From the NCBI GenBank assembly GCA_021793645.1, contig JAJYSJ010000006.1, forward strand, positions 3,867 through 67,866: a stretch of DNA of 64,000 bases. Direction: 5' to 3'. A program made the position numbers and the translations under genes. The DNA is from Bacillota bacterium (lineage in GTDB: Bacteria; Bacillota; Sulfobacillia; JAJZYS01; JAJYTV01). Positions 1 through 64,000 of the stretch are shown piece after piece; position 1 is the stretch's first letter; every line of letters starts with the position of its first letter. Under the pieces are notes generated by a model. That model did not search any database. It saw only the letters and a list, made by a program, of their open reading frames with translations, and was not told the origin of the DNA.

Positions 1-909
1 GACATGGCTCTTCTGCACGTTCACCTTGATCCGAAGCCGCTCGTCCAGGTATCGCCGAAGGCTTTGCAGGACGCGCTCCCCTGCCTTCCTGGAGCGCACG
101 AACACCGTGATGTCGTCCGCGTAGCGGACGAATCGGTGCCCGCGCTGCTCCAGTTCCTTGTCGAGGTCGTCGAGCAGGATGTTGGCCAGGAGCGGGCTGA
201 GCGGCCCGCCCTGCGGCGTGCCGATCGGCGTCTCCTGCACAATCCCGTTCACCATGACCCCGGAGCGGAGGAAGCGCCGGATGAGCCGGAGGACCCGCCG
301 GTCCTTCACCTTGCGCTCCACGCGCGCCATCAGCACGTCGTGGTTCACCCGGTCGAAGTACTTCTCAGCGTCCACCTCGACCATCCAGCCATAGCCCTCG
401 TCGATGTGCGCCTTCGCCCTTACCACGGCCTGGTGCGCACTCCGCAGCGGCCGAAAGCCGTAGCTGGAGTCCGAGAACCCAGGGTCGAAGATCGGGCTCA
501 GCACCTGGTGCAGCATCTGCTGGAGTAGGCGATTGAGGGCGGTGGGCACCCCCAGGAGCCGCACGCCGCCGTCGGGTTTCGGGATTTCGACCCGCCGCAC
601 CGGCGCCGGTTTGTAGGTCCCCGCCAGGAGCTTCGCGCGGATGCTGTCCCACTGCTCGGTCAGGTATTGATCGAGCTCGCCGACCTGCATCCCGTCCACT
701 CCGGCTGCACCTTTGTTCGCCTTGACCCGCGCGAGCGCGAGCCGCAGGTTCTCCGGATCGAGCACCTGCTCCAACAGTCCTTCGGTCGCGCCGGTCTTCT
801 CCTCGTTCGGCGCCGCGGCAAGGCTCTGCCCGTCCTGGGTCCCCAGCGGCTTCACCGCTTCCTCCCACAGGTCGGCCGTCTCCGGCTTCTGCTCTCCACG
901 CCTTGCCAT
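1..909 (-). CDS. ltrA: Group II intron reverse transcriptase/maturase (partial, C-terminus outside window)
   Basis: This is the intron-encoded protein that assists splicing and copies the intron into new DNA sites. The visible 303 residues begin MARRGEQKPETADLW and stay open to base 1. They cover the fingers and palm of the reverse transcriptase. Recognisable motifs are the RT1-2 region VEIPKPDGGVRLLGVPT, the catalytic strand VDAEKYFDRVNHD, GTPQGGPLSPLLAN, and the catalytic YADD box at about residues 260-263. The X/maturase and any HNH endonuclease domain would lie beyond the window. There is no frameshift or stop in the visible part, so the protein looks intact. The ATG at 909 has only a weak Shine-Dalgarno sequence, as is common for these proteins. 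Confidence 0.93.
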   Translation of the reverse strand, partial: MARRGEQKPETADLWEEAVKPLGTQDGQSLAAAPNEEKTGATEGLLEQVLDPENLRLALARVKANKGAAGVDGMQVGELDQYLTEQWDSIRAKLLAGTYKPAPVRRVEIPKPDGGVRLLGVPTALNRLLQQMLHQVLSPIFDPGFSDSSYGFRPLRSAHQAVVRAKAHIDEGYGWMVEVDAEKYFDRVNHDVLMARVERKVKDRRVLRLIRRFLRSGVMVNGIVQETPIGTPQGGPLSPLLANILLDDLDKELEQRGHRFVRYADDITVFVRSRKAGERVLQSLRRYLDERLRIKVNVQKSHV

Positions 910-1327
910 TGGTCGTTCCGTGAGAATCCCTCGCTTCCACGTTCGGGCCTTCCCGGCTTCGCTAGCTGCGCCGGTACTACGCCCTCGGCTGACTTCTCTC
1001 AGGTCGACCTCAGCCTCTCGACCGAAGTTGCCAGGTTACCTGGCGTTCCCGGGAGATCTCCCCGGATAAGAGCGCTGACCTTCGCCCCATGTGCCCGCCG
1101 CATTTACCGTGTGGCCCCTTGGCTGCATCGGGCTTCGCCATGGCATGCAGGCTCGCCCGGACCACTCGGCCTCAGATGCGGTTCGTGTACCTCGGGTCGG
1201 GGTTTTGCTTCCGGCTCCCTTCAGATCCCGCCTCACGGCGGACACCCTGGCCTTCGGCTAGCGGTTGGGGCAGCCACCCCCCGCAGCGGACTTCCACCGC
1301 CAAGTCACGCGCCCATGCCGGGCGTAC
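1..1327 (-). mobile_element. Group II intron, 5' part (cut by the window edge)
   Basis: The minus strand from about 1327 to 910 does not code but has the conserved look of group II intron domain I. It starts with GTACGCCCGGCATGGGCG, close to the usual GTGYG intron start. Further on come the GGTGTCCGCCGTGAGGCGGG and ATCTGAAGGGAGCCGG blocks that I recognise from bacterial introns. An intron-encoded reverse transcriptase follows inside the element. The 3' part (end of the ORF and domains V and VI) lies outside the window. The exact 5' boundary is inferred from similarity and could shift by a few bases. Confidence 0.8.
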
Positions 1328-1334
1328 ATACCAA

Positions 1335-1356
1335 GGCAGCCCTTAACGGGTCTGCC
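1335..1356 (-). terminator. Hairpin just upstream of the intron 5' end
   Basis: On the minus strand the arms GGCAG and CTGCC, with inner CCC/GGG and loop GTTAA, form a hairpin. It ends about 8 bases before the intron start. It lies 138 bases or more after the stop of the upstream minus-strand gene (1494). Some bacterial group II introns (class C) insert right after terminator hairpins. The hairpin could therefore be a transcription terminator and also the insertion target. Confidence 0.45.
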
Positions 1357-1493
1357 CTGCGGAGAGGCTGCTTTTGGGGGTGTGGGTGGTGCCATGCAGT
1401 GCTATCCGGTGCGCTTGCGGAGCGGTCGACGGTGAGCGTGAGAAGCGAGGCCGGAAAGCCCAGATCTGTGGACTTAGCCGACCAAGTAATCGC

Positions 1494-2402
1494 CTAGAAC
1501 CCGGGAGGTGGCGGTGCGGCGGTGAACCGCCACCAGTTCTGCGCCGTCAGGGGATGTACGGAGCCGATCTGCACGGGCCCGGCGATCATCGTGCGGATGT
1601 GGCTGTTTACCACCTCCTGCACTACAGGCTGCCAGACGTAGAAGCCGTACGACTTGCCGAGTTGTGCGCTAAGCACCACCGCCTCACCGCTTTGCAGGCT
1701 TGCGCACGACTGCGGCTGCTGCGGGAGATCGCCGCGCAGCAGCGCGTTACGCAATCCTGCGCCGTCTCCGGTGGGCACGGCGACGCACTGCGCGGACAAC
1801 CATGGCGAGAGAGTCGGGTTCGGCGAGGAAATTTCGATGACATGCGGGTTCTTCGCCATCGGCAGTTCGATGCCGACGCGGGCGGACGCGGGCATCCGGT
1901 CGGCCCACACCACCTTGGCCCCCGGTGCTTGGATCCCGCCGGACGCCGCTGAGACCCAGAGGGCGGATTCTGCGGCAAATGAGCGGCCGCCTGACCACTC
2001 GACCTGGATCCCAACGATCTGATCGGGCTGCACCGTGGGCGGATCCTGCAGGAGGAGCGTCGCCAGAACGGCGCGAGCGCTCAGCCAACCGACCGTTGGT
2101 GCGGATCCAGTTGCGTTCGCCGATACCTGCTTGCCGTTCGCGAGGTCAAAGATCACCGTGGCGTCCGGCGGGTGCGTCTGCCACGGCCAGTTGCGCACCC
2201 AGAGCACAGGCAGCCGAGCCGGAAGCGACGCGAACGACCCCGTGATGCGTGGAACCGCGTATCCCGATGCGACGCGCGCCGGCAGCCACCACACGAGGAA
2301 CAGCACCAGAAGGGCCGCGACCACTATCCCGGTCCAAGCGAAGGCACCGGCTGCGGCTGTCTCCTGCGCGGCGTCACGCTGCCTTCCCTTCGGGTCATCC
2401 AT
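1494..2402 (-). CDS. Uncharacterised membrane-anchored exported protein
   Basis: I do not recognise this family. The 302-residue protein starts MDDPKGRQRDAA. It has one hydrophobic segment at about residues 20-42 (TGIVVAALLVLFLVWWLPA), acting as a signal anchor or uncleaved signal. A roughly 250-residue outer domain follows, rich in Ala, Pro, Val and Trp, ending in a proline run before GF. No catalytic motif is visible. The open frame extends upstream, but the extension runs through the 2548-2581 hairpin and has no exported-protein character, so I chose the ATG at 2402. Its Shine-Dalgarno sequence is poor. The neighbours are cell-surface genes, which fits an envelope role, but function is unknown. 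Confidence 0.7.
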   Translation of the reverse strand: MDDPKGRQRDAAQETAAAGAFAWTGIVVAALLVLFLVWWLPARVASGYAVPRITGSFASLPARLPVLWVRNWPWQTHPPDATVIFDLANGKQVSANATGSAPTVGWLSARAVLATLLLQDPPTVQPDQIVGIQVEWSGGRSFAAESALWVSAASGGIQAPGAKVVWADRMPASARVGIELPMAKNPHVIEISSPNPTLSPWLSAQCVAVPTGDGAGLRNALLRGDLPQQPQSCASLQSGEAVVLSAQLGKSYGFYVWQPVVQEVVNSHIRTMIAGPVQIGSVHPLTAQNWWRFTAAPPPPGF

Positions 2403-2547
2403 GGCCAACACGATACCACAATGTGGCAGAATTTCGACATGTTGCGCTGCGCCTTTCGACGTGCGCGCCCTCGAATCTTCAGCATGGCCCAGATGTCGGC
2501 GCCGTCCGCGCAGGACTCTTCGGCCGGACTCTTTCGTACACGGACGC

Positions 2548-2581
2548 GGCGCACCGGTCGGGTCTCCCCGACCGGTGCGCC
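2548..2581. terminator. Perfect 15-bp inverted repeat between two exported-protein genes
   Basis: The arms GGCGCACCGGTCGGG and CCCGACCGGTGCGCC flank a 4-base loop (TCTC). The repeat lies 46 bases after the stop of the 2628-3617 gene in its transcription direction. No T-run follows on either strand, so it may be a structure-dependent terminator or an RNA-stabilising hairpin. Confidence 0.6.
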
Positions 2582-2627
2582 GCACGTCCAACCAACTAGG
2601 CCTTCGGGATGGCACCTGCGCGATCGG

Positions 2628-3617
2628 CTACTGATAGATGACGACCAGCGGCTTCGGATTCAGCGTAAGCACGGTCTTGGGCGACATCAGCGGGTGGTCC
2701 TGAGTGTAGAAGAGCTTAATCCCGCCAGCGACGAAGGACGCGTTGCGGTAGTGCATTGCTACGGCCTCGTTCAGCACGCCCACGGTCTCTCCCTGAAGCG
2801 GCTTGATCGGCGCGACGTATGGGATCGCCTCTTGGTGGATGAAGTACTCGTACTCCGAAATTTTCAAAGACTCGCTGCCGAACCCGTCCAGGTCGCGCAC
2901 CAACACGACGTTCGGCTGTTCTTTGATCCCCTGCCAGTCTGGCACCATGCTCTCGATGAACTGGTGCAGGATCATGATCTTTTGCGGCAGGTGGTATTTC
3001 GTGACGAGGCCCTGCAGGTAGGAAAGCGCCCAGTTGATCGGCGGGGTCGGCATCGACCCGAACTCTACGCCGGGAATGTCCCCCGGCTTCATGGCGAACT
3101 CGGGGTCGAGGGCAAGTTCGACGTCGGGTTGCTTGAGGAACGGTTCCAGGTACTGGACCTCCCTCTGGACGGTCGAGTGCCCGATCTGCACGTCCAGGAT
3201 CAAAAGAAGGTGATTTGCCCGCGCAATGTCCAGTTCGTGCTGGATGAGCGAGTACGGCATGCGCAGGCTGTAGTAGCCCTTGGGGCCAGGCGAGCGCTGC
3301 GCGACCACCGCGATGAGTTCCAGCGCCCCGATCGTCGGGTGCGTGGGGTCCGCCGCGACGTACGCCTCCTCCTGCTTGCGCAACCGCGCGATGACTTCCT
3401 GGGGCGTGCCACTGCCAAGGACCCCCAAAACGGGCGAGAGCGGATTGCCGTAGTAGGAGATGATGCGGTAGTTCGGTAAAAGCGTGGGACCGAACCAGTC
3501 GGGGTTGGGCTGCGTGGAAGCGGCGTGCACCGGCAAGGCGGCAGCCGCGAGGAGCGGCAGCACGGCCGCCAGAACGGTCAGGCCGCGGCGAAGGGCACGG
3601 GGCATCCAAGAAGCCAA
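2628..3617 (-). CDS. Uncharacterised secreted protein, possible TIM-barrel fold
   Basis: The 329-residue protein has a clear Sec signal (residues 1-32, TVLAAVLPLLAAAALPVHAAS). It begins at TTG 3617, with GGTGG eight bases upstream; an ATG at 3605 is the alternative. The mature part alternates hydrophobic strands and helices. It has conserved-looking acidic pieces such as LLLILDVQIGHSTV, ELALDPEFAM and KIMILHQFIESMVPDW, which suggest a (beta/alpha)8 barrel of the glycoside-hydrolase type. That is only a guess from the pattern, and I cannot name a family or a catalytic pair. It lies upstream of the 1494-2402 gene on the same strand and is separated from it by a strong hairpin. Confidence 0.75.
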   Translation of the reverse strand: MASWMPRALRRGLTVLAAVLPLLAAAALPVHAASTQPNPDWFGPTLLPNYRIISYYGNPLSPVLGVLGSGTPQEVIARLRKQEEAYVAADPTHPTIGALELIAVVAQRSPGPKGYYSLRMPYSLIQHELDIARANHLLLILDVQIGHSTVQREVQYLEPFLKQPDVELALDPEFAMKPGDIPGVEFGSMPTPPINWALSYLQGLVTKYHLPQKIMILHQFIESMVPDWQGIKEQPNVVLVRDLDGFGSESLKISEYEYFIHQEAIPYVAPIKPLQGETVGVLNEAVAMHYRNASFVAGGIKLFYTQDHPLMSPKTVLTLNPKPLVVIYQ

Positions 3618-3862
3618 GTGTATTCCACCGTTTCATGCTTTGTTGAAAACGTCAGGGCACGTCCAAAATACCATCCCATTACGCCTGGCCTCGCTGGAAC
3701 TTGTCCCCCACATTAGGCCTAACAGCCTGCCACCCGTTCCGCCGTTGTTAGACAAGAACCGGTTACATGCTAACCTCCGGCCAACTCCGGCACGGCGGGC
3801 GCCTGGCCAGGCATTTCGCCCCGGGGTCCGTCTACGCTCCTCGCGGTGGTGCGGTCTTCGGA

Positions 3863-5122
3863 TCAGGGCGTGACGGGCGCGTACACGGTGACCTCCGCGA
3901 CGTTTCCGGGCTTCACGAGCTCGTTGCCGGCGCCGAGCGCTCGGCCGACGACGAAGCCGGATGTCGGGCTGCCGCTCGGGAAGACAACCGTTAGGCGAGA
4001 CGTGCCGGCGGAGGAGCCGCCGTAGGTCACTGGGAAGCCGGCCTTCTGCAGGAGGGCCATCGTGTACTGGCTGCCGTAGAGCGTGATGGGGACGTCCTTC
4101 GGCTGGGGGAAGGGCGGCAGCCCCGTCCATGCCCCGGTGGAGCCGTACGGCTTGAGTGCCGCGGTGACGTTCGCCGCGTCCAGCACATCGTAGTAGGCGC
4201 CCTCGATGGCGTTCTCCTGGTTGACGCCGGGCAGCGGCATCGAGGCGAGCGCCATGGAATCGGCGTCGCTCCCGAGGGTCACCTTGCTTAGATGGGCGTG
4301 CGCGAGCGTCATTCCGAGCGCGAGCAGCTGGCTGTGCGTGAGGTTCGTCGCCACGTCCTTGCTCCAGGCGGAGATCAGCGACGGGATGTGCAGCGCTGCT
4401 TGCACCGGGTTCTTCAGCAGCTTGTCCTTCAGCGCAACCAGCACCTGCTGCTCCGCGCCCATGCGCTGGAAGTCGTTCGTCCGGAAGCTGTTGCCCGCGG
4501 CGTTCTGGCGGATGCGGATGTAGGCGAGGGCCCACGGGCCGGAGAGGCAGTGCCATCCGGGCTGGAAGTCTGCCTTGCTGTGGAGCGGGTCGTAGAGCCG
4601 GGCGGGGATGTAGATGTTCACGCAGTCGACGGCGTTGACCGCGTCGACGAACCCCTGGAAGTCGGTCGCGATGTAGGCGTGGATCGGCATGCCGGTGAAC
4701 CTGCTGACGACCTGCATGGCGACCTGCGGTCCGCGCTGCGGGCTCTGCGTCAGGCCGAGGAAGAAGCTCTCTTTGACCTTTGGTTCCACGACGCGCCAGC
4801 CGGGAAGCGCGATCAGGAGGTCGCGTGGGATGGAGATCAGGGTGACGTCCTTCGTCTTCGGGTTGATGTGCACGACCATCAGGATGTCGGCCTCCCCGCC
4901 GGACGTGCCGAGCGAGAGCGGACCCTGGGCCTGCCTCGCGTTGTTCCCGATCAGGAGGATGTTGTAGGGCACGTTCTGCGTGAACGAGGCCGCGGGCGGC
5001 GCTCCACCCGGGGCGGAAGACTGCCCCATCCAGCTCCGGGCGAAGGCGAAGGCGCCGACCAGCACGAGCACGATGACGAGAAGCCAGACGAACTTGGTGC
5101 GCACGTGGAACCTGTTTCTCAA
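3863..5122 (-). CDS. LytR-CpsA-Psr (LCP) family protein
   Basis: LCP proteins transfer undecaprenyl-linked glycopolymers such as teichoic acid or capsule onto peptidoglycan. This 419-residue protein has one N-terminal membrane segment (FVWLLVIVLVLVGAFAFA) and an extracellular LCP domain. The domain shows NILLIGNNAR, ADILMVVHINPKTKDVTLIS followed by IPRDLLI, and the conserved arginine region YIRIRQ...NDFQRMGAEQQVLVAL. The last 80 residues (from about DVPITLYGSQYTMALL) look like a separate LytR C-terminal domain. I chose TTG 5122 because AGGGAGG sits eight to nine bases upstream. A longer frame from 5185 overlaps the SGNH gene and is less likely. The stop of the SGNH gene is only 16 bases upstream, so the two are probably cotranscribed. 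Confidence 0.88.
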   Translation of the reverse strand: MRNRFHVRTKFVWLLVIVLVLVGAFAFARSWMGQSSAPGGAPPAASFTQNVPYNILLIGNNARQAQGPLSLGTSGGEADILMVVHINPKTKDVTLISIPRDLLIALPGWRVVEPKVKESFFLGLTQSPQRGPQVAMQVVSRFTGMPIHAYIATDFQGFVDAVNAVDCVNIYIPARLYDPLHSKADFQPGWHCLSGPWALAYIRIRQNAAGNSFRTNDFQRMGAEQQVLVALKDKLLKNPVQAALHIPSLISAWSKDVATNLTHSQLLALGMTLAHAHLSKVTLGSDADSMALASMPLPGVNQENAIEGAYYDVLDAANVTAALKPYGSTGAWTGLPPFPQPKDVPITLYGSQYTMALLQKAGFPVTYGGSSAGTSRLTVVFPSGSPTSGFVVGRALGAGNELVKPGNVAEVTVYAPVTP

Positions 5123-5138
5123 CCGGGTGCCCTCCCTG

Positions 5139-6122
5139 CTACCAGCCCGTGATCTGCTCCGGGTTCGTCGGCACGAGCTGGACATGGTAGATGAGCGCCA
5201 TCTCCCGGAGCACGTACGTGGCCAGTACGTCCTCGCCGGCGTAGGAGTAGTGGATGCCGTCCCCAGAACGCAGGGTCACGTTCTTGCCATTCACCATGGC
5301 GTTCGCCTGGAATGCGCCCTGCGGGTTCGAAAAGAGCTGCCATGTCGGCACGAAGGTCGCGTTCGGCTCAGAGGTCACGACCCGCTGGTAGATCGAGTTC
5401 AGGAGCTGCATTCCCTGGCTGTAGGATGGCTGCTGCATGTTCGGCATGCCGACCCAGAGCACGTACGCGCCGCTCGCCGTCGCCTCGCTCACCAGTTCTC
5501 GCACGCGCTCGGTGTAGGCGGTCTGCCAGGCCGCCGTCGGGAACTGCACGGCCGAGCCGTTGGCGTACAGGCCCTGCTCATCGTTGCCTCCCAGGCTGAT
5601 CAAGACGAGCTGGGGGTGGTATTCACGCAGGTCCGAGGCGAGTTCGGCCGCCCAGTTATAGAAGCCGGAGTTGGCAAGACCGGTTGAAGACTTGTCGAGT
5701 TGGATCAGACGCAGGCCCGAGTCCGGCGCGACGTGACGCTGAAGACCCCAGCCAAGGTCGTTGCCGAGCGAATCGCCGATCTCAAGGACTGTGCAGCTTC
5801 CGGCCGGCGCTGATTCGACCTGCCCTCTCAGAGCGAAGCCGCAACCGCCGCCGACCTGCGGCTCTGTGATCGAGCCGGTGAAGGCGCCGGGGATCTTGGG
5901 CACAGTCGGTGCGCCGGACCCTCCGGACGGAGTCTTCCGCGGGTTCGTCCCGCCCGGCCTTCCCTTCTTGTGGTGGATCGTCGGCGGGGGCCAGGCGAAC
6001 GTCTTGCGGACCGAGGGCGGCATGGCCTCCACAATCAACGCCGTGGTCAGGAGCGCCGCGAGAACGGTGAAGAGCACCGCGCGCAATCCCCAATGCGCAC
6101 TTCGGCGTTCCATCATCTGCAT
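5139..6122 (-). CDS. SGNH/GDSL-type hydrolase (DUF459-like), membrane-anchored
   Basis: This is an extracytoplasmic SGNH-fold esterase or acyltransferase partner of 327 residues. An N-terminal membrane segment (AVLFTVLAALLTTALIV) is followed by a Pro/Gly/Ser-rich linker and the SGNH domain. Catalytic blocks are visible: block I EIGDSLGNDLGWGL (nucleophile Ser), block III SLGGND, and block V DGIHYSYAG (Asp-x-x-His). Proteins of this type often act on O-acyl groups of cell-wall polymers. An acyltransferase 3 gene lies divergently 790 bases away and the LCP gene follows directly, so a role in glycopolymer acetylation is a reasonable inference. The start could also be one of the two ATGs two and three codons further in. 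Confidence 0.85.
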   Translation of the reverse strand: MQMMERRSAHWGLRAVLFTVLAALLTTALIVEAMPPSVRKTFAWPPPTIHHKKGRPGGTNPRKTPSGGSGAPTVPKIPGAFTGSITEPQVGGGCGFALRGQVESAPAGSCTVLEIGDSLGNDLGWGLQRHVAPDSGLRLIQLDKSSTGLANSGFYNWAAELASDLREYHPQLVLISLGGNDEQGLYANGSAVQFPTAAWQTAYTERVRELVSEATASGAYVLWVGMPNMQQPSYSQGMQLLNSIYQRVVTSEPNATFVPTWQLFSNPQGAFQANAMVNGKNVTLRSGDGIHYSYAGEDVLATYVLREMALIYHVQLVPTNPEQITGW

Positions 6123-6913
6123 CCCCGCCTGCGCGCGCCCTGCGGGGAGCGGTCAGGCTGCCGATCGCAGTGCCGCCGCGGCGCGAAAGTGATGTCCCCC
6201 GGAGCGCCGGGGGCGAGCACGCAACGCGAAGGATGTCGCGCACGTTCGAACGCGAGACGCCGAAGCAATTCCTCATCCCCTTGGAAAACCGATGGGCTGC
6301 GGGGCCCGTCCCGGAATGACTCCTTTGCCGGAACCCACGGCTGCTCCTGCCGAAACTGTGAGGACTGGCGCGAAGAACGTCAAGTAGGGAAGCAAGAATC
6401 CGGTCGGATCCTGGCGGAACGGCGTCGACGCGCAGTGCGCCACCGTCCCTCTGCTCTCCTCAGAACGTCTCCTCAGCGTGAACACCGTGACTGGACGCGC
6501 GTGATCGAGGGTCGCTACGCAGGCGGCGAGATCCAGCGCGTCGCAGGTGCAACTGCACACCGTCCGGGCCGTAGATTTGAGGGAGCTTTTCCAGCCGCCA
6601 AAGAGCAGCGGACGACCGGCACCACGATCCGCACGTTCCTTCCGCTCATGCCGACTATCCGCCTCGTGCTCGAAGCGCGGGACGAACGAACGTGTTCCCG
6701 CAGGCGGTCGCCTTTGGCAAGGCGCGCGCGGGTCAAGACTCGCGCCTCGCCAAAATCTGGTGCCAACGGAAAGAAACATCCACAAGGAGCCGCCGCGGAC
6801 ATTGTCGAAATTCGACAAAAAGGGGTCGTACACCCGGGCAACGCCGGGAGACGGCGGCTTGCCTGGACGGGCGCTGCGACCCGTTGCATCTGTGTCGGAG
6901 GTGGCGAAGGAGA
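6123..6913. other. Intergenic region between divergent SGNH and acyltransferase genes
   Basis: I find no convincing gene in this 791-base gap. Open frames on both strands are basic and low-complexity and have no recognisable domain. The gap contains a GC hairpin at 6196-6213 (CCCCCGG/CCGGGGG) in the leader of the SGNH gene. It also holds the TTGTCGAA dyad at 6802-6818, described separately. Confidence 0.5.
6802..6818. promoter_or_regulatory. Inverted pair of Spo0A-type boxes
   Basis: TTGTCGAA and its exact reverse complement TTCGACAA are separated by one base. TGTCGAA is the established core of the Bacillus Spo0A box. The dyad lies about 100 bases before the acyltransferase start and 680 bases before the SGNH gene. 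Binding by Spo0A is an inference from the motif only. Confidence 0.45.
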
Positions 6914-8131
6914 TTGGCGTCCCAGCTCACTGAAGCGATTCCTCGCCGCATTCCGATCCACGGCTTCCCGCGGGTAGCACCGCGCCAGGAGTTCCGCCGC
7001 GACATCCAGGGCCTGCGTGCGCTCGCCGTCCTGCTGGTCGTCGGCAACCACGCCGACATACCGGGATTCGCCGGGGGATACATCGGCGTGGACGTCTTCT
7101 TCGTGATCAGCGGCTACGTCATCACGCAACTGCTGATGCGCGAGTCGGAGAAGAGCCTGCGCGCCGCGCTGACGGACTTCTACTCCCGGCGCATTCGCCG
7201 CATCGTGCCGGCGGCCACGGTTACGCTCGTGCTCACCCTGCTGGTGGCCTGGTTGGTTCTCGGACCGCGTCTCAACCCCTACCTGCCAGGAGACGTACGC
7301 TGGGCCTCGCTCTTCGCCGCGAACTTTCGGCTGATCGCCACGGGCAGCAACTACTTCGTGCCGGGGATCTTCCCATCGCTCATCACGCAGTTCTGGTCTC
7401 TCGCGGTGGAAGAGCAGTTCTATCTCGCGTTTCCGCTGATCGTCCTCCTGATAGCGCACTTCGTGCCGCCGCAGGGCCGCCTGCGGGTGCTCACGATCAC
7501 CCTCGCCGTCGCGGTCGCGGCGTCCGCGCTCTGGTCGATCCACATCTCCGCCGCCGACCCTACCCCTGCGTACTACTCGCCTTTCACACGGTTCTGGGAA
7601 CTCGGCCTCGGCGGCTTCCTCGCCGCCATCACGACGCGCAAGCCCATGCGTTCCGTGTGGAGCGAGCGCATCGCGGTTGTGCTCGGCATCGCGCTGCTCG
7701 CGATCGCGCTCGTCGATCTGAGCGCGACGAGCACCTACCCGGGCTGGCTCGCCTGGCTACCCTGCGGGGCGACCGCGCTGTTCATCTGGGCGGGCGCCGG
7801 CGGCATGCGTACTACCGTCACCAAGGTCCTTTCGACCCGTCCGCTTGTGTACATTGGCGCCATCTCCTACTCGCTCTACCTCACGCACTTCGTCTGGCTG
7901 ACCCTTCCAAAGCAGCTGGCGGTCCCGCTCACCGGCTGGCCGTGGACGCCGATCGAGATCGCGGGCGCCATACTCACCGCGATGCTCTCCTACCATCTGC
8001 TGGAGAACCCGATCCGCCACTCGCGCAAGCTGGCGACGGACGGGGTGGCGACCGTGCTCGTTCTTCTCGTCTGCGTCGCTACATCCTGGACGACGGCGAT
8101 CATCGTCGCGCACTTCGCGCACATCGGCTAA
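6914..8131 (+). CDS. Acyltransferase 3 family membrane protein (OafA/YrhL-like)
   Basis: This integral-membrane O-acyltransferase moves acetyl-type groups across the membrane to surface sugars. It opens with the family signature EFRRDIQGLRALAVLLVVGNH followed by GGYIGVDVFFVISGYVIT. It also carries the conserved FWSLAVEEQFYLAFPLIV and a series of about ten membrane helices. It lacks the C-terminal SGNH domain that some relatives have fused; a separate SGNH gene lies upstream on the other strand. I chose TTG 6914 (405 residues) because GGAGGT sits 11 bases upstream. The frame continues to an ATG at 6692, but that extension is Arg-rich and unlike the family. Confidence 0.85.
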   Translation: MASQLTEAIPRRIPIHGFPRVAPRQEFRRDIQGLRALAVLLVVGNHADIPGFAGGYIGVDVFFVISGYVITQLLMRESEKSLRAALTDFYSRRIRRIVPAATVTLVLTLLVAWLVLGPRLNPYLPGDVRWASLFAANFRLIATGSNYFVPGIFPSLITQFWSLAVEEQFYLAFPLIVLLIAHFVPPQGRLRVLTITLAVAVAASALWSIHISAADPTPAYYSPFTRFWELGLGGFLAAITTRKPMRSVWSERIAVVLGIALLAIALVDLSATSTYPGWLAWLPCGATALFIWAGAGGMRTTVTKVLSTRPLVYIGAISYSLYLTHFVWLTLPKQLAVPLTGWPWTPIEIAGAILTAMLSYHLLENPIRHSRKLATDGVATVLVLLVCVATSWTTAIIVAHFAHIG

Positions 8132-8559
8132 TCGACGCCGCAAGCGGTCGTCGTTGGACGCCTCGGCGATCTCCTGCGCGCCGCGGGGTCAACAGGGGGT
8201 CTTTCAGACCGAGAACGGCCTTGTCTTCCTTACTTCGACCGGCGGCCCGATGAGTGACTCCAACAGGGAATAGGGATTTCCCAAGGGTGTTGCACGGGGC
8301 CGGGCTGCGTTGTTGCCGTCTTCATGACCCTGAGACACACGACGGCGAGTAACGTGAACACGCCAAAGCATATTGAACGCCTGACGTCCTTCTGCACCGG
8401 GCAGCGTACACTTCGGCGGCAAGTTCGGTGGTAGTTCGGCATCGCCGTCAAACTCTGATCCAGACGATGGAAACGACGAACCCGCAATCCCTGGCGGAAA
8501 GCGGGTTTCGAATAGCAAATATGGCAAAAGCTTGGCGCGCCCGGCAGGATCGAACCTGT
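8132..8559. other. Intergenic region with tRNA-like remnant
   Basis: No supported gene lies in this gap between convergent genes. It contains an imperfect hairpin at 8479-8507 (AACCCGC/GCGGGTT), which may stop transcription from either side. It also holds a tRNA 3'-end-like sequence at 8533-8558. Confidence 0.45.
8533..8558 (-). other. tRNA 3'-end-like sequence (possible attachment-site remnant)
   Basis: On the minus strand the sequence reads CAGGTTCGATCCTG and then CCGGGCGCGCCA. It resembles a T-arm with its GTTCGA loop, the 3' acceptor strand and the terminal CCA. The loop has six bases instead of seven, and no 5' tRNA half is present. It starts 2 bases after the stop of the RuvB-like gene. 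Integrated elements often carry such a duplicated tRNA end, but this is inference. Confidence 0.35.
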
Positions 8560-9174
8560 TTAGTTGGTCTTTTCTATGTCGATTACCATGCCTGTCTCTG
8601 CGTCGACGCGAACCGTCCAGGTGTCGTGCTTCAGTTCGCTGGGCTTGACAATCATGCCGAACAAGCCCCTCTGTTCGGGGGAACGCCATTCCGTAACGAT
8701 CGAGCACCTATATTCCCCCGACTCGTGGACTCGGTCCATGATGTTTACGGCGTAAGACAGTACGCCCATCCCAGCGCACCGTCCCCTAACCTCGGCAAGT
8801 GCTTGCTCCCTCGCACTGGAGATAGCCCGGTGATAGGTCAACAATTCCTTGGCGGTCATCCTCTGTACATGGCCGGAGACCGTGCCCGGCAATTGCACGG
8901 GCTTCGAAGCCAACAAGATGATTCCAAACTTCGGCAAGTCGATTCTGAGACGCCGAGCGCCAGGTCCGCGACCTATCACCATGTCCAAGTGGAAGGATTC
9001 GGCAGCCGGAAGCAACAGGTCATTCCATATTCCCTGTGACACCCGTTCCGGGCCTTGGATCAGGAGCATGTCGCCGGGGTCTAACGATGTGAGCACGGCT
9101 GCGGCGTCACCGGGCCGCTCCAACGCTCGCGCCAAATTGCTACATTGATCTGACTTAGTCCCGGTCTTTGGCAT
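8560..9174 (-). CDS. RuvB-derived protein lacking Walker motifs
   Basis: The 204-residue protein contains a clear slice of the RuvB AAA+ domain at about residues 15-95. RALERPGDAAAVLTSLDPGD matches the RuvB stretch before Walker B. ESFHLDMVIGRGPGARRLRI matches the pre-sensor-1 beta-hairpin of RuvB that contacts RuvA. Walker A is absent altogether. The Walker B box, normally DEIHRL, reads QGPERV. The C-terminal 100 residues have no RuvB winged helix. They end in a PepSY-like strand (WTVRVDAETGMVIDIEK). It cannot be an ATPase; a RuvA- or RuvB-binding modulator is one possibility. The ATG has no clear Shine-Dalgarno sequence. Base composition is less GC-rich than the neighbours, which suggests transfer. 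Confidence 0.65.
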   Translation of the reverse strand: MPKTGTKSDQCSNLARALERPGDAAAVLTSLDPGDMLLIQGPERVSQGIWNDLLLPAAESFHLDMVIGRGPGARRLRIDLPKFGIILLASKPVQLPGTVSGHVQRMTAKELLTYHRAISSAREQALAEVRGRCAGMGVLSYAVNIMDRVHESGEYRCSIVTEWRSPEQRGLFGMIVKPSELKHDTWTVRVDAETGMVIDIEKTN

Positions 9175-9376
9175 TTATACATTCGCGCCGAACTGCTGCG
9201 CGCGCGGTGCGCCCCCGTGACAATACAAAACCTCGCCACGCCCAACTTCGAATGGTCACGTGTGCCAGTCGTCGAACGTCGCGTATCGGAGGCGGTCATT
9301 CTCATCCACGTCGGGAGGTCAGAGTTCGACGGTTGGCCCGAGGTCGATCGTCAAGTGGGTGCTGGTGCGAATCCAG

Positions 9377-10516
9377 TCACCTCCTGGCCGCCCAACGTCG
9401 GCCGCCGTCGCTGGTGACGACAAGCCAAACGTGACCGGCTCGTTTGGCGATGGCCCAACCGAGCTGGGGATTTAGAAAATCGATGGCCGTAATTGCGAAA
9501 CCTCTGGGGAGTTCTGCGGCATACCAGTGCTTGCCGCCATCCACGGTTCGCCACAGGCGGTGTCCACCGGCTGCCCAGATGTGCAGTGGATCGGTTGAGG
9601 TGTAGACACTCCCTGGGACTCTCACAGGCGTTGACCAGTGCGCGCCGCCATCGTGGGTCGTTGTAAGCCATGTCACTGGGGTCTGAAGCTGCATGACGAC
9701 AGGCATCACGCCGGTGGTCGCCGAGAAGAATGTCGGGGGATAGGTGGCCAGCTGGTATTCCCTCAACGGGGTGCTGCCAAGTGGCACTCCCCCGTAAAAC
9801 GTTTCCACGCTCGTTGAACCGCCCGTGCGACCCCATGTCACCCAACCGGGGGTTGGCGGGATCTGACCTATCCAACCCGCTCCGGCATTTGCCGCCGCAA
9901 AGGCGATGCCCGTTGCCGGGAGGCCGGTGAACGTCTGCATTGCAGTCCACGTCTTGCCCGTGTTTCCCGAGCGATACACGGTATATGTGTCGCGCCCCAT
10001 CCCGCCGCGAATGTTGCCCATGGCGTACCAGACGGATGGGCTCGCAAAACTGACGAAGGCCGCGTCGGTGGTTTGGGCAGGCATGCGTACGGCCTTCCAG
10101 GGGCCTCCAGCGTCAGAAGAGATGTATGTGATCCCGGCGAGCCCGACGAGCGCAACCTGTGACGACCCAAGTTGCCGCAGGGCCACTGGCGCTGCAGTGT
10201 TCAGCTGTGTCGCAAAGACGCGAAACCAGGTACGCCCACCGTTTCCCGTGCGGTAGATCGTGAGAGGTCCGCTGTTGGCGCCCGGCGGTTCGTCTGCTGC
10301 CAATGCGAAGCCAGTACTGCGTGAGACAAACAGGATCTGCGTGGCCAGAAAGCGGAGCGCGGGTCCCTTAATACTGATTTTTGGTGCGATAGGGCCGGGA
10401 TCCTGAGGCTGAGTTTGCGACGACACAATCGCAGCGAGGAGTACAGCAGCCCCTATAGCGACTGCTGCGGTCCAAGCAACGACCCGTGTAACGGACTTTC
10501 GTCCATCCCGCTCCAT
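9377..10516 (-). CDS. Exported Asp-box (BNR-type) beta-propeller protein
   Basis: The 379-residue protein has an N-terminal membrane or signal segment (VVAWTAAVAIGAAVLLAAIV). A propeller domain follows with six Asp-box-like turns: YRTGNGGRTW, YISSDAGGPW, YRSGNTGKTW, TTTHDGGAHW, WRTVDGGKHW and VTSDGGRRW. Such folds occur in sialidases, VPS10 domains and YCF48-like assembly factors. No sialidase catalytic residues are evident, so the binding partner is unknown. Start ATG 10516 is supported by AGGGAGG eight bases upstream; the longer frame from 10573 is not needed. It is preceded by a long AT-richer leader with a TATAAT at 10655-10660. Confidence 0.8.
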   Translation of the reverse strand: MERDGRKSVTRVVAWTAAVAIGAAVLLAAIVSSQTQPQDPGPIAPKISIKGPALRFLATQILFVSRSTGFALAADEPPGANSGPLTIYRTGNGGRTWFRVFATQLNTAAPVALRQLGSSQVALVGLAGITYISSDAGGPWKAVRMPAQTTDAAFVSFASPSVWYAMGNIRGGMGRDTYTVYRSGNTGKTWTAMQTFTGLPATGIAFAAANAGAGWIGQIPPTPGWVTWGRTGGSTSVETFYGGVPLGSTPLREYQLATYPPTFFSATTGVMPVVMQLQTPVTWLTTTHDGGAHWSTPVRVPGSVYTSTDPLHIWAAGGHRLWRTVDGGKHWYAAELPRGFAITAIDFLNPQLGWAIAKRAGHVWLVVTSDGGRRWAARR

Positions 10517-10869
10517 AGAGTTGTCCTCCCTTCCGCGGTTCACATCTTGACACCATCGAACACCGTGTTCCATGATTCATGACGCCATTCCCAGGGATGA
10601 GAGTGCAGGCCATTAGGCGATCCATGCGCCCGTGCTCCTAAATGCAGTTGTGCAATTATATTACCGAGTCTCTGTTTTCAGCCGGCTCAACGACCTCCAA
10701 GGGTACCTTTTCAGAAGGCTTCTGTGGGTCGCGTTAAGCCGGTTCCCCGCCGAGCCGCAACGGGTGTCGCCGGTTCCAGCGGGGAACTTTATTGTTCAGC
10801 GCGGATTTCTATTGATCAGCGCGAAACACTTTTGTCGGTCCACAATACACGATCGAAGCCTCTTAAGTC
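10517..10869. other. Intergenic region with a long inverted repeat and a TATAAT box
   Basis: This 353-base gap lies between the glmS stop and the propeller gene. The arms GTTCCCCGC (10742-10750) and GCGGGGAAC (10779-10787) could form a hairpin that ends the glmS transcript; no T-run follows on the minus strand. A perfect minus-strand TATAAT (10660-10655) without a matching -35 may start the propeller-gene transcript. There is no gene here. Confidence 0.5.
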
Positions 10870-12687
10870 TTACTCCACCGTCACACTCTTCGCGAGATTG
10901 CGTGGCTTGTCGACATCGTTCCCCCGCGCTACAGCAGCGTAGTAGGCAAGCAATTGAAGTGGCAGCACAGATAGAGCGGGCGAGAGTACCTCGGCAACAT
11001 CGGGGATACGCAACACCTCATCCGCGTGGAGCGCGAGTTCCTCGTCATGCGCCTGCCCAATCGCGATGACGTGTGCACCACGGGCCCGCACTTCCGTCAT
11101 GTTGCTGATCGTCTTCTCCCGGAGCCTGCTCTGCGTACAAAGTGCGATGACTGGCACGCCCGGCTCGATGAGCGCCAACGTGCCGTGCTTGAGTTCACCT
11201 GCTGGCAAAGCCTCCGCGTGGATGTAGGAGATCTCCTTAAGTTTGAGCTGACCCTCGAGGGCGACGGCAAAATCTACGCCGCGGCCGATATAGAAGATGT
11301 CCTTCGCCTCGGCGATCCGTCCGGCGAGCGCCTCGATCTCCCCCCGCTGGGCGAGCAGTGCGTCGGCCTTGGCGGGGAGCTCCGTTACCCCCTGTAGGAG
11401 TTCCTTCGTCACCTCTTTGCCTCGCAACTGCGCGAGATGTAGCGCGAGCAGCGTCAAAGTGAGGATCTGGCTTGTGTAGGCCTTGCTGGATGCTACCGCG
11501 ACCTCCGGGCCCGCCAGTGTCGGGAGGACCGCATCGGCCTCGCGGTCGAGCGAACTTCCGCGCACATTCGTCACCGCGAGCGTGCGCGCTCCACGTCTGC
11601 GCCCTTCCCGCAGCGCGGCGATGGTGTCCGCCGTCTCGCCGGACTGCGACACCGCGATCAGGACATCGCCCTGCTCCACGAGCGGATCCTGGTAGCGGAA
11701 CTCCGACCCGATCTCCGTCCGCGTTTCGACGCGTGCGATGCCTTCAAGCAGCGCCTTGCCGACCAGTCCCGCGTGGTAAGACGTGCCGCAGGCGACAACG
11801 TGCAGGCGGCGCGCTCTCTCAAGCCCAAGTCCCTCGACCTCGGGCAGCAGCACCTTGCCTCGAGCGACATCGATGCGGCCGCGCGTCGTCTCGCGGAAGA
11901 CCTGGGGCTGCTCCAGGATCTCCTTGATCATAAAGTGTGCGTGGCCGCCCTTCTCGGCCGCATGGACATCCCAGGCGACATGCAGCCGCTGGCGCGCAGA
12001 TGGGGAACCGTCCCGATTGAACACTTCCGCCTTCTCGGCCGTGAGTCGCGCGCACTCCCCGTCCTCGAGGATCAGCACTTGCCGCGTGTGACGCAGGATG
12101 GCTGGGATGTCGGAGGCGACGAACTGCTCTCCCTCGCCTACCCCGACGACCAGTGGAGACTGTTCGCGAGCTGCCACCAGCGCTCCGGGCTCGTCGCGCG
12201 AGATCGCAGCGAGGGCGTAGGACCCCTGCAGCCGGCGGGTCACCTGCCGCAATGCCTCCAACAGCGGCAGATCGCTGGCTTCCTCCAGAAGATGTGCGAC
12301 TACCTCGGTGTCTGTTTCGGAGCGAAAGACGTGGCCACGGGCGGAAAGCTCCTGGCGCAGTTCGGCGTAGTTTTCGATGATGCCGTTGTGCACGATCGCA
12401 TATCGGCCGTCGCAGCCGAAGTGAGGATGGGCATTCTCGTCACTCGGCCGGCCGTGCGTCGCCCACCGCGTGTGCCCGATGCCAAGGCGGCCTGGGAGCT
12501 TCGCACCGCCGATATGCTGGCGCAGATCCGCAATGCGTCCCGCGCGCTTCGCGACGAGGATGTCCCCGCCCGCGCCGAGCACTGCGACGCCCGCTGAGTC
12601 GTACCCGCGATATTCCAGACGCTCCAGCCCTTCAAGGAGGATCGGCAAGGCCTCCTGCGGTCCGATGTAGCCGACAATGCCGCACAT
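10870..12687 (-). CDS. glmS: Glutamine-fructose-6-phosphate aminotransferase (isomerizing)
   Basis: GlmS makes glucosamine-6-phosphate from fructose-6-phosphate and glutamine, the entry step to UDP-GlcNAc. It has 605 residues. The N-terminal nucleophile-type glutaminase domain starts MCGIVGYIGPQEALPILL with catalytic Cys2, then GIGHTRWATHG and SETDTEVVAHLL. Two SIS sugar-isomerase domains follow, and the C-terminus is the typical NLAKSVTVE. The start lies 4 bases after the glmM stop, so translation is coupled. The longer frame from 12858 lies inside glmM and is rejected. There is no room for a glmS ribozyme in front of the gene, unlike Bacillus subtilis. Confidence 0.97.
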   Translation of the reverse strand: MCGIVGYIGPQEALPILLEGLERLEYRGYDSAGVAVLGAGGDILVAKRAGRIADLRQHIGGAKLPGRLGIGHTRWATHGRPSDENAHPHFGCDGRYAIVHNGIIENYAELRQELSARGHVFRSETDTEVVAHLLEEASDLPLLEALRQVTRRLQGSYALAAISRDEPGALVAAREQSPLVVGVGEGEQFVASDIPAILRHTRQVLILEDGECARLTAEKAEVFNRDGSPSARQRLHVAWDVHAAEKGGHAHFMIKEILEQPQVFRETTRGRIDVARGKVLLPEVEGLGLERARRLHVVACGTSYHAGLVGKALLEGIARVETRTEIGSEFRYQDPLVEQGDVLIAVSQSGETADTIAALREGRRRGARTLAVTNVRGSSLDREADAVLPTLAGPEVAVASSKAYTSQILTLTLLALHLAQLRGKEVTKELLQGVTELPAKADALLAQRGEIEALAGRIAEAKDIFYIGRGVDFAVALEGQLKLKEISYIHAEALPAGELKHGTLALIEPGVPVIALCTQSRLREKTISNMTEVRARGAHVIAIGQAHDEELALHADEVLRIPDVAEVLSPALSVLPLQLLAYYAAVARGNDVDKPRNLAKSVTVE

Positions 12688-12691
12688 GGCC

Positions 12692-14008
12692 TCAGTCTCC
12701 CCCCAACGCGGTGCAAAGCCGCTCAAGCCAAGCGTCGGCAACCTCCGCGTGGCGCGCCTCAACCATGACGCGCACGACCGGTTCGGTGCCGGACGGGCGG
12801 ACAAGGACACGGCCCACGCCCGCGAGCGCGCGCTCCGCCTCTTGGAGGACCGCTGCATACCTCTCGGCGTTCAATGAGGCCTCCCGGTCTGCAACGCGCA
12901 CACTGCGGAGCCGCTGCGGGTAGCGCGGCACTTGCCGGCGGAAGTCCGCCAAACGCACCTGCATCTCCGCGAGCGCGGAGAGGAGCAGAATGCCTGTCGC
13001 GAGTCCGTCGCCGGTCGTCGCAGCACGGCGGTAGATGATGTGACCGGACTGCTCCCCGCCCAAGAGGATATTCCCCTCGCGCATCGCCTCGATCACATAG
13101 CGGTCGCCCACCTTGGTTTCAACGCTCTGGATGCCGCGGGCGGCGAGAAAGTCCCGCACTCCGCCGTTGGACATGACGGTCAAAGCGATCGTGGCTGGCT
13201 CAAGTTCCCCGCGGCCCTTGAGCCACGTCGCGAGCAGCGCAAGGATGACGTCGCCGTCCGCCACCTCGCCTTCCTCGTCGATGGCGATCAGCCGGTCGGC
13301 ATCCCCATCGAAGGCAAGGCCGATGGTGCCGCCGAAGGCTCGGTAGTGCTCCGCGAGATACTGCGGCGCCGTCGATCCGCAGCCGACGTTGATGCGCCCG
13401 CCGTCAGGCTCTCCCGCGATGACCGCCACCGTACTGGCCGCCGGAGAGAACGCCAGCGGCAGGACCGCTGTCGCTGCCCCGTGCGCTCCGTCCAGCACGA
13501 CGCCATGGGGATATGGACACCGCACGAGCGACGTGAGGTGCGCGATGTACTCCTCGCGCAGCGCGGCCTCCTCGCTGCGCTGGCCGATGCCTTCCCCGAT
13601 CGGCATCTCCGAGCCGTCCTGCATGCGCCGCTCGATACGGTCTTCCACGGCGTCGGGCAGTTTGTGCCCGTCACCTGCAAAGAATTTGATCCCGTTGTCC
13701 TGCACGGGATTGTGCGATGCCGAGATCATGACGCCAGCGGAGAACCCGTGACGCTCGGCAAGGTATGCGACGCCTGCCGTCGGGAGTACTCCCGCCGAGA
13801 CGACGTCCGCGCCAGCGGACATCAGTCCCGCCGAAAGGGCAGCCTCCAGCATTTCGCCGGAAAGCCGCGTGTCCCGGGCGATCAGTACGCGCGCTCGCGC
13901 AGAGCCGCCCAGCTCAACGGCTGCGGCGCGCCCGAGCGCAAGCGCAAGTTCCGGCGTGAGGTCGCGGTTCGCAACGCCGCGAACACCGTCGGTGCCGAAC
14001 AGGCGCAA
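12692..14008 (-). CDS. glmM: Phosphoglucosamine mutase
   Basis: GlmM converts glucosamine-6-phosphate to glucosamine-1-phosphate in UDP-GlcNAc synthesis. The 438-residue protein begins MRLFGTDGVRGVANRDLTPE. It carries the phosphoserine loop ISASHNPVQDNGIKFF, the metal-binding DGDADRLI and the C-terminal phosphate-binding RPSGTEPVVRVMVEA. Length and motifs are fully typical. It lies between cdaR (27 bases upstream) and glmS, the same order as in many Bacillota. CdaR and GlmM are known to modulate CdaA in Bacillus and Listeria, so the grouping probably reflects regulation as well as pathway. Confidence 0.97.
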   Translation of the reverse strand: MRLFGTDGVRGVANRDLTPELALALGRAAAVELGGSARARVLIARDTRLSGEMLEAALSAGLMSAGADVVSAGVLPTAGVAYLAERHGFSAGVMISASHNPVQDNGIKFFAGDGHKLPDAVEDRIERRMQDGSEMPIGEGIGQRSEEAALREEYIAHLTSLVRCPYPHGVVLDGAHGAATAVLPLAFSPAASTVAVIAGEPDGGRINVGCGSTAPQYLAEHYRAFGGTIGLAFDGDADRLIAIDEEGEVADGDVILALLATWLKGRGELEPATIALTVMSNGGVRDFLAARGIQSVETKVGDRYVIEAMREGNILLGGEQSGHIIYRRAATTGDGLATGILLLSALAEMQVRLADFRRQVPRYPQRLRSVRVADREASLNAERYAAVLQEAERALAGVGRVLVRPSGTEPVVRVMVEARHAEVADAWLERLCTALGGD

Positions 14009-14035
14009 GAGTGATTCCTCCCAATGTTCCTTGGA

Positions 14036-14410
14036 TTAGGGCGCCGACGCCGGAGTGCTCAACGTCACCTTGACCTGGTCTGGCACGACAGCCACAACCT
14101 CGGTGCCCGCCACTTGGGTGGACACGTGAATCGTCGCCCGGTAAAGGCCCGGTACAGCGTAGGGTACGCTGGCCGACACGCGGATAGCGCCTGGTTGTAT
14201 GGCATCGACGATCTGCGCAGGCCCACGGATCTGCACCGATACGGCTGCGGGCGATATCTGCACACGCAGCTTTGACGTGTTGGTGACCATCACCGGCAGC
14301 CCTGACACAGTACGCACGACCGTCGGGTTTTGCGTAATCCAGATCCCGATGGCCAGGAGCAAGGACAGCACGCGCAGCACCCAGTCGTTGGCGAGCCAGC
14401 GATCGACCAT
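14036..14410 (-). CDS. cdaR: YbbR-domain protein, short CdaR
   Basis: CdaR is the membrane-anchored regulator of the diadenylate cyclase CdaA. This copy is only 124 residues. It has an N-terminal membrane helix (WVLRVLSLLLAIGIWITQNP) and a single YbbR repeat ending at TLSTPASAP. Typical CdaR proteins carry three to four YbbR repeats, so this is a minimal form. The gene starts 3 bases after the cdaA stop, with GAGGAGGG well placed upstream. No frameshift is seen at the end, so the short form looks genuine and not truncated. Confidence 0.88.
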   Translation of the reverse strand: MVDRWLANDWVLRVLSLLLAIGIWITQNPTVVRTVSGLPVMVTNTSKLRVQISPAAVSVQIRGPAQIVDAIQPGAIRVSASVPYAVPGLYRATIHVSTQVAGTEVVAVVPDQVKVTLSTPASAP

Positions 14411-14413
14411 GCG

Positions 14414-15232
14414 CTATGCCCTCCTCTTGATCAGCAGCGGTTTGCGTTCCGGTGGCCGCAAGGACGACTCCAGAAGGTGTCTGAGCGATGCATCGTCGAG
14501 ATGGCGGATCAGGCGTCCTCCCTCTGCAAGCGAAACGGCCCCAGTCTCCTCGGAGACGACCACTGCAATCGCATCGGTCTGTTCGCTCACGCCGATGGCG
14601 GCGTGATGCCGCGTCCCGAGCTGCGATGCCGGACCCAGCGTGTCCGCCAGAGGCAGGAAGCATGCCGCCGCGACAATGCGGTCGCCGCGCACGACTACCG
14701 CACCGTCGTGCAGCGGCGTGCGCGGCGTGAAGATGTTCGCGATGATCTCCCAGCTCAGGCGCGCATCAAGCGAGACTCCGGTCTCGATGAGGTCCTTCAG
14801 TCCGGTTTCCCGTTCCATGACAATGATCGCGCCGATGTGATCGTTCGAGAGGACGCGCGTCGCCTTGATGACTTCATTAAGCATGTTTTGAAACGCCTCA
14901 ACGGTCAGATCGTGCAAAAAGCCCTGCCCCCCGAAGATTCGGGAGCGGCCGAGCTGCTCCAGCACGCGGCGCAGTTCCGGTTGAAACACAATCGGCACCG
15001 CGACCAGCAGTGCGAGTTCTACAGTCTGCAGCAGGAAGTGCGTCGCCGACAGCGCCAAAATGCCCGACAGCTGGGTTGCCACGACCAGCAGCAGAATGCC
15101 CTTGGCCAGCTGGATCGCACGCGTTCCCCGCAGCAGGGTGAACGTGCGATAGAACAGGAACGCGACGATCAGTATGTCGAGCGCGCTGCGCACCAGGCCG
15201 AAGACGCCCATGCTCTCCAGCGTCAACAGCAT
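14414..15232 (-). CDS. cdaA: Diadenylate cyclase CdaA
   Basis: CdaA makes the second messenger c-di-AMP from two ATP at the membrane. The 272-residue protein has three N-terminal membrane helices (to about residue 85) and then the DAC domain. The catalytic motif is LHDGAVVV (DGA). The ATP-binding motif reads GTRHHAAIGV, where most relatives have RHRAA, so one conserved Arg is His. The start ATG 15232 has a GGGGGG Shine-Dalgarno sequence; the longer open frame overlaps the GNAT gene and is rejected. The next gene upstream ends 19 bases before. Confidence 0.94.
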   Translation of the reverse strand: MLLTLESMGVFGLVRSALDILIVAFLFYRTFTLLRGTRAIQLAKGILLLVVATQLSGILALSATHFLLQTVELALLVAVPIVFQPELRRVLEQLGRSRIFGGQGFLHDLTVEAFQNMLNEVIKATRVLSNDHIGAIIVMERETGLKDLIETGVSLDARLSWEIIANIFTPRTPLHDGAVVVRGDRIVAAACFLPLADTLGPASQLGTRHHAAIGVSEQTDAIAVVVSEETGAVSLAEGGRLIRHLDDASLRHLLESSLRPPERKPLLIKRRA

Positions 15233-15251
15233 GTCGCGTCCCCCCTGTCTC

Positions 15252-15752
15252 TCAGTCGACGATGCGGGCGAGTACGAGTTCCTGCATGGCGGGAATCCCT
15301 GCCGTGCCGCTGTGCGGAGGCCCTGCGTACGGCCGCATTGCCTCGAGCGAAAAACCCTGCGTCTGCAGGAAGAAGAGCGCGAGGAGATCGGCATTCGTCA
15401 CTGGGGCCACCAGCCGACGGCGTCCAGTTTCCCGCGCGATATGCAGGCCCTCCACCACCAGCGCTGTCCCGATTCTCGACTCGCAAAGCTCCGGGAAAAG
15501 CCCGAAGCCTAGGAGCAGCAGGTCATCCTCGTGAAGGGCCAGGGGCAACGCCACAAGCGGCTTCACCCCGTCCAGCGCCAAGAGGTATGGCAAGCGGTCG
15601 AGGCGGAATTCGACACCCAGCGCCGGCTGGGCGATCGGTTTCGAGAGCGGCCCAAAACGCTCTCCCGCCCGTGCGGGATGCCGCTCCACCCGCGTTTGCG
15701 GTCCGTCTGCCGGCCGCTTGACGGGACCGATCCAGTCCACGTTGCGGCTCAT
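15252..15752 (-). CDS. GNAT-type acetyltransferase-like protein
   Basis: The 166-residue protein has a GNAT-like C-terminal half. A weak acetyl-CoA loop (ESRIGTALVVEGLHIARETG) is followed by the typical NADLLALFFLQTQGFSLEAMRPY, and it ends in an LVLARIVD strand. The N-terminal half is poorly conserved. The substrate is unknown. The start overlaps the rex stop by 4 bases and the stop is 19 bases before cdaA, so it belongs to this operon. Its position between a redox sensor and a cyclic-dinucleotide synthase is unusual and may point to a regulatory role, but that is inference. Confidence 0.75.
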   Translation of the reverse strand: MSRNVDWIGPVKRPADGPQTRVERHPARAGERFGPLSKPIAQPALGVEFRLDRLPYLLALDGVKPLVALPLALHEDDLLLLGFGLFPELCESRIGTALVVEGLHIARETGRRRLVAPVTNADLLALFFLQTQGFSLEAMRPYAGPPHSGTAGIPAMQELVLARIVD

Positions 15753-16387
15753 CGGTCTGCTCCCGCGCCCAGCGCAAAGTACGCGAGCGACTGGAGCTCC
15801 GTCGTCAGATCGACGTTCTGCACGCTGACCTGACGCTTTTCGAGCTTGGCAGGCGCAAAGTTCAGCACAGCCTTCACCTCCGCTGCGCAGAGCTGGTCGA
15901 AGACGTCCCGGGCGTTCTGCTCCGGTACCGCGATCACGGCAATCCGAATGCCGAGGTCCTTGAGCGTCGTCATCAGTTCGTGCATCGGCCGGACCCTGAG
16001 GCCGGAGATTTCGGTTCCGATCTTCTTCGGGTCAGCGTCGAACACCGCAGCGACGTAGGTGTCGCGCGCACCGAGGCTGGCGTACCGGATCAGAGCGGTG
16101 CCGAGGTTTCCTGCACCCACCAAAGCGACCGGGACGGCCGCCGTGAGCCCCAGAATGCGGCGCAGGTGCTGCGTCAGCTGCGCAACATCGTAGCCAAGTC
16201 CCCGCGTGCCGAATGCGCCAAAATAGGCGAGGTCCTTGCGAATCTGCTCGGAAGAATACCCAGAGCGCGTCGCGAGGTCGGCCGAGGATGTGACTTCGAC
16301 GCCTTCGGCCGCCAGATCCTCCAGTACCCGGAGATATAGAGGCAGCCGTCGCACGGCGACGGCTGGGATGCGGCGCGGCGGCTTCAA
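15749..16387 (-). CDS. rex: Redox-sensing transcriptional repressor Rex
   Basis: Rex senses the NADH/NAD+ ratio and represses fermentation and respiration genes until NADH rises. The 212-residue protein has an N-terminal winged helix (LPLYLRVLEDLAAEGVEVTSSADLA, SSEQIRKDLAYFGAFGTRGLGY) and a Rossmann domain with VALVGAGNLGTAL. The C-terminal swapped helix is present (VQNVDLTTELQSLAYFAL). TTG 16387 overlaps the hepT stop as TTGA and has GGAG eight bases upstream. A Rex-like half-site lies in the operon promoter region, which would allow autoregulation. Confidence 0.95.
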   Translation of the reverse strand: MKPPRRIPAVAVRRLPLYLRVLEDLAAEGVEVTSSADLATRSGYSSEQIRKDLAYFGAFGTRGLGYDVAQLTQHLRRILGLTAAVPVALVGAGNLGTALIRYASLGARDTYVAAVFDADPKKIGTEISGLRVRPMHELMTTLKDLGIRIAVIAVPEQNARDVFDQLCAAEVKAVLNFAPAKLEKRQVSVQNVDLTTELQSLAYFALGAGADR

Positions 16388-17355
16388 AGCTGACGCTCCA
16401 GGACGAAGTCCGCCATTGCCAGCAGTGATGTCTTGGCGGGTACATCGATCAGGGGGTGGATGCTGCGCTTGGCCGTGTCGATGAAGCGGTGAGCCAGTTC
16501 CTCCGCATAGGAGAAGCTACCCGCCTGTCCGAGGATCTCGCGAACCGTGCTCACTGAGTCTCCGGTCACTTCCGGGTTCTCCGCGATCTCGCGCAGCTCC
16601 GCGCGGCGCTGCGACTGGCGCAAGCCATGGATGACCGGTAGCGTGATCACATGGGCCCGCAGGTCCGAGCCGATTTCCTTGCCGAGCGTCTTCGGCTCAG
16701 CGGTCAGGTCGAGAAGGTCATCGATGATCTGGAACCCCATGCCCATCGCATATCCGTAGTCATAAAGCGCCTGCTGCACCTCACCCGATGCCCCACTAGC
16801 AGCTGCGCCGGCACGACAGCTTTCAGCGATGAAGACCGCAGTCTTCTGGGCAATGCGGTCGAGGTACTGATCCTCGTTCGGGAGTGCATTCTGGCGAGAC
16901 TGAACATTTTGCGCGATCTCTCCGCTGCACATGCGATAGACGACATCCGCCATGATGCCAACCACCCGGCCCACCCGGACCTCCGACAGGAGGGAGAAGG
17001 CCTTCGCGAACAAGTAATCGCCTGTCAGGACGGCGGTGTGTTCGCCCCATTGCGAGTGGACCGTCGGTTTGCCGCGACGCAACTCCGCGCGGTCGATCAC
17101 GTCGTCATGGGCCAAGGTAGCCATATGAATCAGTTCTGCGGCGGCGGCAACGGGCCGTACGTCCTCATACGCATAATTGCCAAACTTCGCGCCGAACAGG
17201 ACCAATGCGGGACGCAGACGCTTCCCCCCAGCACGCAAGAGGTGGAGCGCCACGTCGCGGACCACCTGCGGACCTTCGTCCAGCAGTTGGGCCAGGTACT
17301 CTTCGACATCGGAGAGGTCGGCCGCGATGTCCGCGAACACCGACCGAAGATCCAA
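16384..17355 (-). CDS. hepT: Polyprenyl diphosphate synthase, large subunit (HepT-like)
   Basis: This trans-prenyltransferase builds the all-trans polyprenyl chain, most likely for menaquinone. The 323-residue protein has the first aspartate-rich motif in LAHDDVIDRAELRRGKPTVH and the second in GFQIIDDLLDLT. GGKRLRPALV, which binds IPP, is near the N-terminus. TTG 17355 has a GGCGGGTGG Shine-Dalgarno sequence; an ATG at 17379 is the alternative but has none. It is the first gene of the operon, preceded by an extended -10 promoter. The small HepS-type subunit is not seen here, so chain length cannot be predicted. Confidence 0.92.
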   Translation of the reverse strand: MDLRSVFADIAADLSDVEEYLAQLLDEGPQVVRDVALHLLRAGGKRLRPALVLFGAKFGNYAYEDVRPVAAAAELIHMATLAHDDVIDRAELRRGKPTVHSQWGEHTAVLTGDYLFAKAFSLLSEVRVGRVVGIMADVVYRMCSGEIAQNVQSRQNALPNEDQYLDRIAQKTAVFIAESCRAGAAASGASGEVQQALYDYGYAMGMGFQIIDDLLDLTAEPKTLGKEIGSDLRAHVITLPVIHGLRQSQRRAELREIAENPEVTGDSVSTVREILGQAGSFSYAEELAHRFIDTAKRSIHPLIDVPAKTSLLAMADFVLERQL

Positions 17356-17390
17356 GTGACCACCCGCCTTGCACATCATAAGCCAGCGTC

Positions 17391-17410
17391 ATTGTAGCAC
17401 AAGTTCACAA
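17391..17410 (-). promoter_or_regulatory. hepT-rex operon promoter with Rex-like half-site
   Basis: On the minus strand an extended -10 TGCTACAAT (17399-17391) lies about 36 bases before the hepT start. Immediately upstream is TTGTGAA (17410-17404), one half of the Rex consensus TTGTGAANNNNTTCACAA. The second half is not conserved (CTTGTGC follows). The promoter call is fair; Rex binding is inference. Confidence 0.5.
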
Positions 17411-17453
17411 ATTGCAGACCCTGCGAACGTCGACGAAACTGCTCAGCTTCAGG

Positions 17454-19055
17454 TTAGTGCAAGGGTCGGTCGGACCAGTTCTGCGGCGCGTAGAAGGTTG
17501 TTGCGGGATTCGGCGTAAAGCCCGCAAAACGGCTGGAAAGCGCGTCGACAGACTGCGGGAAGTAGAGGAAGAGCTCCGGTGGATCTACCTGCATTGCGGA
17601 CTGGACACCTGTAAGAGCGGTGAGGCGCTGCCCCCTGTCTACAAGGGACATCTCCTTCTGCAAGTCCGAGTCGACTTGCGCATCCTTGTAGCCGCCCGTA
17701 TTCAGCCCCGCATTGCTCACAGCTGGCGAGCCGAAGTACGCCGAAACGTCCGGGTCGGCGGATAGTCCGCGCACGGCAAAGGCCGCCTGGAAGTTTCCGC
17801 TGATGTAATCCTGCGTGTACTGCGCAAACGGCTCGTAGTGCACCGTGACCTCTATGCCGACCGCTGAGAGATCTCGGGCAACAAGTCCAAGCGCGGCCGT
17901 CCGCAAAGGTGCGCCGGAGGGCGCCAGGATGTCTAGGCGCAAGGGAGCGCCGCTGGCGTCGCGCAGGACGTTCCCGGTCTCGTGCCAGCCAGCGGCAGCC
18001 AGCAGCTGCAGGGCTCGCTGCGGAAGGTATGCGCGTGGCGCAAGGCTCTTGTCATCAGCCCAGGAGACCGGTGGGATCGGTCCGTTCGCCACGGCTCCAT
18101 ACCCGTAAAGCGGTCCGGAGACGATCTGCGAACGGTTCACTGCGAAGTAGAGCGCCCGACGCATTGCCGGGCTGTTGAAGGGTGGCTGGCTGACGTTCCA
18201 GACGATACCAGCGAATGCAAGCTGGAAGCTGCGGACGAGTCGGACAGCCGGCCACGTGCGTACTGCCGCAGCGTCGACCAAAGGCACCCCGGCAAAATCC
18301 AGCTTGCCTCGGCGCAGCAGCATCAGCGCGGAATCCGGGCTCTGCTGCACCGTAAGCGTCAACCCCCGCAGATGCGGGGCGCCAAGGAAGTAGCGCTTGT
18401 TCGCCGTGAATGTGTACCGGCTCGCAGTGGCCGAGGTGATCTTGAAGGGGCCGGTGCCAATCGTACGATCGCCAGGCGCCACTGCGGAGAGCAGTGCCTT
18501 GCCCGGCGTGTAGCGGGAGAGGAGATGCGAAGGCAGGATCGGCAGTGTCGCAACCTGCAGCAGGAAGGGTGCGTCGGGCTTTTCGAGGCGGACGCGCACG
18601 GCGTCCTTCCCGATCGCCGCAACCGACTGCACATCGCCAAGCAGCGACGCCGCTGGGGACTTGTCTGCAGGGTTGCGGTACGCCGCGAAGCTGAACACGA
18701 CGTCCTGTGGCGTCACTGGCTGGCCGTCCTGCCACTTGGCCCTAGGGTTGAGCTGGAATGTGTAGGTCCGCCCATCGCGCGAAATGTGCCAAGTCTTTGC
18801 AAGGTCGCTTTGGGGCAAGAGGCCTGGCGATACGCGCACGAGTCCGTCGTAGACGAGTTCGTCGATCTGCGTTCCGGAAGCGTCTTGGACCTGCAAAGGG
18901 TCGATGGTCGCCGGGGCGCCGATCAGCGAGAGGCGCAATGTGCCGCGCCGGTGGAGTGCCGCGTGGTGTGTCGGCGCACTGCACGCGCCAAGCACCAGCC
19001 CCAGGATACCGATCGTCGCAAGTCCGCTGAGCCGCCGCTGCGCTGCTTGGCGCAA
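17454..19055 (-). CDS. ABC transporter substrate-binding lipoprotein, peptide/nickel type (SBP family 5)
   Basis: This extracellular receptor of 533 residues belongs to the OppA/DppA-like family. It has a lipoprotein signal with the cleavage box LVLGAC (Cys25) and the family pattern IDELVYDGLVRVSPGLLPQS, KWQDGQPVTPQDVVFSF and IGTGPFKI. MRRALYFAVNRSQIV is also present. No permease or ATPase gene lies next to it, so it is an orphan receptor or serves a transporter elsewhere. TTG 19055 has GGGGAGG eight bases upstream. The next gene downstream, hepT, has its own promoter, and whiA ends 33 bases upstream. Confidence 0.9.
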   Translation of the reverse strand: MRQAAQRRLSGLATIGILGLVLGACSAPTHHAALHRRGTLRLSLIGAPATIDPLQVQDASGTQIDELVYDGLVRVSPGLLPQSDLAKTWHISRDGRTYTFQLNPRAKWQDGQPVTPQDVVFSFAAYRNPADKSPAASLLGDVQSVAAIGKDAVRVRLEKPDAPFLLQVATLPILPSHLLSRYTPGKALLSAVAPGDRTIGTGPFKITSATASRYTFTANKRYFLGAPHLRGLTLTVQQSPDSALMLLRRGKLDFAGVPLVDAAAVRTWPAVRLVRSFQLAFAGIVWNVSQPPFNSPAMRRALYFAVNRSQIVSGPLYGYGAVANGPIPPVSWADDKSLAPRAYLPQRALQLLAAAGWHETGNVLRDASGAPLRLDILAPSGAPLRTAALGLVARDLSAVGIEVTVHYEPFAQYTQDYISGNFQAAFAVRGLSADPDVSAYFGSPAVSNAGLNTGGYKDAQVDSDLQKEMSLVDRGQRLTALTGVQSAMQVDPPELFLYFPQSVDALSSRFAGFTPNPATTFYAPQNWSDRPLH

Positions 19056-19088
19056 GCCCTTATCCTCCCCAAGGTTGAGTCCTGATCT

Positions 19089-19985
19089 CTAATCGGCCGG
19101 CCGGCCGAACTCATGTTCTTTCCCCGCACGAGCCAGCTGCAGGACGCGCGACAAGCGGTAGTGCATGCCCGCCTTCGTGAGCCCCAACCGGCTGCCCAGT
19201 TCCTCCAGGGACGCTTCCGGAAATGCCAGTCGCGCCTGCGCTGCTTCAAGAAGCTTCTCGGGCAGGCTCTCCAGCCCTTCGCGCGCCGCAAATTCACGAA
19301 TGAGGGCGCTCTGCGAAACAGAGGCGCGCACTGACTTCTCGACGTTCGCTGCCTCGGCGTTGACGAGCCGGTTCACGGCCCCCCGCACGCTGCGCAGGCT
19401 GCGCGCATCCTCCAGCGCGAGTCGCGCCTGTGCCGCACCAAACAAGGAGAGCGCCTCGGCCACCTGATCCGCACCCTGCAGGTACACGACGCTGTACTCG
19501 CGGCGAATCCGGCGGTGCGCTTGCAGCCCAAAGCGATGCAAGATGCGCATCGCCTCGCTAGCGACTTGCGGGCGCGCCACTCGGAGTTCCAGAAGGTAGC
19601 CCGACTGGGGCGGCGTCAGCGTGCCTGCGGCGAGGAAGATGCCTGCCAGGTACCCGCGGCGCTCGACGGCGCCCATTCGTCGGCGCGGCTGATCGGAAAA
19701 CTCGCGCAGCCGATCAGCCGCCCGGCCTGGGAAGGACAGCAGGAAGCGCCGTCCGCGCGCACCGCTCTCGCGCACCAGCACCACCGCGTCGGCACGCAGC
19801 ACTTCCTTCGCAATGCGGTGAGCGACCCGCGCCGTCCGCGTGCTGTCCACCGCCACCGCAGGAGTTCCGTCGGACAAGCGCTGCGCACCCGCATCCGTCA
19901 AGCCGCGCAGGAGCCCGTGCTCGAAGGAACCGGCGTGCTTGCCGGAGAGGATCTCGTCCTTCACCTCGCGCGTGCGGCTTCTCAT
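19089..19985 (-). CDS. whiA: WhiA, DNA-binding protein with LAGLIDADG-like domain
   Basis: WhiA is a conserved Gram-positive DNA-binding protein tied to cell division and chromosome segregation. In Streptomyces it is a sporulation regulator. The 298-residue protein has the degenerate homing-endonuclease-like core (RRGYLAGIFLAAGTLTPP), the signature RLVNAEAANVEKSV and a C-terminal helix-turn-helix (SLEELGSRLGLTKAGMHYRL). It overlaps yvcK by 4 bases (ATGA) in the conserved order rapZ-yvcK-whiA. Length is typical. Confidence 0.96.
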   Translation of the reverse strand: MRSRTREVKDEILSGKHAGSFEHGLLRGLTDAGAQRLSDGTPAVAVDSTRTARVAHRIAKEVLRADAVVLVRESGARGRRFLLSFPGRAADRLREFSDQPRRRMGAVERRGYLAGIFLAAGTLTPPQSGYLLELRVARPQVASEAMRILHRFGLQAHRRIRREYSVVYLQGADQVAEALSLFGAAQARLALEDARSLRSVRGAVNRLVNAEAANVEKSVRASVSQSALIREFAAREGLESLPEKLLEAAQARLAFPEASLEELGSRLGLTKAGMHYRLSRVLQLARAGKEHEFGRPAD

Positions 19986-21283
19986 CGGCTGTCCGACCGA
20001 AGGTGTTCGCGCAGCAGCAAAAGATCCAGAAGACGCCCGGGTTCCGGTCGCCTCCTCTTGGCCCAGCGGTTGAGGATCGCCCGTGCGACGAGCTGTGAAT
20101 CGTGCCTCGCGTATGAGCCCTCCGCAAGGAGCGGCTCCGCAATTACCTCGTATCCTGCAAGGCTCAGGGCGCGGTCGCTGTGGCTCACCACCTCGGAGTG
20201 GCCCGCCAGGTAGCGCTCCGCCACTTCCGGTGGCAGCGGCTGCGTATTGAGCACAACACAGTCGACAAGGCCACTGCCTGCATGCCGAGTGATCGCCTCG
20301 AGGTGCTGCTCTGCGCTCATCCCATCCGTTTCGCCGGGCTGCGTCATGATGTTCTGTACGTAGACTCGCAATGCCGGCGAGCGACGGATGGCATCCGCAA
20401 TGCCCTGCACCAGAAGATTCGGCATGAGGCTTGTAAATAGCGACCCGGGGGAGAGAAGGATGACGTCGGCCTGGGCAATTGCACGCAGCGCCTCCTGGGT
20501 GGGGGCGGCGTCAGCGGGCTCCAGCGCAACTTTGAGGATCTGCCCGTTGGCCTCGGGAATGCGGGACTCGCCACGGATCACACGACCATCGGACAGCTCC
20601 GCCCGCAATGTCACCTGATCGTCTGTCGCCGGCAACACTTGGCCGCGCACTGCGAGGATTCGACTGGACGCTCTGATCGCATCCTGCAGGTCCCCCGTGA
20701 CCGTGCACATCGCCGCCAGGAAGAGATTGCCGAAGGCGTGGCCGGAAAGCCCCTCTCCCGCCTCAAAGCGGTACTGGAAGAGCTGCTCCATCAAGGGTTC
20801 CGTTTCGGCGAGGGCCAGAAGGCAGTTGCGCAGGTCCCCAGGCGGGGGCACGCCGAGTTCGCCGCGAAGGCGACCGGAACTACCGCCGTCATCGGTGACC
20901 GCCACGATCGCGGTGATATTGGACGTGTACTGCTTGATGCCGCGCAGCATCACCGGAAGTCCAGTGCCTCCGCCGAGTGCGACGACCCGCGGTCCCCGCA
21001 GCAGCGCCCTCGAACGCCAGTACGTGTCTGCGATCTCCCCTGTCCCCTCCGGCAGGAGAACCGTGACCACAGAGGTGATCAGTTGACGCACGCTGAGGGG
21101 CGCCAACACCACTCCGGCGATCAGGAGCACGAGGTCCGCGCCGATGTCCACGTGGTGTCGACCCCAGTCGGCGTGCACGAGCAGGGCGCCGATTGCGGCC
21201 ATGGCGATGCCGAGCGTGAACAGGGCGAGCCAGCGCTTGACGCGTAGACCCGGCAGGAGCCAGCGCAGGGCCCTCACCCTCAC
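19982..21283 (-). CDS. yvcK: YvcK/CofD-family protein with N-terminal membrane segments
   Basis: YvcK binds UDP-sugars and controls carbon flow and cell-wall homeostasis in Bacillus. This 433-residue protein has the CofD-like core: VVALGGGTGLPVMLRGIK, AVTDDGGSSGRLRGEL, PPPGDLRNCLLAL and LSPGSLFTSLMPNLLV. Unlike the soluble Bacillus protein it begins with about 85 extra residues holding two membrane helices (WLALFTLGIAMAAIGALLV and VLLIAGVVLAPLSV). GTG 21283 overlaps the rapZ stop as GTGA with GGAGGTGG six bases upstream. The longer frame from TTG 21310 is less likely. Confidence 0.93.
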   Translation of the reverse strand: MRVRALRWLLPGLRVKRWLALFTLGIAMAAIGALLVHADWGRHHVDIGADLVLLIAGVVLAPLSVRQLITSVVTVLLPEGTGEIADTYWRSRALLRGPRVVALGGGTGLPVMLRGIKQYTSNITAIVAVTDDGGSSGRLRGELGVPPPGDLRNCLLALAETEPLMEQLFQYRFEAGEGLSGHAFGNLFLAAMCTVTGDLQDAIRASSRILAVRGQVLPATDDQVTLRAELSDGRVIRGESRIPEANGQILKVALEPADAAPTQEALRAIAQADVILLSPGSLFTSLMPNLLVQGIADAIRRSPALRVYVQNIMTQPGETDGMSAEQHLEAITRHAGSGLVDCVVLNTQPLPPEVAERYLAGHSEVVSHSDRALSLAGYEVIAEPLLAEGSYARHDSQLVARAILNRWAKRRRPEPGRLLDLLLLREHLRSDSR

Positions 21284-22149
21284 GCGCTGCCACCTCCAGC
21301 CCGGTTGCAATCGCGGTGCTCGATGCCGATGCGGCGGCTAGGGTCCTGCAGGCGGCGTGCAAGCTCCTCTGCGATCACGACGCTGCGGTGTTGCCCACCC
21401 GTGCAGCCGATCGCCACGACGAGCTGCGTCTTGCCCTCCGCGGCGTACTGCGGCAGGAGGAAGTCGATGAGGCTGCCGAGGTGCATCAGCAGCTGGCGGG
21501 CAATCGGCCAGCGCAGCACGTACTCCTGGACATCCGGATCCTGGCCGGTTTTGTGCTGCAGCTTCGGGATGTAGTTGGGGTTCGGCAGGAAGCGGACGTC
21601 GAAGACGAGGTCTGCGTCAAGTGGAAGCCCGTGCTTGAATCCGAACGAGACGACCTGCACGAGCAGCTGGTCCTGGGATCCACTCTGGGAGAAGAGCCTG
21701 CCCAGTTCGGCGCGGAGCTGCGCCGGCGTGAGATCTGATGTATCAAGCGTGAAGTGGGCGCGGCCGCGCACTTCCTCGAGCTGCTGCCGCTCCAAGCGGA
21801 TCGCTTCAAGCACGCGGCCTTCCGTGGCCAGCGGGTGACGGCGGCGCGTCTCCTTGTAGCGCCTCAGCAGCACCTCTTCGCGCGCTTCGAGGAAGAGGAT
21901 GCGGTAGGGCACCCCATGCTCCTCAAGCTCGGTAAGCGCTGACGCAGCCCGTTCGAAGAAGGCACCGCCCCGCACGTCGATCGCGACCGCGACGCGCTCG
22001 ATCCGCTGCTGCGCGTCCAGGATCTCGACGAACTTCGCGACAAGGTCCGACGGCAGGTTGTCGACGCAGAAGAACCCCATGTCCTCAAGGACGTGCATGG
22101 CTTGGCTCTTGCCGGCGCCAGAGAGTCCTGTGACGACGACGAACTGCAT
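21280..22149 (-). CDS. rapZ: RapZ/YvcJ nucleotide-binding protein
   Basis: RapZ is a P-loop ATP/GTP-binding protein. In Escherichia coli it guides RNase E to the GlmZ RNA and so controls glmS; the Bacillus homologue YvcJ affects competence. The 289-residue protein has the Walker A sequence VVTGLSGAGKSQAMHVLED, the conserved FFCVDNLPSDL and the C-terminal domain with FGFKHGLPLDADLVFDVRFL and VAIGCTGGQHRSV. The length is typical. It sits at the head of the rapZ-yvcK-whiA group, 25 bases after the serine hydrolase gene. Confidence 0.96.
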   Translation of the reverse strand: MQFVVVTGLSGAGKSQAMHVLEDMGFFCVDNLPSDLVAKFVEILDAQQRIERVAVAIDVRGGAFFERAASALTELEEHGVPYRILFLEAREEVLLRRYKETRRRHPLATEGRVLEAIRLERQQLEEVRGRAHFTLDTSDLTPAQLRAELGRLFSQSGSQDQLLVQVVSFGFKHGLPLDADLVFDVRFLPNPNYIPKLQHKTGQDPDVQEYVLRWPIARQLLMHLGSLIDFLLPQYAAEGKTQLVVAIGCTGGQHRSVVIAEELARRLQDPSRRIGIEHRDCNRAGGGSA

Positions 22150-22174
22150 CGCGGGCCTCCTTGTCCTAGGGGAT

Positions 22175-23257
22175 CTAGATCTGACTGTGCCACACGGCCC
22201 TGTGGAAGCGGGACCGTACCGACTTGAGGCGTTCCTCTGGCCTTCGCACGGGATGAACGCGGTTCGTCAGGAGGACGACGAGGAGTCCTGTCTTGGGAGC
22301 GATCGCAAACGATGTGCCGGTATACCCCGTATGACCCCAGGCAGGAAAGAAGAAATCGTTGCCGTCACGCTCCCCCCATTCGAAGAAGCCGAGGCCGCGC
22401 GGATCCGGAGGCGCGGTGTGCGGCGCCAGGAGCAGCGCCGCCTCCGCCTTGGGCAGCATGGTGCCGAAGCGGCCCATTCCGCCGTCCAGTACGGCCTGTC
22501 CGAAGAGCGCAACGTCGAGGGCTGGGGCGAAGAGGCCAGCATGTCCGGCGATCCCGCCCATCAGGCGGGCCTTTCCATCATGCACAACGCCCTCCAGAAG
22601 GCCTTCAGGCCGCTCTTCCGATGCAACGATCGGTTGTCTTCCCGCATCCCTTGGACCGTAGCCGCTGCCGAACAGACCCAATGGGCCCTGCACCACCCGG
22701 CCAAAGAGCCGCGGCAGGGGCTCCCCGCCCGCAGCCTCGGCGACACATCCCAACAGGTAGTAGCCTAGATCCGAGTAGACTCCGCCTGTGCGCGGTTCGG
22801 TGCCGATTGCCGCTAAGAGTTCGCTGTGCCGCTGCCGAGGTTCCTTCGCCCAGCCGATGTCTGCGGTGGGCGGCAATCCCCCGCGGTGTGTCAGAAGGTC
22901 GATGAGCTTGGCTTCGCCCGCGAACGATCCCTCTGTCCAGGGCAGGTGACGGCACAGCGGGTCCTCTAGGGAGAGTTTGCCCTCTGACCGGAGCCGCAGG
23001 ATGACCGGTGCCGTGACGATCGCCTTCGTCAGGGAGGCGAGATCGAAGATGGCGTCATGGGTCATCGCAGCCGCAGGTTCCTGCAGCCGTCGCCATCCGA
23101 GTGCCCAGAAGCCTGCGATCACGCCATGCCGGGCGACGAGGCACACGGCACCGGCGTATGCGTCTTCATCCAAGCCGGACAATAGCAGCTCGTATGCCGT
23201 TATCAGTTCGTCGCGGGACAGCCCGGCCTCCTCCGCGCTGCCGAACCGAAGGCTCAC
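22175..23257 (-). CDS. Beta-lactamase-fold serine hydrolase
   Basis: This 360-residue protein belongs to the class C beta-lactamase/esterase superfamily. The nucleophile motif SxxK is SLTK in IFDLASLTKAIVTAPV. The second motif reads YSD (VYSDLGYYLLG) where most members have YxN. The third is HTGYTGTSF. No signal peptide is present, so it probably acts in the cytoplasm. Candidate substrates are peptidoglycan-derived peptides or esters. Its start GTG overlaps the HAD gene stop (GTGA), so it is translated with the HAD and holin-like genes. Confidence 0.88.
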   Translation of the reverse strand: MSLRFGSAEEAGLSRDELITAYELLLSGLDEDAYAGAVCLVARHGVIAGFWALGWRRLQEPAAAMTHDAIFDLASLTKAIVTAPVILRLRSEGKLSLEDPLCRHLPWTEGSFAGEAKLIDLLTHRGGLPPTADIGWAKEPRQRHSELLAAIGTEPRTGGVYSDLGYYLLGCVAEAAGGEPLPRLFGRVVQGPLGLFGSGYGPRDAGRQPIVASEERPEGLLEGVVHDGKARLMGGIAGHAGLFAPALDVALFGQAVLDGGMGRFGTMLPKAEAALLLAPHTAPPDPRGLGFFEWGERDGNDFFFPAWGHTGYTGTSFAIAPKTGLLVVLLTNRVHPVRRPEERLKSVRSRFHRAVWHSQI

Positions 23258-24042
23258 CGCAAGATCTCATCTGCGATAGCAGCCATAAGATCCGGCGGCG
23301 GCGGCCCGAGATGCGGCTTCAGCGCGAGTACGGCCTGTGCTGCGGTACTGGGCGCAAAGGGACGTCCGACGGCGCGAAGCAGCTCAACGTCGTTCTCCGC
23401 GTCGCCTGCGGCCGCTACATCCCGGAGCTGCAGCCCAAGCTTGTCCGCAAGAGCGGCGAGTGCGACGCCCTTGTGCACGCCTCTTGGCACAATCTCGACG
23501 AAGTTCGGCTCCGAGCGAAAACAGTCCAGTGCCCCGCCGAGTTCACGCCGCAGGTCGTCGATCAGCGCCAAGGTCTCATCCGGCGGCAGCAGTGCGAGCA
23601 GTTTCTGCGGTGACTCTGAGATCCCCGCGACATCCACGAGGTGCGAAGGAACACGCGTACGACGCGCGTACGCCTCGGTCTGTGCCGTGCGCTGCAGGAT
23701 GCGCAGGTCTCCTTCAACGTAGCCCTGCACTTCAGCGTCTCGGTTCAGGCAGATCTCGACGGCCCGGCGCGCGGCGTCCGGCGCGATCGCACGCTGCCAG
23801 ATCGCCTTTTCTCCCAGCGGATACGCCCAAAGCTCTGCACCGTTGAGAGCGATGATGTGTCCCTCGGGCACTCCGGTTTCCGCAAAGATCTGCGCAGCCG
23901 ACTGTACCATCCGCCCAGTGGCGATGGCGATCCTGACGCCGCGGTCGCGCAGACGTGCAAATGGCTCGCGCGCTTCCTTGGCACCTCGGCCGTCCTTCGC
24001 AATCATGGTGCCGTCCAGGTCGACAGCCAGAAGGCGCGTCAC
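23254..24042 (-). CDS. Cof-type HAD hydrolase
   Basis: This is a haloacid-dehalogenase-superfamily phosphatase (262 residues) of the Cof/YkrA group. Motif I is LLAVDLDGTMIAKDG, motif II is the ATGRM region (VRIAIATGRMV), a Lys follows in RGVHKGVALAALAD, and motif IV is AAAGDAENDVELL. The C2 cap lies between motifs II and III. Such enzymes usually dephosphorylate sugar phosphates or flavin intermediates; the exact substrate cannot be told. The chosen GTG 24042 overlaps the upstream stop as GTGA. The much longer frame up to 24609 is not protein-like. Confidence 0.9.
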   Translation of the reverse strand: MTRLLAVDLDGTMIAKDGRGAKEAREPFARLRDRGVRIAIATGRMVQSAAQIFAETGVPEGHIIALNGAELWAYPLGEKAIWQRAIAPDAARRAVEICLNRDAEVQGYVEGDLRILQRTAQTEAYARRTRVPSHLVDVAGISESPQKLLALLPPDETLALIDDLRRELGGALDCFRSEPNFVEIVPRGVHKGVALAALADKLGLQLRDVAAAGDAENDVELLRAVGRPFAPSTAAQAVLALKPHLGPPPPDLMAAIADEILR

Positions 24043-24374
24043 AGCGCCCGCCAGATCAGGCCGAGGATTGCGGATGCGATGCCCGTAAGCAGTGCACCGA
24101 TGATCGCGGCACCGAAGCCGCGCACCTGGAAGCCCGGCGTGAAGGCCGCCGCAATCAGAAAGACGATGCCGTTGACGACGAGCGTGAAGAGCCCGAGCGT
24201 AAGGAGGTTGATCGGCAGTGTGAGCAGCAGAAGGATCGGCCGGACCAGAAGGTTCCCCAGTCCGAGTACCAGGGCGGCGAGCAGGGCAGCCCAGAAGTTG
24301 CGCACTTCCACGCCGATCCCGAGCAGGGCGACGAGATAGATGCTGACGGCTGAGATCAGCCAGCGAGCTAGCAT
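24039..24374 (-). CDS. Phage holin family 4 / YvlD-like membrane protein
   Basis: This 111-residue integral membrane protein has four predicted helices and matches the PF04020/YvlD pattern. Visible segments include ISAVSIYLVALLGIGVEV, LVLGLGNLLVRPILLLLTLP and INLLTLGLFTLVVNGIVFLI. Despite the family name these are ordinary chromosomal proteins; Bacillus YvlD belongs to an envelope-stress operon. AAGGGG precedes the ATG. It heads a coupled set with the HAD and serine hydrolase genes. Confidence 0.88.
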   Translation of the reverse strand: MLARWLISAVSIYLVALLGIGVEVRNFWAALLAALVLGLGNLLVRPILLLLTLPINLLTLGLFTLVVNGIVFLIAAAFTPGFQVRGFGAAIIGALLTGIASAILGLIWRAL

Positions 24375-24521
24375 GGCGTTCCCCTTCTCGGGCGTTTCCC
24401 TGATCGTACCGCTTCCGCCAGGCTCTGCTCAACCTTAAGGCGGATCCGCGCGGAGGGATTCCTGACCCTGACGCAAAACTCTGCATGTAGACAAGCACCG
24501 TATGCGTAGGGGGGCAGAGCC

Positions 24522-25229
24522 TTGAAGAAGTGGATGGCTTGGATCGCCACGATCGCGATGGTGGCTCTGCTGGCGGCCGTGGTGCTGCATCCCGCGAGTG
24601 CCCCCGCAATCTCCGCTCCCTCGCGGGCGTCCGCGCCGCACTGGCAGACTGTGGCGTCCGCGAGCGGCGATGCGACCGGTGCCACGGCCCCGTTCGTGAC
24701 CACCAAACAATGGCGGGTCGTCTGGTCAGCCAATGCGGCAGGAAAGAGCCCCAATTTCGGCATCCTCGTCGAGCAGCCGGGCAGCCAAGACCCGTACGAC
24801 ACGATCGCGAACGTCATCGGGAGCGGTCACGGCACCGCCGTCGAGCGAGGCAAGGGGACCTTCTACCTGGACGTCCAAGGCGCCGAACCCTATCATCTGC
24901 GCGTGCAGACCTATGCCGCCAAGGTGCCGGCGCAGCCGCACTACGCCTGGACCACTGTCGCCACCACGTCCGGCCGCGGCGCGTCAAAGAGCGCCCTGCC
25001 ACAGCTCCACGCACCATGGCGCATCTCCTGGTCCACCCAAGGCGCCGTAGCCGGTACCTTCGCGATCTCCGTGATGCAGAGGGGGGCGCAGTTGCCGGTA
25101 GACTACGTTGCCAACATTTCAGGCAAAGCAAGCGGCGTCGCCTACGAGTACGAAAGTGGCAGATTCCACCTCGACATCGCCGCGACGGAGCCCTTCCAGA
25201 TCACGGTGCAACAAGGCGCCAAAAACTGA
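24522..25229 (+). CDS. Secreted protein with two tandem domains
   Basis: This is a 235-residue exported protein of unknown function. It has a signal sequence (WIATIAMVALLAAVVLHPASA) and then two copies of a domain of about 85 residues. Repeat 1 runs from HWQTVASASGDATG to AEPYHLRVQ. Repeat 2 runs from YAWTTVATTSGRGAS to TEPFQITVQ. Each has the pattern W-T-hydrophobic, then WR-hydrophobic-SW/VW, then YxxNx(I/S)G, then a final aromatic strand, suggesting a small beta-sandwich. TTG 24522 is preceded by AGGGGGG. It is one of the few plus-strand genes and converges with uvrC. Confidence 0.8.
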   Translation: MKKWMAWIATIAMVALLAAVVLHPASAPAISAPSRASAPHWQTVASASGDATGATAPFVTTKQWRVVWSANAAGKSPNFGILVEQPGSQDPYDTIANVIGSGHGTAVERGKGTFYLDVQGAEPYHLRVQTYAAKVPAQPHYAWTTVATTSGRGASKSALPQLHAPWRISWSTQGAVAGTFAISVMQRGAQLPVDYVANISGKASGVAYEYESGRFHLDIAATEPFQITVQQGAKN

Positions 25230-25310
25230 TGGGCGATGCTGCAGCTGACGTCAAAGGACTCGACGCGGAGCGCTCCCTCAAAGCCCTCGACTGAGGACAG
25301 CCGCGCGACG

Positions 25311-27131
25311 CTATCCGATCTCCTCCTTTACCCGCTTCGCCAGCGCGACGGTGAAGCCGCGCACTGCCGCGATTTCCTCCACGGTCGCGGACTGCACCCC
25401 GCGCAACGAACCGAATCGCTCCAAAAGCGCGCGGCGCCGCTTCGGTCCGATGCCGGGCACGTCATCGAGACGTGAATGCAGGGATGCCTTGCCGCGCCGC
25501 TGGCGATGTAGGCCCAAGGCAAACCGGTGAGACTCGTCGCGCACGAGCTGGAGAAGGGTTCGGCCCGGGTGCCCCTCGCCGAGTTGCAGCGGCTCCGATT
25601 CCTCCGGCAGATATACCTCCTCGTGCTGCTTCGCGAGCGAGATCGTCGGCAGATCCTGCAGGCCCATTTCCTGCAGGACGGACATCACCGAGCTGAGTTG
25701 TCCCTTGCCGCCGTCGATCAGCAGGAGGTCGGGGAATGCGGCGAACTTGCCGCCGCCTTCCCGCTGCTCACGCAGTCCACGCTGAAAGCGCCGGCCCACC
25801 GCCTCGGCGAGCGACGCAAAATCGTTCGGTCCCTGCACCGTCTTGATGCGAAAGCGCCGGTATTCTCCGTAGGCCGGTTGCCCATCGACGAACACGACCA
25901 TGGACGCGACGCTCTCGCGGCCCTGGGTATTGGAAATGTCGAACCCCTCGATGCGTCGCGGCAGCTCCGGCAGACCCAGCGCCTCCTGCAGCGCCTCCAT
26001 CATGCGTCGGGGCCGCGCTTCGCGGTCCTGCGACGCAATGTCGAAGAGTGCGATGCGGGCGTTCTCCTGTGCGATCTGCAATTGCGTCACGCCGGCGCCG
26101 CGCTGTGGCACTTTGACCTCCGCCTTCGCTTCGCGGCGGCTGGCAAGCCACTGTGCAACCACTTCCTGGTCCTGCGGCAGAGCGGGCACAAGCACCTCAC
26201 GCGGCGGCCGCTCCTCCTGGTAGTGCAGCGCCAGCACAGCGGAGACGATCTCGCCCTCGTCATCGTCTTCCGCGACCCGCAGCACGTACCGGTCCCGACC
26301 CACGAGCTTGCCCTCGCGAACCCGGAAGATCTGGCCGACGGCGCGGTCGCCCTCATGCGCAATGCCGACGACGTCGCGCTCCTGCCCCTGTCCCGTGTCC
26401 ACCTTCTGCACGGGAGTCGTCACGTACTCCACGGCGCGGATGCGGTCGCGCAGCTCCGCCGCCTCCTCGAAGCGCAGCCCTTCCGCGGCCTCGTCCATGC
26501 GCAGACGGAGTCGGCTCAGGACCTCCTCGGGATGACCGGAGAGAAAGGCGTCCGCTTCCGCGACCACCTCTCGGTACTGCTCTTCCCCGATCATGCCGAC
26601 GCAGGGGGCACTGCAGCGGCCGATATGGTACATGAGGCACGGCCGCGTCACAGTGCGAAACTTCTGGTCGGAGCAGGTGCGCAGCGGGAAGAGGCGGCGC
26701 ATCACGCGCAGCGTCTCCTGCATGCGCCCGGCGCTTGGAAATGGCCCGAAGTAACGCGCGCCGTCCGCCAGTACCTTGCGTACGACCAGCAGACGCGGGT
26801 ACTTCTCGTTCGTCAACTTGAGGTAGGGGTAGCGCTTGTCGTCCTTCAGAAGAATGTTGAACTTCGGCCGGTGCTCCTTGATCAGGTTCTGCTCAAGCAC
26901 GAGCGCCTCGACCTCGCTGCGCGTGACGATGTACTCCAAGCGGCTCGCGTCCTGAACGAGCCTGATCGTCTTGGCGGCGAGGCCGCGGCTGGACTGGAAG
27001 TAGCTGCGTGTGCGGGCGCGCAGGTTCTTCGCCTTGCCCACGTAGAGCACGGTGTTCTGCTCATCGCGAAAAATATAGACGCCTGGCCGCTCGGGCATCG
27101 CCCTCGCGGCGTCGCGCAGCTGTTCGAACAT
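25311..27131 (-). CDS. uvrC: Excinuclease ABC subunit UvrC
   Basis: UvrC makes the two incisions in nucleotide excision repair. The 606-residue protein has the GIY-YIG 3'-nuclease domain (PGVYIFRDEQNTVLYVGKAKNLRARTR), a UVR domain that binds UvrB (DEAAEGLRFEEAAELRDRIR), the RNase H-like 5'-nuclease domain (EGFDISNTQGRESVASMVVF) and C-terminal helix-hairpin-helix motifs (LDDVPGIGPKRRRALL). It overlaps uvrA by one base (TGATG) and is therefore cotranscribed with it, under the LexA-like box upstream of uvrA. Confidence 0.97.
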   Translation of the reverse strand: MFEQLRDAARAMPERPGVYIFRDEQNTVLYVGKAKNLRARTRSYFQSSRGLAAKTIRLVQDASRLEYIVTRSEVEALVLEQNLIKEHRPKFNILLKDDKRYPYLKLTNEKYPRLLVVRKVLADGARYFGPFPSAGRMQETLRVMRRLFPLRTCSDQKFRTVTRPCLMYHIGRCSAPCVGMIGEEQYREVVAEADAFLSGHPEEVLSRLRLRMDEAAEGLRFEEAAELRDRIRAVEYVTTPVQKVDTGQGQERDVVGIAHEGDRAVGQIFRVREGKLVGRDRYVLRVAEDDDEGEIVSAVLALHYQEERPPREVLVPALPQDQEVVAQWLASRREAKAEVKVPQRGAGVTQLQIAQENARIALFDIASQDREARPRRMMEALQEALGLPELPRRIEGFDISNTQGRESVASMVVFVDGQPAYGEYRRFRIKTVQGPNDFASLAEAVGRRFQRGLREQREGGGKFAAFPDLLLIDGGKGQLSSVMSVLQEMGLQDLPTISLAKQHEEVYLPEESEPLQLGEGHPGRTLLQLVRDESHRFALGLHRQRRGKASLHSRLDDVPGIGPKRRRALLERFGSLRGVQSATVEEIAAVRGFTVALAKRVKEEIG

Positions 27132-29956
27132 CAGTCGCCCGCGAGTGATCTGCGGTGCAGGGTATCTTGGAGGAAGCGCCCGGTGTACGACTGCTTCATC
27201 GCGGCAATCTCCTCCGGGCGACCTTGCGCGATGATCTCGCCGCCTGCTTCACCGCCCTCCGGGCCAAGATCGATGATGTAGTCCGCTGTCTTGATCACGT
27301 CGAGGTTGTGCTCGATCACGAGCACGGTGTTGCCGCTGTCGACGAGGCGGTGCAGAACCTCCAGGAGCCGCTCCACATCGGCCGGATGCAACCCCGTGGT
27401 CGGCTCGTCGAGGATGTAGAAGGTGCGGCCGTCCTGACGCCGGGAGAGTTCCGTCGCCAACTTCACGCGCTGCGCCTCGCCGCCGGAGAGCGTCGTCGCA
27501 GGCTGGCCAAGGCGGATGTAGCCGAGTCCGACCTGGGAGAGCGTCTCGAGCTTGCGGCGGATGCGGGGCTGGGACTGGAAAAACCCGACGGCTTCGTCGA
27601 CCGTCATCTCAAGCACGTCAGAGATCGTCTTGCCCTTGAAACGCACATCCAGCGTCTCCCGGTTGTAGCGCTTGCCCTTGCAGGATTCGCACGGGACGTA
27701 GACGTCCGGAAGGAAGTGCATCTCGATGCGCAAGATGCCATCGCCATGGCACGCTTCACAGCGCCCGCCGCGGACGTTGAACGAGAAGCGGCCCGCCTTG
27801 TAGCCCCGCATGCGGGCCTCTGGCGTCTGGGCGAAGACTTCGCGCACCAGGTCGAAGAGGCCGGTGTACGTCGCGGGGTTGGAGCGCGGCGTGCGGCCGA
27901 TCGGGTCTTGGTCGACGTCGACCACCTTGTCGAGGTGCTCCAGCCCGTCGATGCCCCGGTACGCGAGGGGACGGCGGCGGGCGCCATTCAGTTCCATCGC
28001 CAGTGCTCGGTAGAGGATGTCGTTGACGAGCGTCGACTTCCCGGACCCGGACACGCCCGTCACGGCGATGAACACGCCGAGCGGCAGCTCCACATCCAGG
28101 TTCTTGAGGTTGTTTCCTTGGGCTCCGTGCAGGTGCAGCATCCGCTCGCCGATCGGGCGTCGTACATCCGGTACGGGGATGGAGCGTCGGCCCGAGAGGT
28201 ACTGGCCTGTCAGGGACTCCTCGTTGCGCTCGATCTCCTCGAGCGTCCCCTCCGCGATTACGCGGCCCCCGTGCTCGCCCGCGCCCGGGCCGAAGTCGAT
28301 CAGCCAGTCTGCGGCTCGCCAGGTCTCCTCGTCGTGCTCCACGACAAGGACTGTATTGCCGAGGTCGCGCAGACGGCAGAGTGTCGCCAGCAGCCGGTCG
28401 TTGTCGCGCGGGTGCAGGCCGATCGACGGCTCGTCGAGGATGTAGATGACGCCGACCAGCCCCGATCCGATCTGAGTCGCAAGGCGGATCCGCTGGGCTT
28501 CGCCTCCGGAAAGGGTCGCGGCGGCGCGGTCGAGGGTCAGGTACTCCAGACCGACACTTTCGAGGAACCCGAGCCGTTCCGCGATCTCCCGCAGCACGTC
28601 TCGGGCGATCAGCTGCTCCATCTCGCGCAGTTTGAGTTCCTTCAGGAAGGGCAGCGCATCGCGGACGGCCATTGCCGTGAGGTCCGCGATCGAGCGCTCT
28701 CCGACCGTCACTGCCAAGATCTCGCGCCGCAGGCGCCTCCCCTTGCAAGTCGAGCATGCCACCGGCGACATGTACGCCTCGAGTTCCTGGCGCTGCACAT
28801 CGGAGGAGGCATCGCGGTGGCGCCGGGCCACGTACTCGATGGCCCCCACGAAGTGGGTGCGCCCGCTGCGGCGGCCGTAGGCGCCGACGTAGCCGAAGGG
28901 GACGGGTTCCGCGATGCCGGCGAGCAACGCATCGCGCTGCACGTCCGAGAGTTCGCCGAATGGGGTGTCTGGATCCGCCCCGATCGCCTGCGCTGCCGCC
29001 AGCACCAGTTGTCCGTAGTACTCCGATGTCGCCCAGGGAGCGATTGCACCATCGCGCAGGCTGCGGCGCGCATCTGGCACGATCAGGTCCTCGTCCGGCT
29101 CAAGATGGAAGCCGAGTCCGCTGCAGGCCGGACAGGCGCCGTACGGGTTGTTGAAGGAGAACATGCGTGGGCTGAGCTCCGCGAGGCTCTCCCCGCAGTT
29201 CGGGCAGGCGAAGTTCTGGGAGAAGAGGACGTCCTCCCTGTCGTCGCGCAGAGCCACAGCGAGGCCTTCGCCGAGGCGCAGCGCCGTTTCGAAGGAGTCC
29301 GCAAGGCGTTCGCGGATGCCGTCGCGCATCACAATGCGGTCGACGACCGCCTCGATGGTGTGCTTCTTGTTCTTCTCTAGAGCAATCTCTTCGGAGAGTT
29401 CGCGGACGTGCCCATCGACGCGAACGCGGGAGAACCCTTCGCGCCGTGCGTCCTGCAGCGCTTTCTCATGCTCCCCCTTGCGACCGCGTACAAGCGGCGC
29501 AAGGATCTGCACGCGCGTGCCCTCCGGGTACGCGAGCACTTGGTCGACCATCTGCTCGACCGTCTGCTGCTCGATCGGCCGTCCGCAGGTCGGACAGTGC
29601 GGGTGCCCAATCCTGGCGTAGAGCAGGCGCAGGTAATCGTAGATCTCGGTCACCGTGCCCACAGTGGAGCGCGGATTCCGAGAAGTCGTCTTCTGGTCGA
29701 TCGAGATCGCAGGGCTAAGCCCTTCGATCGCGTCCACGTCCGGCTTGTCCATCTGACCGAGGAATTGCCTCGCGTAGGCGGACAAGGACTCGACATAGCG
29801 ACGCTGACCCTCGGCGTACAGCGTGTCGAAGGCAAAGGAGCTCTTGCCGCTCCCGGAAAGGCCGGTCACGACGACCAGCTTGTCACGCGGTATGCGTAGA
29901 TCTATGTTTTTCAGGTTGTGCTGGCGCGCGCCGCGGACAACGATCTCCCCCGACAA
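27131..29956 (-). CDS. uvrA: Excinuclease ABC subunit UvrA
   Basis: UvrA is the damage-sensing ATPase of nucleotide excision repair. The 941-residue protein has two ABC-type modules. Walker A sequences are [20 protein letters not shown] and [18 protein letters not shown]. Signatures [16 protein letters not shown] and [16 protein letters not shown] are both intact. Zinc modules show CPNCG, CSTCKG and CEACHG...CESCKG. TTG 29956 has AGGGAGG seven bases upstream. The neighbouring gene on the other side is divergent, and the shared gap holds the promoter and a LexA-like operator. Confidence 0.98.
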
Positions 29957-29989
29957 TCCGCTTCCTCCCTGGCCACGCTATCTGCGCAA

Positions 29990-29998
29990 AGTATAGCA
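29990..29998 (-). promoter_or_regulatory. uvrA-uvrC promoter, extended -10
   Basis: TGCTATACT on the minus strand is an extended -10 element about 35 bases before the uvrA start. No good -35 is present, as expected for extended -10 promoters. The LexA-like box lies 10 bases upstream and would cover the -35 position. Confidence 0.5.
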
Positions 29999-30007
29999 CA
30001 GGTACTG

Positions 30008-30021
30008 CGTACATTTGTTCG
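30008..30021 (-). promoter_or_regulatory. LexA-like (SOS) box upstream of uvrA
   Basis: CGAACAAATGTACG on the minus strand differs by one base from the Gram-positive LexA/DinR consensus CGAACRNRYGTTYG. Its position upstream of the extended -10, and the SOS control of uvrA in Bacillus, support the call. A similar box precedes uvrB. A plus-strand TATACT at 30023-30028 next to it could also serve the divergent ABC operon. Confidence 0.6.
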
Positions 30022-30114
30022 CTATACTACGGCCAACACCTGCATGGAAATGATGTACAATGTAATTCATCAGTCGTAGAATTACTGCGAATTGACGCGA
30101 AAGAGGTGGCCTCC

Positions 30115-31236
30115 GTGTGGGCGATGGTCGTCAAGGAGTTCCGTCAGATGCGGCGCGACAAGCGAACTCTCGGCATGATGATCGTGCTTCCGGTCATGCT
30201 GCTCGTCATCTTCGGCTACGCCGCCAGCTTCGACGTCTCGAAGATCTCGGCTCTGGTGGTCGGCCCACAGGCAGCCTCTTTCGCGAAGAGGCTCCATGCG
30301 CCGTTCGATCCGGTGCGCTTGGCGGCAAAGGACGGCGTAACGCAGGCGAAAACCTCGCTGCGCGACGGCCAGGCGCAGATTGTCTTCATCGCGGATAAGC
30401 ACAGCGTGCGGGCCATCATCGACGGTACGGACCTCTTCGCGGCGCGGGCGGCGGAAGCGGCCGTAGCGCGCCTCGCCTCCCCGCAGGCCCTGCTCTCCAA
30501 AGTGCTCGCCTCCCTGCCACCCGGGCACGTCCTGACCATACCCGCCAGCGAACTGCCTCCGAAGATCGACGTGCTCTACAACCCGGGTCTCAAGACGGCC
30601 GTCGTGATGGTCCCGGGCCTTGCGGGGATCATCCTCGTGTTCATCGGGACGCTGGTCGCGAGCCTCGGCGTCGTGCGTGAGCGCCAGGCAGGCACACTCG
30701 AGCAGCTCGCCGTGATGCCGCTGTCGCCGTGGGACGTGCTGATTGGGAAGATCGTCCCCTACTTCCTCGTCGCTGCCCTCGATCTCTCAATTGTGCTAGG
30801 CGCCGGCATGCTGCTCTTCGACGTCCCGATGCGTGGCTCCGTGCTCCTGCTCATCCTTGGCGCGCTCCTCTTCCTCTTCGTCACGCTGAGCCTCGGCGTA
30901 TTGATCTCGAGCGTCTCCGAGAACCAGGGCCAGGCAATCCAGCTCGCGATGATGACAATCCTGCCGCAGATTCTTCTCTCCGGGCTGATCTTCCCACTCT
31001 CCTCGATGGCGATCGGAGTCCGCTGGATCGCTTACGTGCTGCCGCTCACCTATTTCATCGAGATCGCACGCGGCGTCATGCTCAAGGGCACGCCGATCAG
31101 CGATCTCTGGCAGCCATTTTTGTTCCTCGGCCTGCTCGGCGCCGTTGCGGTAACGCTTGCGACGCTCCGCTTCCGTCGGCTCCTCTCTCCGTCGCCGCGC
31201 CGTAATGGCCGTCCGCGAGCAGGGACTGCGTCATGA
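30115..31236 (+). CDS. ABC-2 type permease (YbhS/YbhR-like)
   Basis: This membrane subunit of an ABC exporter has 373 residues. It has an N-terminal helix (MMIVLPVMLLVIFGYAASF), a periplasmic-type domain of about 140 residues, then five C-terminal helices with GIILVFIGTLVASLGVVRERQAGTLEQLAVMPL, the ABC-2 signature region. GTG 30115 has AGAGGTGG five bases upstream; GTG 30106 is the alternative. It overlaps the first ATPase gene by 4 bases. Together with two ATPases and a TetR regulator it resembles the E. coli ybhFSR-cecR export system, which points to drug or toxic-compound efflux. Confidence 0.88.
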   Translation: MWAMVVKEFRQMRRDKRTLGMMIVLPVMLLVIFGYAASFDVSKISALVVGPQAASFAKRLHAPFDPVRLAAKDGVTQAKTSLRDGQAQIVFIADKHSVRAIIDGTDLFAARAAEAAVARLASPQALLSKVLASLPPGHVLTIPASELPPKIDVLYNPGLKTAVVMVPGLAGIILVFIGTLVASLGVVRERQAGTLEQLAVMPLSPWDVLIGKIVPYFLVAALDLSIVLGAGMLLFDVPMRGSVLLLILGALLFLFVTLSLGVLISSVSENQGQAIQLAMMTILPQILLSGLIFPLSSMAIGVRWIAYVLPLTYFIEIARGVMLKGTPISDLWQPFLFLGLLGAVAVTLATLRFRRLLSPSPRRNGRPRAGTAS

Positions 31237-32084
31237 ACTGGGGGGTGCGATCCGTTACGGTTCGCTTCGGTAAGCGCATCGCCCTGAGCGACGTAACGTT
31301 CCAGGCCTTGGCGGGACAGGTGAGCGGCATCGTCGGCGGAGACGGGGCGGGAAAGTCCACACTGCTCAGAGCCCTGGTGGGGGCAATCCGTCCTGACGAG
31401 GGTGAAGTCTTGCGACCGGGCGCTCGCCAGATCGGGTACATGCCCTCGACCTCCGGAGTCTACCCAGACCTTTCCGTGGATGAGAACATCGCCTTCGCCG
31501 CCGCAGCCTATAATGTCTCCCGCATGGATCTGCAGGAGCGCGCACATGCGCTTCTTTCAAGAACGGGTCTCGCCGACGTGCACGACCGGCTGGGGGGGCA
31601 ACTCTCCGGGGGAATGCGTCAAAAGCTCGGCGTGCTGTTGGCGATGATCCATCGGCCAAGTCTCCTCGTACTCGACGAGCCGACGACCGGCGTCGACCCC
31701 GTCAGCCGCGCTGGACTCTGGTGGCTCATCGCCCGCGCCGCGGCGGAAGGCGCAGCGGTCGTGCTCTCTACGTCATACGTGGATGAGGCAGAGCGCGCAG
31801 CGCATCTTCTCGTTCTGGACGCAGGGCATCACTTGGCCTCTGGAACACCCGACGACATTATTGCCGCCATGCCTGGAACGATATCCCGGGCTGCAACACG
31901 CCCTCAGGGGGACATGGCCCCCCTCTCCTGGCGGCGTGGTGCCTACTGGCGCGTCTGGTCGCCTCCGGGCGTCGCCTCAGCGGATCGGGCACAAGTCATC
32001 CGACCCGACCTGCAGGATGCGGTGATGGTCGCGTCCCTCGCCCTCGAACGAAAGGAAGCGACGCAAGGAGGTGCTGTGCGGTGA
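31233..32084 (+). CDS. ABC transporter ATPase (first of two)
   Basis: A 283-residue cytoplasmic ATPase. Walker A is GGDGAGKST, the signature is LSGGMRQKLGVLLAM and Walker B is LLVLDEPTTGVDP, all intact. The last 60 residues after the ABC core hold a short extra domain. It overlaps the permease upstream and the second ATPase downstream by 4 bases each, so equal expression is likely. Together with the next gene it corresponds to the two halves of the double ATPase YbhF, here encoded separately. Confidence 0.9.
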   Translation: MNWGVRSVTVRFGKRIALSDVTFQALAGQVSGIVGGDGAGKSTLLRALVGAIRPDEGEVLRPGARQIGYMPSTSGVYPDLSVDENIAFAAAAYNVSRMDLQERAHALLSRTGLADVHDRLGGQLSGGMRQKLGVLLAMIHRPSLLVLDEPTTGVDPVSRAGLWWLIARAAAEGAAVVLSTSYVDEAERAAHLLVLDAGHHLASGTPDDIIAAMPGTISRAATRPQGDMAPLSWRRGAYWRVWSPPGVASADRAQVIRPDLQDAVMVASLALERKEATQGGAVR

Positions 32085-32950
32085 CAGAGCCGCTCGCCGA
32101 GAGTCGCGGCGCGACGCGCCGGTTCGGAGACCATGTGGCGGTGGACAGAGTGAACCTCTCCGTGCGGCCGGGAGAAGTGGTGGGATTGCTGGGGGCGAAC
32201 GGCGCCGGCAAGACGACGCTCCTGCGCATGCTTCTCGGCCTCCTGCCGGCCTCATCCGGCGAGGTGCGGCTATTCGGCGCTGCGCCCTCGCGGGCCACGA
32301 GGCAGCGCATCGGCTACGTGCCGCAGAGCCTCGGGCTCTACGACGACCTGACGGCGCGGGAGAATCTTCGCTTCGCCGCGGCGGTCTTTCACAGCGCCCC
32401 GGGCACGCTGCCGGAGTCCCTTGCTGCCGAGACCCTGCCGCTTGCCCGCCTGCCGCTCGGGACGCAGCGCCGTGTCGCATTCGTGCAGGCGCTGGCGCAT
32501 CACCCGGACCTTCTGATCCTCGATGAGCCGACGTCGGGCGTCGACCCCCTGATGCGCGCCCGGCTCTGGGAGGTCATCCGCGACGCCTCGGACGGAGGGA
32601 TGGGAGTGCTGGTGACGACCCACTACATGGAGGAGGCCGAGGAGTGCGACCGCCTTGTGGTCATGGCGGAAGGCCGTGTGGTCGCCGAGGGCGACCTCCC
32701 CCAGATTCTCGGGGAGGAGCAGGTCGTCGTCGTGGAGACGGACGACTGGGCTGCCGCACTGCAGCGCATGGAAGAGGGAGCGATGGCCCCCGCGCTGGTC
32801 GGAAGAACACTGCGGATCGCGGGGCACACAGTGCCGGAGGTTGAACATGCGCTCGTTGGGATGCCGTGCACCGTGCGCGAGGCCCCGGCTACCCTGGAAG
32901 AGCGATTCGTTCAGATCACGTCCGCAGCGTCGCGCAGCAAACGTTCATGA
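32081..32950 (+). CDS. ABC transporter ATPase (second of two), altered signature
   Basis: This is a 289-residue ATPase paired with the preceding one. Walker A is LLGANGAGKTTLLRML and Walker B is LLILDEPTSGVDPL, with the H-loop in VTTHYMEEAEE. The ABC signature, normally LSGGQ, reads LPLGTQRRVAFVQAL, so the site formed with this signature is probably degenerate. Asymmetric pairs of this kind are common in heterodimeric exporters. It starts with GTG inside the previous stop and ends overlapping the TetR gene. Confidence 0.88.
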   Translation: MTEPLAESRGATRRFGDHVAVDRVNLSVRPGEVVGLLGANGAGKTTLLRMLLGLLPASSGEVRLFGAAPSRATRQRIGYVPQSLGLYDDLTARENLRFAAAVFHSAPGTLPESLAAETLPLARLPLGTQRRVAFVQALAHHPDLLILDEPTSGVDPLMRARLWEVIRDASDGGMGVLVTTHYMEEAEECDRLVVMAEGRVVAEGDLPQILGEEQVVVVETDDWAAALQRMEEGAMAPALVGRTLRIAGHTVPEVEHALVGMPCTVREAPATLEERFVQITSAASRSKRS

Positions 32951-33591
32951 ACGAACCTGATGGCGGCAACCGCCGATCGCGTCGCGGCCGGAGACCGGGT
33001 GAGAGCGGAACCCGCAACGCGATCCTCGCCGCTTCACGCAAGCGCTTCGCGGAGCAGGGCTACGACAATGCAAGCATCCGAGACATTGCAGTCGCCGCGG
33101 GGGTGGACCCCGCACTCGTTCACCACTACTACGGGAGCAAGGAGAGCCTGTTCATCGCCGCGATGCGCCTGCCGAACATTCCGGGGCTCGTGGGGAAGGC
33201 GCTGGAGAGCGACCCTGAAGCGCTTGCAGAAGGCCGGCTCGGAGAGCTGCTTGCGCGCACCGTCGTGATGATCTGGGAGGATAAGACGCTGCAGCGCACG
33301 GCAATCGGGCTCCTGCGGTCCGCGTTGACCCACGAGCGAGCAGCCGCAATGCTGCGGGACTTCGTGCGCAGCACCATTTTCGGCCAGATCGCCAGCACCC
33401 TGCGCTCGCCCGACGCGGAGTATCGCGTTTCGCTCGCAGCGAGCCAGGTGATCGGCCTGCTGATGGCTCGGTACGTTCTGCGGGTGGAGCCGCTCGCCTC
33501 CGCGAGCGGCCAGGAAGTCGTTCGCGCGATCGGCCCTGCTCTCCAACGTTACCTTGCGGGCGATATCGGTACGGACAGCGGCACAGCCTGA
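32947..33591 (+). CDS. TetR-family regulator of the exporter operon
   Basis: A 214-residue repressor-type protein. After a basic N-terminus, the helix-turn-helix reads IRDIAVAAGVDPALVHHYYGSKESLF, the standard TetR form. The C-terminal helical domain binds an unknown ligand. ATG 32947 overlaps the stop of the second ATPase (ATGA), so regulator and transporter are made from one message. This suggests feedback control. CecR of E. coli, which controls ybhFSR, is the closest parallel by context. The longer frame from 32866 is rejected. Confidence 0.9.
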   Translation: MNEPDGGNRRSRRGRRPGESGTRNAILAASRKRFAEQGYDNASIRDIAVAAGVDPALVHHYYGSKESLFIAAMRLPNIPGLVGKALESDPEALAEGRLGELLARTVVMIWEDKTLQRTAIGLLRSALTHERAAAMLRDFVRSTIFGQIASTLRSPDAEYRVSLAASQVIGLLMARYVLRVEPLASASGQEVVRAIGPALQRYLAGDIGTDSGTA

Positions 33592-33776
33592 TCACGGGCA
33601 GGAGGTTCGGGACGTACTTCCTCTGGCGCGCTCCTCGACGATCGATCGCCGAATAGCGCACGAGTTCGCGAGCACCAGCGCGGATTCTGATCCGCGTACC
33701 CTGTTTCGTGGCCAGACCATGACTGGCGTCGCGCCTGTGTTGCGCCTGGGTACGCTACAGGGACGGAGGTGTCGCC

Positions 33777-34988
33777 ATGTCCCCGATCCCTGCCAGTCGC
33801 CTGCGTGACGTCCCGCGCTATATTTTCAGCACGCTCGAGGAGAAGATCGAAGCGGCGAGAGTGGATGGCCGCGAGATCTGCGATCTTTCGCAATCCGACC
33901 CGAACTGGCCCGCATCCGCATCGGTCGTGGAGGCGCTGCGCAAGGCGGCGCTTGATCAAAACGCGCACCGCTACCCGCCCTACGAAGGGGCGAACTCGCT
34001 GCGCGAGGCCTTCGCGGACTGGTACGGGCGCAACTACAGCGCTCCTTGCACGCGCGAGAATGTCCTCATCGTCGAGGGTTCGAAGCTCGCCATCGCGCTC
34101 ATGCCCCTCGCCTACGTCGATCCGGGGGAGTGCGCGCTCATCCCCGATCCAGGCTACCCCACCTACGCTGCGGGCGTTGCCCTTGCGGGCGGCGAGGCCA
34201 TCCCGCTCACGCTGCGGCCGGAACTGCACTACCTCCCCGACTACGGCGACCTCGACGGGGAACGGGTGTCGAACACCCGACTCATGTTCCTCAACTATCC
34301 CCATAACCCGACGGGCGCGGTCGCCACCGTTCCGTTCCTCGAGGAGACGGTGCGCTTCTGCCGGGAGCACGATCTCCCGCTCGCCTACGACCTCGCCTAC
34401 GCAAAGATCGTCCTGCGCGGCCAGGGGCCCGCGCTCTCGGTGCGCGCCGTGCGCGGAGCACAGAGCGTCGCAATTGAGCTCTTCACCTTCTCGAAGTCCT
34501 ACGACATGCAGGGCTTCCGCCTCGGAGCGGCGGTTGGGGACCCGGATCTCCTGGCCCCATTGGCACGGGTGCACGAGAATGTTGCCGCGGGCGCCTACCT
34601 GCCGATCCAGGCTGCGGGCCGCACGGCGTTGGACCCGCACGAGGACCAGGCGCTTGCGGAGCGCGTCGCTGGGTACGTGCGGCGCCAGGAGGTTCTCTCG
34701 AAGGCCATCGCGGAACTCGGCGGCCATGCGACGCGCCCCGACGCCACGGTCTACCTCTGGATGCATGCACCTCGGGGCATGAGCGGTGAGACGTTTGCGA
34801 CAGAACTCCTGGAGCGGGCCGGCATTGCGGTGACGCCAGGCATCGCATTTGGTCAGCAGGGCGAGCGATACGTGCGAATCTCGCTGACTTCGGAGGACGC
34901 GGAGGTGGACGAAGCCGCGCACCGCCTGCGAGCCATCTACGCCGGAGGCTTCGATCAGGCGCCTGCGCGAAGCCTACACGGCCGCTAA
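33777..34988 (+). CDS. Class I/II PLP-dependent aminotransferase
   Basis: A 403-residue fold-type I aminotransferase of the aspartate/LL-diaminopimelate aminotransferase group. Features are YPPYEGANSLREAFADW, the substrate-side PDPGYPTY, NYPHNPTGAV with the PLP-ring Asn, and the Schiff-base lysine in FTFSKSYDMQGFRLG. The late Arg in YVRISL binds the substrate carboxylate. The exact substrate cannot be told from the sequence; DapL-type and AspC-type enzymes both fit. A good Shine-Dalgarno sequence (GGAGG) precedes ATG. It stands alone, 185 bases after the TetR gene, and converges with the lipoprotein gene. Confidence 0.85.
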   Translation: MSPIPASRLRDVPRYIFSTLEEKIEAARVDGREICDLSQSDPNWPASASVVEALRKAALDQNAHRYPPYEGANSLREAFADWYGRNYSAPCTRENVLIVEGSKLAIALMPLAYVDPGECALIPDPGYPTYAAGVALAGGEAIPLTLRPELHYLPDYGDLDGERVSNTRLMFLNYPHNPTGAVATVPFLEETVRFCREHDLPLAYDLAYAKIVLRGQGPALSVRAVRGAQSVAIELFTFSKSYDMQGFRLGAAVGDPDLLAPLARVHENVAAGAYLPIQAAGRTALDPHEDQALAERVAGYVRRQEVLSKAIAELGGHATRPDATVYLWMHAPRGMSGETFATELLERAGIAVTPGIAFGQQGERYVRISLTSEDAEVDEAAHRLRAIYAGGFDQAPARSLHGR

Positions 34989-35046
34989 CCGGCTCGCCTC
35001 GCGCGCGACGAGACGCAACGCGGTCCGCCGCCCTCGTTTCCCTGTC

Positions 35047-35964
35047 CTAGGGCGAGGGCACCGTGATGCTCGGCTCCCTGTACCAGTAGATCTGGTCGTA
35101 TCCCGCATGGTCCGAGTCAACCATGAACTGCCCCGGTGCGAAGCCGTAGGTGACACCATTCGAATGCATCGCCATGAACACCGGCATCGGCTCGAGCAGT
35201 CCTCCCGCCTGCCCCAGGAACCACCCGGGACCGGCAGTGCAAGCAGGTTCCCCAATCGTAGGAGGGGTGAGCTGTTCCGCAGGCTGAACCGGCCCTAGGT
35301 AGCTTATATACTGCGTAGGCTGCGGCTCAGGGGTTTGCAGGGAGTAGAGGGTGCCTCCCCGCGGTGTCTGCCCAGGTTCCGTGAGCAGCGCCTGCAAGGC
35401 ATCCTTCACAGTGACTCCCGCACCCTGCGGGAACTGCGGCAGCGGCACCTCGATCGTCACCGGACCCTTAGGCACAGGCAGGCCTGCCCCAGCGAGCAGG
35501 CGCTGCTGGGACGGCGTCAACCCCATCTCCTGAATATAGATCTGTCCTCCGGAACCGCTTGGATCCCTCTGTGCGTGGATCGTCCCCTGTGGTCCGGCCG
35601 CATCGAGGCCGCGCACCACGAAGCCCCCGAGCAGCGCCTTGGCCTGCAGCGGCGTATCGGCTGGATCGCCGAGCCACACCGCGATATTGCCAAGGACAAG
35701 CCGGGGGCCGTACTCGCTGCCCATCAGTTCTTGCGTCGGGACGGGGAGCTTCGTGTTCTGCGCAATGCGCATGTCCGTCTGCTCCCAGCCCGGGAAGCAC
35801 GCGCTGACCCAGGCGGAGTAGTTCGCTTTTTTGGATGCCTGCGCCTTGCTGCGCAGATCGGGGGACACCGCACGGTGCGCGCCGCAACCGGCGAGCAGCA
35901 TCGCCGTCAAACCGCAAAGCGCCAGCGCACGGACCTGCCCTCCGCTTGCCCGCACCCTGCTCAC
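35047..35964 (-). CDS. Uncharacterised lipoprotein downstream of the molybdenum hydroxylase genes
   Basis: The 305-residue protein has a lipoprotein signal with LLAGC (Cys27) and no recognisable domain afterwards. The outer part is rich in Pro, Gly and Gln. It has conserved-looking Trp and Cys residues, for example VSACFPGWEQTDMRIAQN and IGEPACTAGPGWFLGQAGG. Two cysteines outside the lipobox could form a disulfide. It begins 17 bases after the molybdopterin-subunit stop on the same strand, so it is probably in that operon. A role with an exported partner is possible but unknown. Confidence 0.75.
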   Translation of the reverse strand: MSRVRASGGQVRALALCGLTAMLLAGCGAHRAVSPDLRSKAQASKKANYSAWVSACFPGWEQTDMRIAQNTKLPVPTQELMGSEYGPRLVLGNIAVWLGDPADTPLQAKALLGGFVVRGLDAAGPQGTIHAQRDPSGSGGQIYIQEMGLTPSQQRLLAGAGLPVPKGPVTIEVPLPQFPQGAGVTVKDALQALLTEPGQTPRGGTLYSLQTPEPQPTQYISYLGPVQPAEQLTPPTIGEPACTAGPGWFLGQAGGLLEPMPVFMAMHSNGVTYGFAPGQFMVDSDHAGYDQIYWYREPSITVPSP

Positions 35965-35981
35965 CGTCCCCCGCCGGTTTC

Positions 35982-38234
35982 CTACTGCCTCTCGTTCGCT
36001 GAAGCCAGGCGCACCACGCGCTCGGGGGTAAGCGGCAACTGGCGAGCCATCCCGCCGCCAATCGGCAGCAGGGCGTCTTCCACGGCTCCCGCGATTGCCG
36101 CCAGAGCCGGTACGGTTCCTCCCTCGCCTACCCCTTTAACACCCAAGGGATTGCGCGGTGACGGCGAACAGAGGTGGTGGATTTCGGCCGCAGGCACATC
36201 AAGCGCCGTCGGCAGCGGGTAGTCCATGAAGCTCCCGGTGAGGAGCTGGCCCTGGTTATCGTAGACGAGCTCCTCAAGCAGCGCTGCGGCAACGCCGAAG
36301 GCGAGTCCGCCCTGAATCTGACCATCCACAAGGCGCGGGCTGATGACGTTGCCGCAGTCGTCGACGATGATGTACTTCAGGATCTCGACGGAACCCGTCA
36401 GCGGGTCCACCGCGACCATTGCAATATGACAGCCGTCGGCGTAGGTCGGCTGCTCGGGCCTGAACACGGCTTCGGCCCGGAGGTGCTCGCCCTTGGCCTC
36501 GATGCTCGCCGCAAGATCGCGCAGCTGCAGACCTCCCTGGGGTGCGTCGACGCGTCCGGGGGACAATGAAAGCCGTTCCTTCGCCTCGCCCAGGATGGCG
36601 CCAGCCTCCGTGAGCACCATATCCTCCAGCTTCTTGCATGCGAGATGCACGGCGGATCCCGCCATTACCGTCGCACGGCTGCCGAACGTGCCGATGCCCG
36701 CAGGGACGAGCGCCGTGTCCGTATCAGCGTAGACGATCTGCCCTGGCGTTTGGCTGAGAGCAGAGCAGGCGATCTGGGTGAAGGTGGTTTCGTGCCCCTG
36801 TCCCTGGGCAGGAGAACCAGACGCGATGCGGATGCGCCCATCCTCGAGCAGGTCGACTACACCCATCTCGAATGGTGCGACGCCGGTATCCTCGGTGAAC
36901 ATGGCAATACCAACACCGATCCGGCGCCCGTCCGGCAGCGGTGCTTTCTGGCGTTCGCGCCAGGTCTCGATGTCTGCAGCCTTGAGCGCGGTCTCCAGCG
37001 CCAAGGGGTAGTCGCCGCTGTCGTAGACGATGACGCCGTTGCCGTTGCGGTCCGGGATGCGCGTGTCATAGGGCATCTCGTGCGGCTCGATGAGATTGCG
37101 GCGACGAATCTCCGCTCGGTCGATCCCGAGTCGCCGAGAGAGGGCGTCGAGCATCCGCTCCATTACGAAGTTCCCTTCGGGCCTGCCGGCGCCGCGATAT
37201 GGTCCCACTGGCACCTTGTGCGTGTGCACGTCGCGGATGCGGCAGCGGTACGCAGAGAGGTGATAAGGGCCTGGGATCGTTACGGCCGTCGTCCTGCCAT
37301 AGCCGACCCGCGCCTGGTAGGCGCCCGCGTCCAGCAGGATGTCGTCGTCCACTGCGAGGAGCGTGCCGTCCCTGCGGGCAGCGACGCGTATGCGGTGCAC
37401 CTGGGCCCGGGAGTGGACGGTCGAGAGGAAATGCTCGCGGCGATCCTCCTGGAAGCGCACCGGTCGCTGGAGCTTCAGCGCCAGGTATGCGACGAGAATG
37501 TCATCTGGGTAGACGCCGTTCTTCACACCAAAGCCGCCCCCGACGTCCTGCGCAACGACCCTGACAAGTTCCGGCGCAAGCGACAGCGCCTTGGCCAGGC
37601 CTTGGCGCAGGCCATGCGGGCCCTGCGTTGCCGCGTAGACGAGAAGGCCTTCACCCTCCGGCATCGCCAGGATGGCCCGCCCCTCCAGCGGCTGAGCTGT
37701 CGCGCGGCCGATCGCCAGCCGCTCCTCGAGCACGATGTCTGCGGCTGCAAAGAGCGGCTCCACCTCGCCGAATCCGATCACCGAATCGCCGAGTGTGACC
37801 GCTGCCTCTCCAGACTCTTCGACGATGCGCTCCACGTCAGAAAGCACGGGCAGCCGACGATAGCGGACGAACAGCTTCTCCAGTGCGTCCTCTGCAACGT
37901 AGCGGTCTTCTGCAAGTGCAGCCGCCACGCCTTGGCCGACGTACAGCGTCTCACCCGCCACGAGCGGCGGCTGTCCGAGCGCGAAAAGGCCCGGCGCCTC
38001 CTCCTGCAGCTGGGCGCCAGTAACCACGTGCACCACGCCGGGAAGCGCGCTGGCGCCGCGGTCTTCAATGCTGACGATCTCCGCATGTGCGTGCAGGCTC
38101 CGCAGGACGGCGAGCTCCAGCACGTGAGGGACGCGCATATCCCCGACGAAGCGGCCCTGCCCCTTGAGCAGCCGGTCGTCCTCCAGGCGGAGAAGGTCAT
38201 CCCCGATCCCGCCGCGGTTCTTGACGCTCGGCAT
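35982..38234 (-). CDS. Molybdopterin-binding subunit of a xanthine dehydrogenase/CoxL-family hydroxylase
   Basis: The 750-residue large subunit binds the molybdenum cofactor. It shows AQDVGGGFGVKNGVYPD (about 229-244), the active-site loop VGPYRGAGRPEG (345-351) and the C-terminal catalytic glutamate region GVKGVGEGGTVPALAAIAGAV. The loop PYRGAGR is the form II type. True aerobic CO dehydrogenase (form I) has AYRCSFR there. The enzyme is therefore more likely an aldehyde, purine or other heterocycle hydroxylase than a CO dehydrogenase. It overlaps the FeS-subunit stop by one base (TGATG). No maturation genes (XdhC/CoxF type) are nearby. Confidence 0.9.
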   Translation of the reverse strand: MPSVKNRGGIGDDLLRLEDDRLLKGQGRFVGDMRVPHVLELAVLRSLHAHAEIVSIEDRGASALPGVVHVVTGAQLQEEAPGLFALGQPPLVAGETLYVGQGVAAALAEDRYVAEDALEKLFVRYRRLPVLSDVERIVEESGEAAVTLGDSVIGFGEVEPLFAAADIVLEERLAIGRATAQPLEGRAILAMPEGEGLLVYAATQGPHGLRQGLAKALSLAPELVRVVAQDVGGGFGVKNGVYPDDILVAYLALKLQRPVRFQEDRREHFLSTVHSRAQVHRIRVAARRDGTLLAVDDDILLDAGAYQARVGYGRTTAVTIPGPYHLSAYRCRIRDVHTHKVPVGPYRGAGRPEGNFVMERMLDALSRRLGIDRAEIRRRNLIEPHEMPYDTRIPDRNGNGVIVYDSGDYPLALETALKAADIETWRERQKAPLPDGRRIGVGIAMFTEDTGVAPFEMGVVDLLEDGRIRIASGSPAQGQGHETTFTQIACSALSQTPGQIVYADTDTALVPAGIGTFGSRATVMAGSAVHLACKKLEDMVLTEAGAILGEAKERLSLSPGRVDAPQGGLQLRDLAASIEAKGEHLRAEAVFRPEQPTYADGCHIAMVAVDPLTGSVEILKYIIVDDCGNVISPRLVDGQIQGGLAFGVAAALLEELVYDNQGQLLTGSFMDYPLPTALDVPAAEIHHLCSPSPRNPLGVKGVGEGGTVPALAAIAGAVEDALLPIGGGMARQLPLTPERVVRLASANERQ

Positions 38235-38731
38235 CAGGCATCCCTCCCTTTCGCCCCATGCAGGGTATCCGCCGCCTCACGCACCGCCTGCACGATGTTC
38301 TCGTAGCCGGTGCACCGGCAGATCTGTCCGGAAAGCGCCTGCCTGATCTCAGTCTCGCTGGGATCGGGGTTCACTGTCAGTAGTTCCTTGGCAGCCATCA
38401 GGAACCCCGGCGTGCAGTAGCCGCACTGCAGTGCATGGTGGCGGTGGAATGCCTCTTGGAGCGGGTGCAGCGACTCATTAGCCAGCCCCTCGACGGTCTC
38501 CACGGCCGCACCGTCCAGCTGGGAGGCAAAGATCAGGCACGAGCGCACTGCGACGCCGTCCAGCAGGACCGTGCAGGCGCCGCACGCACCCTGCTCACAT
38601 CCGGTGTGGGTTCCCGTCAGGCCAAGGTCGTAGCGCAGGAAGTCGGCAAGCGTGCGGCGTGCCTCAACCTGCTGCGAGACACTGCTGCCATTCACCGTAA
38701 GGTTGATCCGGATCCGGTCCTCAGCTTGCAT
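38234..38731 (-). CDS. 2x[2Fe-2S] iron-sulfur subunit of molybdenum hydroxylase
   Basis: The 165-residue small subunit carries electrons from the molybdenum site to FAD. The N-terminal plant-ferredoxin-type cluster uses CEQGACGACTVLLDG and the distal Cys in VRSCL. The C-terminal helical cluster uses QCGYCTPGFLMA and ICRCTGYENIV. Length and all eight cysteines are standard. It sits between the FAD and molybdopterin genes, with one-base overlaps (TGATG) on both sides. Confidence 0.95.
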   Translation of the reverse strand: MQAEDRIRINLTVNGSSVSQQVEARRTLADFLRYDLGLTGTHTGCEQGACGACTVLLDGVAVRSCLIFASQLDGAAVETVEGLANESLHPLQEAFHRHHALQCGYCTPGFLMAAKELLTVNPDPSETEIRQALSGQICRCTGYENIVQAVREAADTLHGAKGRDA

Positions 38732-39609
38732 CAGGCTACCTCCCGTGCGGCGCGCGAAGCGGCGATCAGCAGCGCCCGCTCGACCAGGGTCTGCGCGAGC
38801 TGCGTGCGATAGGCCGCCGAGGCCTGAACATCATCCGTCGGTTCTATCCCCTGTGCTGCGATCCGTGCCGCCTCTAACAGCACGGCCGGTTCGGCGCGGC
38901 GCCCAATGAGGAACTGTTCCGCCCCTGTCGCGCGCAAGGGTGAAGGCCCGACGCCTGCGAGCGACAGTGCTGCTCCTTGCACGGCACCTTCCGCATCCAG
39001 ATGCACAAGCGCTGCGACTGCCACCAGGGCGAAGTCGCCATGGCGGCGGGCGAATTCAAGGAACGCGGAGCCGGTGCCTTGTGCGGGAATGGGGAAAAGC
39101 AGGTCGGTCGCCACTTCGTCCGGCGCGAGCGCCGTTTGAAAGTATCCGAGGAAGAAGTCGCTTGCCGCAATCTCGCGCGCACCCTGAGGCCCCTGCACCC
39201 GGACCGATCCATCCAGCGCAAGCAGCACGGCGGGAGTTTCGGCAGCGGGGTCGGCGTGACAGCAGCTGCCGACAAGCGTGCCGCGGCTGCGGATCTGCGC
39301 GTGGCCGATTTCCGCAATGGCTTCCGCCAACAGCGGGATCTGCGCCAGTACAATGGGCGAGTGTTCCGCCTCTTTCTGGCGCACCAGCAGCCCCACGCGC
39401 AGAAGGCCGTCCTCGACGGCTATCGTATTGCGCTGAGGCATGCGGTTCAGGTCGATCAGTACGCCCGGGCGCGACAGCCGAAGGTTCATCATTGGCACTA
39501 GACTCTGGCCGCCGGCGAGCAGCTTCGCCGTGTCACCGTGTTCTGTGAGCAGGGCGACTGCATCAGCCACATCGCTTGCAGCCACGTAGCGAAAGCTTGC
39601 TGGTTTCAT
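38731..39609 (-). CDS. FAD-binding subunit of molybdenum hydroxylase
   Basis: The 292-residue middle subunit binds FAD. The first FAD motif is KLLAGGQSLVPMMNLRLSRP. The second is IRSRGTLVGSCCHADPAAE, where relatives usually have RNRGTxGGSxAHADPAAE. A CO-dehydrogenase flavoprotein C-terminal domain follows. ATG 39609 has GGAGGTG well placed; the longer frame from 39762 crosses the uvrB terminator and is rejected. The gene order FAD, FeS, Mo is the usual coxMSL order. No regulator of the operon is seen next to it. Confidence 0.93.
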   Translation of the reverse strand: MKPASFRYVAASDVADAVALLTEHGDTAKLLAGGQSLVPMMNLRLSRPGVLIDLNRMPQRNTIAVEDGLLRVGLLVRQKEAEHSPIVLAQIPLLAEAIAEIGHAQIRSRGTLVGSCCHADPAAETPAVLLALDGSVRVQGPQGAREIAASDFFLGYFQTALAPDEVATDLLFPIPAQGTGSAFLEFARRHGDFALVAVAALVHLDAEGAVQGAALSLAGVGPSPLRATGAEQFLIGRRAEPAVLLEAARIAAQGIEPTDDVQASAAYRTQLAQTLVERALLIAASRAAREVA

Positions 39610-39635
39610 GGGACACCTCCATGAACGCGAAAGAT

Positions 39636-39655
39636 CCCAAGGGGGCGCCCTTGGG
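39636..39655 (-). terminator. uvrB terminator
   Basis: CCCAAGGG and CCCTTGGG flank a 4-base loop, starting 61 bases after the uvrB stop. A short T-rich tract (ATCTTTC) follows on the minus strand. It separates uvrB from the molybdenum hydroxylase operon. Confidence 0.7.
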
Positions 39656-39715
39656 CCCTCTTCAACCGTAGAAGGATTCGTGCGCAGGTGGGCGATGCCT
39701 GCTAGGGGGGAGCGC

Positions 39716-41704
39716 TTAGCGTTTGGCGCGGTGTTCCGCCCGCCGTGCCTCCAGTTCCCCAATCAGGTCGCGCACCACAGCGGCCCGTTCGAACTCCAGA
39801 GCCCGTGCAGCCTCACGCATCTCGCGCCGCAGCTTCTCGAGCAGCTTCGGGATGTCGCGGGCCTTGACGCTCTCGATACCCTTCTCGTCCAAGGCCTGCA
39901 CAGTCAGAGGCTTCGTCGCTTCGATGACGTCGCGCACCGCTTTCTCGACGCCCTGGGGCGTAATCCCGTGCTCTTGGTTGAACTCCGCCTGCCGTTGGCG
40001 GCGGCGATCCGTCTCGGAGATCGCCTGCGCCATCGAGTTTGTCACGACATCGGCATACAGGATCACCCTGCCCTCGAGATTGCGCGCGGCCCGCCCGATC
40101 GTCTGCACGAGCGCCGTCGCGGAGCGCAGGTAGCCCTCCTTGTCGGCGTCGAGGATCGCCACCAGCGCGACTTCCGGGAGGTCGAGCCCCTCGCGCAGCA
40201 GGTTGATGCCCACAAGCACATCGAACACGCCGAGACGCAGGTCGCGGATGATCGCCATCCGCTCCATCGTCTCGATGTCCGAGTGCATGTAGCGCACCTT
40301 CACACCGATTTCCTTGAGGTAGTCCGTCAGTTCCTCGGACATCTTCTTGGTCAGTGTGGTGACAAGGACGCGCTGGTGCTTTTTTGTGCGCTGGCGGATC
40401 TCGTGCAGCAGGTCGTCGATCTGCCCCTTGGTGGGGCGGATCTCCACTTCCGGATCCAAAAGCCCGGTCGGCCGAACGATCTGCTCAACGACCCGGGAAG
40501 AGCGGGAAAGCTCGAAGTTTGTTGGGGTCGCAGAGACGTAGACGACCTGGTTGAGGCGCTCCATGAACTCGTCGAAGCGCAGCGGGCGGTTGTCGTACGC
40601 CGACGGCAGACGGAAGCCGTACTCCACCAGCGTCTCCTTGCGCGACCGGTCGCCGGCGTACATCGCGCGCACCTGCGGCAGCGACTGGTGCGACTCGTCG
40701 ACGAACAGCATGAAGTCCTTCGGGAAGAAGTCGAGCAGCGTGTACGGCGGGGCTCCCGGGGGACGCCCCGTAAGGTGGCGGGAGTAGTTTTCGATGCCTG
40801 GGCAGAAGCCGAGCTCCTGCAGCATCTCCATGTCATGGCGCGTACGCTGCTCGATGCGCTGGGCCTCGAGCAGCTTGCCCTGCGAGCGGAAGTAGAGGAG
40901 CTGCGTCTCGAGTTCCTCTTCGATCGTCTTGATCGCGCGCTCTCGCTTGTCCTTCGAGGTGACATAGTGCGAGGCGGGGTAGATCGCAACGTGATGGCGT
41001 GCTCCGAGGATCTCGCCCGTCAGGACATCCACCTCGAGGATGCGTTCGATGAGGTCCCCATTGAACTCGACGCGGATCGCCCGCTCCTCGTTCGAGGCCG
41101 GCAGGATCTCCAGCACCTCGCCGCGCACGCGGAAGGTGCCGCGCGTGAAGTTCATGTCGTTGCGGTCGTACTGGATGTCGACGAGCTTGCGCAAAATCTC
41201 GCGGCGGTCGCGCTCCTGGCCCGCTCTCAGGGAGAGGCACAGATCGCGGTAGTCTTCCGGCGATCCCAGGCCGTAGATGCAGCTGACCGACGCGACGATG
41301 ATCACGTCACGCCGCTCAAACAGGCCCGTCGTGGCGGCGTGGCGCAGCTTGTCGATCTCGTCGTTGATCGTTGCATCCTTCTCGATGTAGGTGTCGCTCG
41401 TGGCGATGTACGCTTCGGGCTGGTAGTAATCGTAGTAGGAAACGAAGTACTCGACGGCATTGTGCGGAAAGAACGACTGGAACTCGCCGCACAGCTGGGC
41501 CGCCAGAGTCTTGTTGTGCGCAAGGACCAGCGTGGGGCGCTGCAGTTCCTGGATGGTCCAGGCCATGGTGGCCGTCTTGCCCGACCCCGTCACTCCGAGG
41601 AGGGTTTGCTCCCGCAGTCCTTCGCGCAGTCCCTCGCTGAGCGCCGCGATCGCCTTGGGCTGATCGCCTGCAGGCTTGTAGCTGGACTCGATCTGAAAGT
41701 CCAA
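39716..41704 (-). CDS. uvrB: Excinuclease ABC subunit UvrB
   Basis: UvrB is the helicase-like damage-verification subunit of nucleotide excision repair. The 662-residue protein has Walker [14 protein letters not shown], the beta-hairpin region [20 protein letters not shown], the DEAD-like [11 protein letters not shown], motif [11 protein letters not shown] and the C-terminal UvrC-binding helix pair ([20 protein letters not shown]). TTG 41704 has GGAGGGG upstream. A LexA-like box and -10 element lie about 75-100 bases upstream. It is monocistronic, away from uvrA-uvrC. Confidence 0.97.
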
Positions 41705-41778
41705 GCAGGCATCCCCTCCATTGGTCCAGTACTGTCCCGGCGCAGCTGCTGTGTCGCGTGGTCCTGTCGGGCGAAGTG

Positions 41779-41803
41779 CGCACGCTTGTTCGCTTTGAGT
41801 ATA
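41779..41803 (-). promoter_or_regulatory. uvrB promoter -10 and LexA-like box
   Basis: On the minus strand TATACT (41803-41798) is followed five bases later by CGAACAAGCGTGCG (41792-41779). The second element differs by one base from the DinR consensus CGAACRNRYGTTYG and would cover the transcription start. No good -35 is visible. The similar box at uvrA supports SOS control of both. Confidence 0.55.
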
Positions 41804-41995
41804 GCCTGTTGGAGAAGGGTGTGGGCGCCGTCTCTCGGATCACGAACAAAGAAGCCCGCCGGCAAAGGCCTTGCTGCGCCAATGCAGAGTGAGCGGCGCA
41901 ATACCGCCGCACCCTTCTCGGCTCCGGATGGGCGTGCAGGATAAGTTCATCGCCACACTTGGAGAACTCGGGCTGTCAGTGCCCCTAGGCCGCGC

Positions 41996-42214
41996 TCAGC
42001 GGCCGGGGCGTCTGCGGTAGGCGCGGAGGACCAGCATGGCCTGCGCGATCGGCACCCCGACGAGGTAGACGCCCAGCCCAAGCAGCACGAGTCCGACCGG
42101 CAGGGCCACCCAGTCCGACCGGGTCAGGGCCGTGTAGCTCAGTGCGGTCCCCACGACACCTGCAAGGATCCCGGGCACGATGCGCCAAGGGGTGGGACGC
42201 GGTGGCAGGCGCAT
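41996..42214 (-). CDS. Small two-helix membrane protein in the cytochrome b operon
   Basis: The 72-residue protein has two hydrophobic helices (IVPGILAGVVGTALSYTAL and VALPVGLVLLGLGVYLVGVP) and a basic C-terminus (RAYRRRPGR). I do not know the family. ATG 42214 overlaps the stop of the preceding gene by one base (TGATG), which makes cotranslation almost certain. The longer frame to 42451 lies inside that gene and is rejected. It may be a structural subunit of the cytochrome b complex. Confidence 0.75.
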   Translation of the reverse strand: MRLPPRPTPWRIVPGILAGVVGTALSYTALTRSDWVALPVGLVLLGLGVYLVGVPIAQAMLVLRAYRRRPGR

Positions 42215-43143
42215 CAGCGTTCCTTCGGCCTGCGCCAGATCAGGCGATGGATGCCTGAAACGCGCGGGATATCGCGCAGCCCCGGAATGAACGGGACGAG
42301 CAGCAGGATCAGTGAAAGTGCGCTGATGGTAAGACCGACCAAGAGGTCCGCGGAACTCGAGGTGCTGTACGGTGGAACCTGGTAGAGCGCGGTATACAGC
42401 CAAAGCCAGACGGCTCCAGGATAGTTGTCCGGTTCGCGCATCATGCCCCACTGCGCCCCAAGCATGTGCAGAGGCGTCGCTGCGTCGGCCATCGCCTGGC
42501 CCTGCAAGAGCAGCAGCGCTTGGGTGAAGTCCGTCTGGTAGACGGAGCCGCTTTGGTTGATGGCCGCCTCCAGCAGGCCGCTCTTCGCCAGTTGGAAATA
42601 GCCGTCCAGCATGGTCGGCAACGGACCGTAGTCGCCCTTGGGCAATACGACCCCCGCGGCGTCATAGCGGGCCTTGGGAAGAACCTTGAGCGCGGCGCCC
42701 ACCCATACCTGCTGCTCGGACCGAGGCGCTGCCTCGTAGGTCAGAAGGGCAGTCTTCAGGTTTGGCGAGAGCGCGGCCGCCGACGCCAACGGCCGGAGCA
42801 CAAAAGCCTTGGGCGCGTTGATTGGGATCTGCACACCGGCCCAGGTCTGGGGCGAGAAGCCACCGATCGACTGGGCGGCGCCGGGTTGGTTGTTGTAGGG
42901 CGGCCCGTACTCCGCGATGGCCGATTGCCCAGCCAGTGCCCGCAGGGCGGTGCCCGCCAAGACCGAGGGCTCCGCCTTCGCCACGCGCTGTGCGGTGAGT
43001 GCCGGTTCGTCGGGCGAGGAGAACACCGCAGCGAGGATCAGTCCTAGACCGAGGACGATCACGAGCGCCCAGACAAGCTCCTTCAGGAGGTCGTCCGGCT
43101 TCATCGAAATCCCGCGGTAGTAGCGGCGCTGCCGATCGCTCAC
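42214..43143 (-). CDS. Uncharacterised membrane protein coupled to cytochrome b
   Basis: The 309-residue protein has an N-terminal helix (LVWALVIVLGLGLILAAVFSS) and a C-terminal helix (LLVGLTISALSLILLLVPFIP). Between them lies an exported domain of about 220 residues containing EYGPPYNNQPGAAQSIGGFSP. It has no CxxCH heme site and no Rieske cysteines. It starts with GTG overlapping the cytochrome b stop (GTGA). Its position is where subunit IV or a cytochrome c subunit would be expected, but the sequence matches neither. It is probably an accessory subunit specific to this kind of complex. Confidence 0.78.
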   Translation of the reverse strand: MSDRQRRYYRGISMKPDDLLKELVWALVIVLGLGLILAAVFSSPDEPALTAQRVAKAEPSVLAGTALRALAGQSAIAEYGPPYNNQPGAAQSIGGFSPQTWAGVQIPINAPKAFVLRPLASAAALSPNLKTALLTYEAAPRSEQQVWVGAALKVLPKARYDAAGVVLPKGDYGPLPTMLDGYFQLAKSGLLEAAINQSGSVYQTDFTQALLLLQGQAMADAATPLHMLGAQWGMMREPDNYPGAVWLWLYTALYQVPPYSTSSSADLLVGLTISALSLILLLVPFIPGLRDIPRVSGIHRLIWRRPKER

Positions 43144-43760
43144 TTGCGCCGCCCCCCCTTCCCCGGCTGCGGTGGATCGTCGATGGGACGCACGACGCCA
43201 TGCCACCGCACCATTAGGACGTGGAGGCCGATCAGGATGCCTAGGACGAGCGGCAGGATGACGATGTGGAAGCTGTACATCTGTCCGAAGTTCAGTAGGT
43301 TGAAGAAGCCGCCCACACCGAGTGCGTTCATCGCATCCTTGCCTTGCACCGCGATCCACTGGCTATCGAAGTTCTGCTGTGAGAGGAAGCCAGTCAGCGC
43401 TGTAGGCACGGAGATGAGAAACAGCAGGACGCCGATGACCCATGTCCACTGCCGTCCATCTCGCCATGCCGCCATGAAGAACTGCGCCCAAAGATGCAGG
43501 ACCATGGCAAAGAAGAAGATCTGCACGGTCCAGAAGTGCAGGCTGTTGAAGAAGTGCCCGATCCCGGAGACATGCCACCACTGCGGGCCGAACGAAACCA
43601 GAACGACGCCGCTCGCGACGAGCACCACGAAGCTCGCCAGGGTTGCCACGCCGAAGTAGTAAACGTAGGAGTGAACGTATGCCGGCAGTTCAGCCGGCAG
43701 CAAATCCTCGTACGGCAGTTCGCGGCGCAGAGTCTCCTGGGCACGCTTCGTCCAGTTCAC
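43140..43760 (-). CDS. qcrB: Cytochrome b6-type quinol-oxidising subunit (cytochrome b N-terminal half)
   Basis: This membrane subunit of a quinol:electron-acceptor complex carries two b hemes. The 206-residue protein has four helices. Heme ligands are visible as His pairs: SLHFWTVQIFFFAMVLHLW (13 residues between) and SFHIVILPLVLGILIGLHV (14 between, as in cytochrome b6). GFLSQQNFDSQWIAVQG follows helix C. It corresponds to the short b6 form and not to the fused bc1 cytochrome b. GTG 43760 has GGAGG seven bases upstream and overlaps the upstream small ORF. No Rieske or cytochrome c gene is next to it. Confidence 0.85.
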   Translation of the reverse strand: MNWTKRAQETLRRELPYEDLLPAELPAYVHSYVYYFGVATLASFVVLVASGVVLVSFGPQWWHVSGIGHFFNSLHFWTVQIFFFAMVLHLWAQFFMAAWRDGRQWTWVIGVLLFLISVPTALTGFLSQQNFDSQWIAVQGKDAMNALGVGGFFNLLNFGQMYSFHIVILPLVLGILIGLHVLMVRWHGVVRPIDDPPQPGKGGRRK

Positions 43761-43912
43761 TTCTTGGCCTCCTTGCGGCGGACGGGCAGCCACACGGCCA
43801 GGGAGAAGACCAAAACCATCAGCGCGATGGTCAGTACGTCGACCGCCGTCAGGCTAAGGAAGCCCAATCCGATCTCAGTGCCCGGAGTCGCACCAGGGAC
43901 GAGCGGATCCAT
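43757..43912 (-). CDS. Single-helix small membrane protein, first gene of the cytochrome b operon
   Basis: A 51-residue protein, MDPLVPGATPGTEIG onward. It has one membrane helix (VLTIALMVLVFSLAVWLPV) and a basic tail (RRKEAKK). ATG 43912 has an excellent Shine-Dalgarno sequence (GGGGGAGG, about eight bases upstream). The stop overlaps the cytochrome b start (GTGA), so it is almost surely translated. The family is unknown to me; small single-helix subunits are typical of b6f-like complexes, which makes a structural role likely. Confidence 0.75.
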   Translation of the reverse strand: MDPLVPGATPGTEIGLGFLSLTAVDVLTIALMVLVFSLAVWLPVRRKEAKK

Positions 43913-43952
43913 CGCTTCTACCTCCCCCTACCATACCCCTAGCGTCGCAAAA

Positions 43953-43978
43953 GCGGCACGAGACCATTCCCGTGCCGC
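43953..43978 (-). terminator. Rho-independent terminator after bactofilin
   Basis: Arms GCGGCACG and CGTGCCGC with a 10-base loop are followed on the minus strand by TTTTG. It lies 15 bases after the bactofilin stop and insulates the cytochrome b operon. Confidence 0.8.
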
Positions 43979-43992
43979 ATGAGATTCCCTCC

Positions 43993-44412
43993 CTACTCCG
44001 CCAGGGCCTGCGACCCATGATTTGCCGCAGCCTGCTTCCCCTTGCCCTGCGGGTTCGTCGCGAGATCTCCCGTGAGGGATGCGCCTTCCGCGACAGAGAG
44101 CTTCTGCGCACGGATCTCTCCGTTCACGCGGGCGGTTTCGCCGATTTCGCAGCGCTCCGCCTGAATTGAGCCCTCGACAAAACCCTGCACGACGAGTTCC
44201 CGCACGGTCAGCTTCGCGTGCACCTCTGCCCGCGGTCCAATGACGACGGTCCCTTCGTGTTCGATCTGACCGGTGACCCTGCCCTCAATGCGCAGGACCC
44301 CCTTGCCGCGGATGGTGCCCTCAAGCTGGACATCTGTGCCAATATAGGTAGCAGACGAATCGACCGGTCCCGGGTCCGTCCCGGAACGCTTGTTGGCGAA
44401 CATGCGTGACAC
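43993..44412 (-). CDS. Bactofilin
   Basis: Bactofilins are small beta-helical cytoskeletal proteins that polymerise without nucleotides. The 139-residue protein has short flexible ends and a central DUF583 core with the regular hydrophobic pattern (TYIGTDVQLEGTIRGKGVLR, GTVVIGPRAEVHAKLTV, CEIGETARVNGEI). It starts 3 bases after the stop of an M23 peptidase gene. Bactofilin-M23 pairs are known from other bacteria (for example CcmA with Csd proteins), where the filament positions the hydrolase, so a shared role in cell shape is likely. GTG 44412 is preferred; ATG 44403 is possible. Confidence 0.92.
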   Translation of the reverse strand: MSRMFANKRSGTDPGPVDSSATYIGTDVQLEGTIRGKGVLRIEGRVTGQIEHEGTVVIGPRAEVHAKLTVRELVVQGFVEGSIQAERCEIGETARVNGEIRAQKLSVAEGASLTGDLATNPQGKGKQAAANHGSQALAE

Positions 44413-44415
44413 GGC

Positions 44416-45306
44416 TTAGTTCACCCCTTGGGGATTGGAATGGATGAAGGTCCAAGGATTCGTAGGAAGACCGCGATAGTGAATGCCAAAATGCACGTGG
44501 GGTCCTGTGGACATGCCAGTATCCCCTGAGAGAGAGACTACCTGTCCGCGCTTGACGACCTCCCCGACATGTACAAGCACCTTGGAATTATGACCGAAGA
44601 AACTTTCAATCCCATAGCCGTTGTTGATCTGGACGTACAGCCCGTACCCGTCGTACCACCCGGCATAGGTTACGACTCCATCGGCCGGGGAGTGGACTGG
44701 GGTCCCGACCGGCACCGCGATGTCGATGCCGTCATGGAACTCCGCCCCGTTGCCGCCGAACGGGTTGGTTCGCCAGCCGAATCCCGACACGACGGGACCG
44801 CTCACCGGCAGCATGTCCGGTTTGTGCGCGAGGAACTGGTCCCGCGCCTCTGCGGCCGTCAGGACCTTTGGCAGCTGCTTCTGCATGGACTGCAGCCGGG
44901 TGAACAGGTTGTCGAGCCCCTGACCGCTGCCGCTGATGGTCAGCCCAAGTACGCCAGCGACATGGTGCATGTCGTTGGCCATCGCCTGCACTTCGGTCAG
45001 CGCCTTCTGGTTTTGCAGCCGATCAGTCGCGACCTGCTTCCGGAGCGTGCGGTTTTGGGCTTGCACGTGCGATGCGACGGCAAGCTCTTTGCGTAGGTGG
45101 TTCACAGCGGCGACATCCTGGTAGGCGGCGATCAGCACATAGACGAAAGCCGCCACGAGAAACGCCGCGCCCGCGCTAGCGACGCTTAGCCAAGCGCGGT
45201 GCCTCTGTTGGAACCGCCACTCGCGCGCGTTCCCGCCCCGCTCCGGGAAGACCAAAACTCGCAAGTCCTCCCGCGGAATGGTGATGCCGCCTCCCCTGCG
45301 AACCAA
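44416..45306 (-). CDS. Membrane-anchored M23 metallopeptidase
   Basis: This is a predicted peptidoglycan endopeptidase (about 296 residues). After a cytoplasmic N-terminus a membrane helix (LSVASAGAAFLVAAFVYVLI) is followed by a coiled-coil stretch and the LytM domain. Zinc ligands are present: His and Asp in FHDGIDIAVPVGTPV and His in HVHFGIHY. The active-site region looks complete. The exact start is unsure: TTG 45306 is given, but an internal TTG near VLVFPERGG fits a GGGAGG site better. It forms an operon with bactofilin. Confidence 0.88.
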   Translation of the reverse strand: MVRRGGGITIPREDLRVLVFPERGGNAREWRFQQRHRAWLSVASAGAAFLVAAFVYVLIAAYQDVAAVNHLRKELAVASHVQAQNRTLRKQVATDRLQNQKALTEVQAMANDMHHVAGVLGLTISGSGQGLDNLFTRLQSMQKQLPKVLTAAEARDQFLAHKPDMLPVSGPVVSGFGWRTNPFGGNGAEFHDGIDIAVPVGTPVHSPADGVVTYAGWYDGYGLYVQINNGYGIESFFGHNSKVLVHVGEVVKRGQVVSLSGDTGMSTGPHVHFGIHYRGLPTNPWTFIHSNPQGVN

Positions 45307-45381
45307 CTTCCACTATTCTGCTATTCTCGCCATCAACAAACAACCCTTTCGACCAGTATGAGTTTTCCGTTGGAAGGCGAA

Positions 45382-45409
45382 GGCGCTACACCCAAATGGA
45401 TGTAGCGCC
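45382..45409 (-). terminator. Terminator of the ftsE-ftsX-hydrolase operon
   Basis: GGCGCTACA and TGTAGCGCC form a 9-bp stem with a 10-base loop, 14 bases after the stop of the hydrolase gene. A weak TTCGCCTTCC tract follows on the minus strand. Confidence 0.65.
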
Positions 45410-45423
45410 GGGGACGGACGGTC

Positions 45424-46572
45424 CTAGGGCATCGGCGGCATGTAGGGCGCCGGATTCACCGGCTTCCCGTCGATACGGACCTCAAAATGGAGGTGGGGAC
45501 CAGTGGCCCAGCCAGTCGCACCTGCGTAGCCGATCACCTGGCCCTGCTGTACCTGTTGCCCGACATGTACTGCAAAGCGCTCTTGGTGCGCATAGAGGTT
45601 CGAGATCCCCACGCCGTCGTCGATGATGATCGTGTAGCCATAGCCGTTCAGCCACTGCGCAACAATCACCTTACCCGTGGCCGCGGCATGGATCGGAGTC
45701 CCGTAGGGGACGCCGATGTCGATGCCGGTGTGTATCCACCACTGGTGCATGACGGGGTCCAGTCGCCAACCGAAGGGTGAGGTGATCGGTCCGACGACGG
45801 GCCAGATGAAGTGGACGCCGCGCACGCCGCTTCCTGTGCCGTGGCTGGATAGACTCTGGATGATCTGCTCGATCTCCTGCGAGTTGCCTTCGTCCGAGTG
45901 AACCGCGCTCTGCTGCTTGGAATAGGAGGCGTCCAACTGGGCGATCGCTTGGCGCTGGTACGTGAGCTGGGTCTGCAGGGCGGACTGCTCCTGGCGGCGC
46001 ATCGCCGCAACGTGCGCATACTGGGACCGCTCCGCCGCCAGCGCTTGCTTCTCCTCCAGGAGAAGCTTCTCCGCCGTCTGCACTGTGTGGATCACGCTCA
46101 CGTCTGCGGCAATGATCTTCCCCAGAAGTCCCAGCCGCACTTCGAAGTCGCTGAAGGACTGGGCTCCCAGGAGGACGTTCAGGTATCCGCCAGGGCCTTC
46201 CTGTTCGATGGCCCGGAGTGCCGATCCGACGACGGCTTGGTCGTGTGAAAGCTTGGCCTGGGTCGTCGCGACCTCCTTCTGCTTGAAGCCGATGCGGCGC
46301 CCGAGCGTCGCTTCCCAGTTGAGCGCCTGGCTCAACTGGGCCGTCGTTTGATCGAGGTTCTGATGCACCGAAGCGATGGTGGCGCGCTCGCTGGCCAGCG
46401 AACTCTGCGTCTGCTGCAGGAGCTGCTTGTCACGGGTCAACTGGTCCTGGATCTGTTTGAGCTGCTGCTGCGCCTGCTGGAGCGTCTCGGCGTGCGCTTC
46501 CGACGGGATGAAGGAGGCGATGAGCGTTAGGCTGGCGACCAGCGCGAACGACGCTCCTGCCCTCCTTCTCAT
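45424..46572 (-). CDS. Murein hydrolase/activator with coiled coil and LytM domain (EnvC-like)
   Basis: This exported 382-residue protein is the likely partner of FtsEX. It has a signal peptide (to about SEAHA), a long Gln-rich coiled coil (TLQQAQQQLKQIQDQLTRDK through about residue 245) and a C-terminal M23 domain. The zinc ligands are kept (IHTGIDIGVPYG and GPHLHFEV), so unlike E. coli EnvC it may be an active peptidase. ATG 46572 overlaps the ftsX stop (ATGA). In Bacillus subtilis FtsEX acts through CwlO, an NlpC/P60 enzyme, so the M23 partner here is a different solution. Confidence 0.9.
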   Translation of the reverse strand: MRRRAGASFALVASLTLIASFIPSEAHAETLQQAQQQLKQIQDQLTRDKQLLQQTQSSLASERATIASVHQNLDQTTAQLSQALNWEATLGRRIGFKQKEVATTQAKLSHDQAVVGSALRAIEQEGPGGYLNVLLGAQSFSDFEVRLGLLGKIIAADVSVIHTVQTAEKLLLEEKQALAAERSQYAHVAAMRRQEQSALQTQLTYQRQAIAQLDASYSKQQSAVHSDEGNSQEIEQIIQSLSSHGTGSGVRGVHFIWPVVGPITSPFGWRLDPVMHQWWIHTGIDIGVPYGTPIHAAATGKVIVAQWLNGYGYTIIIDDGVGISNLYAHQERFAVHVGQQVQQGQVIGYAGATGWATGPHLHFEVRIDGKPVNPAPYMPPMP

Positions 46573-47456
46573 ACGCGCGCCAGCCTCCGCACAGACAGCC
46601 TGAAGCCCACTGTGCCGAGCAGTACTCCGAGGATGACCAGGAGCAGGGCGATGTCGCGTGCGAACGGGATGGGAGTGACGAGCGGCACGAACGGGAGGGA
46701 GCGCGACGCGCTCGAGTAGAGCGCTGCGTAGCCCCACCACGAGGCCCCCGCTGCGACAACCGAACCGATCAACCCGAGGATCAGCCCCTCGAGGATGAAC
46801 GGCCAATGCACCAGGGACTCCGTCGCACCCACAAGACGCATGATCGCGATCTCGCGTCTGCGGGCGATGATACCGAGCCTGATCGCGTTGTTGATGACCA
46901 GTAGTGCGCCGAGCAGCAGCAGGATGCCAAGCCCCAGCCCGACGGCGCGGATGCCGTCAATCAGACTGAAAAGGCGCGAGACGACCTGGCTCTGGTAGGA
47001 GACGCGCACGACGCCGGTGACCCGGCTTAGCTGCTTGGCCACCGAGGCGACGTCTGAAGGGGTGCGGGCAGTGACAGAGAGGGAGTCCTCCAAGGGGTTT
47101 GCGCTACCCAGGCTGTTGAGCACGCTGCCTTGATCGCCAAACTCATGCTTCAACTGCGAAAGCGCCTGCGCGCGGGTGACGATCTTGGCGGAACGCACCT
47201 TGGGCGAACCGCGAACCGCAGCAAGTGCCGCCGCCTCCTGCGCAGAGGTCGTAGACTGCGAGAAGAAGGCACGTACGGCAACCTGGTTCTCGATCGTGTT
47301 GGTAATCTGGTTCACGTTCGCCGAGAGCAGGAGGAAGACGCCGAGGACGAGCAGCGAGACGGCAGTCGTGGTGATCGACGCGATGGCGAGCACAGGGTTG
47401 CGCAAGAGGTTTTGGTTCGCCTCCGTAAGGCAAAAGGCCCACGTGCGTAGCCTCAT
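46569..47456 (-). CDS. ftsX: Cell division protein FtsX
   Basis: FtsX is the membrane subunit of the FtsEX complex that activates cell-wall hydrolases from outside. The 295-residue protein has one N-terminal helix (ILAIASITTTAVSLLVLGVFLL-like), a large extracellular loop (about 60-160) and three C-terminal helices, with the conserved IARRREIAIMRLVGATESLV before the third. The gene overlaps ftsE by 4 bases (ATGA) and the M23 gene by 4. Length is typical. Confidence 0.95.
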   Translation of the reverse strand: MRLRTWAFCLTEANQNLLRNPVLAIASITTTAVSLLVLGVFLLLSANVNQITNTIENQVAVRAFFSQSTTSAQEAAALAAVRGSPKVRSAKIVTRAQALSQLKHEFGDQGSVLNSLGSANPLEDSLSVTARTPSDVASVAKQLSRVTGVVRVSYQSQVVSRLFSLIDGIRAVGLGLGILLLLGALLVINNAIRLGIIARRREIAIMRLVGATESLVHWPFILEGLILGLIGSVVAAGASWWGYAALYSSASRSLPFVPLVTPIPFARDIALLLVILGVLLGTVGFRLSVRRLARV

Positions 47457-48157
47457 CGCACCACCTCCTCGGAGTAGGACGCCGCCAGCGCATCGCGCCG
47501 GATCTGGCCATCCTCCATCGCCACGACGCGCTGGCGCGCTCTGTCGACCAGTTGGGCAGCGTGGGTCGCCATGATCACCGTCGTGCCGAGTCGGTTGATC
47601 TCCAAAAGGGTGCGCATCATCCCGTTGGCGTTGGCAGGGTCCAAGTTTCCAGTAGGCTCGTCCGCCAACAGGACGAGCGGGTGTCCTACCATCGCACGGG
47701 CGAGAGCAACGCGCTGCTGCTCACCGCCTGAAAGCTGCGGCGGCACTGCGAGCGCCCGATCCGTCAGCCCGACAAGTTCCAGCACCTGGCTGACCCGCCG
47801 CTTGATCTCCCGCGGATGCACCTCGGTGACGCGCAAGGCAAAGGCGATGTTCTCGACGACGGTGCGCTGGGGCAGCAGCCGGAAGTCCTGGAATACGACG
47901 CCGATCTGTCGGCGCAGGAAGGGAATCTGCCTGCGGCGCATGCGGCCTACGTCGTGCCCGTTGACAAGCACGACTCCGCTTGTGGGCACCTCCTCGCGAA
48001 ACAGGAGGCGCAGCAGTGTCGACTTTCCGGCTCCACTCGGTCCTACCAAGAATGTGAACTCGCCCTTGGAGATCTCGAGTTCCACACCGCGCAATGCGGC
48101 GACGCCATTCGGGTAGACCTTGCTCACGTTACGCAAGCTGATCAATTGCACGCACAC
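47453..48157 (-). CDS. ftsE: Cell division ATP-binding protein FtsE
   Basis: FtsE is the ATPase of FtsEX. The 234-residue protein has Walker A FLVGPSGAGKSTLLRLLF, the Q-loop GVVFQDFRLLPQRTVVEN, signature QLSGGEQQRVALARAM and Walker B LLLADEPTGNLDP-type (VLLADEPTGNLDP). The start is GTG 48157 or the GTG two codons later. A TTGACA promoter lies about 75 bases upstream, at the end of the yitT gene. The gene order ftsE-ftsX-M23 is tight. Confidence 0.95.
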   Translation of the reverse strand: MCVQLISLRNVSKVYPNGVAALRGVELEISKGEFTFLVGPSGAGKSTLLRLLFREEVPTSGVVLVNGHDVGRMRRRQIPFLRRQIGVVFQDFRLLPQRTVVENIAFALRVTEVHPREIKRRVSQVLELVGLTDRALAVPPQLSGGEQQRVALARAMVGHPLVLLADEPTGNLDPANANGMMRTLLEINRLGTTVIMATHAAQLVDRARQRVVAMEDGQIRRDALAASYSEEVVR

Positions 48158-48226
48158 CTACCCAGCACAGGTTGTCACCTTCGTCTTCGACTGTCAGACA
48201 GTGACTCCTGCCGTCGAATTGGACCC

Positions 48227-48254
48227 CACATATTGTTAGGGCGAAATTTGTCAA
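48227..48254 (-). promoter_or_regulatory. Probable ftsE operon promoter
   Basis: On the minus strand a perfect TTGACA (48254-48249) and a 16-base spacer precede TATGTG (48232-48227), 70 bases before ftsE. The -35 overlaps the yitT stop codon. A palindrome ACTGTCAGACAGT at 48190-48202 lies in the leader and could be an operator. Confidence 0.5.
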
Positions 48255-49114
48255 ATTTCCTTGCGGAATCCTGGTCGGCGTCGGCTCTGCAGTTCCTTGA
48301 ACCCTTCGCCAAGCACCTCGTGCGCCGTGGTGATGATCAGAAAGGCATCGCGATCCATTCGGTAGACGATGTCCTTCAGGTCCTGCACCTCGCTACGCGA
48401 GATGACGATGAGCAGCACGGGCCGTTCGGTGTCCGTGTAGGCGCCGCGGCCGCTGAGCAGCGTCACGCCCCGACCCATGCGCTGCAGCACTTCTTTGGCG
48501 ATGGCTTCACCCTGTTCACTGATGACGAGCGCCTCGCGGCGGAAGTCGATCCCCTCCTGGATCAAGTCGACGACCCGCGTACCAACGAACAGTGCGACCG
48601 CGGAGTACATGCCGAGGCGCAGCCCGAAGAAGAGGGCGGTGGAGGCGATGATCACCGCGTCGGTGCCCAGCAGGCCCGCGCCCATCGAGGTGTTGGTGAA
48701 ATGCCGCAGGAGCCGCGCCACGAGATCAGTGCCGCCAGTCGAACCGCCGACGCGAAACACGACGCCGAGACCGGTACCTGAAAGCACACCGCCGTAGAGC
48801 GCGGCGAGCAGCAGGTCGTGGGTGACGGCATGCTCCGGCAGAATCGCCAGCCAGACAGAGAGAAACGTCACGCCCAGCAGCGTGCGGAACACGAAGGGGA
48901 GCCCGATCAGGTAGGAGACCGCCGCCAGCAGCGGCACATTCAGGACGAACACGAGTGCGCCGATCGGCCAGTGCAGCAGGTAATGCAAAAGGACGGCGAG
49001 CCCTGTCAGCCCGCCGTCGTTCATGCGGTTCGGCACCAAGAAGAAGGACAGCCCGCACGCCGTGATTAGCGTACCTAGCGCGGTTCCGAAGACGTCCCGC
49101 AGGTGCCGCTTCAT
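48251..49114 (-). CDS. YitT-family membrane protein
   Basis: The 287-residue protein has five or six membrane helices (DUF161) and a C-terminal DUF2179 domain (RPVLLIVISRSEVQDLKDIVYRMDRDAFLIITTAHEVLGEGF). The conserved FRVGGSTGGTDLVARLL is present between. YitT-type proteins are widespread in Bacillota, some tied to spore or envelope traits, but no transport substrate is established. AAAGGAGG precedes ATG. It is separated by 16 bases from the next upstream gene, so cotranscription with it is likely. Confidence 0.9.
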   Translation of the reverse strand: MKRHLRDVFGTALGTLITACGLSFFLVPNRMNDGGLTGLAVLLHYLLHWPIGALVFVLNVPLLAAVSYLIGLPFVFRTLLGVTFLSVWLAILPEHAVTHDLLLAALYGGVLSGTGLGVVFRVGGSTGGTDLVARLLRHFTNTSMGAGLLGTDAVIIASTALFFGLRLGMYSAVALFVGTRVVDLIQEGIDFRREALVISEQGEAIAKEVLQRMGRGVTLLSGRGAYTDTERPVLLIVISRSEVQDLKDIVYRMDRDAFLIITTAHEVLGEGFKELQSRRRPGFRKEI

Positions 49115-49130
49115 GGCGGAGGGCCTCCTT

Positions 49131-49709
49131 TCACGACCCTGGCTCGAGCGTGTACTGCCCGATCACGATCACCAGCAGTCGAACATTTCCTACCGGCGTG
49201 ATGGCGCGCCCGTCGCTACGGGCCGCCAGCAGCAGATGGTTCATCGGAACGCTGGCGCCCTGCCCCAGATCCTGCCCCCCGGTGAGGTCGGAAAAGCCGC
49301 CGGCCGAGGTCGGGCTGAGGGATACCGTGCCGTTCCCGCCGCGCAAGATGAACTCCGTTCCCTGCTGCGCCACCAGCTTCTGCCCAGGCGGGACGGATAC
49401 GACGGCAACCTGCTCGCTTCCGCCGCCTTGCGGCAGGGTCGCGATCGCGTTCTGGACATCGGTCTGAACCGTGCTTTGCACGAGCGGGGTAACAACGCCT
49501 GGCAAGGCGCTCTGTATTCCCTGAGTAACCAGGGCAGGCACCTGTTGGGTGAGGGCGTTCTGCACTGCCTGGCCTACGTAGCTGACACTCGCCAAGGGAT
49601 CTTGAGAAGACCCCGGTGTCGCACTCCCCTGTGCGTCCGCGCGGCCGACGAAGAAGGCACAACCGATTAGGACGAGGCCGAGTGCAGGCCATACGAACCT
49701 GCGCTGCAT
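49131..49709 (-). CDS. Uncharacterised secreted protein
   Basis: The 192-residue protein has a signal peptide (VWPALGLVLIGCAFFVGRADA), a helical, Gln/Val-rich middle (VGQAVQNALTQQVPALVTQG) and a C-terminal domain. The domain contains GQKLVAQQGTEFILRGGNGT, SDLTGGQDLGQGASVPMNHL and AARSDGRAITPVGNVRLLVI. I recognise this C-terminal pattern from secreted proteins of Bacillota, but no function is known to me. ATG 49709 has GGAGGG well placed; the frame from 49733 adds eight unlikely residues. Confidence 0.78.
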   Translation of the reverse strand: MQRRFVWPALGLVLIGCAFFVGRADAQGSATPGSSQDPLASVSYVGQAVQNALTQQVPALVTQGIQSALPGVVTPLVQSTVQTDVQNAIATLPQGGGSEQVAVVSVPPGQKLVAQQGTEFILRGGNGTVSLSPTSAGGFSDLTGGQDLGQGASVPMNHLLLAARSDGRAITPVGNVRLLVIVIGQYTLEPGS

Positions 49710-49776
49710 GGTACAACCCTCCCTCGAGGCCATTCGACAGGCTTAGTGCAACTCCTCGCGACACCTCTGCAAAGGG

Positions 49777-50872
49777 CTACGGCGCACCGCCGGCCTGCTT
49801 GCGAAGGTAGGCTTCGATGAACGGATCCAGTTCGCCATCCATCACCGCCTGTACATTGCCGATCTCTGTACCTGTGCGGTGATCCTTGACCAGTGTGTAG
49901 GGCTGGAACACGTAGGACCGGATCTGGTTGCCCCAGGCGATCGCCCCCTGGTCGCCGCGCAACTGGGCAACCTCCTGGCGTTCCTCCTCCTCCTTGCGTT
50001 CGAGGAGCTTCGCGCGAAGCATGCGCATGGCCGTCTCGCGGTTGGAGTGCTGGGAGCGTTCGTTCTGGCAGGCGACGACGATGCCGGTTGGCATGTGCGT
50101 GATCCGGACGGCCGACTCCGTTTTGTTGACATGCTGGCCTCCCGCCCCTCCCGAACGGAAGGTGTCGACCCTCAGGTCCTCCGGATCGATCTCGATCAGC
50201 GCATCGCCTTCCATCACCGGCAGCACGTCCACAGAAGCGAACGAGGTGTGGCGACGGCCGCTCGCGTCGAAGGGCGAGATGCGCACGAGGCGGTGTACGC
50301 CCTTTTCCGGTCTCAGGTAGCCGTAGGCGTACTCGCCTCGCACCTCGACGGCGACGCTCTTCACGCCGGCGTCCTCACCGGGGAGGATATCCAGCACCTC
50401 GACCTGGAAGCCGCGCTCTTCAGCCCAGCGCTGGTACATGCGCCAAAGCATCTGCACCCAGTCCTGTGCCTCCGTGCCGCCGGCCCCGGCGTGCAACGAG
50501 ACGATGGCGTCGGCCGTGTCGTACTTGCCGCGCAGGAGTTCCCGCAGTTCGAGGCGGGATACTTCCTCTGCCGCACGGGCAGCGCCTGCGGCGACTTCGG
50601 CGTGCGCCGCCTCGTCGTCCTCTGCAGCGGCCAGCTCGTCCAGGACAAGGAGGTCCTCGACATCACCGAGCAGCTTTGTCACGAGTTCGATGGGGCTTTG
50701 CAACGTTTTGAGGCGCCGTCCCACTTCCTGGGCGCGGCGCTGGTCAAGCCAGATGTCGGGCGACTCGGTCTCCTTCATCAGACGGGCGATCTCCTCCCTG
50801 CGAGAAGGAGAGTCAAAGAGACCCCCTAAGGGCCAAGATGCGGTCGCGCAGGGTAGAGAGCTCTTCTTGCAC
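49777..50872 (-). CDS. prfB: Peptide chain release factor 2, made by programmed +1 frameshift
   Basis: RF2 ends translation at UGA and UAA. The first 19 codons (GTG 50872 to CTT 50816) end in an in-frame TGA at 50815-50813. The main frame continues from GAC 50814 and gives 364 residues in total. The shift site keeps all classical parts: AGGGGG, three bases, CTT TGA C. The main part has the stop-codon recognition tripeptide SPF in VRISPFDASGRRHTSF and the peptidyl-transferase-centre motif GGAGGQHVNKTES. GGAGG lies five bases before the GTG. The gene starts 9 bases after secA, the common secA-prfB order. Confidence 0.95.
50812..50827 (-). promoter_or_regulatory. prfB programmed frameshift site
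   Basis: On the minus strand AGGGGG (50827-50822), TCT, then CTT TGA C. The internal Shine-Dalgarno-like element three bases before CTT and the slow UGA stop codon promote +1 slippage when RF2 is scarce. This is the known autoregulation of prfB. Confidence 0.93.
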
Positions 50873-50881
50873 GTCGTCCTC

Positions 50882-53413
<2,532 letters not shown>

Positions 53414-53473
53414 CCTCGGAGCCTCCTTCGAAAGCAAACACGGACGATGGCGCGCTCAGGCGCACTGCAGTTC

Positions 53474-53503
53474 AGTGTACCATCGCCGAAGCGCCCTCCG
53501 CAA
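53474..53503 (-). promoter_or_regulatory. Probable secA-prfB promoter
   Basis: TTGCGG (53503-53498), an 18-base spacer and TACACT (53479-53474) on the minus strand, about 60 bases before the secA start. Both boxes are moderate matches to sigma-A. Confidence 0.45.
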
Positions 53504-53554
53504 TCGAACGTCGGCTGCTGGCTGCTGGTCCGCGATTCTGTCCGCCAAGACCTC

Positions 53555-55219
53555 CTAGCGCTGCTCGGCCTGGGCCACAGCCATTCCGTTCCCGCGCAGG
53601 AGCGAGGCGGCGAACAGCACGAGCAGCCCGCCCTCGACAGCGGCGGATACCGCACCGACCAGGAGTGCGGCAGTCACGTCTTGGCTGATGGCACCTGCGA
53701 CACCGGCCAGTGCCGCAGCAGGAACGAGCAGAACGAGTGTCAGGAGCAGTCGCAAAAGAGCACCCGGGCCGCGCAGATCTGTCTGAGACGGCAACAGCGC
53801 ATAGACGGCGAGCCCGATTGCCCGCAGCAGCCAAATCGCGGCCGCACCGAGCGGCAGCACGAACACCGTTTGACTCATCGTCCCTGCGGCGACAGAGGCC
53901 GCAAGGAGTCCGACGACAATCAGTGCAATGGCGCGCAGGCTAGTCGCAAGCGTCCAGATGGCGAGGCGCTTCAGCAGGCTCTCCGATGAAAGCCACCAGA
54001 GCGGCCGGCGCAGATCCGCGGACAGCGAGACGCCGCTCGCGGTCGCTAAGAACAGCGCCGGATAGATCGCGATGCCGACGATCATGCCCTCGGCGCTTGC
54101 TTGGTGCTGACGTGCGGCGAACGTCCCTAGCACCGCTCCAGCCGCCGCCGCGCCGAACATCCAGAGAGCAGCGCCGCGAATCCCGCTGGGGGAGCGCCGC
54201 AGGGCCAGCCACTCCTTCCAAAGGAGCACCCAAGCCCCCGCGGGCACGCCGGTTCCGTCCGAGGAATCGACGGCCGCACGCCGCTTGCGGTGCGGTTTCC
54301 CAGCACCAGCCTCAGCGAAGGCGTTCCTCAGTTCACCACCGAAGCCGAACCGGCCGCGACGTGCCAGTTTGCGGACGGCAAAGGCACGGACCGACGTCTC
54401 CCAGATCTCGGGATAACAGTCGTCCGCGACGCCTGCAGACAGCATCAGCGCAGTGGCCGAAAGTGCGAAGAGCAGCGCGATCGGCCCACCCTGTCCCCCG
54501 ATCGCCTGAGCGACAGTAGTGCCGAGCGGAAGTGCAACATGGTGCGAAAGAAGGCTCTTGGAAAAAGGGGCGGTGCCCTGCACTGCCATGAAGAGTTGCC
54601 AGAGGATCGCAACAGCTCCGACGGCCGCAATGACCAAGCCTGCGCCAGCGACAGGCAGCCGCGGGTAGCGTCGGGCTAGTACGAAGACCGGTAGGCGCAG
54701 GCCGTAGAGCAGCAGAATCGCGGGCAGGATCGCAAGCATGCCAAGCAGGACGCCGTGCATCGAGATCCCAGGGGAGGGCAATAGGATTGCAACCCAGATC
54801 AGCGCGTTCAGCAGTACCCCCCGCGTCAGGCCCCATGCTTGACGCAGCTGCAGCCAGAACACCACGACCCGCGGCGAAAGGTCCGAAGCCAGAAGGAAGC
54901 GCCCATCGGCAGGGGACGACAAGGCCGCGGGCGCGCGCCGCGCGGCACCGTGCCAGATGAGGCCGACGATGATCAGGTATGCGCCCGGGATCAATGCGCC
55001 AACGGCGGGTGCGGCAGCGGCGAGGCCGATGGCGTTGCCGCCGCTCTTCGCCGACATCGCCTTTCCGACCACCACCAGTGCGAACCATCCGATGAAGATG
55101 ACCCATACCCACAGCCGCTTGGGGTCACGCAGGACGTTGCGCATCCGATGCCCGAACGCAGTCCAGTCGAGCCACAGAAGGGTGAGCAAGCCTTCCCCCA
55201 TCGAGGGCCTCGCGTTCAC
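53555..55219 (-). CDS. Large ABC exporter permease
   Basis: The 554-residue membrane protein has about twelve hydrophobic helices in two halves. A charged cytoplasmic loop lies between (GKPHRKRRAAVDSSDGTG). It resembles the putative ABC exporter family (ABC_export) found beside single ATPases in Gram-positive bacteria. No substrate can be told. GTG 55219 overlaps the ATPase stop (GTGA), so the two are coupled. It ends 142 bases before secA, which has its own promoter. Confidence 0.8.
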   Translation of the reverse strand: MNARPSMGEGLLTLLWLDWTAFGHRMRNVLRDPKRLWVWVIFIGWFALVVVGKAMSAKSGGNAIGLAAAAPAVGALIPGAYLIIVGLIWHGAARRAPAALSSPADGRFLLASDLSPRVVVFWLQLRQAWGLTRGVLLNALIWVAILLPSPGISMHGVLLGMLAILPAILLLYGLRLPVFVLARRYPRLPVAGAGLVIAAVGAVAILWQLFMAVQGTAPFSKSLLSHHVALPLGTTVAQAIGGQGGPIALLFALSATALMLSAGVADDCYPEIWETSVRAFAVRKLARRGRFGFGGELRNAFAEAGAGKPHRKRRAAVDSSDGTGVPAGAWVLLWKEWLALRRSPSGIRGAALWMFGAAAAGAVLGTFAARQHQASAEGMIVGIAIYPALFLATASGVSLSADLRRPLWWLSSESLLKRLAIWTLATSLRAIALIVVGLLAASVAAGTMSQTVFVLPLGAAAIWLLRAIGLAVYALLPSQTDLRGPGALLRLLLTLVLLVPAAALAGVAGAISQDVTAALLVGAVSAAVEGGLLVLFAASLLRGNGMAVAQAEQR

Positions 55220-55947
55220 TGCGTGATCTCGAGGAAGGCGTCCTCGAGGGTCTCCTCGCTGCCGCGCCGCTGACGCAGTTCCGCGATTTGGCCCTCGGCG
55301 ACGAGCCGGCCTTGCTTCATGATGACCACCCGATCGCAGATCGCCTCGGCCGACTCCAAAAGGTGTGTCGAGATGAGCAGCGCTATCCCCTCGCGGCGCA
55401 GTTCTTCAAGCATGCCGCGCAGCTCGCGCTGCCCGCGCGGGTCGAGGCCGATCATCGGCTCATCCAGCAATAGTGCAGGGGTGCCGGCCAGTACGGAGGC
55501 TGCGATCAGCGTCTTCTGGCGCATACCCTTCGAGAGCGCCTCGCCCAGGGCGTCACGCTGCTCTGAAAGCCCGAGACGTTCAAGCAGTTCCTCTCCGCGG
55601 TGCTGCCAGCCGTCCAAAAGGCGGCACGAACGCGCCACGAACACGAGGTGTTCCCACACCGTGAGCATGGCGTACACCTCGGGCGTCTCTGCGATCAACG
55701 TTACGCGCCGTCCGCGCTCTGCCCCGAGCAGCCCTCCGTTCCAGCGGACTTCCCCGCCGCTTGGCCGCACAAGTCCTGCGACGCAGAGCAGGGTGGTCGT
55801 CTTTCCAGCACCGTTCGGACCCAGCAGTCCTACCGTCTCTCCCGGTCGGACGGCAAAGGAGAGGCCATCCACCGCGAGGAGGTCACCAAACCGCTTTGTC
55901 AGTCCACGAACCTCGAGTCCGCCCGCATCCGCTATCTGTTCCGCCAT
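55216..55947 (-). CDS. ABC transporter ATPase partner of the large permease
   Basis: A 243-residue ATPase of the exporter type. Walker A is LLGPNGAGKTTTLLCVAG. The signature reads LSKGMRQKTLIAASVL, the LSxGMxQK form seen in exporters of this group. Walker B is ALLLDEPMIGLDPRGQRE, with the switch His in ISTHLLESAEAICDR. It overlaps the permease by 4 bases. A strong hairpin separates it from hpf upstream. The ATG has a poor Shine-Dalgarno sequence. Confidence 0.88.
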   Translation of the reverse strand: MAEQIADAGGLEVRGLTKRFGDLLAVDGLSFAVRPGETVGLLGPNGAGKTTTLLCVAGLVRPSGGEVRWNGGLLGAERGRRVTLIAETPEVYAMLTVWEHLVFVARSCRLLDGWQHRGEELLERLGLSEQRDALGEALSKGMRQKTLIAASVLAGTPALLLDEPMIGLDPRGQRELRGMLEELRREGIALLISTHLLESAEAICDRVVIMKQGRLVAEGQIAELRQRRGSEETLEDAFLEITQ

Positions 55948-55985
55948 CCTGAACGGCGCACATCCTCTACTGAGAGCTGGATTCG

Positions 55986-56020
55986 GCAGGCGCCGAACGG
56001 ACGGACCGTTCGGCGCCTGC
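55986..56020 (-). terminator. Strong hairpin after hpf
   Basis: A perfect 15-bp stem, GCAGGCGCCGAACGG and CCGTTCGGCGCCTGC, with a 5-base loop, lies 8 bases after the hpf stop. No T-run follows on the minus strand, so it may act as a structural terminator or 3' stabiliser. Confidence 0.65.
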
Positions 56021-56027
56021 TGCCGTT

Positions 56028-56546
56028 CTACCCTTCCGGCTCCAACAGTCCGTAGTTACCGTCCTTGCGACGATACACCACGTTGATCGTTTCAGTGTCC
56101 GCATTGCGAAACGCGAAGAAGTCGTGCCCGACGAGATCCATCTGCAGTATCGCCTCGTCCGGCGTCATCGGCTTGGCCGGGAACGCCTTGCGGCGTACCA
56201 GAATTCCTGACGCGTCTTCTGCGGGCTGCTCTGCAACTTCGGCTTCGGAGGCTCCGACGCGGCCACGCTGCAGGCGTCCCTTCCAGCGCTTCGCCTGGCG
56301 CTCGATCTTCTGCACGACCTCATCGACCGACGCGTACATGTCGTCGCCGTTCTCCTCGCCGCGCAGGATCAGTCCGGCGACAGGAATCGTCACTTCCGCG
56401 GTATGGCGGCCATGCTCGATCTCCAGTCTGACTTGTGCTTTGCCGGCGCCGGTCAGGTACTTGTCGAGCTTGCGCACTTTCTTCTCCACGTGCGCCTTCA
56501 GAGCTGCCGTCACCTCGATGTTGCGGCTTCGAACCACCACTTCCAT
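56028..56546 (-). CDS. hpf: Ribosome hibernation promoting factor, long form
   Basis: Long HPF pairs 70S ribosomes into inactive 100S dimers in stationary phase. The 172-residue protein has the N-terminal S30AE domain (MEVVVRSRNIEVTAALKAHV, KKVRKLDKYL) and, after an Ala/Glu-rich linker, the C-terminal dimerisation domain (KAFPAKPMTPDEAILQMDLV, GHDFFAFRNADTETINVVYRRKDGNYGLLEP, read as two pieces). ATG 56546 has GGAGGTG at good distance; the longer frame from 56573 is rejected. Its upstream region contains a promoter and a row of DnaA boxes. Confidence 0.95.
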   Translation of the reverse strand: MEVVVRSRNIEVTAALKAHVEKKVRKLDKYLTGAGKAQVRLEIEHGRHTAEVTIPVAGLILRGEENGDDMYASVDEVVQKIERQAKRWKGRLQRGRVGASEAEVAEQPAEDASGILVRRKAFPAKPMTPDEAILQMDLVGHDFFAFRNADTETINVVYRRKDGNYGLLEPEG

Positions 56547-56647
56547 CTCGGTCACCTCCCGGGGACGTGGCATGGGTTTCCCCGTCGCGACCCGTCGCTC
56601 CTGCTCCAGATTGGGGGTACAACGGTAGAATGCGGCCTTGGCGACTC

Positions 56648-56676
56648 CTCATACAGTATTGTTAGGGTTGTGTGAA
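56648..56676 (-). promoter_or_regulatory. Possible hpf promoter
   Basis: On the minus strand TTCACA (56676-56671), a 17-base spacer and TATGAG (56653-56648), about 100 bases before hpf. The -35 is good and the -10 is weak. DnaA boxes lie just upstream. Confidence 0.4.
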
Positions 56677-56689
56677 CGGCGGTCAGATC

Positions 56690-56719
56690 TGTGGATAGTG
56701 TGGATAACTCTGTGGATAG
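56690..56719 (+). promoter_or_regulatory. Cluster of three DnaA boxes
   Basis: TGTGGATAG (56690-56698), TGTGGATAA (56699-56707) and TGTGGATAG (56711-56719) all point the same way. The middle one is the exact complement of the DnaA box TTATCCACA and the others differ by one base. Looser relatives follow at 56752 (TGTGGACTG) and 56768 (GTGTCCACA). No dnaA, dnaN or other origin genes are nearby, so a titration or regulatory site is more likely than oriC. Confidence 0.7.
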
Positions 56720-56789
56720 GCGTCGCAATGGACTTGTGCCGGTCCGACCAATGTGGACTGTTCCACAGTGTCCACATGCAGTCTTGCAT

Positions 56790-56819
56790 AAAAAACCCCC
56801 GGGGCAGTTCGCCCCGGGG
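56790..56819 (-). terminator. Rho-independent terminator of the zinc-ribbon gene
   Basis: CCCCGGGGC and GCCCCGGGG with loop AGTTC are followed on the minus strand by a run of six T. It begins 21 bases after the zinc-ribbon gene stop. This is one of the most typical terminators in the window. Confidence 0.9.
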
Positions 56820-56839
56820 AAGAGGTAGAAAATGGCGTC

Positions 56840-57121
56840 CTATACTCGCGCGCGCTCTTTGTCAAAGCACTCACGGCAGTAGACAGGCCGGTCCAGCCGA
56901 GGCTTGAACGGAACCTGTGTCTCGACACCGCACGAAGCGCAGGTTACGGTGTGAAGTTGCCGTCCTTCGCCTTCTGCCGCGGACTGGCGACGCTTGGTAC
57001 GGCAGTCACGACACCGCGTCGGTTCATGCTGAAATCCCTTTTCCGAGAAGAACTCTTGTTCACCGACGGTGAAGAGAAACTCAGCCCCGCAATCCCGGCA
57101 CTTGATAACCTTGTCCTCCAA
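56840..57121 (-). CDS. Small zinc-ribbon protein with two Cys4 modules
   Basis: The 93-residue protein has CRDCGAEF...CRDCRTKRR and CASCGVE...CRECFDKER, two paired CxxC zinc sites. This is the zf-trcl-like architecture common in Bacillota, probably binding nucleic acid or protein; function is not established. TTG 57121 has GGGGAGG eight bases upstream. The upstream extension to 57181 lies over the promoter and is rejected. The gene is monocistronic between its own promoter and a strong terminator. Confidence 0.85.
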   Translation of the reverse strand: MEDKVIKCRDCGAEFLFTVGEQEFFSEKGFQHEPTRCRDCRTKRRQSAAEGEGRQLHTVTCASCGVETQVPFKPRLDRPVYCRECFDKERARV

Positions 57122-57160
57122 TAGGACTACCTCCCCGGGCAAACCACGGAATGCCCATCC

Positions 57161-57189
57161 AGCATATCCGACAGTTTCCATATCGTCAA
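57161..57189 (-). promoter_or_regulatory. Promoter of the zinc-ribbon gene
   Basis: On the minus strand TTGACG (57189-57184), a 17-base spacer and TATGCT (57166-57161), 40 bases before the start codon. Both boxes and the spacing fit sigma-A. Confidence 0.65.
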
Positions 57190-57220
57190 CAACCTGTTTA
57201 TACCGTATTGTTGCTGGCTT

Positions 57221-58828
57221 CTAGCGCCGCAGCCCCTGCCGCCCGCGATGCTTGTCCCTGTACATTGCGCGGTCTGCCTCATCAATCAGCTGGCGCGCAG
57301 TGCGGGCCCCGGCTTCGTCCGTGGCCACACCAAAGCTGAAGCTGAGCGGCACGCCGCCCTCTACGACTGCCCCGAGGAAGCGGTACTCCTCAGTCTCTTG
57401 GCGCAGTCGGAACGCCACATTATAGGCGAGTTCTGCGTTGGAGTCCGGAAGCAGCAGCACGAACTCGTCGCCGGCGTAGCGGGCAGCGATGTCATGAGTG
57501 CGCGTCTGGGCGCCGAGCAGGTTTGCGAACTCGCGCAGCGCTTCGTCACCGGCCAGGTGACCGAATCGGTCGTTGCACTGCTTGAACCCGTCCAGGTCGA
57601 TGTAGACGAGCGCGAGCTGCGTTGCATCGCGCCGGTTGCGGCCCACCTCCTGCTCCAGACGTTCGATCAAGTAGCGGTAGTTGTAGAGTCCCGGCAGGCG
57701 GGGGTCCGTCGCAGCGAGACGCTCCGTCTCGCGCAGGAGCTGTTCTTTCTCGCAGGCGATCGCGGCAAGCTGGACTGCGGCGCGGAAGAGGTGGCGGTCC
57801 TCCGTGTCAAAGTGCAGTTCGAACGGCCATGCGAACCCGATCAGCCCATAGCAGCCGGTACGTATCATGATTGGATAGACGATGCCGCTTTGCGCCGTCG
57901 AAGAAAGCTGCTGTGCAAGTCGCGAGGAGTCGAAAATCATCTCGCGGCCAGTGTTGCGCACAGTCTCCAAGACGTCGGGCAGAGGGCTCAAATCCGATTC
58001 AGGCAGGAACTGGACGCCATTGCGCTCTTCACACAATGCGGCGAACGAGACAGGGTTCCCATAGACCGCAGCCAAGCTTGACCGCAGCTCCTGCAAGATC
58101 CCCGGTCCGTCTTCCGCCCGAGCGAACTTGCCGTGGAACTCGTACAGGACCTCCAGGTTTCGATTGCGCTGGCGCAGGCTCGCCTGGAGGTTGAAGGCGT
58201 AGCCTAGCAGCACGAGCGGGGTAGAGATGGCAAAGATGCCCGGCCAACCGTAGGCCATGAAGGCGACAATCACACCGAAGCCGAGCGGAAGCGTGACGAC
58301 CGACTGCAGGAGGTCAAGGCCAATGCCATCAATGGCGGCCGTCCGCCAGTTGAAGCCGGCGAGAAGGAAGTAGAGGTCGACGAGGAGATGATTGCAGATC
58401 AGGAAGACGACATAATAAGCGACCAGGGCAGGCATATGCAAGCCGCCCATCAACGGGAGATGAAGAAGTCTTTCGGCGACTAGAGCAGCCGCGCCGGCTG
58501 CCAGCGCGTATTGCCCTCCGTTGAAGACCGCTACGGAAACGGGGCGTCGCTGAACCAGCCCCGCGCTGAGGCTGCCGACCGCCAGGACGACGGCAGTGCC
58601 AGCCGGGCCGATCAGCGCTGCAGACGGAATCAGGAAGGCGGTAAGGATGGAGACCGTGCCCGCGCGAAGGCGAGCCGGCCAGATCTCCGCCAATGTGGCG
58701 TAGGCAGCAAACAGGACGAGCGTCAGAGGATTGTGCAAGCTGCCGGACACGGCAAGCAAAGCGAGGTAAAGCCAGCCCAATACGCCGACCGTCCACGAAT
58801 AGACGCGTTCGCGAGGCAGACTGGCCAC
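57221..58828 (-). CDS. Membrane GAF-GGDEF diguanylate cyclase
   Basis: This likely c-di-GMP synthase has 535 residues. About eight N-terminal helices form a sensor region, a GAF-like domain covers about residues 235-365 and a GGDEF domain follows. The active-site loop reads RYAGDEFVLLLP, that is AGDEF, a variant often still active. The inhibitory RxxD site is present five residues before it (RTHD). DGFKQCNDRFGHLAGDEAL carries the substrate-binding Asp and Asn. The GTG start is uncertain because its Shine-Dalgarno sequence overlaps it; translation may begin a few codons in. Confidence 0.88.
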   Translation of the reverse strand: MASLPRERVYSWTVGVLGWLYLALLAVSGSLHNPLTLVLFAAYATLAEIWPARLRAGTVSILTAFLIPSAALIGPAGTAVVLAVGSLSAGLVQRRPVSVAVFNGGQYALAAGAAALVAERLLHLPLMGGLHMPALVAYYVVFLICNHLLVDLYFLLAGFNWRTAAIDGIGLDLLQSVVTLPLGFGVIVAFMAYGWPGIFAISTPLVLLGYAFNLQASLRQRNRNLEVLYEFHGKFARAEDGPGILQELRSSLAAVYGNPVSFAALCEERNGVQFLPESDLSPLPDVLETVRNTGREMIFDSSRLAQQLSSTAQSGIVYPIMIRTGCYGLIGFAWPFELHFDTEDRHLFRAAVQLAAIACEKEQLLRETERLAATDPRLPGLYNYRYLIERLEQEVGRNRRDATQLALVYIDLDGFKQCNDRFGHLAGDEALREFANLLGAQTRTHDIAARYAGDEFVLLLPDSNAELAYNVAFRLRQETEEYRFLGAVVEGGVPLSFSFGVATDEAGARTARQLIDEADRAMYRDKHRGRQGLRR

Positions 58829-58878
58829 CTCCGTCCCCTCAACCGAATAGGCTTGCCCTTTCTCCCAAATGGTGCACT

Positions 58879-59238
58879 TTACCTGCCGATGCGCAAGGCG
58901 CCCAATGCGTCTTTCGCCGCGAAGTGCTCATCCAACCGGAGCACAATCACGGCCGGTTCCTGCGCGCTCGCCAACACCTCGTCGATTCCGCCTCGCAGGA
59001 CGCGAATTGCGGTGCCGTCATAGGCGAGCCGGCGCAGGATTTCCGGGGTGTCGTCGCTCGATCCAAGGTCCAGCGCCATGACGAAGTGCCCGGTGGAAGA
59101 CAACATGCGCACGACGCCCTCCACCTCTTCACCCCGGTTGCGTATCAGAAGGAGGACTGGTGGCCGACGTCCGGCGGATGGCCAGACGATCCAGACAATG
59201 GCAAGCAATGCGACCGCCAGCCATAGCGCAAGCTGCAA
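58879..59238 (-). CDS. Small membrane protein with partial glycosyltransferase-2-like fold
   Basis: The 119-residue protein has an N-terminal helix (WLAVALLAIVWIVW). A segment resembling the start of family 2 glycosyltransferases follows (LLLIRNRGEEVEGVVRMLSS, then ALDLGSSDDTPEILRRL). The DxD motif and the acceptor half are missing, so catalysis is unlikely. The frame is open and Shine-Dalgarno-like G-rich sequence precedes TTG 59238. It could be a degenerate relic or a small binding protein. Its start region overlaps the metK terminator hairpin. Confidence 0.65.
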   Translation of the reverse strand: MQLALWLAVALLAIVWIVWPSAGRRPPVLLLIRNRGEEVEGVVRMLSSTGHFVMALDLGSSDDTPEILRRLAYDGTAIRVLRGGIDEVLASAQEPAVIVLRLDEHFAAKDALGALRIGR

Positions 59239-59240
59239 AG

Positions 59241-59290
59241 GAACCGCCCCCTCGCGGCCCTACACTATGGCAGCCGCGAGGAGGCGGTTC
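59241..59290 (-). terminator. metK terminator
   Basis: GAACCGCC followed by CCTCGCGGC pairs with GCCGCGAGG and GGCGGTTC, a 17-bp stem with one mismatch and a 14-base loop. It lies 7 bases after the metK stop and ends at CTTTGC on the minus strand. Confidence 0.75.
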
Positions 59291-59297
59291 AGGATCT

Positions 59298-60479
59298 TCA
59301 GCGCGAAGGCGTCGGCAAGAGCCGCTGCAGCGCAGCCAGCCGGTCTAGGCGTTCCCAGGGGAGATCCAGATCGGGCCGCCCGAAGTGGCCATAGGCCGCA
59401 ACCTGGCGGTAGAGAGGTCGCCGCAGGTCGAGGTCGTGGATGATGGCGGACGGCCTCAGGTCGAACACCTGGCGCACTGCCTCGGCGATCTCGGTGTCCG
59501 GTGCCTTCCCGGTGCCAAACGTTTCAATCCGCACCGACAGCGGGTGGGCGACGCCGATCGCGTAGCCGAGTTGAATCTCGCAGCGTTCCGCGAGTCCGGC
59601 GGCAACAACGTGCTTCGCGGCCCATCGCGCTGCGTACGCCGCGGAACGGTCCACCTTCGAAGGGTCCTTCCCGGAGAACGCGCCACCGCCATGCCTCGCC
59701 ATGCCGCCGTACGTGTCGACGATGATCTTGCGGCCGGTCAGACCGGAGTCCGCGGCAGGTCCGCCGTGCACGAATCGGCCGGTCGGATTGACGTAATAGC
59801 GCGTCTCCGCATCGCGCAGCGAGTCTCCCAGAACGGGTCCGACCACCTCGGCCAGCACCGCTTCACGCAGGTGCTCTGCCGATACGTCTTCAGCATGTTG
59901 GGTGGAGATCACGACAGACTCGATATGCACCGGCCGGTCGCCCTCGTATGCGATCGTTACCTGCGTCTTGCCGTCCGGGCGCAGGAAGGGCAGCGTACCA
60001 TCCTTGCGCGCCTGTGCCAAACGCCGCGACAGCGCGTGCGCAACACTGATCGGCAGCGGCATCAGTTCGGGCGTCTCATTGCAGGCGTAGCCGAACATCA
60101 TGCCCTGGTCCCCGGCACCCTGGTCGCGGCTATCGCCGCCGCGCGTCTCCAAAGAGTTGTCCACGCCCATGGCGATATCAGGAGACTGCTCATCGATCGA
60201 CGTCAACACCGCGCAAGTGTCGGCATCGAAGCCATACTTCGCACGCGTATATCCAATTTGGCGAACGGTTTCCCTGATGATCGCCGGCAGGTCAGCGTAG
60301 CAGGTGGTTGTGATCTCTCCGGCGACAAGCACGAGACCTGTGGTCACGAGCGTCTCGGCGGCCACGCGTGCGTTTGCGTCGTTGGACAGGATCGCGTCCA
60401 GAATCGCGTCCGAGATCTGGTCGGCAACCTTGTCCGGGTGTCCTTCGGTAACCGACTCCGAGGTAAACAGACTGCGCAA
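59298..60479 (-). CDS. metK: S-adenosylmethionine synthetase
   Basis: MetK makes S-adenosylmethionine from methionine and ATP. The 393-residue protein has [20 protein letters not shown], the signature [12 protein letters not shown] and the phosphate loop [22 protein letters not shown] 60479 is chosen because GGAGG lies seven bases upstream. ATG 60485 is only one base from the same site, too close for normal initiation, though both give nearly the same protein. A SAM-I riboswitch and a terminator hairpin lie in the leader. Confidence 0.96.
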
Positions 60480-60511
60480 TCCCATTCCTCCAGTATCGAT
60501 TCGAAGCAACG

Positions 60512-60536
60512 AGCCGGACTCCAAGGGAGTCCGGCT
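60512..60536 (-). terminator. Leader terminator of the metK riboswitch
   Basis: AGCCGGACTCC and GGAGTCCGGCT form an 11-bp stem with a 3-base loop between the aptamer and metK. A short T-containing tract (CGTTGCTTCG) follows. It is the likely off-state structure of the riboswitch, though an anti-terminator was not traced. Confidence 0.65.
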
Positions 60537-60544
60537 GTGATTCC

Positions 60545-60636
60545 CTCATCCCTCAGCTACGCTGCAGGGTTTGGCACCGTGGCAAAGCCCGGTTGCCGGG
60601 TTTCATCGGGCCAGTCCCTCCACCACTCGCGATGAG
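60545..60636 (-). ncRNA. SAM-I (S-box) riboswitch
   Basis: The leader contains the S-box core on the minus strand. P1 pairs CTCATC (60636-60631) with GATGAG (60550-60545). Inside are the conserved GGAGGGACTGGCCC, GATGAAACCCGGCAACC and the GGTGCCAAACCCTGC region. This structure binds SAM and normally shuts off transcription of methionine and SAM genes, here metK. Confidence 0.95.
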
Positions 60637-60660
60637 CATATTCAGTTTTTTAGCGAATCG

Positions 60661-60689
60661 ACGGTAGCACATGTGTAGAGTGTCGTCAA
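60661..60689 (-). promoter_or_regulatory. metK promoter inside the end of fabZ
   Basis: On the minus strand TTGACG (60689-60684), a 17-base spacer and TACCGT with an upstream TG (TGCTACCGT; 60666-60661). Transcription would start about 18 bases before the riboswitch P1. The -35 overlaps the fabZ stop codon. Confidence 0.55.
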
Positions 60690-61120
60690 CGAGGCGCCTG
60701 CTCGAACTCCTCTCTGCTGCGAAAGGCGAAGGTAATCTTCGCCTGGGCTACCATCTCTCCGTCGCAAAAGACCTTGCCTTCCGCCTTGCCGAACCCTCGC
60801 CGCAGGCCGACGATTTCGGCCTCGATGCGAAGCTGGTCACCTGGACGCACGGGCCGATAGAACCGTGCACCCTCGATGCCAACCAGTACACCGATCCGGT
60901 CCGCGTCGCCACCTCCCAGGCAAAGTCCGCTCGCCTGCGCCATGCACTCGAGCTGCAGCACGCCTGGGAAGAGCGGCAGACCTGGAAAGTGACCCTGAAA
61001 GACCGGCTCATCGTAGGATATGTTCTTGATCGCAACGACGCGCTTACCTTCCTCTAGTTCGACCACGCGGTCGATGAAAAGGAACGGGTAGCGGTGCGGC
61101 AGGATGCGCTCGACGTCCAT
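60686..61120 (-). CDS. fabZ: 3-hydroxyacyl-[acyl-carrier-protein] dehydratase FabZ
   Basis: FabZ removes water from 3-hydroxyacyl-ACP in fatty-acid elongation. The 144-residue hot-dog protein starts MDVERILPHRYPFLFIDRVVE. It carries the catalytic His in FQGHFPGLPLFPGVLQLECMAQ, with the catalytic Glu in the last part; the usual PxMPG reads PLFPG. GGGAGG precedes ATG. It follows mbl on the same strand by 95 bases with a hairpin between. Confidence 0.94.
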   Translation of the reverse strand: MDVERILPHRYPFLFIDRVVELEEGKRVVAIKNISYDEPVFQGHFPGLPLFPGVLQLECMAQASGLCLGGGDADRIGVLVGIEGARFYRPVRPGDQLRIEAEIVGLRRGFGKAEGKVFCDGEMVAQAKITFAFRSREEFEQAPR

Positions 61121-61165
61121 CTGCGACCTCCCTTGTCCGATTTCGCAGGTTCAAGCAACGCAACA

Positions 61166-61200
61166 GCTGGGACAGGCCCACCCATAGGGCGCTGCCCAGC
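61166..61200 (-). terminator. Hairpin between mbl and fabZ
   Basis: GCTGGG and CCCAGC enclose a smaller GCCC/GGGC hairpin 16 bases after the mbl stop. No T-run is present, so it may be a weak terminator or processing site. Confidence 0.4.
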
Positions 61201-61215
61201 AGTCCCTCTCCTACC

Positions 61216-62220
61216 TTATATGACGCGCTTGAAGATCACCAGATGGCCCGAGACGAGCTGCATGTCGAGTGCGCGCGCTGTGCCAAGAGCGACCGAAGAC
61301 ATCGGATCCTCAGCGAGATGCGTCGGTACTCCCGTCTCCCGCGCGATCAGTTCCGGTAGCCCGTGCAGCATGGCGCCGCCTCCGGTCAGCCAGATGCCGT
61401 GGTCGAGGATGTCGGAGATCAGTTCAGGCGGCGTCATTTCCAGTACGCGGCGCACCGACGCCACGATCTCCCGCGCCGGTTCCATGAGCGCTGGGCGGAT
61501 GTCTGACGACGAAATGTGCAGCGTCTTCGGCAGGCCTGTAAGCAGGTCGCGTCCCCGGATGTCGCTCTGCCGTTCGTACCCCTGCGGATGTACGGAGCCC
61601 ACGTCGATCTTGATCTCTTCTGCAGTTCGCTCGCCGATCGCAAGAGAATAGGTGCTCTTGAGTTCCTGCACGATCACAGAGTCGATGGCGTCGCCGCCAA
61701 CGCGCACTGAGTCCGAAGCGGCGACGCCGCCCAGTGTGAGAACGGCAACATCCGCAGTGCCGCCGCCGATGTCGACAACCATGTGACCCTCCGGCTTCGT
61801 GATCTGCAGTCCGACGCCCAACGCAGCGGCGAGCGGTTCCTCGATCAGTTCCACCTTTCCAGCACCTGCGCTTTGGGCTGCTTCACGAACAGCTCTTCGC
61901 TCCGCCCCCGTCGCACCGGTGGGGATGCAGATCATCACGCGAGGTCTGGTCATGGAGCGTCCCGGGGTTACCCGGGCGATGAAGTGACGAAGCATGGCTT
62001 CCGTGATCTCGTAGTCCGCGATCACACCGTCTCGCAGTGGGCGCATGGCAGCGATGGATCCCGGTGTCCGGCCAAGCATCTGTCGAGCTTCCTCACCGAT
62101 GGCAACCAACTTGCCTGAATTTCGATCAACGGTGACAACGGAAGGTTCCCGTAGAACGATGCCTTTGCCACGAACTGCGACCAAGACATTCGCGGTACCA
62201 AGGTCGATGGCTATCTCCAT
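61216..62220 (-). CDS. mbl: MreB-family actin-like cell-shape protein (Mbl-like)
   Basis: This actin homologue guides side-wall synthesis. The 334-residue protein has the actin-fold phosphate loops IAIDLGTANVLVAVRGKGIV and MVVDIGGGTADVAVLTLGG, EEPLAAALGVGLQI and the adenosine-site region WLTGGGAMLHGLPELI. The position directly downstream of spoIIID is that of mbl in Bacillus subtilis and relatives, which favours Mbl over MreB. GGGGGA precedes the ATG by about nine bases. Confidence 0.95.
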   Translation of the reverse strand: MEIAIDLGTANVLVAVRGKGIVLREPSVVTVDRNSGKLVAIGEEARQMLGRTPGSIAAMRPLRDGVIADYEITEAMLRHFIARVTPGRSMTRPRVMICIPTGATGAERRAVREAAQSAGAGKVELIEEPLAAALGVGLQITKPEGHMVVDIGGGTADVAVLTLGGVAASDSVRVGGDAIDSVIVQELKSTYSLAIGERTAEEIKIDVGSVHPQGYERQSDIRGRDLLTGLPKTLHISSSDIRPALMEPAREIVASVRRVLEMTPPELISDILDHGIWLTGGGAMLHGLPELIARETGVPTHLAEDPMSSVALGTARALDMQLVSGHLVIFKRVI

Positions 62221-62344
62221 GCTGGATGTTCCCCCAGAGCGCAGGCTGGCAATCTTGCCTGTTTTCTCCGGTTACTTCGTGTATCCTGCATGGTGCAAAG
62301 ATTATGGCGGAAGAGTAATGACTTTCCTGTTCCCGCCCTTTGCC

Positions 62345-62578
62345 TTACAAGGACCGCTCAAGAAATTTGCGTCGCGTCGCCTCACCACCACGAATATGGC
62401 GCTCGGCTTTGTTGTGCTCCAGCACCTGCTTTACCTCCTGTGCGAGCTGCGGGTTGATTCGCGGTAGCCGTTCGGTCACGTCCTTGTGCACAGTGCTCTT
62501 CGATACCCCAAAACGGTGGGCGGTATCGCGCACAGTCTCCTTGGTCGCCAGTATGTAGTCGGCGACTTCCGCCGCATG
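62345..62578 (-). CDS. spoIIID: SpoIIID, 3' part only, interrupted by a serine-recombinase element
   Basis: SpoIIID is the DNA-binding regulator of the mother cell during sporulation. The surviving 77 residues include the helix-turn-helix TVRDTAHRFGVSKSTVHKDV followed by TERLPRINPQLAQEVKQVL, and the basic C-terminal helix AERHIRGGEATRRKFLERSL. They align with Bacillus SpoIIID from about residue 10 on. The normal N-terminus (MxDYIxxR type) and any start codon with a Shine-Dalgarno site are missing. Upstream the frame runs into the recombinase gene, whose TGA (62582-62580) overlaps the junction. The nearest possible start, TTG 62635, lies in the recombinase and has no ribosome site. The gene is followed at normal distance by mbl. 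Confidence 0.88.
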   Translation of the reverse strand, partial: HAAEVADYILATKETVRDTAHRFGVSKSTVHKDVTERLPRINPQLAQEVKQVLEHNKAERHIRGGEATRRKFLERSL

Positions 62579-62579
62579 G

Positions 62580-63917
62580 TCACTGGGCGGACAAGGGGCG
62601 CAATGAGATCTCCGCCGCCTCAGGCCCGACCACAACGCGTACGCCCGCGGCCTGCAGGATGCGCCGGCGCAGGTCCGGCGACCCAGCAGCGAGCAACCGC
62701 AGCAGGCGGTCCGAGGGTACCCCGCGCACGGCTTGGCGGACCGCGAGCTGCAGTGCGTGCTCGCGGGCGGCGAGCGCGTCGAGCGAGCCGGCGAGGTCCT
62801 GCGCGCGCAGCCGACCGGCGGCTGCGGTCTGCATGAGGCGCTTGCGCTGCGTCTCGAGCCTACGAAGTTCACGTGCCTCCCGGCGCGGCGTGTCCGCGAC
62901 TGCGGGCTGTTTGGCAAGGACGCGGGCGGCAGCCTGCAGTTCGCTTGCCACCTTCGCCCACACCGCCGCCTCCAGCTCCTCTGCCGGATAATACGGCGCA
63001 CTGCAGCGCGGGGTCTTGCGTTTGCCGGTGCAGGCGTAGTAGCGGCGGCTGCCGCCACTCCCTGTAATGCGGCTGCCGCATGCGGCGCAGTACGCGATCC
63101 CTGTAAGCAGGTAGACACGCCCGTGTCCCTTCGGCTTTCGGCGGCGCCGCGACAGAGCCGCTTGGGCAGCGTCGAAGGTGTCCTGATCAATGATCCTTGG
63201 AACGGCGACGCGCCCCAGCCCATGCAGCTGCGGCATCTCGCCAAGATAGCTCGGGTTCCTCAGTACCCCGTGGACTGCCGACTGGCGCAAAGGGCCCCCG
63301 TTCTTGCCTCGCAGCCCTGTCGCGCTTAGGTTCTCGGCGATCGCTTGCGTGCTGAGGTGCGGTGCGAGGGAAAAGATCGCGCGGACAACTGCGGCTTCGG
63401 CTGGATCCTCGAGGAATCGATGGCGTGTCCGGTCGTAGGTGTAGCCGAAGATGCGGGTGCCCGTCACAACGCGACCTTCACTCAGGCGCTGCCGTTTGCC
63501 TTGCAGCGTGCGCTCCCTGATCTTGTGGGCTTCGAATTCGGCGATCGCGCCACGGATGGCATACAGCAGGCGGCCGTCTGGGGTGCGTGCACGCTCGAAC
63601 TGGACGAAATGCAGGTCCACCCCTCGCGACTCCAGGCGATCGGTGAGGATGAGCTGATGCGCAAGGTTGCGCGCCAGCCGATCCGGATCAAGGCAGATGA
63701 CCGCGTCAAGCTCGCCCTCAGCGCTCGCCTTGAGAAGGGCTTGGAGGCCGGGGCGATCCAGGCTGGTTCCCGAGATGCCGGCATCCTCGAATGCGCGCAC
63801 CTCGGTCGCACCAATCTGCAAGGCCCGCTCGCGACAGATGCGCGCTTGTGCCTCAAGCGACGTACCGTGCTGCGCCTGGTCCTCCGTCGACACGCGGGCG
63901 TAGGTTGCGACGCGCAC
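62580..63917 (-). CDS. Large serine recombinase (SpoIVCA-like site-specific integrase/excisionase)
   Basis: The 445-residue protein cuts and joins DNA at attachment sites. The resolvase domain starts MRVATYARVSTEDQAQHGTS with the catalytic Ser10, and LDPDRLARN holds the active-site Arg residues. A recombinase domain follows at about 155-255 (RIFGYTYDRTRHRFLED to LRNPSYLGEM). The zinc ribbon uses Cys277, Cys280, Cys296 and Cys305. A C-terminal coiled coil (RRLETQRKRLMQTAAAGRLR) is present. GTG 63917 is the start. The frame is intact, so the enzyme may be active. Confidence 0.95.
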   Translation of the reverse strand: MRVATYARVSTEDQAQHGTSLEAQARICRERALQIGATEVRAFEDAGISGTSLDRPGLQALLKASAEGELDAVICLDPDRLARNLAHQLILTDRLESRGVDLHFVQFERARTPDGRLLYAIRGAIAEFEAHKIRERTLQGKRQRLSEGRVVTGTRIFGYTYDRTRHRFLEDPAEAAVVRAIFSLAPHLSTQAIAENLSATGLRGKNGGPLRQSAVHGVLRNPSYLGEMPQLHGLGRVAVPRIIDQDTFDAAQAALSRRRRKPKGHGRVYLLTGIAYCAACGSRITGSGGSRRYYACTGKRKTPRCSAPYYPAEELEAAVWAKVASELQAAARVLAKQPAVADTPRREARELRRLETQRKRLMQTAAAGRLRAQDLAGSLDALAAREHALQLAVRQAVRGVPSDRLLRLLAAGSPDLRRRILQAAGVRVVVGPEAAEISLRPLSAQ

Positions 63918-63918
63918 T

Positions 63919-64000
63919 CTAGCAGGACTCCGGCAGGAGGCGGAGCAGGTCGGAAAGCGCGCACAAGGCGGCTTCCAGGTCGTCGTCCGAGGCGGACCAG
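63919..64000 (-). CDS. End of an unidentified ORF in the element (partial)
   Basis: The minus strand is open from base 64000 to TAG at 63921-63919 and encodes an acidic, Leu-rich C-terminus (SASDDDLEAALCALSDLLRL and LPESC). It ends two bases before the recombinase start, which suggests coupling. Too little is visible to name a family. Confidence 0.4.
   Translation of the reverse strand, partial: WSASDDDLEAALCALSDLLRLLPESC

Follow-up and report, generated by a model that had tools for sequence, protein, structure and literature searches.

A RuvB-derived open reading frame lacking the ATPase motifs and retaining a putative RuvA-docking face beside a tRNA-Arg scar

RuvB is the AAA+ motor of Holliday-junction branch migration, and a short open reading frame (ORF) in a Bacillota genome resembles one segment of it. 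Does this ORF encode a motor-less protein still able to dock on RuvA, or is it what is left of a broken gene? We addressed this question in a stretch of 64,000 nucleotides (the window) that contains the ORF, its flanking genes and a fragment of a tRNA gene. An earlier note, made from the letters of the window alone, had read the ORF as a RuvB fragment that kept the RuvA-contact hairpin and lost both Walker motifs, and had proposed a dominant inhibitor or adaptor of RuvAB, possibly from a mobile element. The parts of the ORF that matter for this question are as follows:

8560..9174, minus strand: RuvB-like ORF of 204 amino acids, a RuvB-derived segment followed by an unrelated tail
9076..9126, minus strand: residues 17-33, ALERPGDAAAVLTSLDP, equivalent of helix alpha3; 9 of 9 invariant RuvB columns kept; helix at 21-29 in the structure model
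9040..9057, minus strand: residues 40-45, QGPERV in place of the Walker B DEIHRL, from the alignment to RuvB
8926..8997, minus strand: residues 60-83, SFHLDMVIGRGPGARRLRIDLPKF, presensor-1 beta-hairpin; 10 of 10 invariant columns kept; strands at 62-67 and 74-79 in the model
8563..8901, minus strand: residues 92-204, tail lacking RuvB homology, with codon periodicity; its last 18 residues weakly PepSY-like

Extent of the RuvB homology and coding signals

Profile search of the 204 residues against the RuvB N-terminal domain gave a significant match (Pfam RuvB_N, PF05496; E = 3e-14, 53.5 bits with a cut-off of 27), aligning ORF residues 15-91 with profile positions 66-141 of 159. The ORF also matched RuvB chains in the PDB with E-values down to 2.4e-15 and, over a partial stretch, the NCBIfam model TIGR00635 (ruvB; 1.1e-13), at 50.9 bits against an equivalog cut-off of 299. 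The homologous part spans only alpha3-beta3-alpha4-hairpin-beta4 and ends at about residue 91, with an identity of at most 58% to RuvBs of the same family over ORF residues 17-84. The statement of the earlier note that the match begins before Walker B, runs through the presensor-1 hairpin and then leaves the family was thus borne out.

So was the loss of both Walker motifs. Neither the ORF nor any same-strand frame of the upstream region 9175-9700 contains the Walker A P-loop GxxxxGK[TS], so that the ORF is not a simple frameshifted version of a full ruvB. The two grounds on which the earlier note would have given up its reading, lack of a significant RuvB profile match and a complete P-loop upstream, were thus not encountered. 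At Walker B the RuvB sequence DVLFIDEIHRL aligns with DMLLIQGPERV in the ORF, which does not fit hhhhDE, and the changes D40Q, E41G and H43E all fall at invariant RuvB columns. The emphasis on the Walker motifs and the hairpin needed correction, however, in that other motor elements have gone too and more of the RuvA-binding site has stayed. The sensor-1 stretch GATTR of RuvB is LLASK in the ORF; the arginine-finger segment, the lid with sensor 2 (GTPRIANR) and the C-terminal winged helix are not recognizable in residues 92-204, whilst helix alpha3, which together with the hairpin makes up the RuvA-binding site, is kept as well. Judged on four defining features of the TIGR00635 equivalog, none of which was found, the predicted ORF product is not a RuvB, but it may yet act on RuvA, the partner of RuvB.

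The tail, which makes up over half of the protein, scores no better against the RuvB profile than shuffled sequence, and we detected no known family in it. A permissive HMM-HMM alignment that carried RuvB homology through the lid to residue 157 was rejected for this reason, as the tail alone scores like shuffles. At its extreme end, in the 18 residues TWTVRVDAETGMVIDIEK, the tail has a sub-threshold similarity to the final portion of the PepSY profile (PF03413; E about 0.1, 13.4 bits against a gathering cut-off of 24), a hint that does not amount to membership. No defence (PADLOC) or phage (PHROGs) family matched significantly.

The ORF starts with ATG, has a stop codon immediately before it, and has a GC content by codon position of 0.57/0.46/0.69, a pattern like that of the other genes of the window. 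Its third-position GC is lower than in most window genes, the neighbours included, and low for the genome. None of 20000 shuffles equalled the codon periodicity of the whole ORF and only 6 of 20000 matched or beat that of the tail alone, which favours coding status for the ORF, tail included. Comparison with ruvB genes gave mean identities of 0.53/0.77/0.28 by codon position; this profile reads as a protein-coding pattern, although distant ruvBs have diverged from one another at third positions too. The open frame by itself proves little, because about a third of neutral-decay simulations, in which real ruvB genes were decayed to the same identity, also stayed free of stop codons; shuffling the bases of the region still yields a 204-codon frame in 3.7% of cases. 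No Shine-Dalgarno sequence is visible before any candidate start, and we saw no sigma-70-like promoter for the ORF.

Selective retention of alpha3 and the presensor-1 hairpin

Structural work on RuvAB showed that domain III of RuvA binds a 'hydrophobic composite interface' formed by alpha3 and the presensor-1 hairpin of RuvB (Wald et al. 2022, PMC9477746). From the order of the elements, residues 17-33 probably correspond to alpha3 of that study, since alpha4 bears the trans-acting signature motif and the model helix 21-29 is the sole one before beta3, the low-confidence extreme N-terminus aside. Because both alpha3 and the hairpin are kept, and together make up the published site for RuvA domain III, the surviving segment would be the RuvA-docking face.

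We compared retention across the segment using columns at least 97% invariant in 38 RuvBs from the phylum, with element boundaries set by hand. The ORF agrees with RuvB at all 19 invariant columns of alpha3 and the hairpin, at 6 of 15 in beta3/Walker-B and alpha4 (residues 34-59) and at 0 of 7 in beta4/sensor 1. The difference between the interface and beta3/alpha4 is significant (Fisher p = 9.5e-5), and 1.3% of the neutral-decay simulation runs kept as many invariant columns as the ORF does. At other structural positions the changes in the ORF are mostly conservative. The claim that the interaction hairpin was selectively retained relative to the ATPase residues therefore finds real support in these counts, and the contrast is the pattern that would be expected of a RuvA-binding decoy or adaptor.

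A structure predicted from the single ORF sequence was unusable (pLDDT 37.7). With a shallow alignment built on viral RuvBs, most of residues 21-80 were modelled at pLDDT 70-89, a range that the tail did not reach. The best Foldseek matches for the model of the RuvB segment were RuvB chains, among them that of the RuvB-RuvA domain III complex 1ixs; neither the model nor this search is independent evidence of the fold, because RuvB rows were in the alignment. As the isolated alpha3-beta3-alpha4-hairpin-beta4 unit lacks the AAA+ strands beta1 and beta2, it may not fold alone. A phylogenetic origin of the RuvB segment was also sought; the tree gave no resolution, and the query branch was far too long.

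Flanking DNA and the search for relatives

The ORF ends at a piece of a tRNA gene:

8533..8558, minus strand: 3' end of a tRNA-Arg gene with one T-loop base missing, 1 bp after the ORF stop; an attachment-site-like scar
8467..8558, minus strand: the same tRNA-Arg 3' end with a terminator-like hairpin; contig C23 carries a tRNA-Arg(ACG) that matches it, downstream flank included, at 80% identity

A duplicated tRNA 3' end is what a border of mobile-element cargo would be expected to carry, and the scar is arranged as the distal end of an integrated element would be. The other border was not found: neither the window nor the remainder of the contig (C88) has a tRNA gene, and no second attachment site pairs with the scar on this contig. 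As the rest of C88 carries no intact tRNA-Arg, any element here would be a relic. A crude motif search of the window and the rest of C88 found no integrase. The mobile-element origin suggested by the earlier note thus stands in part: the scar, the low third-position GC and the absence of a match in sister species speak for it.

Beyond the scar, positions 3875-8284 of the window share 93.7% identity with contig C252 of sister genome G002, compared with 78.7% for the glmS-glmM flank. This stretch encodes LytR-CpsA-Psr, SGNH/DUF459 and acyltransferase proteins, and we read it as a transferred cell-surface cassette. No DNA counterpart of the ORF lies downstream of glmS in the sister genomes. Between the ORF and glmS, positions 9377-10573 encode a YCF48/sortilin-like repeat protein of 398 amino acids (Pfam PSII_BNR, Sortilin-Vps10); in three genomes of the same genus the DNA downstream of glmS held no match to this gene either.

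We found no relatives of the ORF among about 535 distinct genomes of the phylum (a set of 200 relatives and a partly overlapping set of 398 genomes of the phylum), and none in three genomes of the same genus. The viral contigs yielded none, and the genome contigs none for the whole ORF or the tail; the plasmid and phage collections held no match covering 80% of the ORF. The earlier note had called for relatives sharing the C-terminal domain, and this search came back empty, with no relatives of the tail alone among 154 genomes of the class or in the genome contigs. The genome-contig and single-protein viral scans are sensitive to close relatives only, so that a distant family may exist elsewhere. 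The matches that we followed up all turned out to be ordinary RuvBs, ruvB pieces at contig edges or chance hits, and the searches turned up no motor-less RuvB mimic combining a RuvA-docking face with a new domain.

Among the rejected candidates were weak matches to the tail in five genomes (G057, G041, G023, G124 and G125). The match at locus L034 (G057) runs along a helix-rich stretch of an apparently different protein, and L035 and L037 gave nothing significant. Second copies of the RuvB hairpin in G095 and G343 proved to be contig-edge pieces. That in G095 is by eye a ruvA/ruvB chimera (L059:1-210, contig C5), where a contig edge fuses ruvA- and ruvB-like pieces that were probably rearranged or misassembled. 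All viral RuvB loci examined carry a P-loop.

Readings of the ORF and other tRNA-Arg sites in the genome

A frameshifted or truncated ordinary ruvB, or an artefact of assembly, is the least probable explanation, and one that we regard as largely refuted. The assembly is in 94 contigs and contig-edge ruvB pieces are known in other genomes (G095:C5, G343:C134), but the ORF sits 12 kb inside a 144-kb contig. The upstream DNA lacks a P-loop in any frame, and the tail lacks the C-terminal half of RuvB. The genome's own ruvB is separate and intact on contig C12, in a ruvC-ruvA-ruvB operon with a RuvA of 205 amino acids (L002:1997-2614), and the ORF is only 46-49% identical in protein sequence to this native RuvB over the shared part.

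Our leading working hypothesis, which we hold tentatively and at less than an even chance, is that the ORF encodes a horizontally acquired derivative of RuvB in which the motor is gone and the RuvA-docking face survives. Besides the retention contrast and the codon periodicity, the intact operon of the host, which supplies a RuvA, speaks for it. Its chief competitor is a serious one that we rank just below it, as a possible reading: a divergent ruvB-like gene or element cargo, acquired horizontally, may have been cut and fused at a tRNA-Arg hotspot, leaving a functionless chimeric frame that has not yet been stopped. Such a remnant would account for the absence of relatives anywhere searched, the three same-genus genomes included, for the missing Shine-Dalgarno and promoter-like sites, and for the position of the ORF, which abuts both the scar and a recently transferred cassette. 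It is also consistent with other tRNA-Arg 3'-end copies in the genome, which adjoin integrase- or transposase-like frames, and with the frequency of equally long frames in the shuffled region. Against it stand the non-random retention of alpha3 and the hairpin relative to the motor elements, the mostly conservative changes elsewhere in the structure, and the coding periodicity that extends into the tail. It is unlikely, in our estimate, that the ORF product is functional and employs its piece of the RuvB fold to contact something other than RuvA (for example RuvB or another DNA-processing complex), with the tail as the active part. The size of the tail, its coding periodicity and its unrelatedness to RuvB would fit such a role, but the surface that survives is the one published for RuvA binding, and nothing points to another partner.

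If the ORF does encode a motor-less protein with the RuvA-docking face, it would have been brought in horizontally by an element whose attachment site was a tRNA-Arg gene and which left only the scar behind. The protein would bind domain III of the host RuvA through alpha3 and the hairpin and, lacking an ATPase, compete with RuvB for RuvA, causing dominant-negative inhibition of branch migration. Alternatively, it might tether its own tail to RuvA-bound Holliday junctions. This fuller account, of a mobile-element protein that joins the docking face to a new domain and, by capturing RuvA domain III, blocks or diverts branch migration, we consider rather doubtful. Were RuvA binding to be found, the protein would be a natural inhibitor or adaptor of RuvAB, a type of recombination control that we did not find in the literature searched. 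It could serve directly as a tool for telling RuvA docking apart from the motor function of RuvB, and would suggest that elements at tRNA attachment sites modulate host branch migration. A remnant, in turn, would be an instructive case of recombination at tRNA hotspots leaving convincing-looking chimeric ORFs.

Further copies of the tRNA-Arg 3' end lie on contigs C91 and C14 of this genome, with transposase- or integrase-like neighbours, and with copies at several sites the tRNA-Arg genes look like integration hotspots. On C14 (L105:8811-16527) a distance of 7.2 kb separates an intact tRNA-Arg(CCG) from a duplicate of its 3' end with the hairpin that follows; by eye, IS607-like and TnpB-like frames lie between the copies, and an integrase-like C-terminal frame (16189-16527), called by eye with no profile search, lies beyond the second. 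On C91, half a tRNA-Arg gene, comprising the anticodon loop and everything 3' of it (L104:902-953), adjoins a transposase-like frame at 3-698. Downstream of tRNA-Arg(ACG) on C23, PADLOC identified a Gabija pair (L087:7396-10605), made up of a GajB-like helicase (7926-9002, minus strand; 1.3e-122) and GajA (8989-10605, minus strand; 9e-194).
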